This document shows, in pieces, positions 1 through 64,000 of a DNA stretch of 64,000 bases. A program made the position numbers and the translations under genes. The stretch lies in NCBI RefSeq assembly GCF_000711295.1, contig NZ_JOMJ01000003.1, positions 2,243,501 to 2,307,500 of the forward strand. The letters are read 5' to 3'. A model generated the notes under the pieces. The model ran no database searches. It saw nothing but the letters and a program-made list of their open reading frames with translations, and had not been told where the DNA came from. This stretch comes from Desulfohalovibrio reitneri (GTDB lineage Bacteria; Desulfobacterota; Desulfovibrionia; Desulfovibrionales; Desulfovibrionaceae). The first letter of the stretch is position 1; the number at the start of each line of letters is the position of its first letter.

Positions 1-309
1 GCCCGCTTCGGCCGCCACCCGGGCCAGCTCGCGCGAGCCGTCAATGAGGGAGGGCTTGAGGGTGTCGTAGGGCTCGAAGCTGGCCCGCGCGCCCAGGTGG
101 AGCACGGTGTCGCAGCCCTCCACGGCCCGGCGCAGGGAGTCCGGGCTGCGCAAATCGCCCATGACCGGCTCGGCCCGCAGGTGCGAGACGATGGTCCCGC
201 GCGGCATGCGCCGCACCATCAGCCTGGGCGTCAGCCCCTCCTCCGCCAGCAGCTCGGCCACCCGGTAGCCGATGAAGCCTGTGGCCCCTGTGACCAGCAC
301 GCGGCGCAT
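1..309 (-). CDS. NAD-dependent epimerase/dehydratase, partial (C-terminus off window)
   Basis: Only the first 103 residues are present; the gene runs off the left edge. The protein begins MRRVLVTGATGFIGYRVAEL, a classical extended-SDR Rossmann start with the GxTGFIG nucleotide-binding motif. A later VLHLGARAS stretch corresponds to the second strand-loop that contacts NAD(P). Such proteins act on nucleotide sugars, or on sterol- or flavonol-like substrates; the substrate cannot be read from this fragment. It starts 3 nt after the stop of the small coiled-coil gene, so it is the last visible member of a minus-strand operon with the UbiB-like kinase. Confidence 0.85.
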   Translation of the reverse strand, partial: MRRVLVTGATGFIGYRVAELLAEEGLTPRLMVRRMPRGTIVSHLRAEPVMGDLRSPDSLRRAVEGCDTVLHLGARASFEPYDTLKPSLIDGSRELARVAAEAG

Positions 310-312
310 GGG

Positions 313-639
313 CTATTGCCCGCCCTTGCCCTGGATTTCCTCGAGGGCCTTCTCCAGGGCCTCCACGCGGGTGCGCAGCTCCTGCACCTCGGCGGTGGTG
401 GCCAGCCCGGCCTTGGAAAGCACGTCCTGCACCTCGCCCTCGCCACGCATTTCCATTTTGGAAATCTGCTCGGCGATCTGGTTGGCCATGTCCTCGCCCT
501 GGCGGCGGGCCTCGTCCATGCCCTCCTTGGCGGTGTCGCGGGCCGCGCCGAAAACCTCGGAGAAGTTCTTTTCCACTTCGTCCTTGGCCAGCATGCCCAG
601 GCCCAGGCCGGTGAAGAATCCTTTTCTGAAAACGTCCAT
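313..639 (-). CDS. Small phasin/UbiK-like coiled-coil protein
   Basis: This 108-aa protein has a short glycine-rich hydrophobic N-terminus (FFTGLGLGMLAKDEVEK). It then has a long charged amphipathic helical stretch and ends in a predicted coiled coil (residues ~75-105, EVQELRTRVEALEKALEE). The C-terminal pattern is typical of phasin-family polyhydroxyalkanoate-granule proteins, and also of the UbiK/YqiC accessory factors that help the ubiquinone complex. It lies 10 nt after the stop of the UbiB-like kinase, so a role with that kinase in quinone or lipid metabolism is at least as likely as a granule role. The family choice is uncertain. Confidence 0.7.
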   Translation of the reverse strand: MDVFRKGFFTGLGLGMLAKDEVEKNFSEVFGAARDTAKEGMDEARRQGEDMANQIAEQISKMEMRGEGEVQDVLSKAGLATTAEVQELRTRVEALEKALEEIQGKGGQ

Positions 640-649
640 GGGTATCTCC

Positions 650-2314
650 TTAGCGTTTGCGGAACAGCAGCCGCCAGACCAGCCAGGCTCCGAACAGTCC
701 GGAGAGCACGAAGCCGGTCAGGCCGAGTATGGGGACGCCCCATAGGTGCGGGGCCACGTCCGAGACGTAGATGAGCGACGAGCCGATGACCAGGGAGGCC
801 ACCACCAGGGAGGAGGCGATGACGAAGGCGATGCCGCGCAGGTACTCCATCTGGTCCTTGAGGAAGTCCTGCTGCACGTGCAGCCGCAGCTCCCCTTTCT
901 CCAGCCGCTGCAGCACCCCCTCCACGCGGGCGGGCAGCCGCCCCAGCCGGCGTATCTCCCGCTCCGCCCGCCGCCACGGGGGGCGGTCGGAAAAGACCAT
1001 GGAGGCGCGCTTGACCACGTGGCGGATGGCCAGGGACTTGAGGCCGTCCAGGGCGGAGAAGTCCGGGTCGATGGTCCGTCCGGCCGCCTCGGTGGAGAGC
1101 AGGGCGCGGGCCATGAGGATGTAATCGGAGCGCAGGTAGACGCCGAACTCCCGGCAGGCGGCGGTCAGGTCCAGCAGAAAGCGGCCCATGTTGGCGTGCC
1201 CGGCCACGGGGGTGCGCACCTTGTCCAGGTAGTACATGACGTCGCGCAGGAAGCGCTGGAAATCCAGGTCGGTGGGCACCTCCACAGACATCTCCAGGGC
1301 GGTGCGGGCGATGGCCTCGGCGTCGCCCTGGACCATGGCGATGAGGTAGTCCACCAGGGCGGAGCGCATGTCAGGGGTCAGGCGTCCCACCATGCCCCAG
1401 TCGAAGAAGACCAGCAGGCCGTCGCGGTTCACGCCCAGGTTGCCCAGGTGCGGGTCGGCGTGGAAGAAGCCGTGGTCCAGCATCTGGGCCGCCACGCAGT
1501 CCAGCCCGATCTGGGCCAGCTGGCGGCGTTTTTCGTCCGGGCCCTGGTACTCGTCCAGGCGCACGGCCTCCACGTACTCCATGACCAGCACGTCCGGGGT
1601 GGTCAACTCCTCGATCACCTCAGGGGCCATGACGCCCTGCTCCGGCCCGAAGCGGGAGGTGAAGAGCATCTGGTTGCGCGCTTCGCTGAGGAAGTCCATT
1701 TCCCGCTGCAGCCCCTTGCGCACTTCGGAGGCGATGTCCGGCAGATGGGCGGGTTTGAGCGATTCCATCCGGGAGTGGATGAGCCCGGCCAGGTACTCCA
1801 TGATGTCCATGTCCGCGGCCACGGTTGAACGGGCCTTGGGACGCAGCACCTTCACGGCCACGTCCCGGCCGTCATGGGTGCGGGCGCGGTGCACCTGCGA
1901 GAGGGACGCCGCAGCCAGCGGCTCGCGGGAAAACTCCGCGAATAGGGTGTCCAGGCCGCCGCCCAGGCTGCCCTCCACTCGCGCGGCGATGTCCTCGAAC
2001 TTCTCCGGGGGCACGTCCTCCTGCAGGTGCTTCAGCTCGTCGCACAGCTCCATGGGCACCAGGTCCGGCCGCACCGAAAGGATCTGCCCCACCTTGATGA
2101 AGGTGGGCCCCAGCTCCTCCAGAGCGCGGCGGATTTTGGTCCACAGGGCAAGCCGGGGGGATTCCGGGCATTCCACGCACTTGGGCTTCACCCGCTTGGG
2201 CAGGGGCAGGTTTTCCAGCACCTCCCCGAAGCCGTAGCGGCCGAGGATGAAGAGAATGTCCTTGAGCCGCAGCAGGGATTGGCCGGGGCGGAAGGGAAAT
2301 GGTTCGTTCTGCAT
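650..2314 (-). CDS. UbiB/AarF (ABC1) family atypical protein kinase
   Basis: A 554-aa protein with the hallmarks of the UbiB/ABC1 family: a KxGQ-type motif (TFIKVGQILSVRPDLVP), a nucleotide-binding segment ASLSQVHRA..VAVKVL, and the catalytic and metal loops FHADPHLGNL and FFDWGMVGRL. Two hydrophobic helices close the C-terminus (~495-550), as in membrane-anchored UbiB. Family members support ubiquinone/menaquinone or other isoprenoid-lipid biosynthesis through an ATPase activity. The start was placed at MQNEPFPF because AAGGGGAA lies just upstream; the frame is open 57 codons further, but that part is Arg/Pro/Ser-rich shadow sequence. It heads the minus-strand operon with the small coiled-coil protein and the epimerase. 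Confidence 0.9.
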   Translation of the reverse strand: MQNEPFPFRPGQSLLRLKDILFILGRYGFGEVLENLPLPKRVKPKCVECPESPRLALWTKIRRALEELGPTFIKVGQILSVRPDLVPMELCDELKHLQEDVPPEKFEDIAARVEGSLGGGLDTLFAEFSREPLAAASLSQVHRARTHDGRDVAVKVLRPKARSTVAADMDIMEYLAGLIHSRMESLKPAHLPDIASEVRKGLQREMDFLSEARNQMLFTSRFGPEQGVMAPEVIEELTTPDVLVMEYVEAVRLDEYQGPDEKRRQLAQIGLDCVAAQMLDHGFFHADPHLGNLGVNRDGLLVFFDWGMVGRLTPDMRSALVDYLIAMVQGDAEAIARTALEMSVEVPTDLDFQRFLRDVMYYLDKVRTPVAGHANMGRFLLDLTAACREFGVYLRSDYILMARALLSTEAAGRTIDPDFSALDGLKSLAIRHVVKRASMVFSDRPPWRRAEREIRRLGRLPARVEGVLQRLEKGELRLHVQQDFLKDQMEYLRGIAFVIASSLVVASLVIGSSLIYVSDVAPHLWGVPILGLTGFVLSGLFGAWLVWRLLFRKR

Positions 2315-2387
2315 GGTTCCCCTTGTTTCCGCGTTCTTAGCACGGCGCGCGGTCCGTGGACAAGCCGCGGCGGGATTCGTCGCGGCT

Positions 2388-3179
2388 TCAGAAGGCGAAG
2401 GGTTCCTTGCTCCGCACCTCGAAGGCGTAAGGGATCTTGGGTGGCTCCACCGGCTCGGCGTGGTCCGGGATAAAGACGCGGTCATGGGGTAGGATGGTCA
2501 TGATGACCCCGGGCGTGGCGGGCGGGGTGTCCTCCTCGCGCGCGGCCGGGTCAGCAGCCTCGCGCAACCGGCCCAGCACGCGCAGCCACTGGCCATCCTC
2601 ATAGTCCGCAGGGTCGTCCACCCGCACCGGCATCCCCACGGCCAGGGCGTCGGCGAAGCAGCAGACCACCACCGTGCGCACTAGGGCGATCTCCCCGCGT
2701 GCGTCCAGGGCGGGGGAGCGCCGCACTTGGCCGCGCATGGCGAAGGGGGTGGAGCCGGCGTACTCCGGCCGCTCGTCCAGCAGCATGTGCAGCTCCGGCG
2801 GGCTGAGGCGCACGTACTCCGTGCCGCCGCGCGTGAGCCGCGAGGGGCCCCGGGGCTCGGGCCGCTGGCCAAGGGAGAAGGTGGAGCCCGGCGGCGGGCC
2901 GGGGGCGAAGGACTTCGTTCCAGCCGGTTCCATGGCCAGCGCGGCCAGGGCCAGGAAGGCGACCAGCACGGCTGTCTGCCACAGGTTGGGCCGCAGGTCC
3001 CGGGCGAAGGGCAGGCAGGCCCCGCAGGCCAGAAGCGTCCCGCCTGTGATCAGGGTCAGCAGCTGGAACCTGGGGTTGAGAAAGCGCCAGTAGATCTCGG
3101 ACTCGGCCAGCACGGCCAGCAACCCGCCCAATCCCACGAGGGCGGCCGCGGCCAGCCAGCGGCGAAGGGCGGGGCTCAC
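2388..3179 (-). CDS. DUF1980/TIGR03943-type protein (YcgQ-like) partner of permease
   Basis: A 263-aa protein with several hydrophobic segments in the first ~110 residues (WLAAAALVGLGGLLAVLA, LLTLITGGTLLACGACL, TAVLVAFLALAALAM). A soluble C-terminal domain contains the CCFADALAVGMPVRV and DGQWLRVLGRL segments typical of the TIGR03943/DUF1980 family. These proteins are almost always encoded directly after a DUF318 permease, as here. The GTG start overlaps the permease stop in a GTGA arrangement, so the two are translationally coupled. The function is unproven; metal or small-molecule efflux with the permease is likely from context. The cysteine pair at ~170 could bind metal. Confidence 0.8.
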   Translation of the reverse strand: MSPALRRWLAAAALVGLGGLLAVLAESEIYWRFLNPRFQLLTLITGGTLLACGACLPFARDLRPNLWQTAVLVAFLALAALAMEPAGTKSFAPGPPPGSTFSLGQRPEPRGPSRLTRGGTEYVRLSPPELHMLLDERPEYAGSTPFAMRGQVRRSPALDARGEIALVRTVVVCCFADALAVGMPVRVDDPADYEDGQWLRVLGRLREAADPAAREEDTPPATPGVIMTILPHDRVFIPDHAEPVEPPKIPYAFEVRSKEPFAF

Positions 3180-4105
3180 AGGCCGCCTCCCAGCCAAACC
3201 CAGGCCAGGGAGAGGAAGAAGACGGAAACGGCCGGGACCACGACCAGGGCCACGGCCAGGGGCCGGGCGAAGACCCCGAAGTAGAGGGGCAGCAGCTTGA
3301 GGTCCACCATGGGGCCGATGGCTGTGAAGGCCACCTGGGCCTGCATGGGAAAGGAGGCGAAGCCCGCGGCCACAAAGGCGTCCGCCTCGGAGCAGACCGA
3401 AAGCAGCACGGCCAGCAGCATCATGGCCGCGATGGCCAGCACCGGCGAGGAGGCCAGGCCGAAGAGCAGGTCCTGGGGCAGGAAGGTCTTCACCGCGGCG
3501 GCGGCCAGCGCCCCCAGGATGAGGAAACCGGCCATGTGCAGAAACTCCTGCCCGGCCAGGGCCAGCAGCCGGGGGATGGCGCGGAGGCCGCGCGGGGCGG
3601 GGCCGTGGTGGTGCTCGTGGCCACATCCGCAGGCGCAGCCGTCGCCATGGGGCGAAGCGTCCAGACGGGCTCGCAGCAGCTTCCGCACCGGAACCTCGCC
3701 CGCGGCCCAGGCCAGGGCGGCGGCCGGAACCAGCACCATGGCCAGCCTCCCCAGCACCATGGACCACTCCCCCCGGAAGGCCACGTAGGTGCCCGCCAGC
3801 ACCACCGGGTTGGCCACGGGCGCGGCCAGCATGAAGGCCAGGGCGGTGCGCGGGCTGACTCCCTTGGCCAGCAGCCGCCGGGTCAAGGGAACGGTGCCGC
3901 ACTCGCAGGTAGGCAACAGCAGACCGCCGAAGAGCCCGGCCAGCAACTGTCCGGGCCGGGAGGAGGGCAGCCTGCGGGCCAGGGCCTCGGGCTCGGCGTA
4001 CAACTCGAACACGGCCGCGAAGAGGGAGCCCAGCAGCAGAAAGGGCGAGGCCTCCAGCACGATGGCTGTGGCGATGGTGGCGAAGATGGCGGCTTGCTCC
4101 TCCAT
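3176..4105 (-). CDS. DUF318 (YraQ/ArsP-like) permease
   Basis: A 309-aa polytopic membrane protein with about eight hydrophobic helices in two halves. Family motifs are visible: LLPTCECGTVPLTRRLL and ALAFMLAAPVANPVV in the first half, and SVCSEADAFVAAGF in the second. The cytosolic or periplasmic loop between the halves carries a metal-binding-looking stretch, CACGCGHEHHH (~160-170). Characterised relatives (ArsP) export organoarsenicals, and others are linked to metal homeostasis. Here it is divergent from znuA and shares its upstream region, including a palindromic operator, so a zinc-related role is plausible. It is coupled to the downstream DUF1980 gene. Confidence 0.85.
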   Translation of the reverse strand: MEEQAAIFATIATAIVLEASPFLLLGSLFAAVFELYAEPEALARRLPSSRPGQLLAGLFGGLLLPTCECGTVPLTRRLLAKGVSPRTALAFMLAAPVANPVVLAGTYVAFRGEWSMVLGRLAMVLVPAAALAWAAGEVPVRKLLRARLDASPHGDGCACGCGHEHHHGPAPRGLRAIPRLLALAGQEFLHMAGFLILGALAAAAVKTFLPQDLLFGLASSPVLAIAAMMLLAVLLSVCSEADAFVAAGFASFPMQAQVAFTAIGPMVDLKLLPLYFGVFARPLAVALVVVPAVSVFFLSLAWVWLGGGL

Positions 4106-4152
4106 GACGCCCGTTTCCTACGTCGGGAGGCGGAACGTGGCAAGGGGAGAGC

Positions 4153-4181
4153 TTGACCTCTGTGCAACTCGGTTGCATAAC
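4153..4181 (+). promoter_or_regulatory. znuA promoter with embedded Zur-type palindromic operator
   Basis: A -35 box TTGACC (4153-4158) is followed after 17 nt by CATAAC (4176-4181). The spacer contains the inverted repeat TGTGCAACTCGGTTGCATA (4161-4179), with perfect TGCAAC/GTTGCA half sites around a 3-nt centre. A repressor bound here would block RNA polymerase. A Fur-family gene (zur-like) closes the same operon, so zinc-dependent autoregulation is the natural reading. Because the site lies between divergent genes, it may also control the DUF318 permease. The palindrome is observed; the assignment to Zur is inferred. Confidence 0.65.
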
Positions 4182-4223
4182 CAGAATGCCACATAATCCT
4201 TCAATCCAGTCGCGGAGAATCCC

Positions 4224-5264
4224 ATGAACAAACTATCCGGATTGCTGCTTGCGCTGTTTCTGCTGCTCCCCGCCCCGGCCGCCGCAGAAGGGCTGTCCGT
4301 GGCCGTGTCCATCCCGCCGCAGGAGTATTTCGCCCGCGCCATCTGCGGAGAGCGGCTGGAGGCGCTCACGGTCATGGTGCCACCCGGCGCCGAGCCCCAC
4401 GCCTACGAGCCGTCGCCCCGCCAGGTGGGCTCCCTTTCGGAAGCGGATGTCTATTTCGCCGTGGGCGCGCCCTTCGAGCGGGCCTGGCTGGAACGTTTCG
4501 GCTCCATCAGCCCGGCCATGCGGGTGGTGCATACGGACAGCGGCATCGACAAAATTCCCATGGGGGAGAGCGGCCACGAGGGGCACGGCCATGAAGCCCA
4601 CGGTCATGAGGAACACGGCCACGGCGAACACGGCCACGGCGAACACGGCCATGGCGAACACGGCCACGGCGAACACGGCCATGGCGAACATGGCCACGCG
4701 GAGCACGGCAATGATGCGCATGCTCATGAATCCCACGGCCATGGGGAGCCCGGCCGCGAAGCCCACGGCCACGGAGCGTACGACCCCCACGTCTGGCTGG
4801 CGCCCGAACCGGTGCGGGTCATCGCGGACAACATGTTGGCCGCGCTGGTTGAGGCGGACCCGGCGGGCGCGGAGGCGTACCGCGCGGGCCACGCCCGGCT
4901 GCTGGAGGAGGTCGCGCGCACGGACCGCGAGGTGCGGAACATCCTGGCGGACGTCCCCCGGGGGGCGGCCTTCCTGGTCTACCACCCGGCCTTCGCCTAC
5001 TTCGCCCGGGCCTACGGGCTGAGGGAGGTGGCCATCCAGCAGGCGGGCAAGGAGCCCAGTCCCCGCCGCTTGGCCGAGTTGACGGAAATGGCCCGGGAGA
5101 AGGGTGTGGAGGCCATCTTCGTGGAGCCGCAGTTCTCCACCCGGGAAGCCTCGATCATCGCGGACCGCATCGGCGCGGAGGTGGTGGAGGCCGACCCCCT
5201 GGCGGCGGACTGGCCGGACAACCTCAAGCGGCTGGCGCGCGCCTTCCGCTCGGCGGCCAAATAG
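4224..5264 (+). CDS. znuA: Zinc ABC transporter substrate-binding protein
   Basis: A 346-aa periplasmic solute-binding protein of the ZnuA/TroA cluster. A signal peptide (residues 1-21, ending PAPAAA) precedes the mature domain. PPGAEPHAYEPSPRQ supplies the first metal-binding histidine, and YDPHVWLAP and VYHPAFAYFARAYGL supply the others. Between them lies a very long His-rich loop (~113-185), built largely from HGHGE repeats encoded by 15-nt tandem units. ZnuA proteins use this loop to collect or sense zinc, but this one is unusually long and regular. GGAG lies 6 nt before the ATG. It is first in the znuA-znuC-znuB-zur operon. Confidence 0.95.
   Translation: MNKLSGLLLALFLLLPAPAAAEGLSVAVSIPPQEYFARAICGERLEALTVMVPPGAEPHAYEPSPRQVGSLSEADVYFAVGAPFERAWLERFGSISPAMRVVHTDSGIDKIPMGESGHEGHGHEAHGHEEHGHGEHGHGEHGHGEHGHGEHGHGEHGHAEHGNDAHAHESHGHGEPGREAHGHGAYDPHVWLAPEPVRVIADNMLAALVEADPAGAEAYRAGHARLLEEVARTDREVRNILADVPRGAAFLVYHPAFAYFARAYGLREVAIQQAGKEPSPRRLAELTEMAREKGVEAIFVEPQFSTREASIIADRIGAEVVEADPLAADWPDNLKRLARAFRSAAK
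4611..4700 (+). repeat. 15-bp tandem repeat inside znuA
   Basis: Five near-identical copies of a 15-nt unit of the type gaacacggccacggc run head to tail, alternating acggc/atggc, followed by a decayed sixth copy. Each copy encodes five residues of the His/Gly/Glu-rich metal-binding loop. Such units can expand or shrink by slippage or recombination, which would change the loop length without disturbing the frame. Confidence 0.9.
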
Positions 5265-5280
5265 GGCAGGGTTTCCGGAC

Positions 5281-6042
5281 ATGTCCATCGACGTCGACCA
5301 CCTGAGCTTCTCCTACGACGGCCGCCCCGTGCTGCGGGACGTCTCCCTGCACCTGGGGGAGGGCGAGTACCTGGCCGTGCTGGGCCCCAACGGCGGCGGC
5401 AAGACCACCCTGCTCAAGCTGCTGGTGGGGCTGCTGCGGCCGGACGAGGGGGAAATCCGCCTCTTCGGCAAGCCCCCGGGCAAGGTCCTGGACCGTGTGG
5501 GCTACGTGCCCCAGCACGGCGAGGGCAACCGGGCCTTCCCCGTAAGGGCGCTGGACGTGGCGCTCATGGGGCTGCACCTGCACCGGCCCGGCAAGGGCGA
5601 CCGGGAGCGCGCCATGGAGGCGCTTAAGCGGGTGGAGATGGCCGACCGGGCGGAGCGGCTCTTCGCCGACCTCTCCGGCGGCGAGGCCCAGCGGGTGCTC
5701 ATCGCCCGCGCCCTGGCCTCGCGGCCCGACCTGCTGCTGCTGGACGAGCCAACCTCCTCCATCGACCCCCACGGCCGTTTCTGCTTCTACGAGTTCCTGG
5801 CCGGGCTGGCCCGGGACACCACCGTGGTGGTGGTCTCCCACGACCTGTCCATCATGGCCTCCGGAGTCACGGCCGTGGCCTGCGTCAACCGCCGCCTGCT
5901 CTACAATCCCTCCCCGGAGCTGACCCAGGAGATGCTCTCCCTGCTCTACGGCAGCCACGAGCACACCTGTCCCGCGGACACCTACATGCGTGCCGTGACC
6001 AGCCTGCCGGACCTGCGGGTCCGGGAGTGGGAGGACGCGTGA
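5281..6042 (+). CDS. znuC: Zinc ABC transporter ATP-binding protein
   Basis: A 253-aa ABC ATPase. It has Walker [10 protein letters not shown] (~37-45), signature LSGGEAQR (~133), Walker [11 protein letters not shown] and switch histidine VVVSHD. The C-terminal extension after the ABC core carries [10 protein letters not shown], a small His/Cys cluster seen in metal-type ABC ATPases. It begins 16 nt after the znuA stop and energises zinc import with ZnuB. Its stop overlaps the znuB start (GTGA). Confidence 0.95.
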
Positions 6043-6866
6043 GCGACCTGCTCCAGGCCTTGTCCTTCCCCTTCATGCAAAACGCCCTGGCCGCCGGGGT
6101 GCTGGCCTCCATCGCCTGCGGGCTGGTGGGCTGCCTGGTGGTGGTCAACCGGCTGGTATTCCTGGCCGGGGGGGTGGCCCACGCCGCCTACGGCGGGGTG
6201 GGGCTGGCCATGCTGGCCGGGCTGCCGGTGCTGCCCGCGGCCGTGGGCTTCTCCCTGGCCTCGTCCACGGCCATGGCCGCGGCCACCCGCCGCCACCCCC
6301 AGCGGGCGGACACGGTCATCGGGGCCATGTGGGCGCTGGGCATGGCCTTCGGCATCGTCTGCGTGGACTTCGCCCCGCAGCACGCCGGGGGGCTCATGTC
6401 CTACCTCTTCGGCTCCATCCTCACCGTCTCGCGGGGCGACCTGCTGGCCATCGCCCTGCTTACCCTGCTGATCACCGGGCTGTGCCTGCGCTTCTACCGT
6501 GACTTCCTGGCCTTCTCCTTCGACCGCGAATTCGCCCGCACCAAGGGGGTGCCCGTGACCCTGCTGCACTATCTGCTCCCGGCCATGACCGCCCTGGCCG
6601 TGGTCATGGTGGTGCAGGTGGTGGGACTCATCCTGGTCATCGCCCTGCTGACCATCCCCCCGGCCCTGGCCGAGCGGCGCACCCGCTCCCTGGGCTCCAT
6701 GATGGCCCTGGCCTCGGTCCTGGGAGCGGCTTTCTGCGTGCTGGGGGTGCTTGCGGCCTACCTGTTGGATGTGACCTCCGGCGCGGCGGTCATCGGCCTG
6801 GCCGGACTTTGCTACCTGGCCGACTTGGCCCTGGGCGGAAGAAAGACCCCGGAGGCGAGGGTATGA
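6039..6866 (+). CDS. znuB: Zinc ABC transporter permease
   Basis: A 275-aa hydrophobic protein of the ABC-3 family with about eight transmembrane helices. It contains the family signature region LVGCLVVVNRLVFLAGGVAHAAYGG-like (~27-50) and the conserved LLHYLLPAMTALAVVMVVQVVG segment. It is the membrane channel for zinc entry with ZnuA and ZnuC. A GTG start overlapping the znuC stop was chosen, because GGGAGGA lies just upstream and the next in-frame start is only four codons earlier. Its own stop overlaps the zur ATG (ATGA), so the last three genes are translationally coupled. Confidence 0.93.
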   Translation: MSDLLQALSFPFMQNALAAGVLASIACGLVGCLVVVNRLVFLAGGVAHAAYGGVGLAMLAGLPVLPAAVGFSLASSTAMAAATRRHPQRADTVIGAMWALGMAFGIVCVDFAPQHAGGLMSYLFGSILTVSRGDLLAIALLTLLITGLCLRFYRDFLAFSFDREFARTKGVPVTLLHYLLPAMTALAVVMVVQVVGLILVIALLTIPPALAERRTRSLGSMMALASVLGAAFCVLGVLAAYLLDVTSGAAVIGLAGLCYLADLALGGRKTPEARV

Positions 6867-7285
6867 CCGAGTCCCGCCTGCGCCTGGCAGGGCTGGAGCC
6901 CACCGCCAACCGCTCCCTGGTGCTGGACCTGCTGCACCGGGCGGAGGGGCCCTTGAGCGCGCCGGAACTGCTGGCGCGGGTGGAGGGGCGCATGAACAAG
7001 GTCACGCTCTACCGCATTCTGGACCTGCTCACCCGGCATGGGCTGGTGCTCAAGCACCAGGGCTCGGAGGCGGCCCATTTCTGCGCCGGGGTGCTCACCC
7101 AGCCCGTGGACCAGGGGCCGCGCCGCCACGGCCACTTCCATTGCCGCCGCTGCGGCCGATGCTTCTGCCTGGGGCCGGAGAGCCTGCCGCCCGCGCCGGA
7201 GCCGCCGCCCCCGGCCGCCAGCGTGGACGAGGTGGGCCTGACCCTGTCCGGGGTGTGCCGCGACTGCGAAAAAACCTCCGCCTGA
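6863..7285 (+). CDS. zur: Fur-family regulator, Zur-like
   Basis: A 140-aa Fur-superfamily repressor. The N-terminal winged-helix region (~1-75) contains KVTLYRILDLLTRHGLV. The C-terminal half carries the regulatory and structural metal ligands HGHFHCRRCGRC and VCRDCE, that is two CxxC pairs forming the structural zinc site. It is co-transcribed with znuACB and overlaps znuB by 4 nt, so zinc is the likely co-repressor and the palindrome at 4161-4179 the likely target. The dimerisation region is rather Pro-rich (PPAPEPPPP), which is unusual. A Fur or PerR role is less likely given the context. Confidence 0.85.
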   Translation: MTESRLRLAGLEPTANRSLVLDLLHRAEGPLSAPELLARVEGRMNKVTLYRILDLLTRHGLVLKHQGSEAAHFCAGVLTQPVDQGPRRHGHFHCRRCGRCFCLGPESLPPAPEPPPPAASVDEVGLTLSGVCRDCEKTSA

Positions 7286-7345
7286 CTGCCCGCTTTTTCC
7301 AGCCAAGGGTTCCCTTCCAGCACCCTTTGGGCGTACTATGGAAAT

Positions 7346-8524
7346 ATGACACAGCCCCGCGAACCCCTCACCGCCGCCTGGGCGGAATCCCTGAGCGATG
7401 TCCGCCGCGAGGACTGGGAGCGCTTCCGGCCCGGCACGCCCTTCATGCGCTGGGATTGGCTGCGGCTTCTGGAGGAAACCGGCTGCGTCACTCCCGGGAC
7501 CGGCTGGCTGCCCAGGCATCTGCTGCTGCACCGGGGCGGAGAGCTGGTGGGGGCCGCCCCCATGTACGTGCGCACCAACTCCTCCGGGGAGTTCGTCTTC
7601 GATCAGGTCTGGGCGGAGGTGGCCGCCCGCATCGGGCTTTCCTACTACCCCAAGCTCACGGCCATGAGCCCCTTCACCCCGGCCACGGGGTACGAGCCCC
7701 TGACCGCGCCGGAAGCCGACACCGAGGACGTGTTCACCCGCGTGCTGGACGAGGCCGAGGCCTTCGTGCGCGGCCACGGCCTGTCCGGGCTCAACGTCAA
7801 TTTCGCCTCCCCGCGCTTCGCCGAGGCGGCGGAGCGGGCGGGCATGGTCCGCTGGGAGCACCAGGGGTTCGTCTGGAGCAACCCCGGCTACGCCTCGTTG
7901 GACGAGTTCCTGGCCTACTTCCGCCGCTCCCGCCGCCGCAACGTGACGCGGGAGCGCAGGGCCCTGCGGGAGCGGGGCGTGCGGGTGGAGATGGTTGAGG
8001 GCGCGGACGTGTCCGATGCCTGGGTGGAGTGGCTGTACGCCATCTACGAGCGCACCAACGCCAAGTTCGGCCCCTGGGGCTGCCACTACCTCAACCGCGA
8101 TTTTTTCCAGGGCATATTCCGGGAGCTGCCGGAGAATCTGGTGGTGGCCGGGGCCACCGAGGGCGGGCGGGAGCGCCCCCTGGCCATGGCCCTTTTCGCC
8201 AAGCAGGGGGAGCGGTTGTGGGGCCGGTATTGGGGCTGCTTCGAGGAAGTCCCGGGGCTGCACTTCGAGGTCTGCTACTACACCCCCATGGAGTATTGCA
8301 TAGAGCATGGACTGCGGGAGTTCGACCCCGGCATGGGCGGGGCGCACAAGGCCAGGCGCGGTTTCGCCTCGCGCAGCGCCTACTCCCTGCACCGCTTCAG
8401 CGATCCCCGGCTGCACGCCCTGTTGCGCCGCCACATGCCGGAGATCAACTCCCTGGAGCGGACCCACGTTGCCGAGCTCAACGAACTGCTGCCGTTCAAG
8501 GAGTGGACCGCGGGGCGGTCTTGA
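7346..8524 (+). CDS. DUF482/peptidogalycan-type GNAT acyltransferase
   Basis: A 392-aa soluble protein resembling the DUF482 family (FemAB/GNAT fold). Early PFMRWDWLRLLEETGCV and GGELVGAAPMYVRTNSSGEFVFD are family hallmarks. The C-terminal half carries LAMALFAKQGERLWGRYWG and FEVCYYTPMEYCIEHGLREFDPGMGGAHKARRGF-type segments (split here for brevity). The substrate is unknown; relatives are annotated as peptidogalycan biosynthesis proteins or N-acetyltransferases. It stands alone on the plus strand 60 nt after zur; only a weak ribosome site (GGAAAT) precedes the ATG. Confidence 0.8.
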   Translation: MTQPREPLTAAWAESLSDVRREDWERFRPGTPFMRWDWLRLLEETGCVTPGTGWLPRHLLLHRGGELVGAAPMYVRTNSSGEFVFDQVWAEVAARIGLSYYPKLTAMSPFTPATGYEPLTAPEADTEDVFTRVLDEAEAFVRGHGLSGLNVNFASPRFAEAAERAGMVRWEHQGFVWSNPGYASLDEFLAYFRRSRRRNVTRERRALRERGVRVEMVEGADVSDAWVEWLYAIYERTNAKFGPWGCHYLNRDFFQGIFRELPENLVVAGATEGGRERPLAMALFAKQGERLWGRYWGCFEEVPGLHFEVCYYTPMEYCIEHGLREFDPGMGGAHKARRGFASRSAYSLHRFSDPRLHALLRRHMPEINSLERTHVAELNELLPFKEWTAGRS

Positions 8525-8574
8525 CGGGGGAAGCGGGCATTCGTAGGAGGTACATTGCCCATCCGAGGAGCCCC

Positions 8575-8922
8575 ATGCAAGAGACCATCCGCCAAGCCTT
8601 CGATCCCCACGCCCGCATCTTCAAAGCCCTGGGCCACCCCGCCCGGCTGTTCATCGTGCACCAGCTCTCCCTGCGGGGGGAATGCGGCGTGGGCCACCTG
8701 CGCGACGCCCTGGAACTGGACATGTCCACCGTGTCCAAGCACCTCTCGGTGCTGCGCGAGGCGGGGGTGGTCGCCTCCACCAAGCGCGGCAGCGCTGTGC
8801 TCTACCGGGTGGCCATGCCCTGCGTGCCGCACTTCATGGACTGCGTGGACGCGGCGCGGCGCGGGGAAGAGGCCGAGCCCGCCTGCGACTGCGCGGCTCA
8901 GTCCACCCTGAAGGGTTCGTAG
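8575..8922 (+). CDS. ArsR-family winged-helix regulator
   Basis: A 115-aa protein with a clear ArsR HTH: FKALGHPARLFIVHQL, then the recognition helix region DMSTVSKHLSVLREAGVV and a wing at KRGSAVLYRV. C-terminal cysteines (MPCVPHFMDCVD, ACDCA) could form a metal- or thiol-sensing site. The classical CVC motif in the recognition helix is absent, so it is not a standard arsenic sensor. GAGGAG lies 6 nt before the ATG. Its 3' end overlaps that of the convergent phosphoglycerate-mutase-like gene by 25 nt. The target gene is not evident. Confidence 0.88.
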   Translation: MQETIRQAFDPHARIFKALGHPARLFIVHQLSLRGECGVGHLRDALELDMSTVSKHLSVLREAGVVASTKRGSAVLYRVAMPCVPHFMDCVDAARRGEEAEPACDCAAQSTLKGS

Positions 8923-10232
8923 GGCGCGGGCCAGGCCCAGGCCGGGACCGGGGTCTCGCGCCAGCCGGCCAGGCGGGAGCGGTCCAGCAGGTCCAGAAGC
9001 AGGGCGAAGAATTCGGTGGAACGCAGCAGCGCCCGCGCCTCGGACTCCTGGAAGGAGGTCCCGGCGCAGCAGCGCACGCCAGGTCCGTGCAGCAGCACGG
9101 GATAGGGTTCGCCGGTGCGGATGAGCCGCCCCGAGGCGGGAGCGCCCGGCCCGGCCGCTATGCCCACCAGCGGCCGCCTGCCGGCCACGGTCATGGAGGG
9201 CAGGTTTTCCGCCAGGGCCGCGTCCAGGCTTTCCAGGGCGCGTTTCTTGCGGCCCGGCGATTTGGCCCGGGCGGCCCGGAAGCAAGCCCGGCTGTGCACA
9301 ACCACCACCCGCGTGCCCTGTTCGAACAACTCCCTGGCCCAGCCAAGGCGGCGGGCCAGGTCCTCCCCCGCCTCGCCCCGGTCCGGGTCGTGGCGGAAGG
9401 CCAGCCCCATGTCCCGGGCGGCCCCGCCCAGGGCGGCCAGCGGGGAGACCAGTCCCCCCTCCATGCAGAAGCGATTCAGAAAGGAAAGCGAGGGGGTCTG
9501 GCGGCCTCCCGCGCGGGTGAGCAGGGCGTTCACAGGGGGCTCGTCGCGCTCCTCCCGCAGGCGGTTGAATTCCAGGCCGGAGAGGGTGCTGTGCGCCCGG
9601 GCCAGGTACTCTCCAAGGGCGCGGGCCGTTTCCTCGGCGATCATGGGCGCCCCGTCGAGGGCCATGGGCCTGGCCAGGGGCAGCCCCTCGGCCAGGGGGT
9701 CCACGTCGGTCACGCGCTCGTCCGCCGCGCCGCGCAGGATGAGGGCGCCGTCCAGCCCCTCGGTGTGCACGAGCTGGAATTCTACGCCGCGCAGGGTGGC
9801 GGGCTCCAGGGACCTGAACAGATCGGCGCAGGCCTCGCCCGTGCAGGCGTGGGCCGCCTCGTCCGGCTCGTCGGTGGAGGAGGGATCCTCGTCGATGAGC
9901 ACCAGCGCGCCGTCCTCCTCGCGCTCAACCGAAGCCAATCTGGCGGAGAAAACCACGTCGCCCTGGGCCAGGTCCATGCCCGAGCCCAGCGCCGAGAGCA
10001 CGCCCAGGCTGGGGGCGTGGTGCGCGCCCATGCCCAGCAGAGGGTAGAGGGCGGACTCCACGGGCAGGGGCTGGCCGGGATCGGTGGGGTGATGCAGCCA
10101 CACGCTGCCCTGGCGGGCCAGGGAGTCCAGAAAGGGGGTGGCCGCGGCCTGCAGCGGAGTGCGGCCATCCAGGCCGGGGTGGGCCCGGTCGGCCGCGCCG
10201 TCGAGAAGGATGATCAGGCAATTGCGGGGCAT
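8898..10232 (-). CDS. ApgM-like phosphoglycerate mutase homologue, apparently catalytically degenerate
   Basis: A 444-aa protein that matches the archaeal-type cofactor-independent phosphoglycerate mutase (ApgM) in its N-terminus: LIILLDGAADR, then TPLQAAATPFLDSLARQG. The key elements that follow look eroded. The segment aligned to the usual SD-x-A nucleophile region reads PVESALYPLLG. The usual aspartate/histidine metal site (D..GH) reads FRAARAKS. The usual GDHSTP metal motif reads AAGPGAPAS. If this alignment holds, only the first aspartate remains, so mutase activity is doubtful and a non-enzymatic or changed role is likely. It ends in convergent overlap with the arsR-type gene. Confidence 0.75.
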   Translation of the reverse strand: MPRNCLIILLDGAADRAHPGLDGRTPLQAAATPFLDSLARQGSVWLHHPTDPGQPLPVESALYPLLGMGAHHAPSLGVLSALGSGMDLAQGDVVFSARLASVEREEDGALVLIDEDPSSTDEPDEAAHACTGEACADLFRSLEPATLRGVEFQLVHTEGLDGALILRGAADERVTDVDPLAEGLPLARPMALDGAPMIAEETARALGEYLARAHSTLSGLEFNRLREERDEPPVNALLTRAGGRQTPSLSFLNRFCMEGGLVSPLAALGGAARDMGLAFRHDPDRGEAGEDLARRLGWARELFEQGTRVVVVHSRACFRAARAKSPGRKKRALESLDAALAENLPSMTVAGRRPLVGIAAGPGAPASGRLIRTGEPYPVLLHGPGVRCCAGTSFQESEARALLRSTEFFALLLDLLDRSRLAGWRETPVPAWAWPAPYEPFRVD

Positions 10233-10310
10233 GGGGAAAGCCTAGCGGCAAACGGACTCGGAGGGAAGGGATTATACCTTCTCCCGGAGCGTTCGCGGGC
10301 GGGAAGGTCC

Positions 10311-10460
10311 TCAGACTTTGATGTCCAGCCGCTGCCCCTTGTCCGGCTGCTGCGCCTGCTGGGACTGCTGCCCGTGTTCGAGGGTGCCCTGAATGACCCG
10401 CATGGAAAGCTGCGCCTGGATGGCGCTGGTGGCCTTGGCGGCCACTTCCTGAATCTCCAT
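10311..10460 (-). CDS. YjfB-like small protein (49 aa)
   Basis: A 49-residue protein with the sequence pattern MEIQEVAAKATSAIQAQLSM, followed by a Gln-rich linker and an ending RLDIKV. This matches the YjfB family of short proteins found near motility and chemotaxis genes. AGGGAG sits 5 nt before the ATG. It is divergent from the chemoreceptor at 10652, which fits a motility context. Function is unknown; the size and helical start suggest a small adaptor or structural peptide. Confidence 0.7.
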   Translation of the reverse strand: MEIQEVAAKATSAIQAQLSMRVIQGTLEHGQQSQQAQQPDKGQRLDIKV

Positions 10461-10651
10461 ACAACTCCCTTTCGAATCCTATCGGACGATGCTGTCCCTG
10501 ACTTGAGGGGGCGGGGCGGATTTCCGCATACCGCAAGGATTTCCCGGGGGCGTTTGATTATTGGCGGTCCGACCTTGCCCTTGAATGCCCGTATGGTATG
10601 GATATACCCTGCGAAACATATCCTGAACGATCGTGCAAAAGGGCGGGCGAG

Positions 10652-12763
10652 ATGAGCTGGAAGAACATTTCCCTCAAGGGCAAGTTCGGAGTCGGATTCG
10701 GTGCGGTGCTGTTGCTGCTGCTGTTGGTGGGAGGCTGGGCCTTCCTCGGCGTGGGTGACATCACCGAGAACGCCGAGGAGGTCATCCACGGCAACGAGTT
10801 GCGGGGCGAGTTCACCTCGCGGCTGGTGGACCACTTGGAGTGGGCCGAGGCGGTGAGCGTCTTCGTCACCGACGACGAGCAGAACACGCTTGACGTGCAG
10901 CTGAACCCGCGCGAGTGCGGCTTCGGCAAGTGGTACTACGGCCAGGGCAGGCAGGAGGCCGAGGAGATGGTGCCGGAAATCCGGTCCGTCATGGCCGAGG
11001 TGGAAGAACCCCACATCCACCTCCACGAATCGGCCCGCGAGATCAAGGAGGTCTATACGCCGGTGGACACCGGGTTGGGCACCTTCCTGGCGGACAAGCA
11101 GAACGACCACCTGCGCTGGACCCACAAGGTCAAGGACGCCCTGCTGGACCCTTCCATCACGCAACTCGGCGTGGAGACCGACTGGACCAAGTGTTCCCTG
11201 GGCAAGTGGCTCTACTCCGACGAGACCAAGGCAATGGCCAGGGAGAACCCCGGTTTCGGGCAGGCCATTGAGGGTATATACGACCCGCACAAGCATTTGC
11301 ACCAGAGCGCCATCACCATCCAGGAGCTGATCGACCAGAACGATCGCGTCCAGGCGGAACAGGTCTTCCGAGGTGAGACCGAGACGGCCGCGGACGAGAC
11401 CCTGGCCGGTCTGGACGAGGTGAGGGAGTGGTACGAGGCGCGGCGCGAGGGCTACGAGAAGGCCATGGCGATCTATGCCCAGAAGACCCTGCCAAATCTG
11501 CAGCAGGTCAAGGAGCTGCTGAACCGCGCCGAGACCACGGTCGAAGAGAACGTCATGACCGACAAGGAGATGCTGCAAGCGGCCTCCACCACGCGCATGG
11601 GCGTGGAGTGGCTGGCTGGAAGCGCCCTGGTCATCGGCGTGCTGCTGGCTTGGGTCATCGCGCGCGGCATCCTCCGCCCCCTCATGGCGAGCATGGGCTT
11701 CGCCGACGAGATCGCCGAGGGCGACCTGACCGCCAACGTGCACGTCTACCAGAAGGACGAGATAGGCCGCATGGCCGAGACCCTGCGCACCATGGGCGGG
11801 CGCCTGGCCGAGGTGGTGGGCGAGGTGCGGGAGGCCTCGGAGAACGTGGCCTCCGGTTCCGAGGAGCTGTCCGCCACGGCCCAGAACCTCTCCCAGGGGG
11901 CCAGCGAGCAGGCCGCCAGCGTGGAGGAGATTTCCGCCTCCATGGAGCAGATGGCCGCCAACATCGGCCAGAACACGGACAACGCCCGCCAGACCGAGAC
12001 CATGGCCACCAAGGCCGCGGACAACGCCAAGCGCGGCGGCGAGGCTGTGGGCCGTACCGTGTCCGCCATGCGCGACATCGCCGAGAAGATCACCATCATC
12101 GAGGAGATCGCCCGGCAAACCAACCTGCTGGCGCTCAACGCCGCCATCGAGGCGGCCCGCGCGGGCGAGGCGGGCAAGGGCTTCGCCGTGGTGGCCGCGG
12201 AGGTGCGCAAGCTGGCCGAGCGCAGCGGCGAGGCCGCCGGGGAGATCACCGAGGTCTCGTCCTCCTCCGTGGAGACCGCCGAGGAAGCGGGCAAGCTCAT
12301 CGACCAGGTGGTGGAGGACATCACCAAGACCGCCGACCTGGTGCAGGAGATCGCCGCCGGGTCCGAGGAGCAGAAATCCGGGGCGGAGCAGATCAACAAC
12401 GCCATCCAGCAGCTGGACCAGGTGGTGCAGCAGAACGCCTCCGCGGCCGAGGAAATGGCCTCCACCTCGGAGGAGTTGTCTTCCCAGTCGGAGCAGTTGC
12501 TCTCCACCATCTCCTTCTTCAAGCTGGAGACCAGCCACGGTTCCGGAGGGCGGCAGCGCAAAGCCGCCACGGCCGGGACGTCCCGCCAGGCGTTGCCGCA
12601 GGGTGGCGAAAACAAGCCCGGGAAGAAGCCGGCCGCCCAGGGCAACGGCAATACCCGCGCCAAGGGCGGCGCCGGACAGGGCGGCGAGGGCAAATCCGGC
12701 TCCAAGGGCTTCTCCTACGACATGGACGAGAGCGGCGAGGACGACGAGTTCGAGCGCTTCTAG
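10652..12763 (+). CDS. Methyl-accepting chemotaxis protein with two periplasmic CZB domains
   Basis: A 703-aa chemoreceptor. TM1 is at ~11-34 and TM2 at ~319-338; HAMP follows (~340-390), then a long methylation/signalling domain with the hairpin tip [20 protein letters not shown]. The region between the membrane helices holds two copies of a CZB-like pattern: H61-x2-W, C89-GFGKW, H121/H125; and H153-x2-W, C181-SLGKW, H213/H217. CZB domains bind zinc and are usually single and cytoplasmic. The C-terminus ends DDEFERF, an aromatic-x-x-aromatic tail of the CheR-tether type after a Gly/Lys-rich linker. The start was placed at MSWKNIS; 18 further upstream codons are open but lack the typical positive start. 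A strong terminator follows. Confidence 0.93.
11827..12520 (+). repeat. Copy 1 of long DNA repeat shared by two chemoreceptor genes
   Basis: The signalling-domain DNA of this chemoreceptor is nearly identical to 14140-14833, including uninterrupted identical runs of roughly 90-100 nt. The sensor-domain DNA of the two genes is unrelated. This indicates duplication or gene conversion restricted to the signalling half. Confidence 0.9.
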
Positions 12764-12800
12764 CCGCTTCCGGCCTCCAGGCCGGACCAACCGACGCGAC

Positions 12801-12833
12801 AAGGCCCGGGGACGTCGTCCCCGGGCCTTTTTT
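12801..12833 (+). terminator. Rho-independent terminator after first chemoreceptor
   Basis: A GC-rich inverted repeat (AAGGCCCGGGGAC / TCCCCGGGCCTT) with a 4-5-nt loop is followed by a run of T. It lies 38 nt after the stop codon and separates the two chemoreceptor genes, so the second needs its own promoter within 12834-13022. Confidence 0.92.
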
Positions 12834-13022
12834 CGCGTCCGCCCGGCGCGGCCTCCGGGACGGGCGTTATATTTTCATGCACAACCGTTCAGTTATCATG
12901 GCGAGTCTGTCAGTATGCCTGTAATCACGATTTCGTCCGCGAGACACGGTACGGAAAACGGCGCGTTCGCGCCTCGCTCCGCGTGTGCCGCGCAATCCAC
13001 GGACATTCGAAAGGGGGCCTTC

Positions 13023-15041
13023 ATGTTCAAGAATATGTCGTTGGCCAGGAAGCTCATCCTGGGATTCTGCGCCGTGCTGGTGCTGCTGGTGGTGCTGGGA
13101 ATCGTGTCCTTCAGGGCGCTGACCTCGGCCACGGACGGGTTCACCGATTACCGGGAGCTGGCCCGGGACTCGGTGCTGGCCGGGCGCGTGCAGGGCAACA
13201 TGCTTATGCTGCGCATGCAGGTGAAGGACTACATTTTGAGCGGCGAGCAGAGCGAGCGCCGCGAGTTCGACGAGTATATGACGGCCACCCAGGGCTTCCT
13301 CGAGGAGGCCAAGGGGCGCATAAGCGACCCGGAGCGCGCGTCCATGATCGCCAAGGCCGATCAGAAACTGGACACCTATCAGAAGAGCTTCGGCGAGGTG
13401 GTCAAGCTCATGGACCGCCGCGATGAACTGCTCCAGGGCGTCCTCGCCCCCGAGGGCGCGGCCATGGAGCGGAACCTCGCGGAACTCATGCGCACGGCCG
13501 AGGGGGACGGCGACTCCGCGACGGCCTACCACGCCGGGCTGACCCTGCGGCACCTGCTGCTGGCCAGGCTGTACGTCGTCAAGTTCCTGGAGAGCAACGA
13601 CCAAGCGGACGTGGACCGGGTGCGCGACGAGTTCGAGGTGATGGACGAGGAAATGGCGGCGCTGGAACGCGCGATACAGGACGCGGAGCGACGCGGGCTG
13701 CTGGCCGGGACCATTGAAAGCCGGGATCGCTACACGTCCACGTTTTTCGATGCCTTCGTCCCGGCCATCTTCGAGCGAAACCGCCTCATCGAGGACAGCC
13801 TGGACCGCATCGGGCCGGAGGTGGCCGGACTGACCGAGGACGTCAAGCTGTCCATCATCGAGGACCAGAACCAGCTTAGCTCCAGCGTGCAGCAATCCAA
13901 CAGGTTCACCATACGCCTCATCGGTATCGTCTCCGGAGCGGCCCTGCTCTTCGGCGCGCTCATGGCCTGGCTCATCATCCGCGGCGTCTCCGCCCAACTC
14001 GGCCGCGACCCTTCGGTGGTGGCTAACATCGCCGAGAGCATCTCACGTGGCGACCTGAGCACACGCTTCGACCAGGACAAGGTGCGTGGCGTGTACGCCT
14101 CCATGAAGGACATGTCCGATGCCCTGACCGGTGTGGTGGGCGAGGTGCGCTCCGCCTCGGAGAACGTGGCCTCGGGTTCCGAGGAGTTGTCCGCCACGGC
14201 TCAGAGCATCTCCCAGGGGGCCAGCGAGCAGGCCGCCAGCGTGGAGGAGATTTCCGCCTCCATGGAGCAGATGGCCGCCAACATCGGCCAGAACACGGAC
14301 AACGCCCGGCAAACCGAGTCCATGGCCACCAAGGCCTCGGACAACGCCAAGCGCGGCGGCGAGGCGGTGGAGCGCACCGTTTCGGCCATGCGCGACATCG
14401 CCGAGAAAATCTCCATCATCGAGGAGATCGCCCGGCAGACCAATCTGCTGGCGCTCAACGCCGCCATCGAGGCGGCCCGCGCGGGCGAGGCGGGCAAGGG
14501 CTTCGCCGTGGTGGCCGCGGAGGTGCGCAAGCTGGCGGAGCGCAGCGGCGAGGCCGCCGGGGAGATCACCGAGGTCTCGTCCTCTTCGGTGGAAACCGCC
14601 GAGGAAGCGGGCAAGCTCATCAGCCAGGTGGTCGAGGACATCTCCAAAACCGCCGACCTGGTGCAGGAGATCGCCGCCGGGTCCGAGGAGCAGAACTCCG
14701 GCGCGGAGCAGATCAACCAGGCCATCCAGCAGCTGGACCAAGTGGTGCAGCAGAACGCCTCCGCGGCCGAGGAGATGGCCTCCACCTCGGAGGAGCTGTC
14801 CTCCCAGTCGGAGCAGTTGCTCGCATCAATCTCCTTCTTCAAGCTGGGCATGGGCGACGGCCGGGACAGGCCGAAGGCCGCGCCCGCCAGACGTGAGGCC
14901 CTTCCCCGGGGGGACGAGACGGCCGCGAAAGGCAACGGAGCCAAGCGGGCCTCCCCCCCGGCCGCCAGGGGCGGACAGGATGGCGGGGGAGCCGGGTACG
15001 CCTACGACATGGACGGCGACGACGAGTTCGAACGGTTCTAG
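13023..15041 (+). CDS. Methyl-accepting chemotaxis protein with helical (HBM-like) sensor domain
   Basis: A 672-aa chemoreceptor with TM1 at ~9-31 and TM2 at ~300-320. About 265 mostly helical periplasmic residues lie between them. The region near [20 protein letters not shown] resembles the start of HBM (helical bimodular) sensor domains of the McpS type, which bind organic acids; the ligand here is unknown. The HAMP region contains [13 protein letters not shown] and GDLSTRF, the form usual for that receptor class. The signalling domain is almost identical to that of the upstream receptor, and the tail again ends DDEFERF. AAAGGGGG precedes the chosen ATG. A terminator follows. Confidence 0.92.
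14140..14833 (+). repeat. Copy 2 of long DNA repeat shared by two chemoreceptor genes
   Basis: This is the partner of 11827-12520. Differences are mostly scattered third-position changes; several blocks, for example around the signalling tip, are identical at the nucleotide level. Both copies lie in the same orientation about 2.3 kb apart, so recombination between them would delete the first receptor's tail and the second's sensor, giving a chimeric receptor. Confidence 0.9.
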
Positions 15042-15062
15042 GCTGGTCCGGAAACGGCCATG

Positions 15063-15100
15063 AAAAAGGCCCGGAACGCACCGCGTTCCGGGCCTTTTTC
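15063..15100. terminator. Bidirectional terminator between chemoreceptor and hybrid kinase
   Basis: A perfect inverted repeat AAAAAGGCCCGGAACGC / GCGTTCCGGGCCTTTTT with a 3-nt loop lies between two convergent genes. The A-run on the left and T-run on the right let it act on both strands. Confidence 0.93.
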
Positions 15101-15120
15101 GCGTTGGCGGCGGGGGCGGA

Positions 15121-17445
15121 TCATTCGTCCCCGGTCAGCCGCCGCACCTCGCTGTCCAACTCGTTCAGGTCCAGGGGCTTGGGCAGGTAGCCGTCGATGC
15201 CCGCTTCCCTCGCGCGCTCCCGGTCGCCACTCCCGGCGTGCGCGGTCAGGGCGGCCACGGGGGTGCGCCTGTTGACCTCCCCGGCCTTGCCCGCCCGCAG
15301 GCGGCGCACCGTCTCCAGGCCGTCCATGTCCGGCATCTGGATGTCCATGAGGACCAGGTCGAAGGGCTGTTCCGCCAGCATGTCCAGGGCTCCGGCTCCG
15401 TCCCCGGCCACCCGGCACTCGTGGCCCAGCTTGTCCAGCAGCCTGCGAGCCACCATGCGGTTGATCTCGTTGTCCTCCACCACCAGCACCCGCTTGGCGG
15501 GAGCGGAGGCTTCTTCCGCCGTGCCGGACCGGGGGGCGGGACCGCCGGGATTCCCGTCCTGGGTCGGGCGCAGGGGCAGAGTGAAGCGGAATGCCGAGCC
15601 CTCTCCGGGCTCGCTTTCCACCCAGACCTCGCCGCCCATGAGTTCCACCAGGTTCTTGACGATGGCCAGCCCCAGGCCGGTGCCCTGGTGGCGGCGGGTG
15701 GTGGAGTCGTCGATCTGGGTGAAGGACTCGAACAGGCGGTGAATCTGTCCGCGCGAAATGCCGACGCCCGTGTCCTCCACCTCGAAAAGCAGCCGTTCCC
15801 CGTCGGGCCGCAGCCGCAGGGCCACCCGGCCGCGCTCGGTGAACTTGATGGCGTTGCCCGCCAGATTGAAAAGGATTTGGCGCAGCCGCTGCTCGTCACC
15901 GTCCAGCCACTCCGGCGCGCCGTCCTCCACTTCGACGGAGATGGCCAGCCCCTTGTCCGTGGCCTGCTGCTGCAGTGCCTCGGCGGTTTGGCGCAGCACG
16001 TCGCCAGGGCGCAGCGGCTCGGCCGCGATCTCCATGCGGCCCGCCTCTACGCGGGAGAGATCCAGGAGGTCGTTGAGCAGCCCGGCCAGGCCGCGTCCGG
16101 CCATAAGGGCGGTGCGCACGGACTCGGCGTGTTCCGGAGCGAGATCGGCCTGATCCAGAATCTGCAGCATGCCCAGCACAGCGTTGAGGGGTGTGCGGAT
16201 CTCGTGGCTGATGGTGGCCAGGAAAGCGGATTTGGCCCGCGAGGCGGCCTCGGCCCGCTCCTTGGCCTCCTCCAGGGCTCGGGTGAGCTGGCGGAGGTCG
16301 GTAACGTCGGCCACGTACTCCATGCCGCCGATGACCCGGTCGTCTTCGTCCAGGATGGGAGCGCAGTACATCTTGAAGGAGCGGCCGGTGCGCTCGTCCT
16401 CCTCCGGGGTGGAGAAGCGGGTGACGAGCCGCTTTTCCTCCATGGCCTTGGGCAAGGAGCAGTGGCCGCAGACGGTTCGGCGGTTCTGCAGGATCTCAAA
16501 GCAGTGGCGGCCCAGAATGTCCGCGTCGTCCGGCAGGCCGAAGGCCTCCATGAGGCCCCGGCTGACGTTGATGATGCGGTAGTCCGCGTCCACCACGTTG
16601 AGGTGGCCGGGGATGTTGGCGAACATGGCCCGCAACTGCTGGTTGACCCGCCGCAACTCCTCCTCCGTCCGCTTGAGCTGGGTGATCTCCTGGCTGACCG
16701 TGGCCACGCCCAGCAGCGCCCCTTCGTCGTAGACCGGGAATTTCTTGGACAGGAATACGCGCCGGGTTTTTCCGCCGGAGAGGTGCTCCTCCACGGTCAG
16801 GGATTCCCCCGCGGGAAGTTCCAGCGCCCGGCGGTCGTTTTCGGCGTAGACGGAAAGGTCGCTGTCGGTTGCCACGCCGTTCAGCAGATCCTCGTCCCGC
16901 TTGCCCAGCACCTCGTCGGAGTCCAGCCCCAGCATGCGCGCAAAGGCGGGATTGGCCGTGAGGTAGCGCCGCCTGGGGTCCTTGAGCACGGCTAGGTGCT
17001 CGGTGTTGGCCATCATGGCCCCCAGCAGCCGCTGCTGCTTTTCCCGCCGCAGTTCCTCGGAGACTTCCCTGGCCACGGCCAGGTAGCCGTCGATGCCGGA
17101 ATCGGGCCGCATGGGGAAGGTGCGTACCAGAAGGACCACGTGCGAGCCGTCCGGCCCGGGGACCGTCAGCAGCCGCTCGTCGGGCTGGCCGGTGCGCAGG
17201 GTGCGCTCGCCCGGGTCGTGCCTGGTATCGCCGCCCCTGCTCCGCAGACAGGGGCCGCCGCGCAGCGCCTCCGGTGTTGAACCCAGCAGGTCGGCCATGG
17301 CGCGGTTGGCCATGACGACCCGGTGGTCCCTGGAGACCAGGGCCATGGGCAGGTCCAGGCCCTCGAAAAGGGCCTGGCGCAGCGAGGCGTCAGCCGTCAG
17401 CGCCTCTTCCAGGTGGTGGGACTCGTGCCGTGCTCCTTCCCCCAT
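15121..17445 (-). CDS. Hybrid sensor histidine kinase (PAS x3, HisKA, HATPase, REC)
   Basis: A 774-aa soluble hybrid kinase with no membrane segment. Three PAS-type segments occupy ~20-400; the third carries a CGHC pair (~325). HisKA has the phospho-acceptor motif [12 protein letters not shown] (~412). HATPase_c shows [13 protein letters not shown] and [14 protein letters not shown]-terminal receiver domain has [16 protein letters not shown] and the phospho-acceptor aspartate in [13 protein letters not shown]. No HPt or output regulator gene is adjacent, so its phosphorelay partner lies elsewhere. The start has only a poor ribosome site (CT-rich), so the exact N-terminus is uncertain. Confidence 0.9.
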
Positions 17446-17497
17446 GGGGGGAGTCTACACAGGCGCTCCGCGTTGGCAAGCCGGGAAACGGCAATAA

Positions 17498-18616
17498 TCA
17501 CCCGGCCGGGTCTGGGCCGCGCGTGCCGGGGTCGGCGGTCTCCCTGGCCCGCTCTTTCGCCCGCAGCTGGATGAGCCGGGCCACGATGCCCACGGCCAAT
17601 TCCTCCGGGCTCAGCCCGCCCAGGTCCAGCCCGCCGGGGCATTCCACACGGTCCAGGTCCTCCTGGCTGTATCCCTCCTCCAGCAGCTTGCGGAAAAGGT
17701 CGTCCCGCTGGCCCTCGGTGCAGGGCAGGGCGATGTAGGGGGCGGGGCTGGCCAGGGCTTCCCGCAGCAAGGTTTCGTCGAAGCGGGGGTCGCGGCTAGT
17801 GATGACCACCAGGGTGGATCCGGTGAGCGGGTTGCGGTGCCCGGCCAGTTCCCGCAGGGCGTTGTTCATGTCCGCCACCCGGAAGGCGTCCACGTTCTTC
17901 AGCCGGGTCAGACGATCGGGCCGGTCGTCGGCCACGGCCACGGGAAAGCCGCAGCGTTGGGCCAGCAGGGCTGTCTCCCGCCCCAGGCGTCCGGCGCCGA
18001 GCACCACCACGTCCAGGCTTTCCGGCAAGGGTTCCACCAGCAGGCAGTCCCCGCCGCAGGTGACCAGCACCGGCGAGTCCAGGCGCTCGGCTTCCTCGGC
18101 CGCCCGGCGCATGGCTTCGGAGATGAGGAAATCTTCCGGCAGGCAGGTCCCGGCCGCAGCCTCGCCGGCCGAGCCGGAGCTGTGGAAGCGCGGCCGCTTG
18201 CGCAGGTCCGTCCAGTCCAGGCCGGTGAACAGCAAGGGCTTGGGACCGCCCCCGTGCCGCGCGGCCAGGAACGTCTCCAGGGCCCTGCTGGTCTCGGTGT
18301 CCGGATGCAGGGGCTGCACCAGGGCTTCCACCCATCCGCCGCACGTCTCCTCGGACTCGGCCCAGTCGCCGTCGTCCGTGGCGAACTCCACCAGGTGAAC
18401 GTTGCCGGTGGCCAGGGAGTCCCGGGCCTGCTCCACGATCCAGGCCTCCAGCGCGCCGCCGCCCACGGACCCCACGACCTGTCCGGAGGAGGTCAAAAGC
18501 AGCCTGGCTCCGGGGCCCCGGGGGGTGCAGCCCTGAGTCCGGACCACCGTGGCCAGGGCGCAGTTGCGCCCCGCTTCCAGTTCCCGCGCCGCTTGCCGCA
18601 ATGCTTCGATACCCAT
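17498..18616 (-). CDS. XdhC/PaoD-type molybdenum enzyme maturation factor
   Basis: A 372-aa XdhC-family protein. The N-terminal domain has GCTPRGPGARLLL and VVGSVGGGALEAW, and the Rossmann-like C-terminal domain has VVVLGAGRLGRETALLA. Family members bind the molybdenum cofactor, promote its sulfuration or cytosine form, and insert it into xanthine-oxidase-type enzymes. It is the last gene of the oxidoreductase operon, starting directly after the FAD subunit (no gap), which parallels paoD in E. coli. Confidence 0.9.
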   Translation of the reverse strand: MGIEALRQAARELEAGRNCALATVVRTQGCTPRGPGARLLLTSSGQVVGSVGGGALEAWIVEQARDSLATGNVHLVEFATDDGDWAESEETCGGWVEALVQPLHPDTETSRALETFLAARHGGGPKPLLFTGLDWTDLRKRPRFHSSGSAGEAAAGTCLPEDFLISEAMRRAAEEAERLDSPVLVTCGGDCLLVEPLPESLDVVVLGAGRLGRETALLAQRCGFPVAVADDRPDRLTRLKNVDAFRVADMNNALRELAGHRNPLTGSTLVVITSRDPRFDETLLREALASPAPYIALPCTEGQRDDLFRKLLEEGYSQEDLDRVECPGGLDLGGLSPEELAVGIVARLIQLRAKERARETADPGTRGPDPAG

Positions 18617-19600
18617 TCACGCCTCCGCGATGGCGGTCAGTTCCTGCCGCACCACAGCCTCCAGCAAGGGCACCTTGTAGCCGTTGCCAGAGAGGGGAGC
18701 GGTTTTGGACACGGCCGCTTGTGCCGCCTTGTCGATCACTTCCGGGGTCAGCCGCGAGCCGATGATGATTTCCTCCACCTCTCTCGAGCGCCAGGGCACC
18801 GGCGCCACGCCGGAGAAGACCACCCGGCCGCCGTTAACCCGGCCGCCGGATACGTCCAGCGCCGTGGCCATGCCCGCGATGGCGAAGTCCCAGGCCGCCC
18901 GCACCCGCACCTTGCGGTAGGCGGAACGCAGCCCCTTGGAGGGCGGGGGGATGGTCACGTGGGTGATGATCTCGCCCGGTTCCAGCCGCACCATGCGTGT
19001 GGGATCCTCCTCGGGGGGTACGAACAGCTTGTCCACCGCCAGGGTGCGTCCGCCGCCCGGCCGGGCGGTGGTCACGCCGGCCCCCAGGGCGGCCAGGGCC
19101 GGGGCCGGATCCGAGGGGTGGACGATGACGCACGGCCCCTTGCCCAGGATGCGGTGGTACTGGTTTTCGCCCTCGAAGGCGAAGCAGGTGCCCCCGCCCT
19201 TGCGCAGGCAGTGGAAGTCGCCCCGGAAGTACCAGCAGCGCGGTTCCTGGCAGAGGTTGCCGCCGATGGTCCCCTGGTTGCGCAGCTGCGGGCTGGCCGC
19301 GGCCAGCGCGGCCTGGGCCAGCACCGGGTAGGCGCGGTTCACCCCGGGGTGGACGGCGATCTCCGAGAGGGTGGTCAGGGCGCCGATGCGCAGGCCGCCC
19401 TCGGCGGTCTTTTCCATGCCGCGCAGGTCGTCCAGGGAGGAGAGGCTGACCACCTCGTCCACGGCGAAGCAGTGGTCGCGCATGCAGCCCAAAAGGTCGG
19501 TGCCGCCGCCGTGGGCGCGGCCGTTGTCCGCGCCCGCCAGGAGCTTGACCGCCTCCTTGACCGTGACGGGGCGGTGGTAGGTGAAGGGGGAGAGGTTCAT
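18617..19600 (-). CDS. Aldehyde oxidoreductase FAD-binding subunit with extra FeS site
   Basis: A 327-aa medium subunit of a xanthine-oxidase-family enzyme. FAD-binding motifs are AHGGGTDLLG (~30) and GTIGGNLCQ (~112). Directly after the second motif comes CQEPRCWYFRGDFHCLRKG and a further Cys, giving a four-cysteine insert like the [4Fe-4S]-binding loop of PaoB and 4-hydroxybenzoyl-CoA reductase. It passes electrons between the 2Fe-2S subunit and the acceptor. The ATG overlaps the stop of the molybdenum subunit by 4 nt (ATGA). Confidence 0.9.
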   Translation of the reverse strand: MNLSPFTYHRPVTVKEAVKLLAGADNGRAHGGGTDLLGCMRDHCFAVDEVVSLSSLDDLRGMEKTAEGGLRIGALTTLSEIAVHPGVNRAYPVLAQAALAAASPQLRNQGTIGGNLCQEPRCWYFRGDFHCLRKGGGTCFAFEGENQYHRILGKGPCVIVHPSDPAPALAALGAGVTTARPGGGRTLAVDKLFVPPEEDPTRMVRLEPGEIITHVTIPPPSKGLRSAYRKVRVRAAWDFAIAGMATALDVSGGRVNGGRVVFSGVAPVPWRSREVEEIIIGSRLTPEVIDKAAQAAVSKTAPLSGNGYKVPLLEAVVRQELTAIAEA

Positions 19601-21951
19601 GCCGCCTCCTTCCGCCCGGCCAGGGCGGCCACCAGGGCCGGTGCGTTGACGGGGCTTTCGGTCAGCCGCACGCCGCAGGCGTCGAACACCGCGTTGGCGA
19701 TGACCGCGGCCGTGGGCACGGTGACGGGTTCGCCCAGCCCCTTGCCGCCGATGGCGTTGGCCTCGGGGTCGGGCATCTCGATGGGCTCGGAGAGGATCTC
19801 CGGCGGGGCGTCCATGATGGTGGGCAGTTTGTAGTCGTGCCAGTTGCGGGTGCAGAGCTTGCCGGTGGGGCCGTCCAGCACCCGCTCCTCCAGCATGCCC
19901 AGGCCGATGCCCATGACGATGCCGCCGCCCACCTGGTTGTCGTAGGTCAGCCGGTCGATGACCCGGCCGGAGTCGTGGGAGGCCACAAAGCGCGTGAGCC
20001 GCACCTCGCCGGTCTCCCGGTCCACCTCCACCTCGCAGAACTGCGCCCCGAAGGGCACCACCACCTTGCCGTCCGGCCCGGGGCTCTTGTGGCCGATGCC
20101 GATGGCGGTCTGGTGGCTCTTGAGGTGGGAGAGGTCGGTGACGGCGATCTTCTTGGTCTCGTCATAGGTCTGGATGTTCGCCCCCCGGAAGAGCAGGCCG
20201 GAGCGGGGCGCGTCCAGGTCCTCGGCCGCCCAGTCCAGCAGTTTGCGCTTGAGGTCCACGCAGGCCAGCCGGGTGGCCGAGCCGTCCGTGGGCAGGGTCT
20301 TGGAGCCGCCGGAGGGGCGGGAGTAGTGGGTGGTGCCGGTGTCGGCGTTCTCCACCCGAACGGATTCCGGGGTCACTCCCATCTCCTCGGCCGCCACCAC
20401 GGCGAATACCGTCTTGGAGCCGGTGCCGATGTCCGAGGCCCCGGCGTTGACTACCACCGTGCCGTCGGCGTTGAGGCTGACAATGACCGTGGAGGGCGGG
20501 AATCCGTTGCCCAGGAACCAGTTGCAGGCGCCCGCGCCCACCCCCCGCAGGTACCGCCCGGAACGGTCCTGTTCCCGGGTGCGCTTTCTGGCTTCGGCCC
20601 AGTCGAAGGCCTCCGCGCCGCGCCGCAAACACTCGGCCAAACCGGTGGTGGTGTAGGGGGGCTGGCCTTCGCGGCCCTGGGAGCGGTCCGGGATGTTCTT
20701 CAGCCGCAACTCCACCGGGTCCATGTCCAGCTTGCGGGCCAGCTCGTCCACGGCCTGCTCCACGGCCCAGGAACACTGCGGGTAGCCCGGCGCGCGGAAG
20801 GGACGGGCGGGCTGGGCGTTGATGAGCACGTCGTTGAGCCTGGTCTCCACGTTGCCGCAGGCGTAGAGGTCCTTGGCCAGCCAGTCCAGCAGGCTGGTTC
20901 CGCCGGAGGGAAAGGCGCCGGAGGCGCCTGTGCCCTCGAAGGAGATAGCGGTCAGCCTGCCTTCCCCGTCCGCGCCCATCTTCAGCCGCATGGCCGACTC
21001 GGGCCGGTTGCCCATGGTCAGGTAGGTCTGCTCGCGCGGCAGGAAGAGTTTCACCGGGCGGCCGGTGCGCTTGGCCAGCAGGGCGGCCATGATGGAATAT
21101 TTGCTGGTCTCCAGCTTGGAGCCGAAGCCGCCGCCGACATAGTGGCCGAGGACCCGTACCTTGGACAGGGGCAGGCCCAGCACCTGGGCCACCTTCTCGC
21201 GCACGGCGTAGACCCCTTGGGTGGACTCCCATATGGTCAACTCGTCGCCGTCCCAGGCCGCAGCCGCTCCGTGGGGCTCAAGCGGGGTGTGCAGCAGGCA
21301 GCGGGTCAGGTAGTCGCGCTCCACCACGGCGGAGGCTTCGGAAAAGCCCCGCTCCACGTTGCCCCGGGAATAGGTCTGGGGCGGGGAGGCGCGGTTGCCG
21401 TCCGGGTTGTCCGGCCGCGCCTTGGGCGCGCCCTTGGTCAGGGCTTCGACCGGGTGGGAGACGAAGGGCAGCTTCTCGTACTCCGCCTTCACCTTGCGCA
21501 GGGCGTCCCAGCAGGCCTGGGGGGTGTCCGCGGCCACGGCGCAGACCGCCTCGCCCTCGAAGAACAGCTCGGTGTCGAAGAGGCGGGCCTCGGTGACGCT
21601 TTCGGGCGCGTCGTCCGCCTCGCCCTGGTCGGTCCAGGGCCATTTGGGGTTGGCCCCGGACGTCTTGTGGCTGATGAGGTCGCGCACGCCGGGTGTCCTG
21701 GCCGCCTCGGCCGTGTCCAGCCGGGTGAGCTTGGCGTGGGGGTGGGGGCAGCCCAGGATGGCGCCGTAGAGCATGTCCGGCAGCCGCACGTCGGAAGGGT
21801 AGACCGCCGTGCCCGTGACGCGCTCGTAGGCGTCCACGCGCACGGTGCGCTCCCCCACGACGCTGGTGGATTCCAGCCAGGCCGGGGGCTTGCCCGACTC
21901 GCCGGGCTGGGGGTGGGAGGCAACGGGATCGAAATAGAGGTTTTTGGCCAT
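19597..21951 (-). CDS. Aldehyde oxidoreductase molybdopterin-binding subunit
   Basis: A 784-aa large subunit of the xanthine-oxidase family. The N-terminal a/b-hammerhead domain starts ~30 (RVTGTAVYPSDVRLPDMLYG). The Moco-binding domain includes VGGGFGSKLETSKYS, RAPGYPQCSW and the C-terminal GGKGLGEPVTVPTAAVIANAV, whose glutamate is the expected catalytic base (GEP). The substrate is likely a range of aldehydes or N-heterocycles, as for PaoC, but cannot be set from sequence. It lies between the 2Fe-2S and FAD genes, whereas the E. coli order is FeS-FAD-Mo. Confidence 0.93.
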   Translation of the reverse strand: MAKNLYFDPVASHPQPGESGKPPAWLESTSVVGERTVRVDAYERVTGTAVYPSDVRLPDMLYGAILGCPHPHAKLTRLDTAEAARTPGVRDLISHKTSGANPKWPWTDQGEADDAPESVTEARLFDTELFFEGEAVCAVAADTPQACWDALRKVKAEYEKLPFVSHPVEALTKGAPKARPDNPDGNRASPPQTYSRGNVERGFSEASAVVERDYLTRCLLHTPLEPHGAAAAWDGDELTIWESTQGVYAVREKVAQVLGLPLSKVRVLGHYVGGGFGSKLETSKYSIMAALLAKRTGRPVKLFLPREQTYLTMGNRPESAMRLKMGADGEGRLTAISFEGTGASGAFPSGGTSLLDWLAKDLYACGNVETRLNDVLINAQPARPFRAPGYPQCSWAVEQAVDELARKLDMDPVELRLKNIPDRSQGREGQPPYTTTGLAECLRRGAEAFDWAEARKRTREQDRSGRYLRGVGAGACNWFLGNGFPPSTVIVSLNADGTVVVNAGASDIGTGSKTVFAVVAAEEMGVTPESVRVENADTGTTHYSRPSGGSKTLPTDGSATRLACVDLKRKLLDWAAEDLDAPRSGLLFRGANIQTYDETKKIAVTDLSHLKSHQTAIGIGHKSPGPDGKVVVPFGAQFCEVEVDRETGEVRLTRFVASHDSGRVIDRLTYDNQVGGGIVMGIGLGMLEERVLDGPTGKLCTRNWHDYKLPTIMDAPPEILSEPIEMPDPEANAIGGKGLGEPVTVPTAAVIANAVFDACGVRLTESPVNAPALVAALAGRKEAA

Positions 21952-21954
21952 GGC

Positions 21955-22569
21955 CTAGCCTCCTTTCTTCAGGCGGACCGCGGTGTGTACGGCGTTTTGA
22001 ATGTTAGCGTACGCGCCGCAGCGGCAGAGGTTGCCGCTCATGCCCAGCCGCACGGCCTCGAGGTCGGGCTCGGAGTTTTCCCGCAGCAGGCCCTCGGCCG
22101 CCACCACTTGACCAGGCGTGCAGTAGCCGCACTGGAAGGCGTCCTCGCGGGCGAAGGCCTCCTGGGTCGGCCCCATGTCCTCGCCCTTCTTCAGCCCCTC
22201 GATGGTTTCGATGCGGTGGCCCTGCGCCTCCACGGCCAGGGTCAGGCAGGCGTAGCGGGGCAGGTCGTCCATGAGCACGGTGCAGGCCCCGCATTCGCCC
22301 CGGTGGCAGCCCTCCTTGGAGCCGGTCAGGCCCAGTTCCTCGCGCAGCACGTGCAGAAGCGTCCAGCGCGGCTCCACCAGGAGTTCGTAGCGGCGGCCGT
22401 TGATGTCCAGGCCGCAGTCCACAAGGCTGTCCTCTCTGGCTTTCCTCCCGGTTTCGGCCCCGGCGCGGGCGGCCGGTCCGGCCACGGCCAGGCAGGCGGC
22501 CGAGGCGCTCATGGTCTGTATGAAGCGGCGGCGGGAGAGGCCGCCGGAGCGTGTGGACTTTTTGCGCAT
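21955..22569 (-). CDS. Aldehyde oxidoreductase 2Fe-2S subunit with Tat signal
   Basis: A 204-aa small subunit. The N-terminus has a twin-arginine signal (SRRRFIQTMSASAACLAV, ending ARAGAE at ~38), so the complex is probably exported folded to the periplasm. Two [2Fe-2S] sites follow: the plant-ferredoxin type (CHRGECGACTVLMD) and the helical type (CGYCTPGQVV..GNLCRCGAY). The start was set at MRKKST because GGGAGGAG lies 3 nt upstream; an upstream open stretch of 15 codons would disturb the Tat signal. It is the first gene of the four-gene operon. Confidence 0.92.
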   Translation of the reverse strand: MRKKSTRSGGLSRRRFIQTMSASAACLAVAGPAARAGAETGRKAREDSLVDCGLDINGRRYELLVEPRWTLLHVLREELGLTGSKEGCHRGECGACTVLMDDLPRYACLTLAVEAQGHRIETIEGLKKGEDMGPTQEAFAREDAFQCGYCTPGQVVAAEGLLRENSEPDLEAVRLGMSGNLCRCGAYANIQNAVHTAVRLKKGG

Positions 22570-22793
22570 GGCTCCTCCCGGGTGGGGTTGGCCGTTTTCG
22601 GGCTGCAGGGGCAAGCCATTCCCTTATACCGAAGCAGGACCGCCGGAGCAACGCCAGGGAGAAAAAATGGGTAGCAATCCGGCGGGCGAAGGGGAGGGGA
22701 AAACCCGCATATCCAGGCGAGTCCTTTCAATCCCGGCGGAATATGGTACAGGGAAAGCCCGGGAAAAAGCTAGGCAAACGGGAGCGGGCCGGC

Positions 22794-25505
22794 ATGTACA
22801 AACCAATCAGCCATTACGGCGCGGTGGGCGACCTGCGCACCGTGGCCCTCATCGCCTCGGGCTCCGTGGACTGGCTCTGCCTGCCGGACCTGGATTCCCC
22901 TTCCGTGTTCGCCGCCCTGCTGGACGCCGACTCGGGCGGCTGCTTCGCTGTTCGCCCCGAAGGCCCCTTCGACGCCCAGGCCCGCTACCTGGAGGACACC
23001 AACGTTTTGGAGACGCACTTCCGCTGCCGCACGGGCCGGGCCGTGCTCACCGATTTCATGCCCCTGCGGGAGGGCGGGCCGGACCACCCCGACGGCGGGG
23101 GGCGCGCTCCCGGCCCCGTCCTGTGGCGGAAGTTCGAGGTGCTGCGCGGGGAGATGGAGGTGCTCTGCCGCTTCGCCCCCCGCTTCGACTACGCCCGGGA
23201 CGACGTGCGCATCGAGGAGGTGGAGCGGGGCGTGTTGGCGCGGGGGCAGTCTTCCGGGCTGGCCTGCGGGCTGTACACCCGGCGCGAGATGGTCGGGGTG
23301 GGGCCGGACGAGGCCGAGGGCCGCTGGCGGCTGGCCTCCGGCGAGGAGGTTTGGCTTGCCCTGGGCTGGGGGGAGGAGCGCGTTTCCCGCCGCCCGGAGG
23401 ACGGCGAGGCCGCCCTGGAGGAAACCGCGCGCTTCTGGAGCGGCTGGCTGGAGACCGGCGAAACCGGGCGGGAGGTGGACTTCGGCAGTTTCGCCCCCAT
23501 GGTCCGTCGTTCCGCCCTGGCCCTGAAAATGCTCTTCCGCCACCCGGACGGCTCCATCGCGGCCGCAGCCACCACCTCCCTGCCCGAGGTCATTGGCGGG
23601 GGGCGCAACTGGGACTACCGCTACACCTGGGTGCGGGACACCTCCTTCACCCTGCGCACCCTGTTCAACCTGGGCCACGTGGTTGAAACCGAGGCCTTCC
23701 TGCGCTGGATCGAGAAGCGCATCCGGCGGCAGGGCGGCGGCGGCGCGGAGTCCATGCAGATCATGTACGGCCTGCGGGGCGAGGCGGACCTGCCGGAGCG
23801 GGAGCTGGACCACCTGGACGGCTACAAGGGGTCGCGCCCGGTGCGGGTGGGCAACGAGGCGGCCGGGCAGTTGCAACTGGACATCTACGGCGAGCTGCTG
23901 GACGCGGCCATGCTGCTGTCCGATTACGTGGGCAAGATCGACGAGGACCTGTGGCCCTTCCTGCGCTCCCTCTGCGACCACGTGACATCCGCCTGGAAAC
24001 GACCGGACTACGGCCTGTGGGAGGTGCGTGGCGGGCCGCGTCACTTCGTCCACTCCAAGGTCATGTGCTGGGTGGCCCTGGACCGGGGGCTGGCCATCGC
24101 CGAGCGCTACGGCTTCCCCCACGACCGGGCCGCCTGGGAGCGCGCCCTGTGGGACATCAAGTTCGAGGTGCTGGACAAGGGATACGACCCGGACAAGGGC
24201 GCTTTCCGCATGCACTACGGCACCGGCGCCCTGGACGCGGCCAGCCTGCTCATTCCGCTGGTGGGCTTCCTGCCCTTCTCCGACGAGCGGGTGCGCTCGA
24301 ACATCGAAGCGGTGCGGCGGGAGTTGGCCTCAGACGGCTTCGTCTACCGCTACCGCGCCGGGGACGGGCTGGAGGGCGAGGAGGGGGCCTTCCTGCTCTG
24401 CTCCTGCTGGCTGGCTGACTGCCTGGTGGAGCTGGGCGATTTGGAGAAGGCGCGCCATGTGCTGAACCAGGTGGCCCAGGCGGCCAATCCCCTGGGGCTG
24501 TTCTCCGAGGAGTACTGCCTGACCTTCCGCGAGCAACTGGGCAACTTCCCCCAGGCCTTTACCCACCTGGGCTTCGTGGACTCCACCCGCCGCCTGCGCC
24601 TGGCCGAAACCCGGCGCAAGACGGCCGCACCGGAGCGGGAGCCGGAGGAGCGTGCGGAAGCTGGCGAGGACATCGTCTCCTGGCTGTTGGCCCCAAAGGC
24701 CGTGCTCAACAGGGCGGACAGCCCGCCGGGGGAGCGGTGCGACCCTCTGGAGCTGGCCAGGGAGTTGCGGCGGACCATGAACCTGCTGCGCGGGGCCTTC
24801 TTCGAGGCCGAGGGCATGCGTGTGGCCTACGAGCGCATGCCCGGCAGCCAGCCTTATCAGCGATTGCAGGACCTTTCGCGGCGGCTGCGCGGCCTGGACC
24901 CGGCCGATCTGCGAAGCCGGGACGAGCGGCGCGCCTTCTGGATAAATCTCTACAACGTGCTGGTCATCCACGGGGTTGTGGCCCTGGGGGTGCGCGACAC
25001 GGTGCGCGAAGCGCGCAACTTCTTCCGCCGGGTGCGCTATCAGGTGGGCGGCATGGAGTTTTCCCCGGACCACATCGAGCACGGCGTGCTGCGGGCCAAC
25101 CGCCGCCCGCCGCGCGGTCCGCGCGCGGTCTTTTCCGACGCCGACCCCCGCCTGGAACAGTGCGTGGGCGAGGTGGACCCGCGAATCCACTTCGCCCTGG
25201 TCTGCGCCTCCCGCTCCTGCCCGCCGGTGGAGGCCTACGAGCCGGATAGCCTGGACAAGCAGCTCGACGCGGCCGCCCGCGCCTTCGCCGGGGGCGGCGG
25301 CGTGGTGGTGGACCCCGGGCGGGGCGAGGCCTCGCTGTCGCGCGTCTTTTTGTGGTACAGGCGGGACTTCGGGGAAAACGAGGCCGATGTCCTGCGCTTC
25401 ATGGCCCCGTACGTGGCCGACGGGGAGGAGGCGGACTTCCTGCGCGACCACGCCGATGACTGCGCCGTGCGCTACCAGGAGTACGACTGGCGGCTAAACC
25501 GCTGA
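22794..25505 (+). CDS. GH15 glucoamylase/trehalase-like domain fused to DUF547
   Basis: A 903-aa two-domain protein. Residues ~1-610 form a glycoside hydrolase family 15-like unit, opening MYKPISHYGAVGDLRTVALI. It carries NWDYRYTWVRDTSFTLRTL in the catalytic barrel and the typical LGNFPQAFTHLGFV near its end. Such enzymes cut alpha-glucosidic bonds (glucoamylase, trehalase). After a charged linker, residues ~655-900 match DUF547, with AFWINLYNVLVIHGV and FALVCASRSCPPVEAY. No signal peptide is visible, so it should be cytoplasmic. GGGAGCGGG precedes the ATG. A hydrolase with this second domain is an unusual pairing. Confidence 0.88.
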   Translation: MYKPISHYGAVGDLRTVALIASGSVDWLCLPDLDSPSVFAALLDADSGGCFAVRPEGPFDAQARYLEDTNVLETHFRCRTGRAVLTDFMPLREGGPDHPDGGGRAPGPVLWRKFEVLRGEMEVLCRFAPRFDYARDDVRIEEVERGVLARGQSSGLACGLYTRREMVGVGPDEAEGRWRLASGEEVWLALGWGEERVSRRPEDGEAALEETARFWSGWLETGETGREVDFGSFAPMVRRSALALKMLFRHPDGSIAAAATTSLPEVIGGGRNWDYRYTWVRDTSFTLRTLFNLGHVVETEAFLRWIEKRIRRQGGGGAESMQIMYGLRGEADLPERELDHLDGYKGSRPVRVGNEAAGQLQLDIYGELLDAAMLLSDYVGKIDEDLWPFLRSLCDHVTSAWKRPDYGLWEVRGGPRHFVHSKVMCWVALDRGLAIAERYGFPHDRAAWERALWDIKFEVLDKGYDPDKGAFRMHYGTGALDAASLLIPLVGFLPFSDERVRSNIEAVRRELASDGFVYRYRAGDGLEGEEGAFLLCSCWLADCLVELGDLEKARHVLNQVAQAANPLGLFSEEYCLTFREQLGNFPQAFTHLGFVDSTRRLRLAETRRKTAAPEREPEERAEAGEDIVSWLLAPKAVLNRADSPPGERCDPLELARELRRTMNLLRGAFFEAEGMRVAYERMPGSQPYQRLQDLSRRLRGLDPADLRSRDERRAFWINLYNVLVIHGVVALGVRDTVREARNFFRRVRYQVGGMEFSPDHIEHGVLRANRRPPRGPRAVFSDADPRLEQCVGEVDPRIHFALVCASRSCPPVEAYEPDSLDKQLDAAARAFAGGGGVVVDPGRGEASLSRVFLWYRRDFGENEADVLRFMAPYVADGEEADFLRDHADDCAVRYQEYDWRLNR

Positions 25506-25518
25506 ACCGGAGCGAGAC

Positions 25519-25923
25519 ATGCCCAAGACGGCCCGAGGACTGATTCTGGCCTACTTCTGGATTTCCCTGGGCGGGCTTTTGCTGCACATCCGCCTGCACC
25601 CGCCCCTGGAGAACATCTATAACTGGGCCCCAACGGCCGTGGCCGCCCTCAACACGTTCGTCCTGCCGTTTATGTTCGCCCGCCCGTCCACGGCGGCCTG
25701 GGCGTGGCTGGCGGCCGTGGCCACGGTGATCTTCGGCAGCGTGGGCATGGCCTGGCACTGGCTGGTGGCCTGGCCAGGCCCTTGGAACCTGGACGCCTTC
25801 CTGCTGCGCTCCACCCTGCCGGACATCGTCATCCTCTGGGGCAAGCTGCCCCTGGCCTGGGCCATCGTGCGGCTGGTGCGACCGCACGAGGAAACACGCG
25901 GACGGACGAGGTGCGAGACATGA
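25519..25923 (+). CDS. Small four-helix membrane protein of unknown function
   Basis: A 134-aa hydrophobic protein with about four predicted helices (~8-25, 38-56, 62-85, 100-122). Charged or histidine residues are within or near the membrane (LLLHIRLHPPLENIYNW, GMAWHWLVAW). No family was recognised. It follows the GH15-DUF547 gene by 13 nt, and its stop overlaps the start of the ferric-reductase-like gene (ATGA). Strong coupling suggests it works with that oxidoreductase, possibly as a haem-binding or assembly partner given the histidines. Confidence 0.75.
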   Translation: MPKTARGLILAYFWISLGGLLLHIRLHPPLENIYNWAPTAVAALNTFVLPFMFARPSTAAWAWLAAVATVIFGSVGMAWHWLVAWPGPWNLDAFLLRSTLPDIVILWGKLPLAWAIVRLVRPHEETRGRTRCET

Positions 25924-27254
25924 GCCAAGACGTTTCCCGCCCCCTGCTGTCCGGGCCGCGCCGCGCCCTGTGGGCCGCATTGGCGCTGCTCTTTCCCCTG
26001 GCCGTGGTTCTGGCCCCGCCCGTGGCCGAGTTTCTGGAGCACCCCGCCCCGGCCTTCTCCCCGAAGTGGTTCGAGGCCGTGGGCAAGGGGCTGGCCCTGG
26101 CGGGCGTGGGGCTGTTCTTCGTCCAGTACGCCATAGGAGCCAAGCTGCCTCTGCTGGACCGCGCCTTTTCCCTCAACGGCACCTTTCTGGCCCACCGCTG
26201 GGTTGCCCTGGCCGCCGCCTGCATGCTCTCCCTGCACCCGCTGCTGCTCTTCGCCCCCAAGGAGCGCGAGGTGGGGGCCATCGATCTGGCCGCCCAGTGG
26301 CCGCTGCTGCTGGGCGCGCTGACCCTTTTGAGCCTGTGGACGGCCGTGGCCGTGGCCCTGAAGCGGAAGTTCCTGGGCCTGCCCTTCCAGCGCTGGTGGG
26401 GCCTGCACAAGATCGGTGTGGTGGCCCTGGCCGTGCTGGCCGGAACGCACGCCGCCTTTGTGCATGGCCACCTCCACCTGGGCTGGCCCCAAGCGGTGCT
26501 GGCGGGCGGGCTGCTCATCTACCTGGGCTCCGCCCTGGCCCGGCGCGGGCGGGAGTACCAGGTGGCCGCCGTGGAAAAGGCCGCCCGCGACGCCTTCGAG
26601 GTGGTGCTGCGCCCCGCGCGGGGGGCGGCCGCCCCCTACGCCCCGGGGCAGTTCGGGCTGGTGACCTTCCTCTCGGAGAACCTGCCCCGCGAGGAGCACC
26701 CCTGGACCCTAGCCTCCACCCCCACGCGGGGAGAGGAACTGCGCATGTGCATCCGCTGCTCCGGCGACTTCACCAGCGCCATCGGGAGGCTGCGCCCCGG
26801 CGACCGCGCCCTGGTCAAGGGGCCGTACGGCCGCTTCTCCTATCTGCGCCACGGGGAGGAGGACGGGGAACTGGTCCTGGTAGCGGGCGGCGTGGGCGTC
26901 ACCCCCATCCTGTCCATGCTGCGCCATCTGGCCGACCGGGGCGACCAGCGGCCCGTGACCCTCATCTGGTCCAACCGCACCGAGGAGGACATCATCCTGC
27001 CGCGCGGGATGCAGGAATTGCGGGAGCGACTGTCCGGCCTGACCATCCATTACGTGCTCACCCGCCAGCCGGAGTACTCCGGCTATTCCGGGCGGCTGGA
27101 CGAGGCCAAGTACGCGGCCATTCTCAAGGGGGTGGACCGGCGGGCGGAGGTGTTCGTCTGCGGGCCGCCCAGCCTCATGGCCGACGCCCGCCGGCAGCTT
27201 TGCCGGGTGGGCTTCTCCGCCGGGCGCATCCACACCGAGGAGTTCGCGCTCTGA
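25920..27254 (+). CDS. Ferric reductase-like transmembrane FAD/NAD(P)H oxidoreductase
   Basis: A 444-aa membrane flavoprotein. The N-terminal ~215 residues form about six helices of the ferric-reductase type, with histidines positioned to bind haem (LAHRWVALAAACMLSLHPL, WWGLHKIGVVALAVLAGTHAAFVHGH). The C-terminal half is a ferredoxin-reductase module. Its FAD site is HPWTLASTPT, its NAD(P)H site LVLVAGGVGVTPILSML, and the end FVCGPPSLM..VHTEEF-type reads FVCGPPSLMADARR and IHTEEFAL. It would move electrons from NAD(P)H across the membrane to an acceptor such as Fe(III). It is coupled to the upstream 134-aa membrane protein. Confidence 0.9.
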   Translation: MSQDVSRPLLSGPRRALWAALALLFPLAVVLAPPVAEFLEHPAPAFSPKWFEAVGKGLALAGVGLFFVQYAIGAKLPLLDRAFSLNGTFLAHRWVALAAACMLSLHPLLLFAPKEREVGAIDLAAQWPLLLGALTLLSLWTAVAVALKRKFLGLPFQRWWGLHKIGVVALAVLAGTHAAFVHGHLHLGWPQAVLAGGLLIYLGSALARRGREYQVAAVEKAARDAFEVVLRPARGAAAPYAPGQFGLVTFLSENLPREEHPWTLASTPTRGEELRMCIRCSGDFTSAIGRLRPGDRALVKGPYGRFSYLRHGEEDGELVLVAGGVGVTPILSMLRHLADRGDQRPVTLIWSNRTEEDIILPRGMQELRERLSGLTIHYVLTRQPEYSGYSGRLDEAKYAAILKGVDRRAEVFVCGPPSLMADARRQLCRVGFSAGRIHTEEFAL

Positions 27255-27379
27255 CCGCCCGTGCCGCGTTCCGCCCGCCCGATATCCGCCAGGCTTGCCA
27301 ACCGCCCCCGGCTCCCGGTATGGACTGCTGATCGGCCGGACCCAGCAGCGCGCGGACCTTCAGGAATCCAGGAACGCCC

Positions 27380-28291
27380 ATGGCATCATCGCGACTCGTC
27401 ACCACCTGCCTCAACGTTGCCGCCGGCGCGCTCATCCTTCTGGCCGCCAGCCTGTTGGCCAACTCGGCCATCGACCCTTCCGTGGCCTCCAACGGCCAGG
27501 AGGCCACACCCGTGCCCCGGCCCGCCAAGCGGGTCGTCGCGCCGGGCGACGTGATGCATTCCCTGCACGCCCAGGTGGACCCGTCGGAGTACACCATCCT
27601 GCGCAAGGTGCGCGAGCCGGGCGAACCGCCCTTCGAGCCCGCTCCCAACGCCACCGCGCCCCAGGCCCCGGCCGAGCCGGAAACGCCGGGCGTGCCCGGC
27701 CCTGAAGCACCGCGGGTTCCGGGCAAGGCTGAGACCGCTCCGGCCCCGGAGGCCGCGCCCGGGCCCCAGGCCAAGCCCGCGCCCGAGCCGGAGCCGTCCG
27801 CCAAAAAGGTCGGGGAAGCCCCGAGAGCGAAACCTGCCGCTCCGACGGACGAGGCGGAGACCCCGTCCGGCGCGGAGGAGCCGGAGCGGCCCGCCGAGGC
27901 CGCGGCCCCAGGGGAGCAGGCCGCCGAGCCCCAGCCCGGACCGGAAGAACAGGCGGCCAAGCCCGAATCCGAGCCGGGCCCGAAAGAGGCCACCGTGCGG
28001 GTCCAGTCCCGTGAGGGCAAGGTGGCCGTGCTCATCGGGCTGGCCGGAGGCGCCACGGACTTCTCCACCTTTTTCCTGGAACAGCCCTACCGCATGGTCG
28101 TGGACGTGCCCGGCAAATGGCGGCCCAGGGGGCCATCCGAGGTGAAGGTGGGCGAGATGGGACTGCGGAGCGTGCGCATCGGCCGCCACGCAGAGCATCT
28201 GCGTGTGGTCTTCGACATCGACAAGAGCGCCGGAACCAAGAGCGAAACGGTGCGGACGGCCAAGGGCATCGTGGTCGTCTTTTCTAAATAG
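27380..28291 (+). CDS. AMIN-domain protein with Pro/Glu-rich linker
   Basis: A 303-aa secreted or anchored protein. An N-terminal hydrophobic helix (~8-28) is followed by a short conserved patch (VMHSLHAQVDPSEYTILRKV). Then comes a very long Pro/Ala/Glu-rich linker (~75-195), and finally an AMIN-like beta domain (~200-303: FFLEQPYRMVVDVPGKW, LRVVFDIDKS). AMIN domains bind peptidoglycan or localise cell-wall enzymes. No catalytic domain is present, so it is a binding or targeting protein. A terminator follows immediately. Confidence 0.8.
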   Translation: MASSRLVTTCLNVAAGALILLAASLLANSAIDPSVASNGQEATPVPRPAKRVVAPGDVMHSLHAQVDPSEYTILRKVREPGEPPFEPAPNATAPQAPAEPETPGVPGPEAPRVPGKAETAPAPEAAPGPQAKPAPEPEPSAKKVGEAPRAKPAAPTDEAETPSGAEEPERPAEAAAPGEQAAEPQPGPEEQAAKPESEPGPKEATVRVQSREGKVAVLIGLAGGATDFSTFFLEQPYRMVVDVPGKWRPRGPSEVKVGEMGLRSVRIGRHAEHLRVVFDIDKSAGTKSETVRTAKGIVVVFSK

Positions 28292-28310
28292 CCCGCCCGG
28301 CAATGGAAGC

Positions 28311-28344
28311 AAAAGGCCCGGCGCGTACGCGCCGGGCCTTTTTT
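28311..28344. terminator. Terminator after AMIN gene, likely bidirectional
   Basis: The inverted repeat AAAAGGCCCGGCGCG / GCGCCGGGCCTTTTTT with a 3-nt loop starts 20 nt after the AMIN-gene stop. The convergent small zinc-ribbon gene ends at 28456, so the site may stop both transcripts. Confidence 0.92.
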
Positions 28345-28455
28345 CTATCGCACTCCGCGTGGCGGAGCGAAGGGGAGTCGGAGGCGGCGGAAGAAGGCTT
28401 CCGGAGTTGGCGCCGGGCAGGCCGGGCCTCCCGGTCGGGAAAGAAGCCCTCGCGG

Positions 28456-28692
28456 CTAGGCGAAGGCTTCGTTGCTGAGACGGACGATCTGCGTGTCGAA
28501 GAATTCCTCTTCAGGCGTGCAATGCGGGCATCCCTGGGAGACGATCATGCAGGTGGCGTCGATCTCCAGGATGCTCATGCCCGACCAGTGCAGGATTTCG
28601 GTTGACTTGCCGGGTTCCCAGATGACGGGTTCCCCGCAGGAGGCGCATTCCACGTACAGCAGTTCCGGATCGAATGGTGCTACGCTGCCCAT
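28456..28692 (-). CDS. Small zinc-ribbon-like conserved protein (78 aa)
   Basis: A 78-residue soluble protein with two cysteine pairs, ECASCGEP (~17) and GCPHCTPE (~56), which could form one zinc-ribbon site. Between them is a hydrophobic and acidic core. AAGGAGA precedes the ATG with good spacing. It is convergent with the AMIN gene and stands alone, some 60 nt ahead of the FetB-like gene on the same strand. Function unknown. Confidence 0.8.
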   Translation of the reverse strand: MGSVAPFDPELLYVECASCGEPVIWEPGKSTEILHWSGMSILEIDATCMIVSQGCPHCTPEEEFFDTQIVRLSNEAFA

Positions 28693-28775
28693 GGTTCTCC
28701 TTTCATGGATTTGGCGTTGAACCTAGTGTTTCTCTTTTGACCGGCTTTGTCAAAGCCCCTTTCCCGGGAAAAGAA

Positions 28776-29555
28776 TCAGACCAGGGGCCGTTGCGCCTCC
28801 CCGAAGCATCGCCGCCTGGCCCACAGCACCACCAGCAGCGAGCCCAGGGCGGTGGAGCCCACCAGCATGAGCATGACCACGATCTGGTAGCGGATGGCCG
28901 CCAGGGGGTCGGCCCCGGCCAGGATCTGGCCGGTCATCATGCCGGGGATGAATACCAGCCCCACGCCCATCATGGAGTTGATGGAGGGGATCATGCCCGC
29001 CCGCAGGGCGTCGCGCACGATGGGCTGGCTGGCCTCGCGATAGTCCGCGCCAAGGCAGAGCCGCATCTCCACCTCGGCCCGCTTGGCGCGCAGGTCGGCG
29101 AAGAGCCGTTCCAGGGCCAGGGAGAGGGCGGTCATGGAGTTGCCCACCACCATGCCCGAGAGGGGGATGAAGTATTCCGGTCGCCACCACGGCTTGGCCC
29201 CCACGATGACAGAAGTGACCAGAAGGGCCACCAGGAAGTAGCTGGTGAGCATGGTGGCGAAGACCGGCAGCCGCACCCCCACCTTGGGCTGGCGCGCCCG
29301 GCCGGAGACGATGTGCGTGGCCGTGGCCACCATGACCAGAAAGACGCCCAGGGAGAGGATGAGCATGTCCGCGTCGAATACGAGGCGCAGGACATAGCCC
29401 ATGAGGAAAAGCTGGGCGAAGGTGCGGACCGTGCCCACCGCCAGCTCGCGCCCCAGCCGCAGCTGGTGCGCCAGGGAGGCCAGCCCAGCGGCCAGCACGA
29501 AGACCAGGCCCAGGGCCAGCTGCCAGGGACCGATGCCGTACAGCGGGCCGCTCAC
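28776..29555 (-). CDS. fetB: FetB-like (UPF0014) ABC permease
   Basis: A 259-aa permease of the UPF0014 family with about seven hydrophobic helices. It has the hallmark RTFAQLFLMGYVL, the PLSGMVVGNSMTALSLALERL segment, and MIPSINSMMGVGLVFIPGMMTGQILAGADPLAAIRYQ-type signature (given here in part as GMMTGQILAG). FetAB exports iron in E. coli and supports oxidative-stress resistance; the substrate here is inferred. The GTG start overlaps the ATPase stop (GTGA), so the pair is coupled. Confidence 0.9.
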   Translation of the reverse strand: MSGPLYGIGPWQLALGLVFVLAAGLASLAHQLRLGRELAVGTVRTFAQLFLMGYVLRLVFDADMLILSLGVFLVMVATATHIVSGRARQPKVGVRLPVFATMLTSYFLVALLVTSVIVGAKPWWRPEYFIPLSGMVVGNSMTALSLALERLFADLRAKRAEVEMRLCLGADYREASQPIVRDALRAGMIPSINSMMGVGLVFIPGMMTGQILAGADPLAAIRYQIVVMLMLVGSTALGSLLVVLWARRRCFGEAQRPLV

Positions 29556-30217
29556 GAGACCTCCGCCCGGCCGCCCTCGATGTGCAGGACGCGGTGGGTT
29601 TCCAGGGAGGGAAGGTAGTCGCCGTGGCTGGCCAGCAGCACGGTCACGCCGCGTTCGCGGGCCAGCCACTCCGCCTCGTCATGCACGATGGCCGTGGACT
29701 CGGGGTCCAGGGCGGAGGTGGGTTCGTCCATGAGCACGGCCGCCGGGCCGAGCAGCAGGGCGCGGATGATGCATACGCGCTGCTTCTGCCCCACGGACAG
29801 GGTGGCGGCCCGGTCGCCGAGGCCGACCCCCTCCAGGCGGAAGCGGGCCAGCCATTCGTTGAGCACCCGGTCGGAGGGCCGCTCGGCCCGGGAGTTGGCC
29901 GCGAAGGAAAAGGGCAGCAGCAGATTGTCCCGCACGCTTCCCTCCACCACCGTCGGCGTCTGCTGAATGAAGGCCATCTCCCTGCGCAGCCTGGCTGGTT
30001 CCATACCCTGGATGGGCGCGCCCTGGAAGCGGATGGTCCCTTCCGCGGGGTCCTCCAGCCGGCAGAGCAGGCGCAGGAAGGTGGATTTGCCCGAGCCGGA
30101 CGGTCCCTTGATGAGCGTGAAGTCGCCCCGTTCCAGGACGAGGTCGAGGCCGGAGAAAAGCGGGGGCCTGCCAGGATGGGCGAAGCCAAGACCGTCGAGT
30201 TCCAGCAACCGTGTCAT
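29552..30217 (-). CDS. fetA: FetA-like ABC ATP-binding protein
   Basis: A 221-aa ABC ATPase with Walker A GPSGSGKST, a Q-loop at FIQQTP, signature LSVGQKQR (variant of LSGGQ), Walker B AVLMDEPTSALD and switch LLASHGDY. It pairs with the overlapping UPF0014 permease, giving the two-gene fetAB arrangement. The signature variant SVGQ is common in this family. It is the first gene; a 59-nt gap separates it from the CobD-CobQ gene upstream on the same strand. Confidence 0.9.
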   Translation of the reverse strand: MTRLLELDGLGFAHPGRPPLFSGLDLVLERGDFTLIKGPSGSGKSTFLRLLCRLEDPAEGTIRFQGAPIQGMEPARLRREMAFIQQTPTVVEGSVRDNLLLPFSFAANSRAERPSDRVLNEWLARFRLEGVGLGDRAATLSVGQKQRVCIIRALLLGPAAVLMDEPTSALDPESTAIVHDEAEWLARERGVTVLLASHGDYLPSLETHRVLHIEGGRAEVS

Positions 30218-30275
30218 GGGGCCAGGGTGGCGGAAAAACGTGTCGGTCCAGTGAACGAGTGGATGATCCCGCTCC

Positions 30276-32840
30276 TTACAATCCCAGCCGCTCCAGGATG
30301 CGGTCCATGTCCAGGACGCGCTCCACCTCGTCCGCCAGCCGGTCCAGGGCGGACTCGATCTCGTAGGCGGCGCGGGGCGAGGCCAGGGGCGGCAGCCCCT
30401 TGCGGGCGCGCAGGTCGTCCAGCACGGCGTGGCGGAAGGGGTCGGCGTCGAACACGCCGTGCAGGTAGGTGCCCCAGGCCGAGCCGTCGGGCAGGGCCCA
30501 GCCCAAGCCGGGGGAGTCGGCGAACAGCTCCTCCGCTTCGCCGCGCAGGGCGGTCTCGCCGTGGTGGATCTCGTAGCCCTTGACCCGCCTGCCCGTGGCC
30601 GCGTGGGTGGCCTCGCGGCGGGTGAGGGTCTTGTCGCGGGCCAGGGTGGTGGCCAGGGGCAGCACCCCCAGCCCCTCCTCCAACCCGCTGGACTCCAGGC
30701 CCAGGGGGTCGTCCACGCTCTGCCCCAGCATTTGCAGGCCGCCGCAGATACCCGCCAGCACGGCGCGGCCGCGCAGTCCGGCCACGGCCCGGGCCAGCCC
30801 GCTCTCCCGCAGCCAGCGCAAATCCTCGATGGTGTTCTTGGAGCCGGGCAGGACGAGCAGGTCGGGCGCGCCCAGGTCGTCCGGGGAGCGCACCAGCCGC
30901 AGGGCCGCGTCCGGCTCCGCGGCCAGGGCGTCGAGGTCGGTGAAATTGGAGACGTGGGGCAGGTCGATGATTGCCACGTCCAGGTCGGCTCCGGGCTTTT
31001 CCGCCAAAGTTCCGCCCGCCTTGAAGGAGACCGAGTCCTCCTCGGGCAGGCCCAGGCCGGACAGCCAGGGCACCACCCCCAGCACCTCCCGGCCGGTGTG
31101 CTCGCGCAGCACGGCGAAGGCCCCGTCCAGCAGGGCCGGGTCGCCCCGGAACTTGTTCAGCACGAATCCGGCCACCAGGGCCCGCTCGTCCTCCTCCAGG
31201 CAGTCCATGGTGCCCATGAGCGAGGCGAAGGCCCCGCCCCGGTCGATGTCCGAGGCCAGCAGCACGCTGGCCCGGGCGTGGCGGGCCATGGCCATGTTCA
31301 CGATGTCGTGCGGCTTGAGGTTCACTTCGGCCGGGGAGCCCGCCCCCTCCAGCACCATGACCCCGGCCCCGGTGGCCAGCTCGTCGTAGGCGCGGGTGAC
31401 AACGGGCCACAGTTCGGACTTGGCTCGGTAGTACTCCGCCGCCCGCAGGCTCTCCCACGGCTTGCCCAGCACCATGACCTGCGAGCCGGTCTCCGAGGAG
31501 GGCTTGAGAAGCACCGGGTTCATGCGCGCGTCCACCTCCAGCCCGGCGGCCTGGGCTTGCAGGGCCTGGGCCCGGCCCATCTCGCCGCCGTCCGGGGTGA
31601 CGAAGGAGTTCAGCGACATGTTCTGCGCCTTGAAGGGGCATGGGGCCAGCCCACGGCGGCGCAGGATGCGGCACAGGGCGGAGACCAGCAAGCTCTTGCC
31701 CGCGTTGGAGCAGGTGGCCTGCACCATCAGCGCCGGGGTGCGGCGCGGGGCCGGTCGGGGCTTGCCGCCGCCCGCAAGCTCGTCCAGGGCGCGGGCCAGC
31801 CGCTCGTTGTCCTCCGCCCCGCGCACGGCCACCCGGAAGTAGCGCTGGTCCAGGCCGGGGAAGTTGGCGCACGGCCGGATGGCCAGCCTGTGGGTGCGCA
31901 GCAGCTCGCCCGCCAGCTTGCCCGCGTCGCTGAACCGCCCGCCGTCCAGGCGGCAGAGCAGGAAGTTGGCTTCCGAAGGGATGACGGTCAGGCCTTTGAT
32001 GGAGGTGAGCAGCTGGTAGAGGTGGCCGCACTGCTCCAGCATGGTCCGGCGGGTGCGCTGGAAGTAGTCGTCGTCCGCCAGGGCGCGCGCGCCCACGGCC
32101 TGGGCCAGGGTGCCCGCCTGCCAGGGGGGCAGCTCCTCGGCCAGGTCGGCGGCGATTTGTTCCGAGGCCGCGGCCAGCCCCAGCCGCATGCCGGGCAGGG
32201 CGTAGAACTTGGTCAGGGAGAGCAGCACCACCACGTTGTCCGGCCGCTCGCCCGCCAGCCGGGCCAGGCCGGGCACGAAGTCGGCGAAGGCCTCGTCCAC
32301 CACGAAGACCGAGTCCGGGTGGTTGCGGGCCAGCCGGACCACGTCCGTGGAGGGGATGGAGCGGCCGGTGGGGTTGTTGGGGTTGCCCAGGATGACCACG
32401 GCCGGGCCGCGCTCCAGGGCGTCCTCCAGCAGGGCGAAATAGAGGTGGAAGTGGTGCTCCGGGGAGAGGTGGACGCGCTCCACCAGCAGCCCGGCGCGCA
32501 GGCAGGCCGCCTCGTAGTCGCGGTAGGAGGGCACCGGGATGATCGCCCGGCCGGGCTTGAGCACGCGCGGCAGGGCGAAGAGCAGGTCCGAGGTGCCGTT
32601 GCCCGCCACCAGCTCCCCGGCGCGGCAGCCGTAGCGCCGGGCGGCGGCTTGGCGCAGCCCGGTGGCCTCGGGGTCGGGGTAGGAGCACACCCCGCCCAGG
32701 GCTCCGGCCACGGCGTGGCGCAGCCAGGGCGGCGGCCCCAGGGGGTTGATGGAGGCGGAGAAGTCGGTGATGTCCTCTGGGCGGCAGCCGGCCTCGCGGG
32801 CCAGCCCGCACAGGTCGCCGCCGTGTCCTCTCTGGTCCAT
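30276..32840 (-). CDS. Fused CobD (threonine-phosphate decarboxylase) - CobQ (cobyric acid synthase)
   Basis: An 854-aa fusion. Residues ~1-355 are a class-I PLP aminotransferase fold of the CobD/HisC type, with NPNNPTGRSIP and the PLP lysine in LTKFYALPGMRLG. CobD makes aminopropanol phosphate for the nucleotide loop. Residues ~366-854 are CobQ: P-loop-like TCSNAGKSLLVSAL, VLEGAGSPAEVNL, the glutaminase cysteine in AGICGGLQMLG and histidine in TYLHGVFD. CobQ amidates the corrin ring. The start at MDQRGHGG is a choice: 15 more in-frame codons exist upstream, and neither site has a strong ribosome-binding sequence. Two steps of late cobalamin synthesis are thus on one chain. Confidence 0.92.
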   Translation of the reverse strand: MDQRGHGGDLCGLAREAGCRPEDITDFSASINPLGPPPWLRHAVAGALGGVCSYPDPEATGLRQAAARRYGCRAGELVAGNGTSDLLFALPRVLKPGRAIIPVPSYRDYEAACLRAGLLVERVHLSPEHHFHLYFALLEDALERGPAVVILGNPNNPTGRSIPSTDVVRLARNHPDSVFVVDEAFADFVPGLARLAGERPDNVVVLLSLTKFYALPGMRLGLAAASEQIAADLAEELPPWQAGTLAQAVGARALADDDYFQRTRRTMLEQCGHLYQLLTSIKGLTVIPSEANFLLCRLDGGRFSDAGKLAGELLRTHRLAIRPCANFPGLDQRYFRVAVRGAEDNERLARALDELAGGGKPRPAPRRTPALMVQATCSNAGKSLLVSALCRILRRRGLAPCPFKAQNMSLNSFVTPDGGEMGRAQALQAQAAGLEVDARMNPVLLKPSSETGSQVMVLGKPWESLRAAEYYRAKSELWPVVTRAYDELATGAGVMVLEGAGSPAEVNLKPHDIVNMAMARHARASVLLASDIDRGGAFASLMGTMDCLEEDERALVAGFVLNKFRGDPALLDGAFAVLREHTGREVLGVVPWLSGLGLPEEDSVSFKAGGTLAEKPGADLDVAIIDLPHVSNFTDLDALAAEPDAALRLVRSPDDLGAPDLLVLPGSKNTIEDLRWLRESGLARAVAGLRGRAVLAGICGGLQMLGQSVDDPLGLESSGLEEGLGVLPLATTLARDKTLTRREATHAATGRRVKGYEIHHGETALRGEAEELFADSPGLGWALPDGSAWGTYLHGVFDADPFRHAVLDDLRARKGLPPLASPRAAYEIESALDRLADEVERVLDMDRILERLGL

Positions 32841-32907
32841 GGGCAGGTGATTACGTGCTTTCCATCCCCACGGCAAGCTTGCCATGGCGGCCCGCCGAGG
32901 CTACCCC

Positions 32908-34152
32908 ATGGCCATGCGTCCCCTGGCGGTGGTCATCCCGGTGCACAACCTCTGGCCCGTGACGCGGGCCTGCCTTCAGTCCCTGCGCGAGAACACGCCC
33001 GGGGACTTCTTTCAGGTCGTCCTGGCGGACAACGGCTCCACCGACGCCACCCCGGCCGAGGCCCCGGACCTGGGCCGCGCCCTGTTCGGGGAGCGGTTCA
33101 CCCACCTGCCCCTGGGGGAGAACCTGGGCTTCGGCCCGGCCTGCAACGCCGGGGCGCGGGCTACCGAGGCGGAGCACGTCCTCTTCCTGAACAACGACAC
33201 CACCCTCACGCCGGGCTGGGTGCGGCCCCTGCTGACCACGGCCAGGAAAGACGCCCGGGCGGGAGCGGTCTCCCCGCTGCTGCTCTACCCGGAAACGGAG
33301 CCGGAAGGCGGGCCCTCGCAACGGCCCGAAGCGGGGCGCGTGCAGCACGCGGGCATCGGCTTCGACCCGGACCTGCACCCCGTCCACCCCTTTCACCTTT
33401 TCCCGGCTGACCACCCGGCCGTGACCCGGCCCAGGCGGCTGCAGGCGGTGAGCGGGGCGGCCATGCTGGTGGGGCTGGGCGTGTTCCGGGAACTGGGCGG
33501 CTTCTTCGAGGGCTTTCGCAACGGCAGCGAGGACCTGGACCTCTGCGCCCGGCTGCGCGGGAGGGGACTGCGCTGCCTGCTGGAGCCCAAGGCCGTGGTC
33601 CACCACCACACCTCGCTCACGCCGGGGAGGTACGAGCACACGGAGCACAACGCCCGGCTGCTCAACCAGCGCTGCCGGGGGGCCTTCGCCACGGACCTGC
33701 ACAAGCTGGCCGAACGCGAGGGTTTCACCCTGGCCCTCACCCCCTGGCAGGAGCCGTACATGGCCATGCGGGGAGAGGACGCGGAACGGCTGGCGGCGGT
33801 GGGCGACCCTCGCCGGGCGGTGCAGGAGAACCCCCTGTGGCGGCCGGGCTACGCCGCCTGGCTGGAGGCCGCCGCCGACCCGGCCGAACGGCACAGGGCT
33901 GCCGCGCTCCAGGCCGGGCTGCTGCCCGCCCTGGAGGCATTGGAGCGGGCCGCGGCCACCGCCGTGGAGGCGGGGTTCGGCGGCGAGGCCCAGCGCTGGC
34001 GCGACCTTCTGGCCCGCGCCCGCGCCAAACTTGCCGCCCCCGAAATCCTGGCCGGGCGCGCCCGGGCCAACCGGGACCACTTCGCCGCCCGGGGCGAGGA
34101 GGGGCTGGCAGCGCTGTACGGGGAGTGGCTGGAAGCCGGCGCGAACGGCTGA
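32908..34152 (+). CDS. Family 2 glycosyltransferase
   Basis: A 414-aa GT-A type glycosyltransferase: LAVVIPVHNLWPVTRACLQSL at the start, ADNGSTDATP for nucleotide binding, FLNNDTTLTPGW carrying the DxD-like metal motif, and a later NGSEDLDLCARLRGRG acceptor loop. The last ~130 residues are helical and Ala-rich and could be a repeat-like extension. The start at MAMRPLAVV has GAGG 7 nt upstream. It is divergent from cobD-cobQ. The sugar and acceptor are unknown. Confidence 0.85.
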   Translation: MAMRPLAVVIPVHNLWPVTRACLQSLRENTPGDFFQVVLADNGSTDATPAEAPDLGRALFGERFTHLPLGENLGFGPACNAGARATEAEHVLFLNNDTTLTPGWVRPLLTTARKDARAGAVSPLLLYPETEPEGGPSQRPEAGRVQHAGIGFDPDLHPVHPFHLFPADHPAVTRPRRLQAVSGAAMLVGLGVFRELGGFFEGFRNGSEDLDLCARLRGRGLRCLLEPKAVVHHHTSLTPGRYEHTEHNARLLNQRCRGAFATDLHKLAEREGFTLALTPWQEPYMAMRGEDAERLAAVGDPRRAVQENPLWRPGYAAWLEAAADPAERHRAAALQAGLLPALEALERAAATAVEAGFGGEAQRWRDLLARARAKLAAPEILAGRARANRDHFAARGEEGLAALYGEWLEAGANG

Positions 34153-34461
34153 CTACAACTCTTTCAGTTTGACCCGCTCTTGCCCCGGCGTGTACTCGTC
34201 CAGGGTGTAGAGGCGCACCTTGGTGGAGCGGGGGAACTCCTTCTTCAGCAGGGTTTTGAGCGTCTTTTTCAGCTTGGGGCGGGTTATTTCAAAGGTGTTC
34301 TTCTCGTACCCGTCCTGCACCACGGTCAACCGCTCCGCGTCGCGTTTGAGGATGACCACGGAGCGGTTGCGCTTGTAGGTGCGCAGATCCAGGGCCTGGC
34401 CGGGCTCCAGCTTGTCCAGCCGGGTCAGCACAGTGTCGATGGCGTTGACCTTGTCGATCAT
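34153..34461 (-). CDS. Conserved hypothetical protein (102 aa)
   Basis: A 102-aa basic protein with predicted alternating strands: ALDLRTYKRNRSVVILKRD, LTVVQDGYEKNTFEI, and a Lys-rich KKTLKTLLKKEF. The pattern suggests a small beta-rich nucleic-acid-binding fold, but no family was recognised. It is divergent from the RNA methyltransferase gene with only 17 nt between them, and its stop abuts that of the convergent glycosyltransferase. Confidence 0.75.
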   Translation of the reverse strand: MIDKVNAIDTVLTRLDKLEPGQALDLRTYKRNRSVVILKRDAERLTVVQDGYEKNTFEITRPKLKKTLKTLLKKEFPRSTKVRLYTLDEYTPGQERVKLKEL

Positions 34462-34478
34462 ACGGAGGTGGTAGCCGG

Positions 34479-35843
34479 GTGGAGAACGGACCGCAACCCG
34501 GGGAGGAGCTTCTCCTGCGGGTGGAGAAACTGGTGCCGGGCGGCAGGCCGCTGGCCCGCGAGGGCGGGCTGGCCGTGATGCTGGATCGGGGCCTGCCGGG
34601 CCAAACGGTGCGGGCGCGGGTGGTCAAGCGACACAAGGGCCGGGCCGAGGCCGAGGCCCTGGAGGTGGCCGTTCCGCGCGGAGACGAGGCAGAGCCTTTC
34701 TGCCGCCATTTCGGCGAGTGCGGCGGCTGCCTCCTGCAGGACCTGCCCTGCGGGGAACAGTTGCGCTGGAAGGCGGAGTGGGTGCGCGAATCCCTCCTGC
34801 GCACGCCCGGAGCCTGCGACCCCGAAACCCTGGAGATCGAGCCCGCCCGGCCCTCGCCGCGCGCCACGGGCTTTCGCAACAAGATGGAGTTCGCCTTCTC
34901 CGGCCAGGGGGAAAGCCTGCGACTGGGCCTGCACAAGCGCGGTCGCCCGGGCGAAATTTTCGATGTGGCCGAGTGTCCCGTGATGGAGGGCGAGGTCGGC
35001 CCGCTGCTGGAGGCTGCCCGCCGCTTCGCCCGCGACTCCGGGCTGCCCTCGGTGGACCCTTCCACCGGCAAGGGGTTCTGGCGGCACCTGGTGGTGCGGC
35101 GCAATCTGGCCGGGCAGGCCATGGCCGTGGTGCTGACCAATCCGGGCAAGAACAAGGCCGTGTCCGACATGGCCGACGACCTTTTCCCCGCCTGTCCCGA
35201 GCTGGTCTCCATCGTCCACGGCACGCGCAAGGGCAAGGGCACCGTGGCCCGGCCCTCCAACGTGCGCACCCTGTGGGGCGCGGACCGTCTCTCCGAGGAG
35301 TTGTGCGGCCTGCGCTTCGAGCTGGAGCCGCGCTCCTTCTTCCAGACCAACACCCTGGCCGCGGAGGGCCTCTTCGCCACGGTGGCGGACTGGGCCGTGA
35401 CCGACCCGGGCGACGAGGTGTTGGAACTGTACTGCGGGGCCGGGGCCATCTCCCTGGTCATGGCCGGGCGCGGGGCGCGCGTGACCGGGGTGGAGAACGT
35501 GGGCGCGGCCGTGGAGGACGCCGTGGCGGCCATGAAGGCCAACGGCCTGACCGGCTGCCGCTTCCTGGCCGGGGACGCGGCCGAGCTGGCCGCCTCCGCC
35601 AAGACCGGCTCCCCCCGCGTGGTGGTGGCCGATCCCCCGCGCGCTGGGCTGGCGCAGGGCGTGGCCCGCGCCATCTGGGAGAAGCTGCCGGAGAAGGTGG
35701 TCATGGTCTCCTGCAACCCGGCCACCCTGGCCCGCGACGTGGCCCGGCTGGGACCTGTGTACGGCCTCTCCCGCGTGCGCGCCTTCGACCTCTTTCCCCA
35801 CGCCGCCCACGTGGAGGCGGTGGCCGAGCTGCGCCGTCGCTGA
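34479..35843 (+). CDS. TrmA/RlmD-family RNA (uracil-5-)-methyltransferase
   Basis: A 454-aa SAM-dependent RNA methyltransferase. The N-terminal TRAM-like region (~1-60) is followed by a four-cysteine [4Fe-4S] site (CRHFGECGGCLLQDLPC, ~77-93). The Rossmann core has VLELYCGAGAISL and VVVADPPRAGL, and the catalytic cysteine lies in VSCNPATLARD. The Cys-cluster favours the RlmC/RlmD branch, which makes m5U in 23S rRNA. The start is GTG at 34479 with GGAGGTGG about 9 nt upstream, inside the gap to the divergent 102-aa gene. Confidence 0.92.
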   Translation: MENGPQPGEELLLRVEKLVPGGRPLAREGGLAVMLDRGLPGQTVRARVVKRHKGRAEAEALEVAVPRGDEAEPFCRHFGECGGCLLQDLPCGEQLRWKAEWVRESLLRTPGACDPETLEIEPARPSPRATGFRNKMEFAFSGQGESLRLGLHKRGRPGEIFDVAECPVMEGEVGPLLEAARRFARDSGLPSVDPSTGKGFWRHLVVRRNLAGQAMAVVLTNPGKNKAVSDMADDLFPACPELVSIVHGTRKGKGTVARPSNVRTLWGADRLSEELCGLRFELEPRSFFQTNTLAAEGLFATVADWAVTDPGDEVLELYCGAGAISLVMAGRGARVTGVENVGAAVEDAVAAMKANGLTGCRFLAGDAAELAASAKTGSPRVVVADPPRAGLAQGVARAIWEKLPEKVVMVSCNPATLARDVARLGPVYGLSRVRAFDLFPHAAHVEAVAELRRR

Positions 35844-35904
35844 CTTGCCCCGCCACTTCAAGCGGGGTAGAGATGGTGGGGTTTCAGCAAGTTGGGGAGA
35901 GTCG

Positions 35905-37023
35905 ATGGCCCGGATCGATGTGCAGCGGGAGGAAGGCAAGACAGCCGCCCGCCTGAGCGGAAACTGGACCGCCGAGCGTGCGCGCGCGGCGGAAAAGGAG
36001 TTGCGCGGCCTGAAGGCCCCTTCCGGCGAAGCCGTGCTGGACCTTTCCGCCATCGACGACCTGGATATGGCCGGGGCCTGGCTCGTCCACCGCGCCGCCA
36101 AGCGCTGGCGGGAGGCCGGGGCGGACGTGACCGTCCAGGGCGCGGCAGACAAGCACGCCGCCCTGCTGCGCCTGGCCGGGGACAACGACGCCCCCTGCCC
36201 GCCGGAACCCGTCCAGCGAAGCTACATCCTGGTTCTTCTGAACACCATCGGGCTGGTGGTCTGTTCCATGGTGCGCCACGTCTTTCGCCAGTTGGGCTTC
36301 ATGGGGCTGACCCTGGCCTGCCTGGCCCGCACCGTTCTCAAGCCCGCCCGGCTGCGCCTGACCTCCACGGTGGTGCACATGGAGCGGGCGGGCATCAACG
36401 CCGTGCCCATCGTCACCCTGCTGGCTTTCCTCATCGGCGTGGTGCTGGCCTTTATCGGCGCGCAGCAGCTCCGCCGCTTCGGGGCGCAGATCTACGTGGT
36501 CAACCTCATTGAGGTGGCCGTGCTGCGGGAGATGGGGGCCATGCTCACGGCCATCGTGGTGGCCGGGCGCTCCGGCTCCGCCTTCACCGCCCAGATAGGC
36601 GCCATGACCGCCAACGAGGAGGTGGCCGCCATGCGGGCCATGGGCATCGACCCGCTGGAGGCCCTGGTGGTCCCCCGCGTGCTTGCCCTGCTTATCACTC
36701 TGCCGCTGCTCACCTTTCTGGCGGACATGGCCGGGGTGCTGGGCGGAGGACTCATGTCCTGGGCCGTGCTGGACGTCTCGCCCGTTTCCTTCTTGACACG
36801 CTTCCAGGCAAGCGGCTGGCTGTGGCACTTCTGGGTGGGCGTCATCAAGGCCCCCTTCTTCGCCATGGCCATCGCCCTCATCGGCTGCTTCGAGGGGCTG
36901 GAGTCCAAGCCCAGCGCCGAGAGCGTGGGCAGAAAGACCACCAGCAGCGTGGTGCAGGCCATCTTCTGGGTCATCGTCATCGACGCGGCCTTCGCCGCCT
37001 TCTTCTCCCTGGTGCGGGTGTGA
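35905..37023 (+). CDS. mlaE: MlaE-type ABC permease with N-terminal STAS (MlaB-like) domain
   Basis: A 372-aa protein. Residues ~1-95 form a STAS-like domain (AVLDLSAIDDLDMAGAWLVH), which in E. coli is the separate MlaB protein. The rest is the MlaE permease: INAVPIVTLLAFLIGVVLAF, VNLIEVAVLREMGAMLTAIVVAGRSGSAFTAQ-type signature (core AGRSGSAFTAQIG) and MRAMGIDPLEALVVPRVLA. With MlaF and MlaD it moves phospholipids between inner and outer membranes. GGGGAGAG precedes the ATG. It begins a four-gene operon. Confidence 0.92.
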   Translation: MARIDVQREEGKTAARLSGNWTAERARAAEKELRGLKAPSGEAVLDLSAIDDLDMAGAWLVHRAAKRWREAGADVTVQGAADKHAALLRLAGDNDAPCPPEPVQRSYILVLLNTIGLVVCSMVRHVFRQLGFMGLTLACLARTVLKPARLRLTSTVVHMERAGINAVPIVTLLAFLIGVVLAFIGAQQLRRFGAQIYVVNLIEVAVLREMGAMLTAIVVAGRSGSAFTAQIGAMTANEEVAAMRAMGIDPLEALVVPRVLALLITLPLLTFLADMAGVLGGGLMSWAVLDVSPVSFLTRFQASGWLWHFWVGVIKAPFFAMAIALIGCFEGLESKPSAESVGRKTTSSVVQAIFWVIVIDAAFAAFFSLVRV

Positions 37024-37025
37024 CC

Positions 37026-37802
37026 ATGGCTGGCGAAGACGTGGTCATCCAAGTGCGCGGGCTGCTCAACCGCTTCGGCGACCAGGCCGTGCACGAGAAC
37101 CTGGACCTGGACGTGCGCCGGGGAGAGATTCTCGGCGTGGTGGGCGGTTCCGGCACGGGCAAGTCCGTGCTGCTGCGCACCATCACGGGCCTGCGTCGCC
37201 CCCAGGGCGGCAGCGTGAAGGTGCTGGGCACCGAGATCACCACCGCCTCGGAACGGGAAATGCGCGTCCTGCAACGCCGCTGGGGGGTGCTCTTCCAGGA
37301 CGGGGCCCTCTTTTCCTCCCTCAACGTGCGCCAGAACGTCCAGGCGCCCATGCGGGAATACCTCGACCTGCCCCGCGACCTCATGGACCAGCTGGCCGGG
37401 CTGAAGCTCAGCCAGGCGGGCCTGACGCCCGAGGCCGCCCTGAAGATGCCTTCGGAACTCTCCGGCGGCATGCGCAAGCGTGCCGGGCTGGCCCGCGCCT
37501 TGGCCCTGGACCCGCAGCTGCTCTTCCTGGACGAGCCCACCTCCGGCCTGGACCCCATCGGCGCGGGCCGTTTCGACCAACTGCTGCGCGACCTCCACCA
37601 GTCCCTGGGCCCCACCGTCTTTCTCGTCACCCACGACCTCGACTCCCTCTACACCGTTTGCCACCGGGTTGCGGTTTTGGCGGGAGGACGCATCCGTGCT
37701 ATCGGAACCGTTGACGAGGTGGCGGCCTCGGACGACCCCTGGATACGGGACTACTTCCATGGGCCGCGCGGACGCGCCGCCAGGACAGCCTCGAAAGGAT
37801 AA
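37026..37802 (+). CDS. mlaF: MlaF-type ABC ATP-binding protein
   Basis: A 258-aa ABC ATPase. Walker A GGSGTGKSV, then LFQDGALFSSLNVRQNV (Q-loop and typical Mla segment), signature LSGGMRKRAGLARAL and Walker B LLFLDEPTSGLDP, with TFLVTHD-type switch (VFLVTHDLDSL). The GGMRKR form of the signature is characteristic of the MlaF clade. It begins 2 nt after the permease stop. Confidence 0.93.
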   Translation: MAGEDVVIQVRGLLNRFGDQAVHENLDLDVRRGEILGVVGGSGTGKSVLLRTITGLRRPQGGSVKVLGTEITTASEREMRVLQRRWGVLFQDGALFSSLNVRQNVQAPMREYLDLPRDLMDQLAGLKLSQAGLTPEAALKMPSELSGGMRKRAGLARALALDPQLLFLDEPTSGLDPIGAGRFDQLLRDLHQSLGPTVFLVTHDLDSLYTVCHRVAVLAGGRIRAIGTVDEVAASDDPWIRDYFHGPRGRAARTASKG

Positions 37803-37805
37803 CCA

Positions 37806-38771
37806 ATGGAAATCAAGGCACGCTTCATCGCCGTAGGCATTTTCACCCTGGCGGTCGTCCTGGCGGCCTTCGGGTTCGTGCTCTGGAAAGCCAGGCTGCA
37901 CGTGGAACAGCAGTTTACCCACTACGACATCTACTTCCAGGACACCGTGGCCGGACTCACCCCCGCCTCCCAGGTGCAGTTCAACGGCATCAAGGTCGGC
38001 GGCGTGGACAACATCGTCGTGGACCCGGACAATCCCTCCCGGGTTCGGGTCCGCATCCAGGTGGCCGCCAACACGCCCATCCGGCGCGACGCCGTGGCCA
38101 CCCTGGAGCCCAAGGGCATCACCGGCGAAACCTACATCCAGATCGAGGGCGGCTCCGCCGACGCCCCGGCCCTGACACCGGACAAGGGGGAGGACGTGGC
38201 CGTCATCACCTCCAAGTCATCGGACATCCAGGAAGTATTCGCCCGCGCGCCCCAGCTTCTGGAACAGGGCGTCAAACTCATGGACAGGCTGAGCAAGCTG
38301 GTCAACGAGGAGAACCGCCAACGTATGGGCAACATCCTGGCGGACGCCGAAATCTTCGCCGCCACACTGGCCGACAACAGCCAGCGCATAGACCGCGCCC
38401 TGGCCGACGCCACCAGGCTCATGGAAGACCTCACCGGAGCAGCCTCCCGCCTGGAACAACTGGCCGGGCACGCCGACGCCACCCTCGACCGCGCCGACCG
38501 CGCCTTCAATGCGGCCAATACCTACATCGACCAGGACCTCGCCAGAACCACCGAGCAACTCCACAACATGGCCGCCAGCATCGATCAACTCACGCGGAGC
38601 GCCGGGCCGGGCATAACCGCCTTCACCAACGAGGGACTGCTCTCCTTCAGGCAATTCCTGGACGAGGCCCGCCGCCTCATGTCCACCCTCGACCGCGTGG
38701 CCCAGCGCTTCGAGTCCAACCCGCAAGCCATCATCTTCGGGGAATCCGTGCCCGAGGAGGAGTTGCAATGA
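37806..38771 (+). CDS. mlaD: MCE-family lipid-binding protein (MlaD)
   Basis: A 321-aa protein with one N-terminal membrane helix (~7-28) and the MCE domain (~38-115: VAGLTPASQVQFNGIKVGGV, VATLEPKGITGETYIQI). The C-terminal ~170 residues are helical and contain coiled-coil-like heptads (LMEDLTGAASRLEQLAGHAD), much longer than E. coli MlaD (183 aa). This helical extension may form a periplasm-spanning tube or bridge as in PqiB/YebT-like MCE proteins. AAGGAT lies upstream of the ATG; the stop overlaps the next gene (ATGA). Confidence 0.92.
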   Translation: MEIKARFIAVGIFTLAVVLAAFGFVLWKARLHVEQQFTHYDIYFQDTVAGLTPASQVQFNGIKVGGVDNIVVDPDNPSRVRVRIQVAANTPIRRDAVATLEPKGITGETYIQIEGGSADAPALTPDKGEDVAVITSKSSDIQEVFARAPQLLEQGVKLMDRLSKLVNEENRQRMGNILADAEIFAATLADNSQRIDRALADATRLMEDLTGAASRLEQLAGHADATLDRADRAFNAANTYIDQDLARTTEQLHNMAASIDQLTRSAGPGITAFTNEGLLSFRQFLDEARRLMSTLDRVAQRFESNPQAIIFGESVPEEELQ

Positions 38772-39403
38772 TCCGCCGCCCCCACGCAGCCCTCGCCGCC
38801 CTGCTCCTCCTGGTCCTCCTGGCCACGGGATGCGGCGGCCTGCCCGGCTCCGGCCCAGCCCCCAGCCTCTACGTGCTCACCCCCAAGAACACCTTCCCCC
38901 ACGATCTGCCCCAAGTGGAAGGCCAGCTCGTCATCTCCCTGCCCACCGCCGGGCGCGCCCTGCAGTCCGACCGCATCGCACTGCGCCCCATCCCCGAGGA
39001 AATCAAATACTTCAAGGGCGCCCGCTGGATCTCCAACCTGCCCTACATGGTCCAGACCCTCATGTTGGAATCCTTCGAAAACACCGGCAAAATCACCTCT
39101 GTGGGGCGCGAGGCCATCACTCTGCGACCCGACTACCAGCTCCTCACCGAAATCCGGGAGTTCCAGGCCGACCGCTTCTCCTCCGGCCCCCCCACCGCCA
39201 ACGTCCGCCTCAACCTCAAACTCATCCACCAGCCCGAACAACGCATCATCGCCGCCAAAACCTTCGAAAGCCGCACCAAGGCCGAACACAACACCATGAA
39301 ATCCGTCATCCAGGCCTTCGACAGGGCCCTTGGGGACACCCTCAAAGACTCCGTGTCCTGGACCCTCCGCCGCATGGGCAGGAACGGGAGTGGGGAAGAG
39401 TAG
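38768..39403 (+). CDS. ABC-type transport auxiliary lipoprotein (PqiC/ABC_trans_aux type)
   Basis: A 211-aa lipoprotein: the signal peptide ends in the lipobox LLATGC (Cys ~23). The mature part begins LYVLTPKNTFPHDLP and continues as the ABC_trans_aux fold (LVISLPTAGRAL, IALRPIPEEIKYF). Such lipoproteins partner MCE systems at the outer membrane. It overlaps mlaD by 4 nt and ends the operon. Confidence 0.9.
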   Translation: MIRRPHAALAALLLLVLLATGCGGLPGSGPAPSLYVLTPKNTFPHDLPQVEGQLVISLPTAGRALQSDRIALRPIPEEIKYFKGARWISNLPYMVQTLMLESFENTGKITSVGREAITLRPDYQLLTEIREFQADRFSSGPPTANVRLNLKLIHQPEQRIIAAKTFESRTKAEHNTMKSVIQAFDRALGDTLKDSVSWTLRRMGRNGSGEE

Positions 39404-39449
39404 GAAGAAGAGGAAGAGGAAGAAGGGAAGATTTCGCCCTGGCGGGCGA

Positions 39450-39470
39450 CCAGGGCCTGCTCGGCCCTGG
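39450..39470. repeat. 8-bp stem hairpin
   Basis: CCAGGGCC and GGCCCTGG form a perfect 8-bp stem with a 5-nt loop, 47 nt after the Mla operon. No T-run follows, so it is not a simple terminator. Confidence 0.85.
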
Positions 39471-39477
39471 ACCCGAG

Positions 39478-39492
39478 GCAAAGTAACTTTGC
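39478..39492. repeat. 15-nt palindrome
   Basis: GCAAAGTAACTTTGC is a perfect palindrome around a single central base. It sits 8 nt after the 39450-39470 hairpin, so the two may be parts of one repeated element or a protein-binding site. Confidence 0.8.
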
Positions 39493-39714
39493 ATGTGTGT
39501 TCGCGGGATGGCGCATGGTGGGGTTGCGAACGGGGAGTACTCCGGCGAATTGGCGATTGCGGGGTGGTGGGATGCCGGTACATCCTCGCTTGGGCAGTAT
39601 GGATTCAGATTCGTTGCGCGCGGAATTGGGCGGCGGTCGCCCGGCTGCACCGTGTCAGTACCACGCCCCCGAGCGAAGCGAGTGACAAGCGAATTTTTTG
39701 AAGGAGTTGGGGGT

Positions 39715-39768
39715 GTGGGGGAAGAGGAAACTTTTTGTCGCCAGAAAAAAAGTTTCCTCTTCCCCCAC
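39715..39768. repeat. 22-bp perfect inverted repeat
   Basis: A 22-nt left arm (starting GTGGGGGAAGAGG, ending CTTTTT) and an exact complementary right arm enclose a 10-nt loop. The A/T part is next to the loop and the G/C part is outermost, with no T-run outside; this is the reverse of an intrinsic terminator. It could be a MITE-like remnant, a REP-type element or an RNA-processing hairpin. Confidence 0.9.
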
Positions 39769-39821
39769 TGCCCTGAACAAACACCACCGCCTGCCACCAT
39801 CCATTCCCCGCCTCCACACAT

Positions 39822-39864
39822 AAAAACGGGCGTGGGGCGGGGTCTGCCCCGCTCCACGCCCGCC
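39822..39864 (-). terminator. Rho-independent terminator of the beta-barrel gene
   Basis: Read on the minus strand, GGGCGTGGAGCGGGG pairs with CCCCGCCCCACGCCC across a 4-nt loop, followed by GTTTTTATG. It starts about 25 nt after the stop codon at 39889. Confidence 0.9.
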
Positions 39865-39888
39865 AAACAATGCCTTATGGGCAGCCTG

Positions 39889-40755
39889 CTAGAACTTGTA
39901 CTTGGCTTCGATGAGACCGCCGAAAGCCGGGTCTACATCGAAGGTATTCTGTTCGTCGCCGTCCTGGTTGTAGAAGGTGTATTCGCGGCCGAAGTGGTAT
40001 TGGGGGCCGCCGGTGAAGGAGAGGTTGTCGGTGGGTTCGATTTCCAGGAAGAGGGAGCCCACGAAGTGCCTGATTTTGACGTATCCTTCCGGCCGAACGT
40101 CGCTGTCGTCGGCCATGCGGTAGGTGTCGTTTTCCAGGTCGAGTTGGCCGACGATGCCCAGGTTCCGCATGGGGCGGTAGGAGAGGAAGGTGCCGCCGGT
40201 GCCCAGGCGGGCCGTCCAGCCGGTGCCGGACTGGTCCAGGCCGTCGTAGTTGACGCTGAGCAGGGGGAGCCCCTTGATTTCCACGGCGTTGGCGAAGAGG
40301 CCCGCGCCCACGTCGATGGAGACGTTGTCGGAGGCTTGGTAGGTGCCGCCCAGGCGGAAGGCGCCGCCGTAGGAGTCGTCGAGCTGCTCCTCGAAGGAGG
40401 AGTGGCCGGTGGCTCCGGCGAACCAGTTCCAGTCGCGGGTGAGGCGGCCGCCGTAGGTGATTCCGGCGGTCAGGCGGTGCAGGGTCTGCCAGGGCGTTTC
40501 CCCGCGGCTGAAGGCGATGCTCTCGGTCTCGTTCCAGTCGAAGAAGCGGCCCTCGTAGCCGATCTTGAGCAGGGAGTAGCGGGCCTCAAGCGCGGCGCGG
40601 GTTTCCTGCACGCGGCCGTCGGTCTGGTCGAAGTCGGAGCGGGCCACGCCGGAGCCGGTGATGCGGACCCGCAGGTCCTGTTTTTGGGCGCGGGTTTCGG
40701 CCGCCAGCGTTAGGGTCAGGGACAGGGCGATGAGGAGGGCGATACTGGTGCGCAT
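39889..40755 (-). CDS. Predicted outer-membrane beta-barrel protein
   Basis: A 288-aa protein with a signal peptide (~1-23, ending RAQ). The mature part alternates polar and hydrophobic residues in short strands (AALEARYSLLKIGYEGRFF, RLTAGITYGGRLT, YGGAFRLGGTYQA, GGLIEAKYKF) and ends with an aromatic residue, as outer-membrane barrels do. About twelve strands seem possible. No family was recognised. It is monocistronic and has its own terminator. Confidence 0.75.
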   Translation of the reverse strand: MRTSIALLIALSLTLTLAAETRAQKQDLRVRITGSGVARSDFDQTDGRVQETRAALEARYSLLKIGYEGRFFDWNETESIAFSRGETPWQTLHRLTAGITYGGRLTRDWNWFAGATGHSSFEEQLDDSYGGAFRLGGTYQASDNVSIDVGAGLFANAVEIKGLPLLSVNYDGLDQSGTGWTARLGTGGTFLSYRPMRNLGIVGQLDLENDTYRMADDSDVRPEGYVKIRHFVGSLFLEIEPTDNLSFTGGPQYHFGREYTFYNQDGDEQNTFDVDPAFGGLIEAKYKF

Positions 40756-40844
40756 GGTGCCTCCGGTATAGGGCGGAATGGCCTCGGGGGCAATTCCTGC
40801 CGGTTATTTTCTGTACCTGAGGGCGTGCAGGGAGCGTGCCTGAA

Positions 40845-42146
40845 TCAGGAGGAGGGTTTCTCGCCCGCGTTGTTGGTGAAGTAGGCCACCTCGGTGCTCG
40901 GGTTGAGGTAGTCGAAGATTTCCTTGGGCAGGTCCTGGGGGTGGATGGACTTGAGCACCCCGAGTTCGGGGTCGTCCTCCATGTCGAAGATGACCGCCTC
41001 CTCGCGCGGGACTTCGGGGTCGAAGAGCAGCAGCGAGGGCTTGAGGGGGTTGCGCTGGTTCACGGAGATGACCAGCCCGATGGCCTCGTTGGAGAGCTGG
41101 CAGATGGTGCCGGGCGGGTAGATGCCCAGGCAGCGGATGAAGCTGGAGAAGATGTCCATGTCCAGCTTGTTCTTGAGCTTGGCGAACATGAAGGACATGG
41201 CCTGGTATGGGGTCATGGCCTTTTCGCGGAGCGGGTCGTTGACCAGGTTGTCGTAGACGTTGGCGATGGAGGCCACCCGCGCCAGGCGGTGGGTTTTCTT
41301 CTTGGTGAAGCCCTTGGGGTAGCCGGAGCCGTCCGCGGCCTCGTGGTGCTGGAAGATGGCGCGCAGCGCGCCTTCCGGGAAAGCGCCGGTCTTGAGGGCG
41401 ATCTCCACGCCGTAGCGGGGGTGGAGGTGAAGGAGCTCCTGCTCCGGTTTGGTCAGCGGGCCTTTTTTCTTGAGGATCTTCTTGTCGATGCGGTTTTTGC
41501 CCACATCGTGAAAGAGGCAGCCAAGGCCCAGGGCGGACATATCCTCCTGGCCGAGGCCGATGTCCTTGCCCAGCATCAGCGCCAGCACCGAGACGTTGAG
41601 GGAGTGGTAGTAGAGGCTCTCGTCCTCCTCGCTGCCCATGAGGTGGACCACGGCGTCGCGGTCGTTGAGCAGCACGTCCACCATGTCCGCGATCATGTCC
41701 CCGGCCTGCTCCACGCTTTCGGCGCTGCCGGTGAGCACGCCGTCCATCATGCCGGGCACGGCCTTGGCGGACTTGCGGTACTTTTCCTCGCAGGCCTTTA
41801 TCTCGTCGCGTTTGGTCTTGAGCTTCTCGATGCGCTCCTTCTTGAGCTTCCAGAAGCGCTCGGTGGCCGGGTCCTTGGCCTGCTTTTTGGCGGGTTCGGG
41901 CTCTCCGGCCTCGGCCCGCTCGGCGGACTTGGAGCGGGAGATGGGCAGTCGGTCGCTCTTGGCCGGGACGCAAGTCACCTCCTCCACGCCGGAGTCGCGC
42001 AAAACCCTGATCTGCTCCTCGCTCTTTATCTTGAAGCGGGTGAAGAGGAAGGGGTGCTCGAACCAGTGCCCCTCCAGGCGGATGTAGACGCCGGGCTGTA
42101 GCTGGTCGATCTTGACCTTGTATTCCGGGATGGAGAACTTGGCCAT
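40845..42146 (-). CDS. HD-GYP domain protein with N-terminal DUF3391
   Basis: A 433-aa protein. The N-terminal ~90 residues match DUF3391 (KVKIDQLQPGVYIRL, then FLFTRFKIKSEEQIRVLRDSGV). A charged helical linker precedes the HD-GYP domain (~165-350) with LFHDVGKNRI, HPRYGVEI and HHEAADGSGYP, the residues that bind metal and cyclic di-GMP. Such enzymes hydrolyse c-di-GMP to GMP and thus affect motility and biofilm. It is soluble. A 98-nt spacer upstream separates it from the epimerase gene. Confidence 0.93.
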   Translation of the reverse strand: MAKFSIPEYKVKIDQLQPGVYIRLEGHWFEHPFLFTRFKIKSEEQIRVLRDSGVEEVTCVPAKSDRLPISRSKSAERAEAGEPEPAKKQAKDPATERFWKLKKERIEKLKTKRDEIKACEEKYRKSAKAVPGMMDGVLTGSAESVEQAGDMIADMVDVLLNDRDAVVHLMGSEEDESLYYHSLNVSVLALMLGKDIGLGQEDMSALGLGCLFHDVGKNRIDKKILKKKGPLTKPEQELLHLHPRYGVEIALKTGAFPEGALRAIFQHHEAADGSGYPKGFTKKKTHRLARVASIANVYDNLVNDPLREKAMTPYQAMSFMFAKLKNKLDMDIFSSFIRCLGIYPPGTICQLSNEAIGLVISVNQRNPLKPSLLLFDPEVPREEAVIFDMEDDPELGVLKSIHPQDLPKEIFDYLNPSTEVAYFTNNAGEKPSS

Positions 42147-42233
42147 ACGCGTGCTCGAAACGAAACTGTCCTATCCTGTCAGACGTATCGGGAATGGGGA
42201 AAGATACGCTCCGGCCCGGTCCCGGGCAAGCGC

Positions 42234-43148
42234 TCAATCGTCGCGGCTGACCAGGATGCCGTCGCGGTCGTCCAGCTCCGGGTGGCTCTGGCGGTGGACT
42301 TCCTCGATGACCCGCAGCACGCCCTGACCGAGGTCCATGTGCAGGGGCGGGGAGTATTTCTTGCCCATGCGCGGGTTGAAGGAATAGGGCGTGATCTCGT
42401 AGTGGGCGGCCGATTCATGTGTCTCGAACTCGAACTCCACGTGGTGGGGCAGCATCTCGGCGATCATCTTCAGCACGTCGCCCACCTTCATGGCCTGATG
42501 TCCGGTGAGGATGATGTGGGAGTTGGCGTACTCCGGTTTCAGGATCTCCACGCTGGCGTCGGCCGCGTCCTCCACGTGGATATACTCGCGCAGGGCCCCG
42601 GGGCTGCCGTAGTAGCTGATTTTGCCCTCTACCATGGCCTGCCGCACGAAGCGGTGGATGGCGTTGCGGTCGTCGGCCCGGGGGCCGTAGAGGGAGCCGT
42701 AGCGCAGCACGGTGAAGTCGAGGCCGTGGTTCTCGTGGAAGGTTTCGATGAACAGCTCGCTGGCCTGCTTGGAGCAGCGGTAGAAGCCGCCGGAGGAGGA
42801 GTAGACGTAGACCGAGGAGGCGAAGACGAACCGCTTGACCCCGGCCTGGTGGCAGGCGTCGAGGATGATGGTGTTGCCCAGGATGTTGTAGCGCGCGGTG
42901 TCGGTGGGTCGCTGGTTAGCCTCGTCGATGTCCGCGATGCCGGCGAAGTTGAATACCGCGTGCGCGCCTTCCACGGCCCGGGCCACGGCCTCCTCGTCCA
43001 GGATGTCGCCGGTGATCATGGTCATTGCGGGTCGCAGCCAAGGGGAGGGGGCGCGGTCGAAGACCGTCACCTCGTACCCGGCGTCGTCCAGCTTGTCGCA
43101 GACGTGGGAGCCCAGGAACCCGGCCCCCCCGAATACAGTCACCTTCAT
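42234..43148 (-). CDS. NAD-dependent sugar-nucleotide epimerase/dehydratase
   Basis: A 304-aa extended SDR enzyme. The NAD motif is FGGAGFLGSH (~6-15), then FNFAGIADIDEAN, and the catalytic YxxxK is in GGFYRCSKQASE (~127-138). VLRYGSLYGPRADDRNAI and REYIHVEDAADAS are typical of UDP-sugar epimerases. The substrate is not certain. It overlaps the CapD-like gene by 4 nt (ATGA), which suggests a shared role in surface-polysaccharide sugar synthesis. Confidence 0.9.
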   Translation of the reverse strand: MKVTVFGGAGFLGSHVCDKLDDAGYEVTVFDRAPSPWLRPAMTMITGDILDEEAVARAVEGAHAVFNFAGIADIDEANQRPTDTARYNILGNTIILDACHQAGVKRFVFASSVYVYSSSGGFYRCSKQASELFIETFHENHGLDFTVLRYGSLYGPRADDRNAIHRFVRQAMVEGKISYYGSPGALREYIHVEDAADASVEILKPEYANSHIILTGHQAMKVGDVLKMIAEMLPHHVEFEFETHESAAHYEITPYSFNPRMGKKYSPPLHMDLGQGVLRVIEEVHRQSHPELDDRDGILVSRDD

Positions 43149-45085
43149 GCTTCCTCCGCGGCCGCGTCCGGCGATGTTTCCAGCACGCAGGACTCCTCGC
43201 GCATCTCGTACTCCCGCACCACCTCGGCCAGCTTGGCCTTGATGCCGCAGTGGTCGAAGGCCTCGGCCAGCCCGTACAGCTCCTCGAGCCGCTGGACCAG
43301 CCAGGTCCGCATGTCCTCGCGGGAGCCCAGGCCGTACCAGGAGTCGTCGGCCCGCAGCCGTAGAATCTTTTCGTGCCCTGTGGGCGTCACGTCCTCGCCC
43401 GCGGTGATGAGCTCCTCGAAGAGCTTTTCCCCCGGGCGCAGGCCGGTGTAGCGGATTTCCACGTCCCTGTCCGGGACCTTGCCGGCCAGGCGGATGAGGT
43501 CGCGGGCCATGTCCGCGATCTTCACCGGCTGGCCCATCTTCAGCAGAAAGATTTCCCCTTCCTCGCCCATGGTGGCCGCCTGCAGGATGAGCTGGGCCGC
43601 CTCGGAGATGGTCATGAAGTAGCGCGTCACGTCGGGGTGGGTCACGGTGACGGGGCCGCCCCGGCGTATCTGGTCCATGAACAGGGGGATGACCGAGCCG
43701 GAGGAGCCGATGACGTTGCCGAATCGCACGGACATGAAGCGGGTTCGGCCGCCGGTGAGGCTCTGCAACAGGAGTTCGGTGACCCGTTTGGACGCGCCCA
43801 TGACGTTGGTGGGGCGCACCGCCTTGTCGGTGGAGACCAGCACGAACCGCTCCGCCTGGAAGCGCACGGCCGTCTCCATGAGGCGGCGGGAGGCCTGGAT
43901 GTTGTTGTGCACCGCCTCCCAGGGATTGATCTCCATAAGCGGCACGTGCTTGTAGGCTGCGGCGTGGAAAACCACCTGCGGGGCGTGGGTGGCGAATACG
44001 CGGTCCAGCAGCCCCTGGTCCTGCACCTTGCCGAGCACGGGCACGTAGTCCTCAAAGCCCAGCTCGTGGTGCAACTCCATTTGCACGGTGTAGAGGTTGT
44101 ATTCCCCGGAATCCAGGAGGATCATTCGCGCCGGGCGGTAAGGGGCGATCTGGCGGCACAGCTCGGAGCCGATGGAGCCGCCGCAGCCGGTGACCAGCAC
44201 CACCTTGCCGGTCAGGCAGGAGGCGATGCGGTCGGTCTCCAGGGCCACGGGCTCGCGGCCGAGGAGGTCCTCCATGTTCACCTCGCGCAGGGAGCGCAGT
44301 GTGACCTCGCCGCCCAGCAGCTCGGAGTAGCCGGGCAGGGTGCGGAAGGGCAGGCCGGTCTCCTCGCAGGCGGCCACCACGCGGCGCATCTGCTCGCCGG
44401 TGGCCTGGGGCAGGGCGATGATGATCTCGTCAGCCTCCTCCTTTTCCGCCAGCAGGGGGAGGTCCCCGATTTCGCCCAGCACGGGCACGCCGTGCAGGCT
44501 GCGGCCCATCTTATCCGGGTCGTCGTCCACGAACCCGGCCACGGTGAGGCCAAGTTCCGGGTCGCGCGAGACCTGCCGCAGGAGCTGTTCCCCGGCGTCC
44601 CCCGCGCCCGCGATGAGGACGCGCCTGCCCGCTTCGCTGACCCGCGAGGAGAGGGCGGAGCGCAGGGCGGCGGTGAAGGAGCCGTGCTCGAAGGCGCGGC
44701 GAATGGCGATGCGCAGGCCGCCGGTGAAGACGATGGCCAGCATGGAGTCCAGCAGCAGCACCGAGCGGGAGTAGCCCTCGAAGCCCAGGATGAAGAGGGC
44801 GGCCGTGGCCAGCAGCACGGTGGCCAGCACCGCGGCCTTCACCAGCCGCCACAGCTCGTAGAAGCTGGTGTAGCGCCACATGCCCCGGTACAGGCCGAAG
44901 GCGAAGTAGACCGCCAGCTTGGCGCCTGTCACGAAGGGCAGGAAGGTGTAGAGTTGGTCGGCGTAGTAGGGGCTTAGGGAGAACTCGAAGCGGATGAGAT
45001 AGGCCAGGCTCAGGGCCGCGGAAAAGAGAACCGCGTCCGCCAGAAGCATGGCGTAGAAATTGGGGTTGCGAAGCTGCCTGTGCAT
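43145..45085 (-). CDS. CapD/WbpM-like UDP-sugar 4,6-dehydratase (membrane)
   Basis: A 646-aa protein with four predicted N-terminal helices (~10-125). It also has a CoA-binding-like middle Rossmann domain (VLIAGAGDAGEQLLRQV) and a C-terminal SDR domain with VTGCGGSIGSELCRQ, FHAAAYKHVPLME, STDKAVRPTNVMGASKR. In this class methionine replaces the usual tyrosine (VMGASK). Such proteins make UDP-4-keto-6-deoxy sugars for O-antigen, capsule or protein glycosylation. The start at MHRQLRNP was chosen: the helices start just after it and the 21 upstream codons look like shadow sequence. Confidence 0.92.
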   Translation of the reverse strand: MHRQLRNPNFYAMLLADAVLFSAALSLAYLIRFEFSLSPYYADQLYTFLPFVTGAKLAVYFAFGLYRGMWRYTSFYELWRLVKAAVLATVLLATAALFILGFEGYSRSVLLLDSMLAIVFTGGLRIAIRRAFEHGSFTAALRSALSSRVSEAGRRVLIAGAGDAGEQLLRQVSRDPELGLTVAGFVDDDPDKMGRSLHGVPVLGEIGDLPLLAEKEEADEIIIALPQATGEQMRRVVAACEETGLPFRTLPGYSELLGGEVTLRSLREVNMEDLLGREPVALETDRIASCLTGKVVLVTGCGGSIGSELCRQIAPYRPARMILLDSGEYNLYTVQMELHHELGFEDYVPVLGKVQDQGLLDRVFATHAPQVVFHAAAYKHVPLMEINPWEAVHNNIQASRRLMETAVRFQAERFVLVSTDKAVRPTNVMGASKRVTELLLQSLTGGRTRFMSVRFGNVIGSSGSVIPLFMDQIRRGGPVTVTHPDVTRYFMTISEAAQLILQAATMGEEGEIFLLKMGQPVKIADMARDLIRLAGKVPDRDVEIRYTGLRPGEKLFEELITAGEDVTPTGHEKILRLRADDSWYGLGSREDMRTWLVQRLEELYGLAEAFDHCGIKAKLAEVVREYEMREESCVLETSPDAAAEEA

Positions 45086-45259
45086 GGGTGTCCGGACCAC
45101 GGTGTGGTGAATCGGCCGGAAGGTACTCCCGGCGGCCTGGAAATGCAAATACGGTGTGCGGCCTCACCGCCGCTCGTCAGGGCTGAAGCGGGGGTATTCC
45201 ATGCCCGCCCCGGCTTGGGCGAGGGGAGGATGCCGTGGTTCCGGGGCGGGCGGAGGGGG

Positions 45260-45493
45260 TCAGGATTTTTCCAGGCGGTAGCCGAGTTCCTCGGCGATGT
45301 GGCGCAGGGCGGATTCGTCGCCCGTGGCCTTGATGACGGCCGCCAGATCGTCCACGCCGAGCTTGGCCCCCCTGTCGAAGGGGTTCAGCTCCCGCAGCAG
45401 GGTGGGGTAGGGCTTGCCTATGGACTGGGCTACCCGCTTGGCCAGTCCCTCTCTGGTGACGATCCGCTGGTGAAGGATTTCCGTGACGCGCAT
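45260..45493 (-). CDS. Small CII-like phage-type regulator
   Basis: A 77-aa protein beginning MRVTEILHQRIVTREGLAKR with a helix-turn-helix-like core (VAQSIGKPYPTLLRELNP) and a C-terminal helix. The order resembles small phage regulatory CII proteins that act as DNA-binding tetramers. GAGGGGG lies 6 nt before the ATG; 48 more upstream codons are open but would cover the promoter region. A good -35 box and a palindromic operator lie upstream (see 45571-45615). No other phage gene is nearby, so it may be a domesticated or isolated gene. Confidence 0.7.
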   Translation of the reverse strand: MRVTEILHQRIVTREGLAKRVAQSIGKPYPTLLRELNPFDRGAKLGVDDLAAVIKATGDESALRHIAEELGYRLEKS

Positions 45494-45570
45494 GCCAACC
45501 CCCTCGGTTGCGAGGCCCGTGTGCCGTCCCCCCATGGGCCGGGCCGGGCCGCTCTTCGCGCTAGCAAAGT

Positions 45571-45615
45571 TGAACAGTTGTTCATATGATTCACCAGGTC
45601 CTGGCCCAATGTCAA
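45571..45615 (-). promoter_or_regulatory. Promoter and GAAC-N4-GTTC palindrome of the CII-like gene
   Basis: On the minus strand, a perfect -35 box TTGACA (45610-45615) is followed after 18 nt by AATCAT (45586-45591). Right after the -10 lies the perfect palindrome TGAACAACTGTTCA (45571-45584, read on the minus strand), where a repressor would block transcription start. Its core is GAAC-N4-GTTC, the form of the Gram-positive-type LexA box; whether LexA of this organism uses it is unknown. The site is about 80 nt before the start codon. Confidence 0.65.
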
Positions 45616-45692
45616 CGGGCCTGCCGGGAAAATACATGAAAACCCCACCTTTTTACGAGGGGTGCGAGGGTCGTCTTGGGCTGACCGGCTGT

Positions 45693-46502
45693 TCACTGAA
45701 AAAGCAGCAGGGAGGCGGCCATGACGGCCATGCCCGCCACCAGGCCGTAGATGGAGAGGTGGTGCTCGCCGTACTCGCGGGCGGCGGGCAGCAGTTCGTC
45801 CAGGGAGATGAAGACCATGATGCCGGCCACCGAGGCGAAGAGCAGGCCGAACATGATGCCGTTCAGGAAAGGCATGAGCAGGAGGAAGCCAACGAGCGCC
45901 CCCAGGGGTTCGGAGAGGCCGGAGGCGAAGGACAGGAAGAAGGCGCGGCGGCGGCTGGAGGTGGCGTAGTAGATGGGCACGGACACGGCGATGCCCTCGG
46001 GAATGTTGTGGATGGCGATGGCCACGGCGATGGGCACGCCCAGGGAGGGGTCGTCCAGGGCGGCGATGAAGGTGGCCAGCCCCTCGGGAAAATTGTGGAT
46101 GGCGATGGCCAGGGCGGTGAACAAGCCGGTCTTGTAGAGCTTTTGGAAGCGGGCCCGCTCCGAAGGGTCGTCCATCTCCTCCACGCGATGGATTTCGTGG
46201 GGATTCTCGTAGGAGGGCACCAGCCGGTCGATGACCCCGGCCAGAAGCACGCCGCCGAAAAAGGCCGCGGCGGACAGCCAGGAGGCCGAGCCGCCGGGCA
46301 TGTCCCGCGCCAACGCCTCGGTTGCCTTGGGCATGATCTCCATGAAGGAGACGTAGAGCATGACTCCGGCGGAGAAGCCCAGGGCCGAGGCCAGGAACTT
46401 CTCGTTGTGGCGGCGGTTGAAAAAGGCCAGGGCGGAGCCCACTCCGGTGGACAGCCCGGCGAACAGGGTCAGGGCGAAGGCGAAGAGGACGTTGTCCGGC
46501 AT
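45693..46502 (-). CDS. zupT: ZIP-family divalent metal transporter (ZupT-like)
   Basis: A 269-aa membrane protein of the ZIP family with about eight helices. The metal-site motifs are [14 protein letters not shown] (helix 4) and [16 protein letters not shown] (helix 5), with a His/Glu/Asp loop ([13 protein letters not shown]) between helices 3 and 4. It imports zinc or other divalent ions. Start set at MPDNVLFAF; the ribosome site is weak. No TGCAAC palindrome was seen upstream, so it is probably not under the same control as znuA. It is divergent from the EamA pair. Confidence 0.9.
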
Positions 46503-46616
46503 GGCGGCCAGTCTAACGCACCGGACCGCTCTTGGGGAGGGGAATTCCGGACGGGCTTGCCAGGACTGGGCGGATGGGGAAAGCTGACCCCTTTCCATCT
46601 CTCTCAGGGAGGCGGC

Positions 46617-47504
46617 ATGACCGATCAGGGCAAGGGGGTGTTGCTGGCCTTCACCGGCATCCTCGTCCTCAGCCCGGACAGCCTGCTGGTGCGCCTGCTG
46701 GACGCGCCGCAGTGGGATCTGCAGCTGTGGCGCGGGCTGGGGCAGACCGTGGGCATGGGCGCGGGCATGGCCGCGCTGTACGGCTCCGGGCTGCTCGGGG
46801 CAATGCGCGCCATGGGCCGCTGGGGGCTGGTCATGGCCCTGGCCCAGGCCGCGGCCTCCATCCTTTTCGTGGCGGCCATCTACCTGACCACCGTGGCCAA
46901 CGTGCTGGCCCTCATCTCCTCGGCCCCGCTTTTCAGCGCCCTGCTCAGCCGCTTCGCCCTGGGGGAGCGGCTGCCCAGGCGCACCTGGTGGGCCTGCGCG
47001 CTGGGCATGGCCGCCATCGCGGTCATCGTGGGCGGCGACGCCGGCGGGGAGGGCTCCCACCTGGCCGGGGACCTGCTGGCCCTGGCCCAGGCCCTCTGCC
47101 TGGCCTGCGCCTTCACCCTGGTGCGCAAGCGGGCGGCCGTGAACATGCTGCCCTGCTTCATCCTCTCCGGACTGCTCATCGCCGGGTTCTCCCTGGCCCA
47201 GGGCGGCTGGGTGGCCGCGCCCCCGGACAAGCTCCCCCTGTTCCTGCTGCTCTGTCTCGGGGTGCTGCCCGCGGCCTACACCCTGCTTTTCCTGGCCCCG
47301 CGCTACATTCCCTCGCCCGAGGTCAACCTCATCATGCTTCTGGAGATGGTGCTGGGGCCGCTGCTGGTCTGGTGGGCGGTGGATGAGTCCGTGCCCCCGG
47401 CCACTCTGGCGGGCGGTTCCGTCCTCTTCGCCGTGCTGGCGGTGCACTCCTGGCTGGGGCTGCGGCAGGCTCGGGCGGCCCGGCGGCTGGCCGGCCCGGA
47501 CTGA
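46617..47504 (+). CDS. EamA/DMT-family transporter (first of a tandem pair)
   Basis: A 295-aa, ten-helix permease with two EamA repeats. Typical features are [36 protein letters not shown] and the second-half [29 protein letters not shown] sits 4 nt before the ATG. The substrate of such drug/metabolite transporters is not readable. It is followed 77 nt later by a close paralogue in the same orientation. Confidence 0.9.
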
Positions 47505-47581
47505 CGGTGCGGTATGTCCCGGGGGGTTGCCAGACGCGCCGGGATGGGGGAAGGTCCCTCCTCTTCGCGCAAGGAGGCGAC

Positions 47582-48475
47582 ATGACCGATCAGGGCAAGG
47601 GAATGCTGCTGGCCTTCGCCGGCATATTGGTGCTCAGCCCGGACACGCTGTTGGTGCGGCTTTTGGACATGCCGCAGTGGGATTTGCAGGTCTGGCGGGG
47701 TTTGGGTCAGTGCGGCGGCATCGGCCTGGGCGTGGCCGCGGTGTACGGCGCGTCCACCTTCGCCGTGTTCCGGGCCGTGGGGCGCTGGGGGTTGTTGGCC
47801 TCGGTGGCCCAGGGCGCGGCCTCCATCCTTTTCGTCAACGCCCTCTACCTGACCAGCGTGGCCAACGTGCTGGCCCTCATTTCCACCGCGCCGCTGTTCG
47901 GCGCGCTCATGAGCCGCTTTCTGCTGGGCGAGCGGCTGGCCGCCCGCACCTGGGGGGCCTGCCTGCTGGGCATGGCCGCCATCGGAATCATCGTGGGCGG
48001 CGACGTGGGCGGTGAAGGCTCGCACCTGGCCGGGGACCTGGTGGCACTGGCCCAGGCGGCCTGCATGGCCGGGGCCTTCGTGCTGGTGCGCAAGCGGGCG
48101 GAGGTGAACATGCTGCCCTGCATGGTCATCTCCGGCGCGTTGGTGGCCCTGTTCTCCATGGCCCAGGGCGGCGGCGTGGTGGTGCCCGTGGACAAGCTGC
48201 CCCTGCTCGTCCTGCTCTGCTTCGGGGTGCTGGCCGTCTCCTTCGGCATGCTCTTTCTGGCCCCGCGCTACATTCCCTCGCCCGAGGTCAACCTCATCAT
48301 GCTGCTGGAAATGGTGCTGGGACCGCTGCTGGTCTGGTGGGTGGTGGGCGAGACCGTGCCCCCGGCCACCATGATCGGCGGGGGGCTGCTCTTCGCCACC
48401 CTGGCCTTCCACTCCTGGCTGGGGCTGCACTCGGTGCGGCGGGCCAGGCGGCTGGCCCGGGCGGCGGGAGGCTAG
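47582..48475 (+). CDS. EamA/DMT-family transporter (second of a tandem pair)
   Basis: A 297-aa paralogue of the preceding permease: the first residues differ little ([20 protein letters not shown] vs [20 protein letters not shown]) and the [24 protein letters not shown] block is identical. AAGGAGG precedes the ATG. Clear tandem duplication; both frames are intact, so the copies either formed a heterodimer-like pair or diverged in substrate. Its end abuts that of the convergent 52-aa gene (4-nt overlap). Confidence 0.9.
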
Positions 48476-48630
48476 AAGGCCCCCAGCGCCTCCAGGGCGG
48501 CGAACAGGCCGCAAGAGGCCAGGAACAACCCCGCCATCATCAGCCACATGCGGCGCATGCCCGGGTCGCGCAGGAACTCGCGCAAGGCGGAGCGGCCCTC
48601 GCGCGGCCGGGATTCGTTGTCGCCGCTCAT
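48472..48630 (-). CDS. 52-aa single-helix membrane peptide
   Basis: A short protein with a charged N-terminus (MSGDNESRPREGRSALREFL) and one hydrophobic helix (MWLMMAGLFLASCGLFAALEAL). Its ATG overlaps the SDR stop (ATGA), which supports real, coupled translation. No family recognised. It may tether the SDR enzyme to the membrane or be an unrelated small membrane protein. Confidence 0.6.
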   Translation of the reverse strand: MSGDNESRPREGRSALREFLRDPGMRRMWLMMAGLFLASCGLFAALEALGAF

Positions 48631-49421
48631 GGCAGAATGGACCGCACCGTGCCGCCGTCCGCGCGGATGGCTCCGCCCGTGGTGGCCGAGGCCAGCGGCG
48701 AGCAGAGGTAGACGATCATGGAGGCGATCTCCTCGGGCCGGGTGAAGCGCTGGAGGATGGAGGTGGGCCGGGCCTCCTCGAAAAAGACCTCCTCCTTGAA
48801 CTCCTCCACGTCCATGTCCTCTCCCTCGGCCAGCTCGGTAACGAAGCCGCCCACGCCCTCGGACCAAGTGGGGCCGGGCAGCACCGAGTTGACGGTGACG
48901 TCCGTTCCCGTGGCCAGTTGGGCCAGGCCGCGCGCGATGGACAGATACGCGGTCTTGGTCATGCCGTAGTGGATCATCTCCTCGGGAATGTTCACCGCGC
49001 TCTCCGAGGAGAGAAAGACGATCCGCCCCCAGCCGCGCTCCAGCATGGCGGGCATGAAGGCGCGGGCCAGCCGCACTCCGCTCATGACGTTGGTCCGGAA
49101 GAAGCGTTCCCAGTCCTCGTCCGGGATGTCGAAGAAGTCCTTGGGCTCGAAGATGCCCATGTTGTTGACCAGGATGTCCGGCCGCCCCAGCGCCTTGACG
49201 TGGCTGACGAAATCCGCGCACCCCTCGGCCGTGGACAGGTCCGCGGGCACGCCACTGGCGTGCTTGCCGAAGGATGTCAGCGCCTGGTCCACGCTCTCGC
49301 GGGAGCGGCCGTTGATGACCACCCGCGCGCCCTCCTGGTCCAGAAGCCTGGCCGTGGCCAGGCCGATGCCCTTGGTGGAGCCGGTGACCACCGCCAGCTT
49401 GCCTTGCAGTCGCAGATCCAT
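48627..49421 (-). CDS. Short-chain dehydrogenase/reductase
   Basis: A 264-aa classical SDR: cofactor motif VVTGSTKGIGLATA (~12-24), NNMGIF for the structural Asn-Asn-x-Gly, catalytic Ser in FLSSESAVN and YGMTK (Tyr-x3-Lys). The C-terminal part has LCSPLASATTGGAIRADGG. An acidic insert (~200-220, ELAEGEDMDVEEFKEEVFFEE) is longer than usual and may shape the substrate pocket. The substrate is unknown. It is followed by the coupled 52-aa peptide. Confidence 0.9.
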   Translation of the reverse strand: MDLRLQGKLAVVTGSTKGIGLATARLLDQEGARVVINGRSRESVDQALTSFGKHASGVPADLSTAEGCADFVSHVKALGRPDILVNNMGIFEPKDFFDIPDEDWERFFRTNVMSGVRLARAFMPAMLERGWGRIVFLSSESAVNIPEEMIHYGMTKTAYLSIARGLAQLATGTDVTVNSVLPGPTWSEGVGGFVTELAEGEDMDVEEFKEEVFFEEARPTSILQRFTRPEEIASMIVYLCSPLASATTGGAIRADGGTVRSILP

Positions 49422-49549
49422 GCGCCCTCCGTGGGTTTTCCCGACAGCCTACCAGATTCAATCCGCCCGCGCACCCGCCCCAAGGGCGGAAAGGGGAGGG
49501 GCGGGAAATATCATTGCCCGGTGCGTGCGGGAGTGCGTAGCGGTCGGGT

Positions 49550-51181
49550 ATGCGCGATCTGGTTTCCCGCCATCCCCTGACCGGCTGCTCCACCTGCTCG
49601 GCCAACGTGCTCCTGGACATCGCCACGAGCATCGTGGTGGGCCTGGAGTCGGAAAAGGCCGTGGAACTGACCGTGGACCGTCTCGCCGGTGCCTTTCCCG
49701 CCTACAGGGCGGCCTACTCGGTGGTGGACGAGGCGGGCAAGCTGCGGCCGCTGTATTCCAGCGGCCCGCAAGGCATGCCCGACCTGGCCGGGCAGGATAC
49801 CGACCTGTCGGCCGCGCCCGACTACCTGGACGCCCTGCGCAACAACGCCGTGGTGCTTATCGGCGACGTGGAGAACGAGCCCATGGTGGCCCCGCTGCGG
49901 CATGCCACCAGGAAAGGCGGCATACGGGCCATGGTGGACGCCCCCCTCTACCATTCTGCGGACAAGCTGGGCCTGCTCAGCCTGGACTCCGCCGAGCCAG
50001 CGTCATTTGCGCGCGAGGAGGTCCGCACCCTGGAGCTGGCCGCGGAGCTGCTGGCCTTGGCCCTGCGGCAGCAGTCGCTGCGGCGCGGTCTGGCCGAGGA
50101 GCGCAAGCGGTCCCGGGAAGTCTCCACCTACCTGACCGCCCTGTTCGAGAACATGCAGGACGGGATATTCGTCTACGACAACCGGGGCGGCCTGGTGGAC
50201 GTCAACGAGGCGGGCTGCGCCATGCACGGCTACACCTGCGAGGAACTGCTGGCCATGGAGCCCTCGGACTTCATCCACCCGGACAGCGGCAACCTTTTCG
50301 AGGAATTTCGCGAGACCGTGCTGCGGGGCGAGGTGTTCCGCGACAAGGGCGTGGGCGGGCGCAAGGACGGAGGTGTTTTTCAGGCCGACGTGCGGGGCGG
50401 CTCCATGGAGGTGGACGGGCAGACTTATCTCATAGCCACCGTGCGCGACATCACCGCCCAGGTGCGGCTGGAGCGGGAGCTGGAGCGCCGCAACCAGGAG
50501 CTTGTGCGCTCCAACCGCGAACTGGACGAGTTCGCCTACGTGGCCTCGCACGACCTGGCCGAGCCCCTGCGCAAGATCGCCGGGTTCGGCGACATTCTGC
50601 TGGACGAGACCGGCTTGAGCGGTGAGGGGCGGCAAGCCGTGGAGATCATGCACTCGGCCGTGGACCGCATGCAGGGCATGCTCTCCTCCCTTTTGGAGTT
50701 GTCGCGGGTGTCCACCCGGCGGCGGGTGCATCAGGCGGTCGACTCCGCCGGGATTCTGGCCGAGGCCCTGGAGGACCTCTCGCTGACAGTGGAGGAGGCC
50801 GGAGCCGAGATCGCCGTCTCCCCCTTGCCCCTGGTGGAGGCGGACCCGGACCAGCTGCGGCGGCTCTTCCAGAACTTGGTGGGCAACGCCTTGAAATACC
50901 GGCGGGAGGACGCTCCCATGCGGGTGAAAGTAAGCGCCGGGGAGTCCGACGGCCGGGCCGTGTTCACTGTTTCGGACACCGGCCTGGGCTTCCCCCAGGA
51001 TCGGGCGGAGCGCATTCTGCTGCCCTTCATGCGGCTGCATGGCAGCGAGAAAGAAGGCACGGGCATGGGGCTGGCCATCTGCCGCCGCATCGTGCAACGG
51101 CACGGCGGCGACCTGCGCGCGGAAGGCGTGGAGGGCGAGGGGGCGGCCTTTATCTTCGATCTGCCCCTGGCCCGCGGCTAG
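49550..51181 (+). CDS. Sensor histidine kinase (GAF, PAS, HisKA, HATPase)
   Basis: A 543-aa soluble kinase. A GAF-like domain (~20-180) is followed by a PAS domain (~205-320: FENMQDGIFVYDNRGGLVDVNEAG). HisKA follows with VASHDLAEPLRKIAGFGD, the phytochrome-kinase type H-box. HATPase_c has FQNLVGNALKYRRED, FTVSDTGLGFP and GTGMGLAICRRI. No response regulator is adjacent. The ribosome site is weak, and the first residues carry a CSTCS motif (~13-17) of unclear role. Its stop overlaps the convergent ATP-grasp gene by 4 nt. Confidence 0.88.
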   Translation: MRDLVSRHPLTGCSTCSANVLLDIATSIVVGLESEKAVELTVDRLAGAFPAYRAAYSVVDEAGKLRPLYSSGPQGMPDLAGQDTDLSAAPDYLDALRNNAVVLIGDVENEPMVAPLRHATRKGGIRAMVDAPLYHSADKLGLLSLDSAEPASFAREEVRTLELAAELLALALRQQSLRRGLAEERKRSREVSTYLTALFENMQDGIFVYDNRGGLVDVNEAGCAMHGYTCEELLAMEPSDFIHPDSGNLFEEFRETVLRGEVFRDKGVGGRKDGGVFQADVRGGSMEVDGQTYLIATVRDITAQVRLERELERRNQELVRSNRELDEFAYVASHDLAEPLRKIAGFGDILLDETGLSGEGRQAVEIMHSAVDRMQGMLSSLLELSRVSTRRRVHQAVDSAGILAEALEDLSLTVEEAGAEIAVSPLPLVEADPDQLRRLFQNLVGNALKYRREDAPMRVKVSAGESDGRAVFTVSDTGLGFPQDRAERILLPFMRLHGSEKEGTGMGLAICRRIVQRHGGDLRAEGVEGEGAAFIFDLPLARG

Positions 51182-52260
51182 CGGGTGGGCGGGCAGGTCG
51201 GACGGCCGCGCAGGGCGGAGAAGATTCCCCGGAGGGACGGCAGCAGGGGAGGCGCCCGGAACCCCCGGTCGCGGTTGGCAGCGCCAATCTCCCAGGCCAG
51301 GGACCACTGGCGGCACAGGTCGCGCCAAGCGCGCGGCAGGCTCATGTCCGGGTCCCAGACGTGGGTGGCCTCGCTGCCCAAAGCGTTGATCTCCACCACT
51401 TCCAGGTTTTCTCCCCGCGCCAGGGATTCCCGGTCAGGGGCGCGCACATCCACCCGCCCGAAGTGGAACTCCTCCATGGAGGAGCAGATCCCTTCCACCG
51501 CGAGCAGAAGCTCCGGGGTGGCCAGGTCGGCCGCGTCGCGAAAGACCGCGCCCCGGCAGTGGTTCCCCGCGAAGACCAGGGGGACGCGCTCTCCCTCGCC
51601 CGGCACGTCGTCAAGGCGGCCGGCGAAGCGTTCCAGGTAGATGGGCCCGGCGGCCTTGAAGCGCGGGTGGGCGCGGATGAGGGTTTCCAGGGTGTCCCGG
51701 CCGTCCCCGGTGACGCAGGGAAACTCCTTGCCGGTGATGGAGAGAAGGTAGCCGCGCTCAGCGCCCGGGGGACGGGCCCAGAAAACCCCGGCCTCCCCGG
51801 GGTGGCTGGAGAGGCGCTGCAGCAGCAGCCCCCGGCCCGGCTCCCCGGGAAAGTCCCCGAGGTAGTCCGCCAGTTCGGTCTCGCTGGCCACGGGCCGCAC
51901 ACCTGCCCCGCGTTCGCCCACGTCCGGCTTGGCCACCACCGGGAAGTCGAGCCCGGCCAAGTCCATGGCCGCCAGGCAGCGGTCCAGCCGCCGGGTCGGT
52001 GAGGCGTCGGGCAGGTCCACCAGGGCGTAGGGCAGCAGCAGCTTTCTGGCCTCGCCGCGCACCATGTCCAGGATGGCCGCCTTGCTCTCGCCCACCAGCC
52101 CGCCCAGGGGCGTCACCAGGGGGTCGGCCAGGGCGGGCAGGGTGGCTCCCCGGTGGCGCAGGGCCAGCAGGCAGCACCAGGCAGCCACCGGTGCGTAGAA
52201 CAGCCACGGCGGCCAGAACTCGAAGAGGGAGGCGGTGCGTCCGGGCTTATTCGCCGCCAA
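51178..52260 (-). CDS. Membrane-anchored ATP-grasp ligase-like protein
   Basis: A 360-aa protein with an N-terminal hydrophobic segment (~13-35, WPPWLFYAPVAAWCCLLAL), so it is likely membrane-anchored. The rest has ATP-grasp features: VVAKPDVGERGAGVRPV (lysine and glycine-rich loop), a later FGRVDVRAPD and the metal-binding end VVEINALGSEATHVWD. Family members join a carboxylate to an amine or thiol; the substrate is unknown. Its start overlaps the end of the DedA gene by 14 nt, so the two are coupled, and a role in a lipid or envelope pathway is suggested. Confidence 0.8.
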   Translation of the reverse strand: MAANKPGRTASLFEFWPPWLFYAPVAAWCCLLALRHRGATLPALADPLVTPLGGLVGESKAAILDMVRGEARKLLLPYALVDLPDASPTRRLDRCLAAMDLAGLDFPVVAKPDVGERGAGVRPVASETELADYLGDFPGEPGRGLLLQRLSSHPGEAGVFWARPPGAERGYLLSITGKEFPCVTGDGRDTLETLIRAHPRFKAAGPIYLERFAGRLDDVPGEGERVPLVFAGNHCRGAVFRDAADLATPELLLAVEGICSSMEEFHFGRVDVRAPDRESLARGENLEVVEINALGSEATHVWDPDMSLPRAWRDLCRQWSLAWEIGAANRDRGFRAPPLLPSLRGIFSALRGRPTCPPTR

Positions 52261-52825
52261 GGTCCCTCCTGCGGCGGGAGATGCAAATCTGCACCCCGGC
52301 CGCCAGCACCACCAGCCCCACTCCGGCCACCCAGCGCCACGGCCCCAGGTACTCGCCCACGGCCGCTCCCAGGCGCACGGTGAGGTAGAGGATGGTCAGG
52401 GTCCACAGGGCGGAGGCGCCCACGGCCACCAGGGCGAATTTCCACACCGGCGCGCGGGCCAGCCCGGCGGCCACGTAGGTGGGGAAACGCATGCCGGGGA
52501 TGCAGCGGGCGGTGAGAACGGCCGTGATCAGGTTGCGGGAGAGCCATTGCCGCGACTTCTCAAAGCGGGGCCTTTCCAGGATGCGCTTGGAGAGCATGCG
52601 GCCGGGGTAGCGGCCCAGCATGTACAGCCCCAGGTCGCCCACGGCCAGCCCCACGGTCAGCCCCAGGGCCGCGGCCCACGGGGACATGGACCCCCCGGCC
52701 ACCAGCAGCCCGCAGGCCAGCGTGACCGGGTCCTCCAGCACCAGGGAGGCGGCCCCGGCCAACAGGGCCTGCACCACCGGCAGGTCGGCCAGAGTGGCCA
52801 GGTAGGCGATGAACTCCTGCAGCAT
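52247..52825 (-). CDS. DedA-family membrane protein
   Basis: A 192-aa protein of the DedA/SNARE-associated family: hydrophobic N-terminus, LVAGGSMSPWAAALGLTVGLAVGDLGLYMLGRYPG-type core (VGDLGLYMLGRYPG visible), and the conserved TARCIPGMRFPTYVAAGL loop with Arg-x2-Pro-Gly. Such proteins act as undecaprenyl-phosphate or lipid flippases and affect envelope homeostasis. It overlaps the ATP-grasp gene. Confidence 0.88.
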   Translation of the reverse strand: MLQEFIAYLATLADLPVVQALLAGAASLVLEDPVTLACGLLVAGGSMSPWAAALGLTVGLAVGDLGLYMLGRYPGRMLSKRILERPRFEKSRQWLSRNLITAVLTARCIPGMRFPTYVAAGLARAPVWKFALVAVGASALWTLTILYLTVRLGAAVGEYLGPWRWVAGVGLVVLAAGVQICISRRRRDLGGE

Positions 52826-53008
52826 CAGGCGGCCCGTAGCACGCCGCCGGCGTCGCTTCCATGACGGAGCGGCCGGGGATGGGCGAAGAGGCGTATTTGG
52901 CTGCGTGGCATGGACGGACGGACCTGTTGCCCGGCGCGGGGGCGGTTTGGCTGTCTGGCGACAGGCGGGGTGTGCCCTTTTTGGCGCAGGAGGGCAACCC
53001 GTGCGGGC

Positions 53009-54754
53009 TTAGAGGCTGGCGTAGCGGGAAATCTGCTTCTTGTACGCCTTGACGCCCTTGACGATGCCCTCGGTGAGATAGCCCAGGTAGTGGGTGTTGT
53101 TCAGGCGGCGGGCCTCGGTCCTGTTGGTCATGAAGCCCGCCTCCACCAGGATGGCCGGCATCTTGGCGCCCATGAGCACGTAGAAGGGCGCCTCGCGGGT
53201 GTCGCGGTTCTTGATGGGGTACTCCCGGCCAACGTTGCTGACGATGGAGGATTGCACGTCCGAAGCCAAGTCCTTGGATTCCCGGGTCTTGGAGTTGAGC
53301 ATGAGGTCGGTGAGGATAACCTGCAAATCGGAGATGCGCTTGGTGGAGACGGCGTTCTCCCGCGCGGCCACGCGCACGGCGGACTTGGTGCGGGCAAGGT
53401 TCAGGGAGTAGACCTCAAGGCCGTGCACGGAGCGGTTGTCGATGGCGTTGCAGTGCAGGGAGATGAAGAGGTCCGCCTTCTGCACGTTGGCCATGGCGGT
53501 TCGCTCCTCCAGGGGGATGAACTTGTCCGTGCTGCGGGTGTAGAGGACCTTGAAGCCCTCCTTCTTCAGCTTGCGCCCCAGGATCTTGGCCATCTTCAGG
53601 GTGATGTCCTTTTCCTTGAGGCCGTGGGCGATGGCCCCGGGGTCCTTTCCGCCGTGGCCGGGGTCGATCATGATGGTGTCGATGGTCAGCCCCAGCTGCT
53701 CCACCAGTTCGCCCATGTGCTTCTCGCTGCCCTTGGGCGCGGAGTAGCCTTCCTTGCCCTTCTTGTTCCGGGGCAGGGACTGGGCCAGCCTGGAAGTCTT
53801 GTCCGGGGCGTAGACGTCCACCACCACCCGATACGGGTTGTAGAGGTGGAAAATCTTGTAGTCCTCGAAATCGTTGAAATCGAGCACCACGCGGGCCGTC
53901 TCGTGGGTGTACTGGCCGGAGCGGATGCGGCGCAGGATGCCGTCGGCCACGGAGATTTCGTGGGAGACGTCCTGGCCCAGCCGGGAGCCAAGAAGGTCGA
54001 TGTAGAGCCGGTGGGGCCGGTTGACCTCCTCCGAGGGCTTGAGCATCTGGTACTTGAACTTGGCCTCGGAATCGAGGTCCAGGACCACGCGGGTGTAGTC
54101 GTCCGAGGAGCGGAAGCGCACCTGCTCCAGATAGGATGTGCCCGGCTTTTTGTCCGCGGGCTTGGTGGCGGTCTTGGGCGTGGCCCCGGAGGACACGGCC
54201 GTCTTCTTGGCCGGGGAGGACTCCGCGGCCTTGAGGTCCAGCTCGCGCAGCATGGCCGCGGCCTTGTCGTGCATGTCCCCCTTCTCGTAGCGGTGGTCGA
54301 TGAGCAGGAGGTCGGCGTAGGCGCGGTCCGGGCGGTCCAGCCTGTTGAGGTTTATCTTGGCGCGGCGCAGCAGGCAGTCGTCGGACCAGGAGTGGTCCGG
54401 GAAGTGGGAAACGACACGCTGGTAGTATTCCGTGGCCTTGATGTTGTCCGCGTCCAGCCCGCTGCGTTGGCCCAGCTCCTCGTAGACGCGGGCGATGTAG
54501 TACAGCGCCTTGGGCGCGTAGGGCCCGCGCGGCGAGGCCTTGTACACCGAGGTGAACTGCCGCTCGATCTTGTTCCAGTTGGAGCGGTACTTGCCCCGGG
54601 AGTCGTCCTTGCGCAGGGCGTGGAAGTCTCGATAGGCGCGGCCGAAGTCCTGTGCCAGCCCGGCCTGGGCCGGGGCGGCCAGGCACAGGGCCAGCAGCAG
54701 GACGGCCATGGCGGCCGCGGCGCGGTGCGGAAAAAAGGTTCGTGTGCCGAGCAT
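53009..54754 (-). CDS. N-acetylmuramoyl-L-alanine amidase (AmiC-like) with AMIN domain
   Basis: A 581-aa secreted protein. A signal peptide (~1-31, ending AQA) leads into a helical TPR-like region (~35-165) of an outer-membrane/periplasm type. Then an AMIN domain (~205-320) and the Amidase_3 catalytic domain (~355-575) follow. Zinc ligands are visible in MIDPGHGGKDPGA, the ERTAMANVQKADLFISLHCNA segment (His) and VEAGFMTNRTEA. It cleaves the amide between MurNAc and the stem peptide, for cell separation. The frame is open 76 codons upstream, but the Met at MLGTRTF fits a signal peptide. Confidence 0.9.
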   Translation of the reverse strand: MLGTRTFFPHRAAAAMAVLLLALCLAAPAQAGLAQDFGRAYRDFHALRKDDSRGKYRSNWNKIERQFTSVYKASPRGPYAPKALYYIARVYEELGQRSGLDADNIKATEYYQRVVSHFPDHSWSDDCLLRRAKINLNRLDRPDRAYADLLLIDHRYEKGDMHDKAAAMLRELDLKAAESSPAKKTAVSSGATPKTATKPADKKPGTSYLEQVRFRSSDDYTRVVLDLDSEAKFKYQMLKPSEEVNRPHRLYIDLLGSRLGQDVSHEISVADGILRRIRSGQYTHETARVVLDFNDFEDYKIFHLYNPYRVVVDVYAPDKTSRLAQSLPRNKKGKEGYSAPKGSEKHMGELVEQLGLTIDTIMIDPGHGGKDPGAIAHGLKEKDITLKMAKILGRKLKKEGFKVLYTRSTDKFIPLEERTAMANVQKADLFISLHCNAIDNRSVHGLEVYSLNLARTKSAVRVAARENAVSTKRISDLQVILTDLMLNSKTRESKDLASDVQSSIVSNVGREYPIKNRDTREAPFYVLMGAKMPAILVEAGFMTNRTEARRLNNTHYLGYLTEGIVKGVKAYKKQISRYASL

Positions 54755-55002
54755 GTCAGTCCAGGGGTCGGCGGTTCGGGGCGAAACACCAACCCGGTAA
54801 GGCCTCGCGCGGCCCGGGTCAAGGCCGCAAGGCGTTGTGGAAACTGTATTCCCGTCGTCATGGGGAGTCAATCGCCTCGTCCGTGGTGTCCGCTCCCCGA
54901 TTTCTTCTCCCTTTCTCCCCTGTGCCCGGACGCGGGCCAGGGGCAGAAGGAATGGTGCAGGCAAGCGAGAAAATCGACGCATTCACGCACCAAGGAGGCG
55001 CA

Positions 55003-55365
55003 ATGGCTACCGTCCGCTTTACCCGCTGCACCCTCTATCCCTTGAAATACCAGCGAGACACCGAGGAGATGGTCTCCACCGTCTTCTACGAGGCGGAAAC
55101 GGAGAAGGGCAAGGTGGAGGATTCGGTGGACGTCATGCAGAAGGTGGGCACCGAGTTCCAGAAGGCCCCGCTGAAAGTGGCCTTGTCCGAAGTGTCCGTG
55201 GCCCTGTTCGACGAGGAGGCCTTCAAGGAGGAGGCGCTGAAATACTATCGCGACTGCTGGGCCGCTCCCGGCGAAGGCATGCGCACCATGGGCGCCCCGG
55301 CGGACTTCGAGGAGGACCGCATCTTCGTCATGGACAAGGAAGTGGATGTGCCCGCCAAGAGCTGA
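55003..55365 (+). CDS. Conserved hypothetical protein (120 aa)
   Basis: A 120-aa soluble, acidic protein with alternating charged and aromatic residues (RCTLYPLKYQRDTEEMV, FQKAPLKVALSEVSVALF, DEEAFKEEALKYYRDCW). No family recognised. AAGGAGG lies 5 nt before the ATG, and a strong terminator follows, so it is a real single-gene unit. It is divergent from the amidase gene across a 248-nt gap without other features. Confidence 0.8.
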   Translation: MATVRFTRCTLYPLKYQRDTEEMVSTVFYEAETEKGKVEDSVDVMQKVGTEFQKAPLKVALSEVSVALFDEEAFKEEALKYYRDCWAAPGEGMRTMGAPADFEEDRIFVMDKEVDVPAKS

Positions 55366-55380
55366 AAACCGCTGAAAGCG

Positions 55381-55430
55381 CCACGAAAAAAGGGCCTCCC
55401 CGGAATTCCGGGGAGGCCCTTTCTCGTGGT
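55381..55430. terminator. Bidirectional terminator before glmS 3' end
   Basis: A long perfect stem AAAGGGCCTCCCCGGAA / TTCCGGGGAGGCCCTTT, extended by CCACGA/TCGTGG outside, lies between the convergent 120-aa gene and glmS. The A-run on one side and T-run on the other let it serve both. Confidence 0.93.
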
Positions 55431-55448
55431 TGCTTGAGTAACTCCGTC

Positions 55449-57275
<1,827 letters not shown>

Positions 57276-57291
57276 ATGCTCAGTCCTTGTT

Positions 57292-57906
57292 TCAGTCTTG
57301 TTGACCGGCGCGTTTCCAGAAGTCCGCCCAGGTTTCCAGCAGCAAGTTCAAAGCCCGGCCCCGGTGGGAACGGGCGTTCTTTTCACCGGGCGCCAGCTCG
57401 GCCGAGGCCTTGCCCAGCTCCGGGTCGATGAACAGGGGGTCGTAGCCGAAGCCGCCCTCGCCCTGGGGCTGGAAGGCGATGCGCCCCTCCCACTCGCCCC
57501 GGGCCAGGGCCTCGGCCCCGTTGGGCGCGGCCGCGGCCATGACGCAGACGAAGCGGGCCGCGCGCTCCTGCTCGGGCACGCCGGACAACTCCCGCAGGAG
57601 CTTGGCGTTGTTGGCCTCGTCGTCGCCCTGCTCCCCGGCGTAGCGGGCGGAATGCACGCCGGGCGCGCCGCCCAGGGCGTCCACCTCCAGGCCGGAGTCG
57701 TCGGCCACGGCGGCCAGGCCGGTGTAGGCGCTCATCTCGCGGGCCTTCTTCAGGGCATTCTCCTCGAAGGTCTCCCCGTCCTCCGCCACCTCGGGGGCGC
57801 CGGGGAAGTCGTCCAGGCTGAGCACCTCGATGCGCGAGCCGGAGAGCAGGTCGCGGAGTTCGGAAATCTTGCCTTTATTGCGGGTGGCCAGAACGATTCG
57901 GGACAA
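57292..57906 (-). CDS. rdgB: RdgB/HAM1 XTP/dITP pyrophosphatase
   Basis: A 204-aa enzyme that removes ITP/XTP/dITP from the nucleotide pool. Motifs: IVLATRNKGKISELRDLL (nucleotide site), ETFEENALKKAREMSA, AVADDSGLEVDALGGAPGVHSARYA and FGYDPLFIDPELGKASAEL, with SHRGRAL near the end. The start appears to be TTG at 57906: a good AAAGGAG lies 6 nt upstream and the conserved N-terminus begins directly after it. No ATG or GTG fits as well. First gene of the rdgB-glmS unit. Confidence 0.93.
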   Translation of the reverse strand: MSRIVLATRNKGKISELRDLLSGSRIEVLSLDDFPGAPEVAEDGETFEENALKKAREMSAYTGLAAVADDSGLEVDALGGAPGVHSARYAGEQGDDEANNAKLLRELSGVPEQERAARFVCVMAAAAPNGAEALARGEWEGRIAFQPQGEGGFGYDPLFIDPELGKASAELAPGEKNARSHRGRALNLLLETWADFWKRAGQQD

Positions 57907-58058
57907 CGAAAGCTCCTTTGCGTGGCAATCCGCGAAGGGTAGCGGGAAAGATTGCCGCTCGCAACATCTTCTGGAATAGTGGGCTTGTGGAAGGAGGGCC
58001 TGAAGCGCCGCCACACGCGGCGGGATGGCCGCGACCAAGCCGTTTTCAGGAGCCGGAC

Positions 58059-58781
58059 ATGCCCAAGCTGTTGCGCCGGGGCCAGGTGGTGGACCCAGAG
58101 GAAGTCGGACCGGAGAAGGAGACCATCCAGGAGGGCGGCGCCGCCGATGCCAAGTCCGTGACCCTCAACCTCACGGCCGAGGGGTACAAGGCGCTGCTGC
58201 GGCTCAAAGTCAAGCATCCGGACACCCCCACCTCCTGCATCGTCTCCGCCGCCCTGGTGCTGGCGGCCAAGCAGGACAAGACCAAGATCGCGGGTTCCTT
58301 CGACGAGGAGTCCATCCGCAAGATGGTGGAGGACGAGCTGGAGGTGGGGCCGGCCCGGCTGTTGGCCGAGGGCGAACAGACCCCGGCCGAACAGCGGGCC
58401 GAGAAGCGCGCCTCCAAGGCGGGCGCATCGCCGCCTCCTCCCCAGCCAGCGTCCGAGGAGGCCGGGGAGGGCGGGCAAGTGGAGTCGTCCGGCCCCAGGC
58501 TGGCGGATATGACCGCCGAGGAACTGGCCGCCAAGAAGAAGTCCGAGGGTCTTTCCCTGGACGAGAAACAGGCCTATCGCGAGCGGGTGCTGCTGCGCCT
58601 GTACACACTCTATCGCCAGGGCCAAAAACCGGAGGAGATCGCCAAGACCTTCAATCAGGAGGGACTGCCGCCCATCGAGGACGACGACGCCTGGGACGGC
58701 AGGGGGGTGCGCCTGTGGCTGGACCAGGAGGTCCTGCCGCGCAAGATGCAGTTCGAGATGAAGATGGGCCGCGAGGGGTAG
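58059..58781 (+). CDS. Conserved hypothetical protein with recombinase-like C-terminal segment
   Basis: A 240-aa soluble protein. The N-terminal half is helical (SVTLNLTAEGYKALLRLK) and the middle is a Pro/Glu-rich linker (~120-155). The C-terminal ~70 residues (LYTLYRQGQKPEEIAKTFNQEGLPP, then VRLWLDQEVLPRK) recall the helical part of serine-recombinase DNA-binding domains, where a helix-turn-helix spans a GLPP-like turn. No catalytic domain is present. CAGGAG precedes the ATG. It is convergent with the PAS kinase, only 3 nt apart. Function unknown. Confidence 0.7.
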   Translation: MPKLLRRGQVVDPEEVGPEKETIQEGGAADAKSVTLNLTAEGYKALLRLKVKHPDTPTSCIVSAALVLAAKQDKTKIAGSFDEESIRKMVEDELEVGPARLLAEGEQTPAEQRAEKRASKAGASPPPPQPASEEAGEGGQVESSGPRLADMTAEELAAKKKSEGLSLDEKQAYRERVLLRLYTLYRQGQKPEEIAKTFNQEGLPPIEDDDAWDGRGVRLWLDQEVLPRKMQFEMKMGREG

Positions 58782-58784
58782 AGG

Positions 58785-60290
58785 CTACTCCTCGTCCTCG
58801 TCCTTCCCCTCCAGCGCCCCGGCTGGCTCGTCGTCGTCGCCCAGAAGCGGAGGCAGCAGCAGCCGCACCGTGGTCCCCTCCCCCTCCACGCTCTCTATCT
58901 GCACGTCGCCGCCCAAGTCGTCGAGGATCTTCTTGGTCATGGCCAGGCCCAGCCCCGCGCCCTTGTCCTTGGTGGAGAAGAAGGGGTTGAATACCTTGGG
59001 CAGGTTTTCCGCCGGAATGCCCACCCCGGTGTCCGTCACCTCCACGGCCACGTAGCCGCGGCGCAGGTATGTGCGCAGGGTCAGCTCGCCGCCCTCGGGC
59101 ATGGCTTCCTTGGCGTTCTTGACCAGGTTGATGAGGCTCTGCTTGACCATCTCCGGGTCGCCCTTGGCCAGGGGCAGGTCCTCCTGGGGCAGGAACTCGG
59201 TGTGGATCTTCAGTTGCCTCGCGTTCATGGACATGATCTCCAGGGTGTCGCGCACCAGCTGGTTGACGTCCATGCGGCCGGTCTCGCCTTCTGTGGGACG
59301 GGTGAAGTTGAGCAGCGACTTGAGGATGGCGTCCAGGCGCTGGGACTCCTTGAGGATGATGGAGACCTTCTCGGCCGCCTGTTCGTCCAGGTTGCCGTTG
59401 CGCTGCAGGGAGTTGGCGAACCCGGCGATGGTGAAGAGCGGGTTGCGGATCTCGTGGGCGATGTAGGTGGACAGCTCGCCGATGCTGGCCAGCCGCTCCG
59501 ACTGCTGCAGCCGCTGCTCCATGTGGGTGCGGCGGGTGATGTCGCGGCGCATCTCGGCCACGTGGGTCAGCTGGCCCAGGTCGTTGCGCACCGGGTAGGT
59601 GTAGACGCGGTAGTAGTGCAGCTTTCCGTCGTCGTCCACCATGGTGTAGAGCGACTCCGACTTCTTGCCCGTGTGCACGGTCTTGCCGAAGGGGCAGTCG
59701 TACTCCGGCGCGCGGCAGAGGTTCTCCTCCTCCTCCAGCGCCTCCCAGAAGTAATAGCCCACGTAGTCCTCGCGCTTGCGTCCCCGCCGTTCCCAGACGT
59801 TGCGGTTGCAGTCCACAATGCGTCCCTCGGTGTCCAGAAGCAGCACGTCCTCGCGCAGCTCGTCGATGACCGTGTTCAGCAGGTGCTTGGTGCGGGTGAG
59901 GTCGGTGCGGCAGGTGCGGCAGACCGTTTCCGGGTCCAGCAGGGTGAGCAGGAAGAGGCTCTCCGAAGGGCCGAAAACCAGAACCTCGTCCGGGGCCTGC
60001 TGGCGCAGGGCGCGATCGGCAGGGTCGGACTCGAAGTCCAGAATGACGTCCAGCCCGGGCTGGCCGGCCAGCATGGACAGGGCGTCCGGGTAGACGTCCA
60101 GGCCGGAGGGGGAAACGTGTTCGGGCAGGCTGCCGCCGGGGCAGGCCACGGCCACCAGGCGCAAAGGGACGTCCTCGCCGGCGCCGTTGTGCAGAAAGCG
60201 AAGCGCCTGCTCGAACTCGGGGCCGGACCCGGCCAGGGCGGCCCGGTAAGCCTTTTCCGGCCCCAGGACGGTGAGCGGTTGGGCGCACAT
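58785..60290 (-). CDS. PAS-domain sensor histidine kinase (NtrB-like)
   Basis: A 501-aa soluble kinase. The N-terminal ~150 residues are of an unknown sensory type with a CRTCRTD pair. A PAS domain (~165-285) includes a Cys-rich stretch (NLCRAPEYDCPFG). HisKA has YIAHEIRNPLFTIAGFAN and HATPase_c shows SLINLVKNAKEAMPEGG and GAGLGLAMTKKIL, the NtrB/ZraS-like class that usually drives sigma-54 regulators. No such regulator is beside it. The start at MCAQPLTV is uncertain: no good ribosome site is seen, and 33 further codons are open up to a divergent rimO start. Confidence 0.88.
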   Translation of the reverse strand: MCAQPLTVLGPEKAYRAALAGSGPEFEQALRFLHNGAGEDVPLRLVAVACPGGSLPEHVSPSGLDVYPDALSMLAGQPGLDVILDFESDPADRALRQQAPDEVLVFGPSESLFLLTLLDPETVCRTCRTDLTRTKHLLNTVIDELREDVLLLDTEGRIVDCNRNVWERRGRKREDYVGYYFWEALEEEENLCRAPEYDCPFGKTVHTGKKSESLYTMVDDDGKLHYYRVYTYPVRNDLGQLTHVAEMRRDITRRTHMEQRLQQSERLASIGELSTYIAHEIRNPLFTIAGFANSLQRNGNLDEQAAEKVSIILKESQRLDAILKSLLNFTRPTEGETGRMDVNQLVRDTLEIMSMNARQLKIHTEFLPQEDLPLAKGDPEMVKQSLINLVKNAKEAMPEGGELTLRTYLRRGYVAVEVTDTGVGIPAENLPKVFNPFFSTKDKGAGLGLAMTKKILDDLGGDVQIESVEGEGTTVRLLLPPLLGDDDEPAGALEGKDEDEE

Positions 60291-60375
60291 ATATATTGGA
60301 TGTAGCCGCGCGATAACCGAAATGCAAGGGGAGGCTCTTTTCAGACCGCGCCGGATGGGGTAGGCGGAGGCCTTC

Positions 60376-61680
60376 ATGGAGCGAATCAAAATCTACACAG
60401 TCTCCCTGGGCTGCCCCAAGACCAGGGTGGACACGGAAGCCTTCCTCGGCGGGCTGGGGCCGGGGCGTTTCGCCCCGGTGGACGACCCGGCCGGGGCCGA
60501 ACTGATTTTCATCAACACCTGCGGTTTCATCGCCCCGGCGGTGGAGGAGTCGGCCCAGACCATCATCGAGGCGGCCGAGGCCGCCCGCGAGGGCGGGGGC
60601 GGCGCGCTGGTGGCCGCGGCGGGCTGCCTGGTGGCCCGCTACGGCGCCGGGGACCTGGCCGCCGAGCTGCCCGAGGTGGATTTGTGGCTGGACCTCTCCG
60701 AGCGCCACCGCTGGCCGGAAATGGTCCTCGAGGCGCTGGGCCGGGCCGGGTCCGGCGCGGCTGGGCGGCTTCTCTCCACCGGACCGGGCTACGCCTACCT
60801 CAAGATCGCCGAGGGCTGCCCGCAGCGCTGCGCCTTCTGCACCATACCGGACATCCGCGGCCCGCTTCGCTCCAGGCCGCCCGAGGAGTTGCTGGCCGAG
60901 GCCCGCTCCATGCTGGAACAGGGTGCGGCCGAACTGGTCCTGGTGGCGCAGGACTTGACATCCTACGGAAGAGACCTATGCTCGGAAGCGCGCCTGGCCG
61001 ACCTTGTGGAATCCCTGGCCGGGCTTCAGGGACTCGACCGATTACGCCTCATGTATCTCTACCCCGCCGGTCTGACCGACGGGTTCCTCTCCAGGCTGTC
61101 CCAAGTAGGACCGCCCCTCGCACCGTACTTCGACGTTCCGTTGCAGCACGCCCATGCCGACGTTCTATCGGCCATGGGGCGGCCCTTCGCGCGCGACCCC
61201 CGCAGGGTGGTGGAGCGCATCCGCGCCCGTTTTCCGGACGCGGCGCTGCGCACCAGTCTCATCACCGGCTATCCCGGCGAGACGGAGGACGCTTTCCGGA
61301 CGCTGCGCGATTTCGTGGCCGAGACGCGCTTCCATCATATGGGGGTCTTCGTCTTCGAGCCCGAGGACGGCACGCCGGCGGCGGAGCTGTCCGGACGGGT
61401 GGACAGGGAGACGGCCGAGGCACGGCGGGAGGAACTGATGTCCCTGCAGGCGGGGATTTCGGAGGAGATACTCGGGGAGCTTGTGGGTACCGCCCAGGAC
61501 GTGGTGGTGGACGAGCCCTCTCCGGAGTGGCCCGGGCTGCACGTGGGACGCTGCTGGTTCCAGGCCCCGGAGGCGGACGGCGTAACCTGGATAAGCGGGC
61601 CGGGCGTGCGCCCGGGCGCTATGGTTCGGGCGCGGATCGATGAGGCAAAAACCTACGATCTTGTCGCCCTGGCGGAGTGA
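60376..61680 (+). CDS. rimO: Ribosomal protein S12 methylthiotransferase
   Basis: A 434-aa MiaB/RimO-family enzyme. The N-terminal UPF0004 domain has SLGCPKTRVDTEAF, INTCGFIAPAVEES and AAGCLVARYG, giving three cysteines for the auxiliary [4Fe-4S] cluster. The radical SAM core has CPQRCAFCTIP (Cx3Cx2C), and a C-terminal TRAM domain follows (~370-430). RimO adds a methylthio group to Asp of S12. It is divergent from the PAS kinase gene. The end of the gene is 111 nt ahead of rpsA. Confidence 0.94.
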   Translation: MERIKIYTVSLGCPKTRVDTEAFLGGLGPGRFAPVDDPAGAELIFINTCGFIAPAVEESAQTIIEAAEAAREGGGGALVAAAGCLVARYGAGDLAAELPEVDLWLDLSERHRWPEMVLEALGRAGSGAAGRLLSTGPGYAYLKIAEGCPQRCAFCTIPDIRGPLRSRPPEELLAEARSMLEQGAAELVLVAQDLTSYGRDLCSEARLADLVESLAGLQGLDRLRLMYLYPAGLTDGFLSRLSQVGPPLAPYFDVPLQHAHADVLSAMGRPFARDPRRVVERIRARFPDAALRTSLITGYPGETEDAFRTLRDFVAETRFHHMGVFVFEPEDGTPAAELSGRVDRETAEARREELMSLQAGISEEILGELVGTAQDVVVDEPSPEWPGLHVGRCWFQAPEADGVTWISGPGVRPGAMVRARIDEAKTYDLVALAE

Positions 61681-61720
61681 GGAAAAGCGGAAAAAACCAC
61701 GTCTCACGGGGGTTCAACGG

Positions 61721-61784
61721 TTGCCAACCCCCCTGCCCTGTGCTAGGGCCAGAAAAATTTTCGGCTGAGGAGTCGATTGGAGGA
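61721..61784 (+). promoter_or_regulatory. Candidate rpsA promoter and strong ribosome site
   Basis: TTGCCA (61721-61726) and TAGGGC (61744-61749, preceded by TGTGC) are spaced by 17 nt, giving a possible sigma-70 promoter; the -10 box matches weakly. GGAGGA at 61779-61784 lies 7 nt before the chosen rpsA ATG and is the best-looking ribosome site here. Confidence 0.45.
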
Positions 61785-61791
61785 AACCCAA

Positions 61792-63651
61792 ATGACTGTT
61801 TCGCAACAGCAAAACGACACAAAGGCATCGGCTGACATGGAACTTGAAGAAGTTAATTTTGAATCTGCCCTGGAGGACTACCTCAACGCCGACTTCGGCG
61901 AACTCGAAGAGGGCAGTATCGTCCGGGGTGAAATCGTGCGCGTGGGCAAAGACCACGTGCTGGTAGACGTCAACTTCAAGTCCGAAGGACAACTGTCCGT
62001 ATCGGAGTTCACCGACGGCGAGGGCAACGTCACCGTCGAGGTGGGCGACCAGGTCGATGTCTTCGTCCTCAACAAGAACGAGTCCGAGGGCACCATCACC
62101 CTCTCCCGCGAGCGCGCCAAACGCATGAAGCTCTTCGACAAGCTGGAGGAAGTCCAGGAGCGCGAAGAGATCATCACCGGCAAGATCGTGCGGCGCGTCA
62201 AAGGCGGATACACCGTGGATCTGGACGGCATCGAGGCCTTCCTGCCCGGCTCCCACGTGGACCTGCGCCCCGTGCCGGACATGGACGCCCTGGTCGGCCA
62301 GGAGTTCGAGTTCCGGGTGCTCAAGATCAACCGCCGCCGCTCCAACGTCATCGTCTCCCGCCGCGTGCTGCTGGAAGAGCAGCGCGAGGAGATGCGAAAG
62401 CAGCTCCTGGAGACCATCGACGAGGGCCAGGTGGTCGAAGGCAAGGTCAAGAATATCACCGAATACGGCGTGTTCGTGGATCTCGGCGGCCTCGACGGCC
62501 TGCTGCACATCACGGACATGTCCTGGAAGCGCATCAAGCATCCCAAGGAGATGGTCTCCCTCGGCGACGAGCTGGAGCTGAAGATCCTCTCCTTCGACCG
62601 CGATTCCAACAAGGTCTCCCTGGGCATGAAACAGCTCGTGCCCGACCCCTGGGAGAACATCGCCGAAAAGTACCCCGAGGGGGCCCGCTTCACCGGCAAA
62701 GTCACCAACCTGGTGGACTACGGCGCCTTCGTGGAACTGGAGCCCGGCGTCGAGGGCCTGGTGCACATCTCCGAGATGAGCTGGACCCGCAAGCTGCGCC
62801 ATCCCTCGCAGATGGTTTCCGCCGGGGAAGAGGTCGAGGTGGTCATCCTCGGCGTTGACCAGGACAAGAAGCGCATCTCCCTGGGCATGAAACAGGTCAA
62901 GCCCAACCCCTGGGACGTGGTGGCCGAGAAGTACCCCGAGGGCACCATCCTCGAGGGCGCGGTCAAGAACATCACCGAGTTCGGCCTCTTCATCGGCATC
63001 GAGGACGGCATCGACGGCCTCATCCACGTGTCCGACATCTCCTGGACCAAGAAGATCCGCCACCCCTCCGAGATGTACCAGGTGGGCGACACCGTGCAGG
63101 CCAAGGTGCTCACCGTGGACAAGGAGAACGAGAAGTTCACCCTGGGCATCAAGCAGCTGCACGAGGACCCCTGGAACAAGGTGCCCGACAACTACCCCGT
63201 GGGCGCCACCGTCGAGGGCACTGTGACCAACATCACCGACTTCGGCCTCTTCGTCGAAGTCGAGGAAGGCATCGAGGGTCTGGTCCACGTCTCCGAGATC
63301 TCCAGTAAGAAGATCAAGGACCCCTCCGAGATGTTCAAGGAGGGCGTGACCATCACCGCCAAGGTCATCCACGTCTCCGCCGACGAGCGCCGCCTGGGGC
63401 TGTCCATCAAGCAGCTCAAGGACGAGGAGGAGCGCAAGCGTCCCCGCGAGTTCCGCGGCGGCGGTGGTGGCGGCGGTGGCCGCGGCCCCTCCGAAGGCGG
63501 CTTCACCCTGGGCGACGTGATGCAGCAGCAGCTCAGCCAGGCGGGCGAGCCCGAGACCGTTGAGCAACCGTCCGAACCCGAGCCCGAGGAAGTGCCGGAA
63601 GCTCCGGAGTCCGAGGGGTCCACCCAGACGGATGACGACGAGCAAGCCTAG
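61792..63651 (+). CDS. rpsA: 30S ribosomal protein S1
   Basis: A 619-aa protein with six S1 (OB-fold) repeats. The first two (~42-195) are more divergent. Repeats 3-6 (~210-545) are regular, each with VKNITEYGVFVDLGG-like and GLVHISEMSW-like motifs, followed by an acidic, Gly-rich tail (GGGGGGGG at ~562). S1 binds mRNA at the ribosome. ATG at 61792 was taken because GGAGGA lies 7 nt upstream; an in-frame TTG 15 nt earlier lacks a site. Its 3' end overlaps the next gene by 20 nt. Confidence 0.96.
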   Translation: MTVSQQQNDTKASADMELEEVNFESALEDYLNADFGELEEGSIVRGEIVRVGKDHVLVDVNFKSEGQLSVSEFTDGEGNVTVEVGDQVDVFVLNKNESEGTITLSRERAKRMKLFDKLEEVQEREEIITGKIVRRVKGGYTVDLDGIEAFLPGSHVDLRPVPDMDALVGQEFEFRVLKINRRRSNVIVSRRVLLEEQREEMRKQLLETIDEGQVVEGKVKNITEYGVFVDLGGLDGLLHITDMSWKRIKHPKEMVSLGDELELKILSFDRDSNKVSLGMKQLVPDPWENIAEKYPEGARFTGKVTNLVDYGAFVELEPGVEGLVHISEMSWTRKLRHPSQMVSAGEEVEVVILGVDQDKKRISLGMKQVKPNPWDVVAEKYPEGTILEGAVKNITEFGLFIGIEDGIDGLIHVSDISWTKKIRHPSEMYQVGDTVQAKVLTVDKENEKFTLGIKQLHEDPWNKVPDNYPVGATVEGTVTNITDFGLFVEVEEGIEGLVHVSEISSKKIKDPSEMFKEGVTITAKVIHVSADERRLGLSIKQLKDEEERKRPREFRGGGGGGGGRGPSEGGFTLGDVMQQQLSQAGEPETVEQPSEPEPEEVPEAPESEGSTQTDDDEQA

Positions 63652-64000
63652 CTTCAGTCAGCGCCACCCCTTCCTGTTTGGGGTGGCGCTTATTCTTGTG
63701 GCCGTGGTCCTCCTTACGGGGGCCACGGCCCTTGTGCGTTTGTGGCTCTTCGGCGGCATGGAGCGCATGGCCTCGGAGAAGATAGGCCTGGTCCGCGTGG
63801 AGGGCATGATCACCTCCTCCGAGGACGTGGTGGACTGGATCGCCCGCCTGGCCCGCGACGACACGGTCAAGGGCGTGGTGGTGCGCGTCAACTCGCCCGG
63901 CGGCGTGGTGGCTCCCTCCCAGGAGATATTCCGGGCCGTGCGCCGCCTGTCCAAGGAGAAGCCCACGGCCGTGTCCATGGCCTCGGTGGCCGCCTCGGGC
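63632..64000 (+). CDS. sppA: Signal peptide peptidase SppA (S49 family), partial
   Basis: Only the first 123 residues are in the window. A charged N-terminus is followed by a membrane helix (~14-36), then KIGLVRVEGMI and VVVRVNSPGG, the S49 signature. The last visible residues (SMASVAASG) lead to the catalytic serine region beyond the edge. SppA cleaves leftover signal peptides in the inner membrane. The start overlaps rpsA by 20 nt; the purine-rich GAGGGG is 14 nt upstream, so translation is probably coupled to rpsA. Confidence 0.85.
   Translation, partial: MTTSKPSFSQRHPFLFGVALILVAVVLLTGATALVRLWLFGGMERMASEKIGLVRVEGMITSSEDVVDWIARLARDDTVKGVVVRVNSPGGVVAPSQEIFRAVRRLSKEKPTAVSMASVAASG
63660..63690 (+). 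repeat. Hairpin spanning rpsA-sppA junction
   Basis: AGCGCCACCCC and GGGGTGGCGCT form a perfect 11-bp stem with a 9-nt loop, starting 8 nt after the rpsA stop and lying inside the start of the sppA coding region. Only TATTC follows, so termination would be partial at most. It may attenuate transcription between the very highly expressed rpsA and sppA. Confidence 0.7.

Follow-up and report, generated by a model that had tools for sequence, protein, structure and literature searches.

A Desulfohalovibrio reitneri chemoreceptor with two predicted periplasmic CZB modules, a candidate sensor of labile zinc

The window analyzed here, a stretch of 64,000 nucleotides from Desulfohalovibrio reitneri (assembly GCF_000711295.1, contig NZ_JOMJ01000003.1, positions 2,243,501 to 2,307,500), carries a chemoreceptor gene with an unusual sensor. 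The ATG at 10652 agrees with the M-x-W-K-N start found in relatives. Its features, in positions of the window, are as follows.

10652-12763, + strand: chemoreceptor gene, 703 aa, order TM-CZB-CZB-TM-HAMP-MCP
10691-10747, + strand: TM1, residues 14-32, hydropathy 2.42
10832-11044, + strand: CZB module 1, Pfam span residues 61-131, 52.9 bits (cut-off 29.4)
11108-11320, + strand: CZB module 2, Pfam span residues 153-223, 48.8 bits (cut-off 29.4)
11345-11551, + strand: long last helix of the sensor, residues 232-300, present in both predicted models
11603-11659, + strand: TM2, residues 318-336, hydropathy 2.08
11702-11809, + strand: HAMP, residues 351-386, 32.4 bits (cut-off 25)
12002-12424, + strand: best stretch of the MCP signalling domain, residues 451-591, 126.5 bits (cut-off 34.6)
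12746-12760, + strand: C-terminal EFERF, which fits the CheR/CheB-docking pentapeptide, with aromatic residues at positions 2 and 5 (rule from PMC7390727, excerpts)

With two transmembrane segments by hydropathy, a HAMP domain and an MCP signalling domain, the protein has the parts of a membrane chemoreceptor. Since the CZB pair lies between TM1 and TM2, it is predicted to be extracytoplasmic. This receptor was the only CZB protein found in the genome (96.9% completeness), which also gave 21 MCPsignal matches, 19 of them above the cut-off, and 11 CheW-domain matches.

An earlier note on this DNA had proposed two CZB repeats between TM1 and TM2, naming their cysteines and histidines. All of these residues were found in the translation of the ORF where the note had put them, and Pfam placed two CZB stretches (PF13682) in the same interval of the whole protein (91.5 bits, E 4e-26). 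The profile search that the note had suggested also gave a match above the cut-off for each module alone, scored within its own genome (52.9 and 48.8 bits). Aligned with each other, the two modules show 33% identity (E 4e-10); both carry the CX(L/F)GXW(Y/L) motif as defined in PMC8262984 (excerpts), in the form CGFGKWY in module 1 and CSLGKWL in module 2. C89 and C181, spaced by 92 residues, are the only cysteines of the protein; its histidines include 61, 121, 125, 153, 213 and 217, among others. Together these residues make up a predicted core of three His and one Cys in each module (H61, C89, H121 and H125; H153, C181, H213 and H217). They are listed below with the number of relatives that keep them, among 85 ORFs in the best 80 of 293 loci of the scan described further on.

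10832-10834, + strand: H61, predicted ligand of module 1, kept in 84 of 85
10916-10918, + strand: C89, predicted ligand of module 1, kept in 84 of 85
11012-11026, + strand: H121 and H125, predicted ligands of module 1, each kept in 84 of 85
11108-11110, + strand: H153, predicted ligand of module 2, kept in 83 of 85
11192-11194, + strand: C181, predicted ligand of module 2, kept in 84 of 85
11288-11302, + strand: H213 and H217, predicted ligands of module 2, kept in 85 of 85 and 84 of 85

The same 3His/1Cys sites might serve to sense another metal, such as iron, nickel, cobalt or copper, and CZB proteins have indeed been tied to copper, nickel and iron responses. However, the literature, in the excerpts of PMC8262984, treats CZBs as zinc proteins and these other responses as possible effects on zinc, and we regard a sensor of another metal as very improbable.

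The note was right that CZBs are usually cytoplasmic: Perkins et al. (2021) counted 384 putative periplasmic CZBs, about 3.9% (PMC8262984, excerpts). In the survey of Ortega et al. (2020), 184 CZB receptors bore the pentapeptide, and 61% of them had the CZB at the N-terminal side (PMC7390727, excerpts). Periplasmic or N-terminal CZB receptors have therefore already been counted in print, and the location itself is known. The receptors in these two papers resemble ours in having the CZB before the signalling domain, a 3His/1Cys site and the Cys motif; they differ in that double or triple modules are not mentioned in the excerpts, though such proteins may be present, without comment, in their data sets. 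In listings and excerpts of the open-access literature, we found no sensor described as having two or three CZB modules, and the two CZB domains of PMC12871147 (excerpts) are those of the DgcZ dimer. By this literature, the tandem and triple build appears to be new.

Two AlphaFold models of the sensor were made, from a 19-row and an 80-row alignment; residue 1 is protein residue 6 in the first model and protein residue 34 in the second. Mean pLDDT was 89.9 and 92.6, and pTM 0.71 and 0.83, respectively. Both models predict a long first helix, short helices past the Cys loop and a helix bearing the His-x3-His motif, then a repeat of this order, and finally a single helix of 69 residues (227-295 in the first model, 199-267 in the second). 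The note had asked for a check of the four-helix bundle, and module 2 answered to it. In the first model, module 2 together with the first half of the final helix aligned with the CZB of Escherichia coli DgcZ (3t9o) at Z 12.7 and rmsd 2.5 over 116 residues, and residues 105-230 of the second model (protein 138-263) aligned with 3t9o_B at Z 13.1 and rmsd 2.4 Å, with 116 of 120 residues aligned. The sensor of MCP2201, a four-helix domain that binds citrate and malate, scores level with 3t9o or above it (Z 13.1 with the first model, 13.4 with the second), so the match shows the fold class and not a CZB in particular. Module 2 and DgcZ have the same ligand set; DgcZ differs in being cytosolic, in having a single CZB that pairs with its partner in the dimer interface and in driving a diguanylate cyclase.

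Module 1 had no CZB structure match of its own in the alignments of the second model. Four-helix proteins (4zvc and apolipoprotein E) aligned with residues 16-266 of that model, that is, with the first and last helices together, from which we infer that the last helix would close module 1 with its far half, module 2 being stacked upon it. For the whole sensor, the alignments with those of McpS, PilJ and TorS were loose (Z 8.7-12.4, rmsd 4.8-15.7); for McpS (2yfa) the values were Z 12.4 and rmsd 9.6 with the first model and Z 11.6 and rmsd 9.8 with the second. These Z scores come from a realignment of Foldseek's own match list, and Foldseek itself gave no match at E ≤0.001 for either model. Helical bundles can reach such scores through their arrangement alone and match one another easily, as vinculin and apolipoprotein rows also reached Z 8-10 with the second model. 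A PDB sequence search with alignment A1 (the window protein and 18 relatives, chosen by a motif pattern requiring both modules; L011 was dropped, its TM1 not being seen) returned no CZB structure and one match, at E 0.75.

McpS (an HBM receptor), PilJ and TorS may, by this loose alignment, have in common with the window sensor a stack of helical bundles in which the first and last helices are long. They differ in their ligands, and the window protein gave no Pfam match to HBM (PF16591) at E up to 1 and none to PilJ. We know of no CZB metal motifs in these three sensors. The likeness of the whole sensor to them, and of module 2 to MCP2201, would suit a protein in which the metal only holds the bundles together, the stimulus being a small acid, as for McpS and MCP2201, or a periplasmic binding protein, as for TorS with TorT.

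A scan of the genomes of 84,980 species with the tandem sensor gave 293 relatives, of which the best 80 loci (hereafter the wide loci) were analyzed; they hold 85 ORFs with CZB modules. The order TM-CZB-CZB-TM was found in 82 of these 85 ORFs, the other three having no second TM by hydropathy, and this recurrence indicates that the arrangement is more than chance; since the 80 loci are the best of 293 found with a tandem query, they do not give a rate. By record title, the hosts among these best 80 loci include Desulfovibrio and relatives, Desulfuromonadales, Desulfobulbaceae, Magnetococcales, Bacteroidota (Carboxylicivirga, Labilibacter), Spirochaetes, Nitrospirota, SAR324, Latescibacterota and further groups; since metagenome bins make up most of the named records, some lineage labels may be wrong. 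In the host's order, some CZB match was present in 123 of 199 genomes. The tandem was found in all 40 loci taken from 40 of those genomes (the near loci), which had been chosen mostly for two matches about 276 bases apart. Four receptors are common to the near and wide sets.

All eight predicted ligands were kept in 83 of the 85 relatives in the best 80 of 293 loci; because the two scan patterns both derived from module 1, the conservation of that module is partly by construction, while module 2 was not used in the scan. One exception is L056, with Gln at the H153 position. The other is a degenerate tandem-CZB copy (L110:9012-10094, - strand), a 361-aa frame without an MCP part in which most of the metal ligands are gone; it lies near an intact tandem receptor. 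In the 80-row alignment, made of the window protein and 79 of the 84 printed segments (the five omitted segments include L056), just 16 columns were invariant. The eight ligands are among them, and no second invariant cluster was seen in this alignment, which argues against a zinc that merely supports a binding site elsewhere. DgcZ also counts against a purely structural zinc, as there zinc inhibits and its occupancy is the signal (PMC8262984, excerpts).

The conserved cysteines raise another alternative, a direct sensor of oxidants or thiol redox state, in which zinc would stay in place as a cofactor, and the reaction with oxygen species, hypochlorous acid or sulfur species would fall to the Cys thiolate or to a C89-C181 disulfide. 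Both cysteines of the window protein are predicted ligands, and only two cysteines are present in the stop-to-stop ORF of 27 of the 85 relatives (best 80 of 293 loci). Hypochlorous acid oxidizes the CZB cysteine of DgcZ, with release of zinc, and the cysteine of TlpD is likewise oxidized (PMC8262984, excerpts). However, C89 and C181 lie in two separate predicted bundles, hypochlorous acid from host cells would be an improbable cue for sediment bacteria, and the Salmonella receptor McpA responds to zinc depletion alone, besides hydroperoxides (PMC13370339, preprint, excerpts). We consider direct sensing of an oxidant unlikely and favor zinc itself as the stimulus.

The number of modules is not fixed at two. 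In a spread sample of the host's phylum, alignment A1 gave a match at E 1e-25 in at least 38 of 297 genomes, and in at least 13 of the 297 a match, as read from the rows, spanned the whole tandem query in one piece, with no more than 7 candidates scored per genome. Rows overlapping in profile positions pointed to extra modules. Among 20 stretches from the matching genomes, eight had three in-frame module matches, nine had one, and three (L157, L162 and L168) were partial or altered. In six of the eight three-module receptors (L156, L158, L159, L160, L161 and L163), we found three Cys and three His-x3-His motifs at a pitch of 91 residues; in the other two, L166 and L167, the Cys and His-x3-His motifs are present only in the middle module, and L166 has no second TM. 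The module of L174, one of the nine single-module receptors, has no Cys motif. L157 (954-3683, + strand) has a first module without metal motif, an inserted stretch that we take to resemble a Cache domain, and a second CZB module.

The modules without metal motif kept in L157, L166, L167 and L174 count against the zinc reading and are in keeping with bundles that serve another stimulus. Set against the invariant ligands and the precedent of DgcZ, this leaves a purely structural role of zinc as a quite unlikely explanation, and we retain a sensor that reads zinc.

In a tree of 181 modules, all 85 second modules stood on one side of a branch (support 0.86), and all 85 first modules stood with three other modules, probably single periplasmic ones, on one side of another (support 0.81). 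This separation makes one old duplication the likely origin of the tandem form, as judged from sequence. The separation became blurred when singles and triples were added: the best second-module split took in 8 cytoplasmic and 11 triple modules, the widest groups had a support of 0.04, and the middle modules of the triples fell in two places.

The earlier note had also pointed to zinc-uptake genes close by. Their coordinates, with those of a possible operator, are given here.

4163-4177, + strand: TGCAAC-N3-GTTGCA, a perfect palindrome before znuA and candidate Zur operator
4224-7285, + strand: znuA, znuC, znuB and a FUR-family regulator (Pfam), neighbours of the receptor

ZnuA (4224-5264) contains a long repeated His-Gly-rich loop. 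The distance of 3.4 kb given in the note was correct, as the FUR-family gene ends 3,367 bases before the receptor, and Pfam confirmed all four proteins. Membership of the receptor in this local zinc-uptake regulon, whereby it would be made under zinc starvation so that cells swim towards zinc, would fit this proximity. A parallel exists in Vibrio cholerae, where Zur controls energy taxis via AerB (PMC8248653, excerpts); AerB is like the window receptor a chemoreceptor tied to zinc status, and differs in being a PAS receptor whose tie to zinc is transcriptional, through Zur and VerA. However, three genes intervene, encoding a FemAB-like protein, an ArsR-type protein and, on the opposite strand, a relative of phosphoglycerate mutase.

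For linkage in relatives, ZnuA, ZnuC, ZnuB and the FUR-family protein of the window, along with four other neighbours, served as tblastn queries (E 1e-8) against flanks of about 10 kb at most (less than 8 kb in 13 of the 80 wide loci), from which diverged regulators could escape. In the fetched flanks, ZnuA was found beside none of the 40 near receptors and one of the 80 wide ones, and Zur beside none of the 40 or the 80. The sole case, L035, has a ZnuA relative with 44.6% identity over 157 aa, which speaks for the regulon. ZnuC-like matches occurred in 8 of 80 wide loci and 1 of 40 near loci at 27-35% identity, a level that ABC ATPases in general might reach. With up to one mismatch allowed, the znuA palindrome occurs just once in the genome; at up to three mismatches the window holds 8 matches against a mean of 20 in shuffles, and none lies near the receptor.

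Since the linkage is not conserved in the fetched flanks of relatives and the palindrome is absent at the receptor, the zinc-gene neighbourhood is probably a matter of chance for this question, and the clue to zinc chemotaxis that the note had drawn from it is not supported. With no candidate operator of the znuA type at its promoter and no conserved zinc-uptake neighbourhood in these flanks, we consider it highly unlikely that the receptor belongs to the local zinc-uptake regulon. On the domain evidence alone, zinc chemotaxis remains plausible.

The output of the receptor family, like its architecture and ligand conservation, is read from sequence and points to chemotaxis. Among the 85 relatives of the best 80 of 293 loci, 50 have the MCP tip motif and 30 of the other 35 a Pfam MCPsignal match, 80 of 85 in all. 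Six relative ORFs are shorter than 520 aa: four end at a contig edge, one in masked bases, and one is the degenerate copy of L110. Of the 76 relatives whose end is complete, 50 carry a pentapeptide-like C-terminal motif. Genes of one CheW-like cluster, of which the one member scanned by Pfam was CheW (126.7 bits), lie in the fetched flanks at 17 of the 80 wide loci (best 80 of 293); in 10 of those 17 (for example L051, L055 and L083) at most 200 bases separate the gene from the receptor ORF, on the same strand. The same clustering found members of this cluster in none of the 40 near loci.

We propose that the window receptor is a periplasmic sensor of labile zinc for chemotaxis, a reading to which we give a little better than even odds (about 0.55). 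Each predicted CZB bundle would hold one metal ion, most likely Zn2+, through three His and one Cys. Module 2 would form the outer bundle and module 1 the inner one, which the last helix would close with its far half on the way to TM2. The zinc occupancy of both sites would set the helix packing, and TM2 and HAMP would relay a change in packing to the MCP tip and on to CheA/CheW. The working stimulus would be the level of labile zinc outside the cytoplasm.

Sulfide binds zinc strongly, so labile zinc should shift across redox boundaries in sulfidic sediment, and many hosts of the listed relatives presumably live in sulfidic or redox-boundary places. In such habitats labile zinc would follow sulfide and oxygen, and the response would amount to a redox-linked zinc taxis. 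Zinc as the metal, its occupancy as the switch, this redox meaning and the sign of the response are inferred.

Among known systems, H. pylori TlpD and Salmonella McpA are, like the window receptor, chemoreceptors controlled by a CZB; they differ in being cytosolic with one CZB, which is C-terminal to the signalling domain in TlpD, McpA being described as similar in architecture. McpA is reported to mediate attraction to zinc-depleted buffer and to steer cells to zinc-depleted and oxidized places via zinc availability; the authors read its answers to hydroperoxides and to zinc depletion alone as zinc speciation (PMC13370339, preprint, excerpts). The zinc signalling of DgcZ and McpA, the chemistry of sulfide and zinc and the habitats of the hosts lead us to prefer a labile-zinc sensor over the oxidant and structural-zinc readings. 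Further points count against it. The functional CZB precedents that we found, in the excerpts available, are all cytosolic proteins. In addition, the affinity of DgcZ for zinc is subfemtomolar (PMC8262984, excerpts), and a periplasmic site of such affinity would stay filled unless weakened.

In the excerpted literature, CZB sensing has so far been worked out only in cytosolic proteins, which zinc or oxidants from outside would have to reach by way of the cell. With a CZB pair lying beyond the cytoplasm, the environment would be read directly, and the idea of zinc as a messenger could be put to a clean test. The double and triple forms in distant lineages, many of them from sediments and redox boundaries, suggest a shared steering cue that these excerpts do not describe, and the module number provides a natural series for how stacked bundles combine signals.

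More tentatively, and with clearly less confidence than for the single receptor, we suggest that periplasmic CZB receptors could form an extensible family of one to three stacked zinc modules at a pitch of 91-92 residues. The module number might tune the range or cooperativity of the zinc response, and bacteria of sulfidic sediments and redox boundaries might find their depth by external labile zinc under the control of sulfide and oxygen.

Some further observations concern individual receptors. The tandem-CZB receptor of L047 (9968-12280, + strand) has a Cys-rich C-terminal extension. L098 carries two adjoining tandem-CZB receptors of 909 and 981 aa (6787-9513 and 9941-12883, + strand), both with additional sequence from TM2 to the signalling tip. 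In the window itself, the next chemoreceptor gene (13023-15041) matches the four-helix sensor family 4HB_MCP_1 (36.3 bits, cut-off 27); its score against the helical bimodular domain stays below threshold (19.2 bits, cut-off 29.8). Over 725 bp of the signalling region (11803-12527 and 14123-14847), the two genes are 93.5% identical at the DNA level; as the sensors differ beside near-identical signalling regions, this looks like recent copying or gene conversion.
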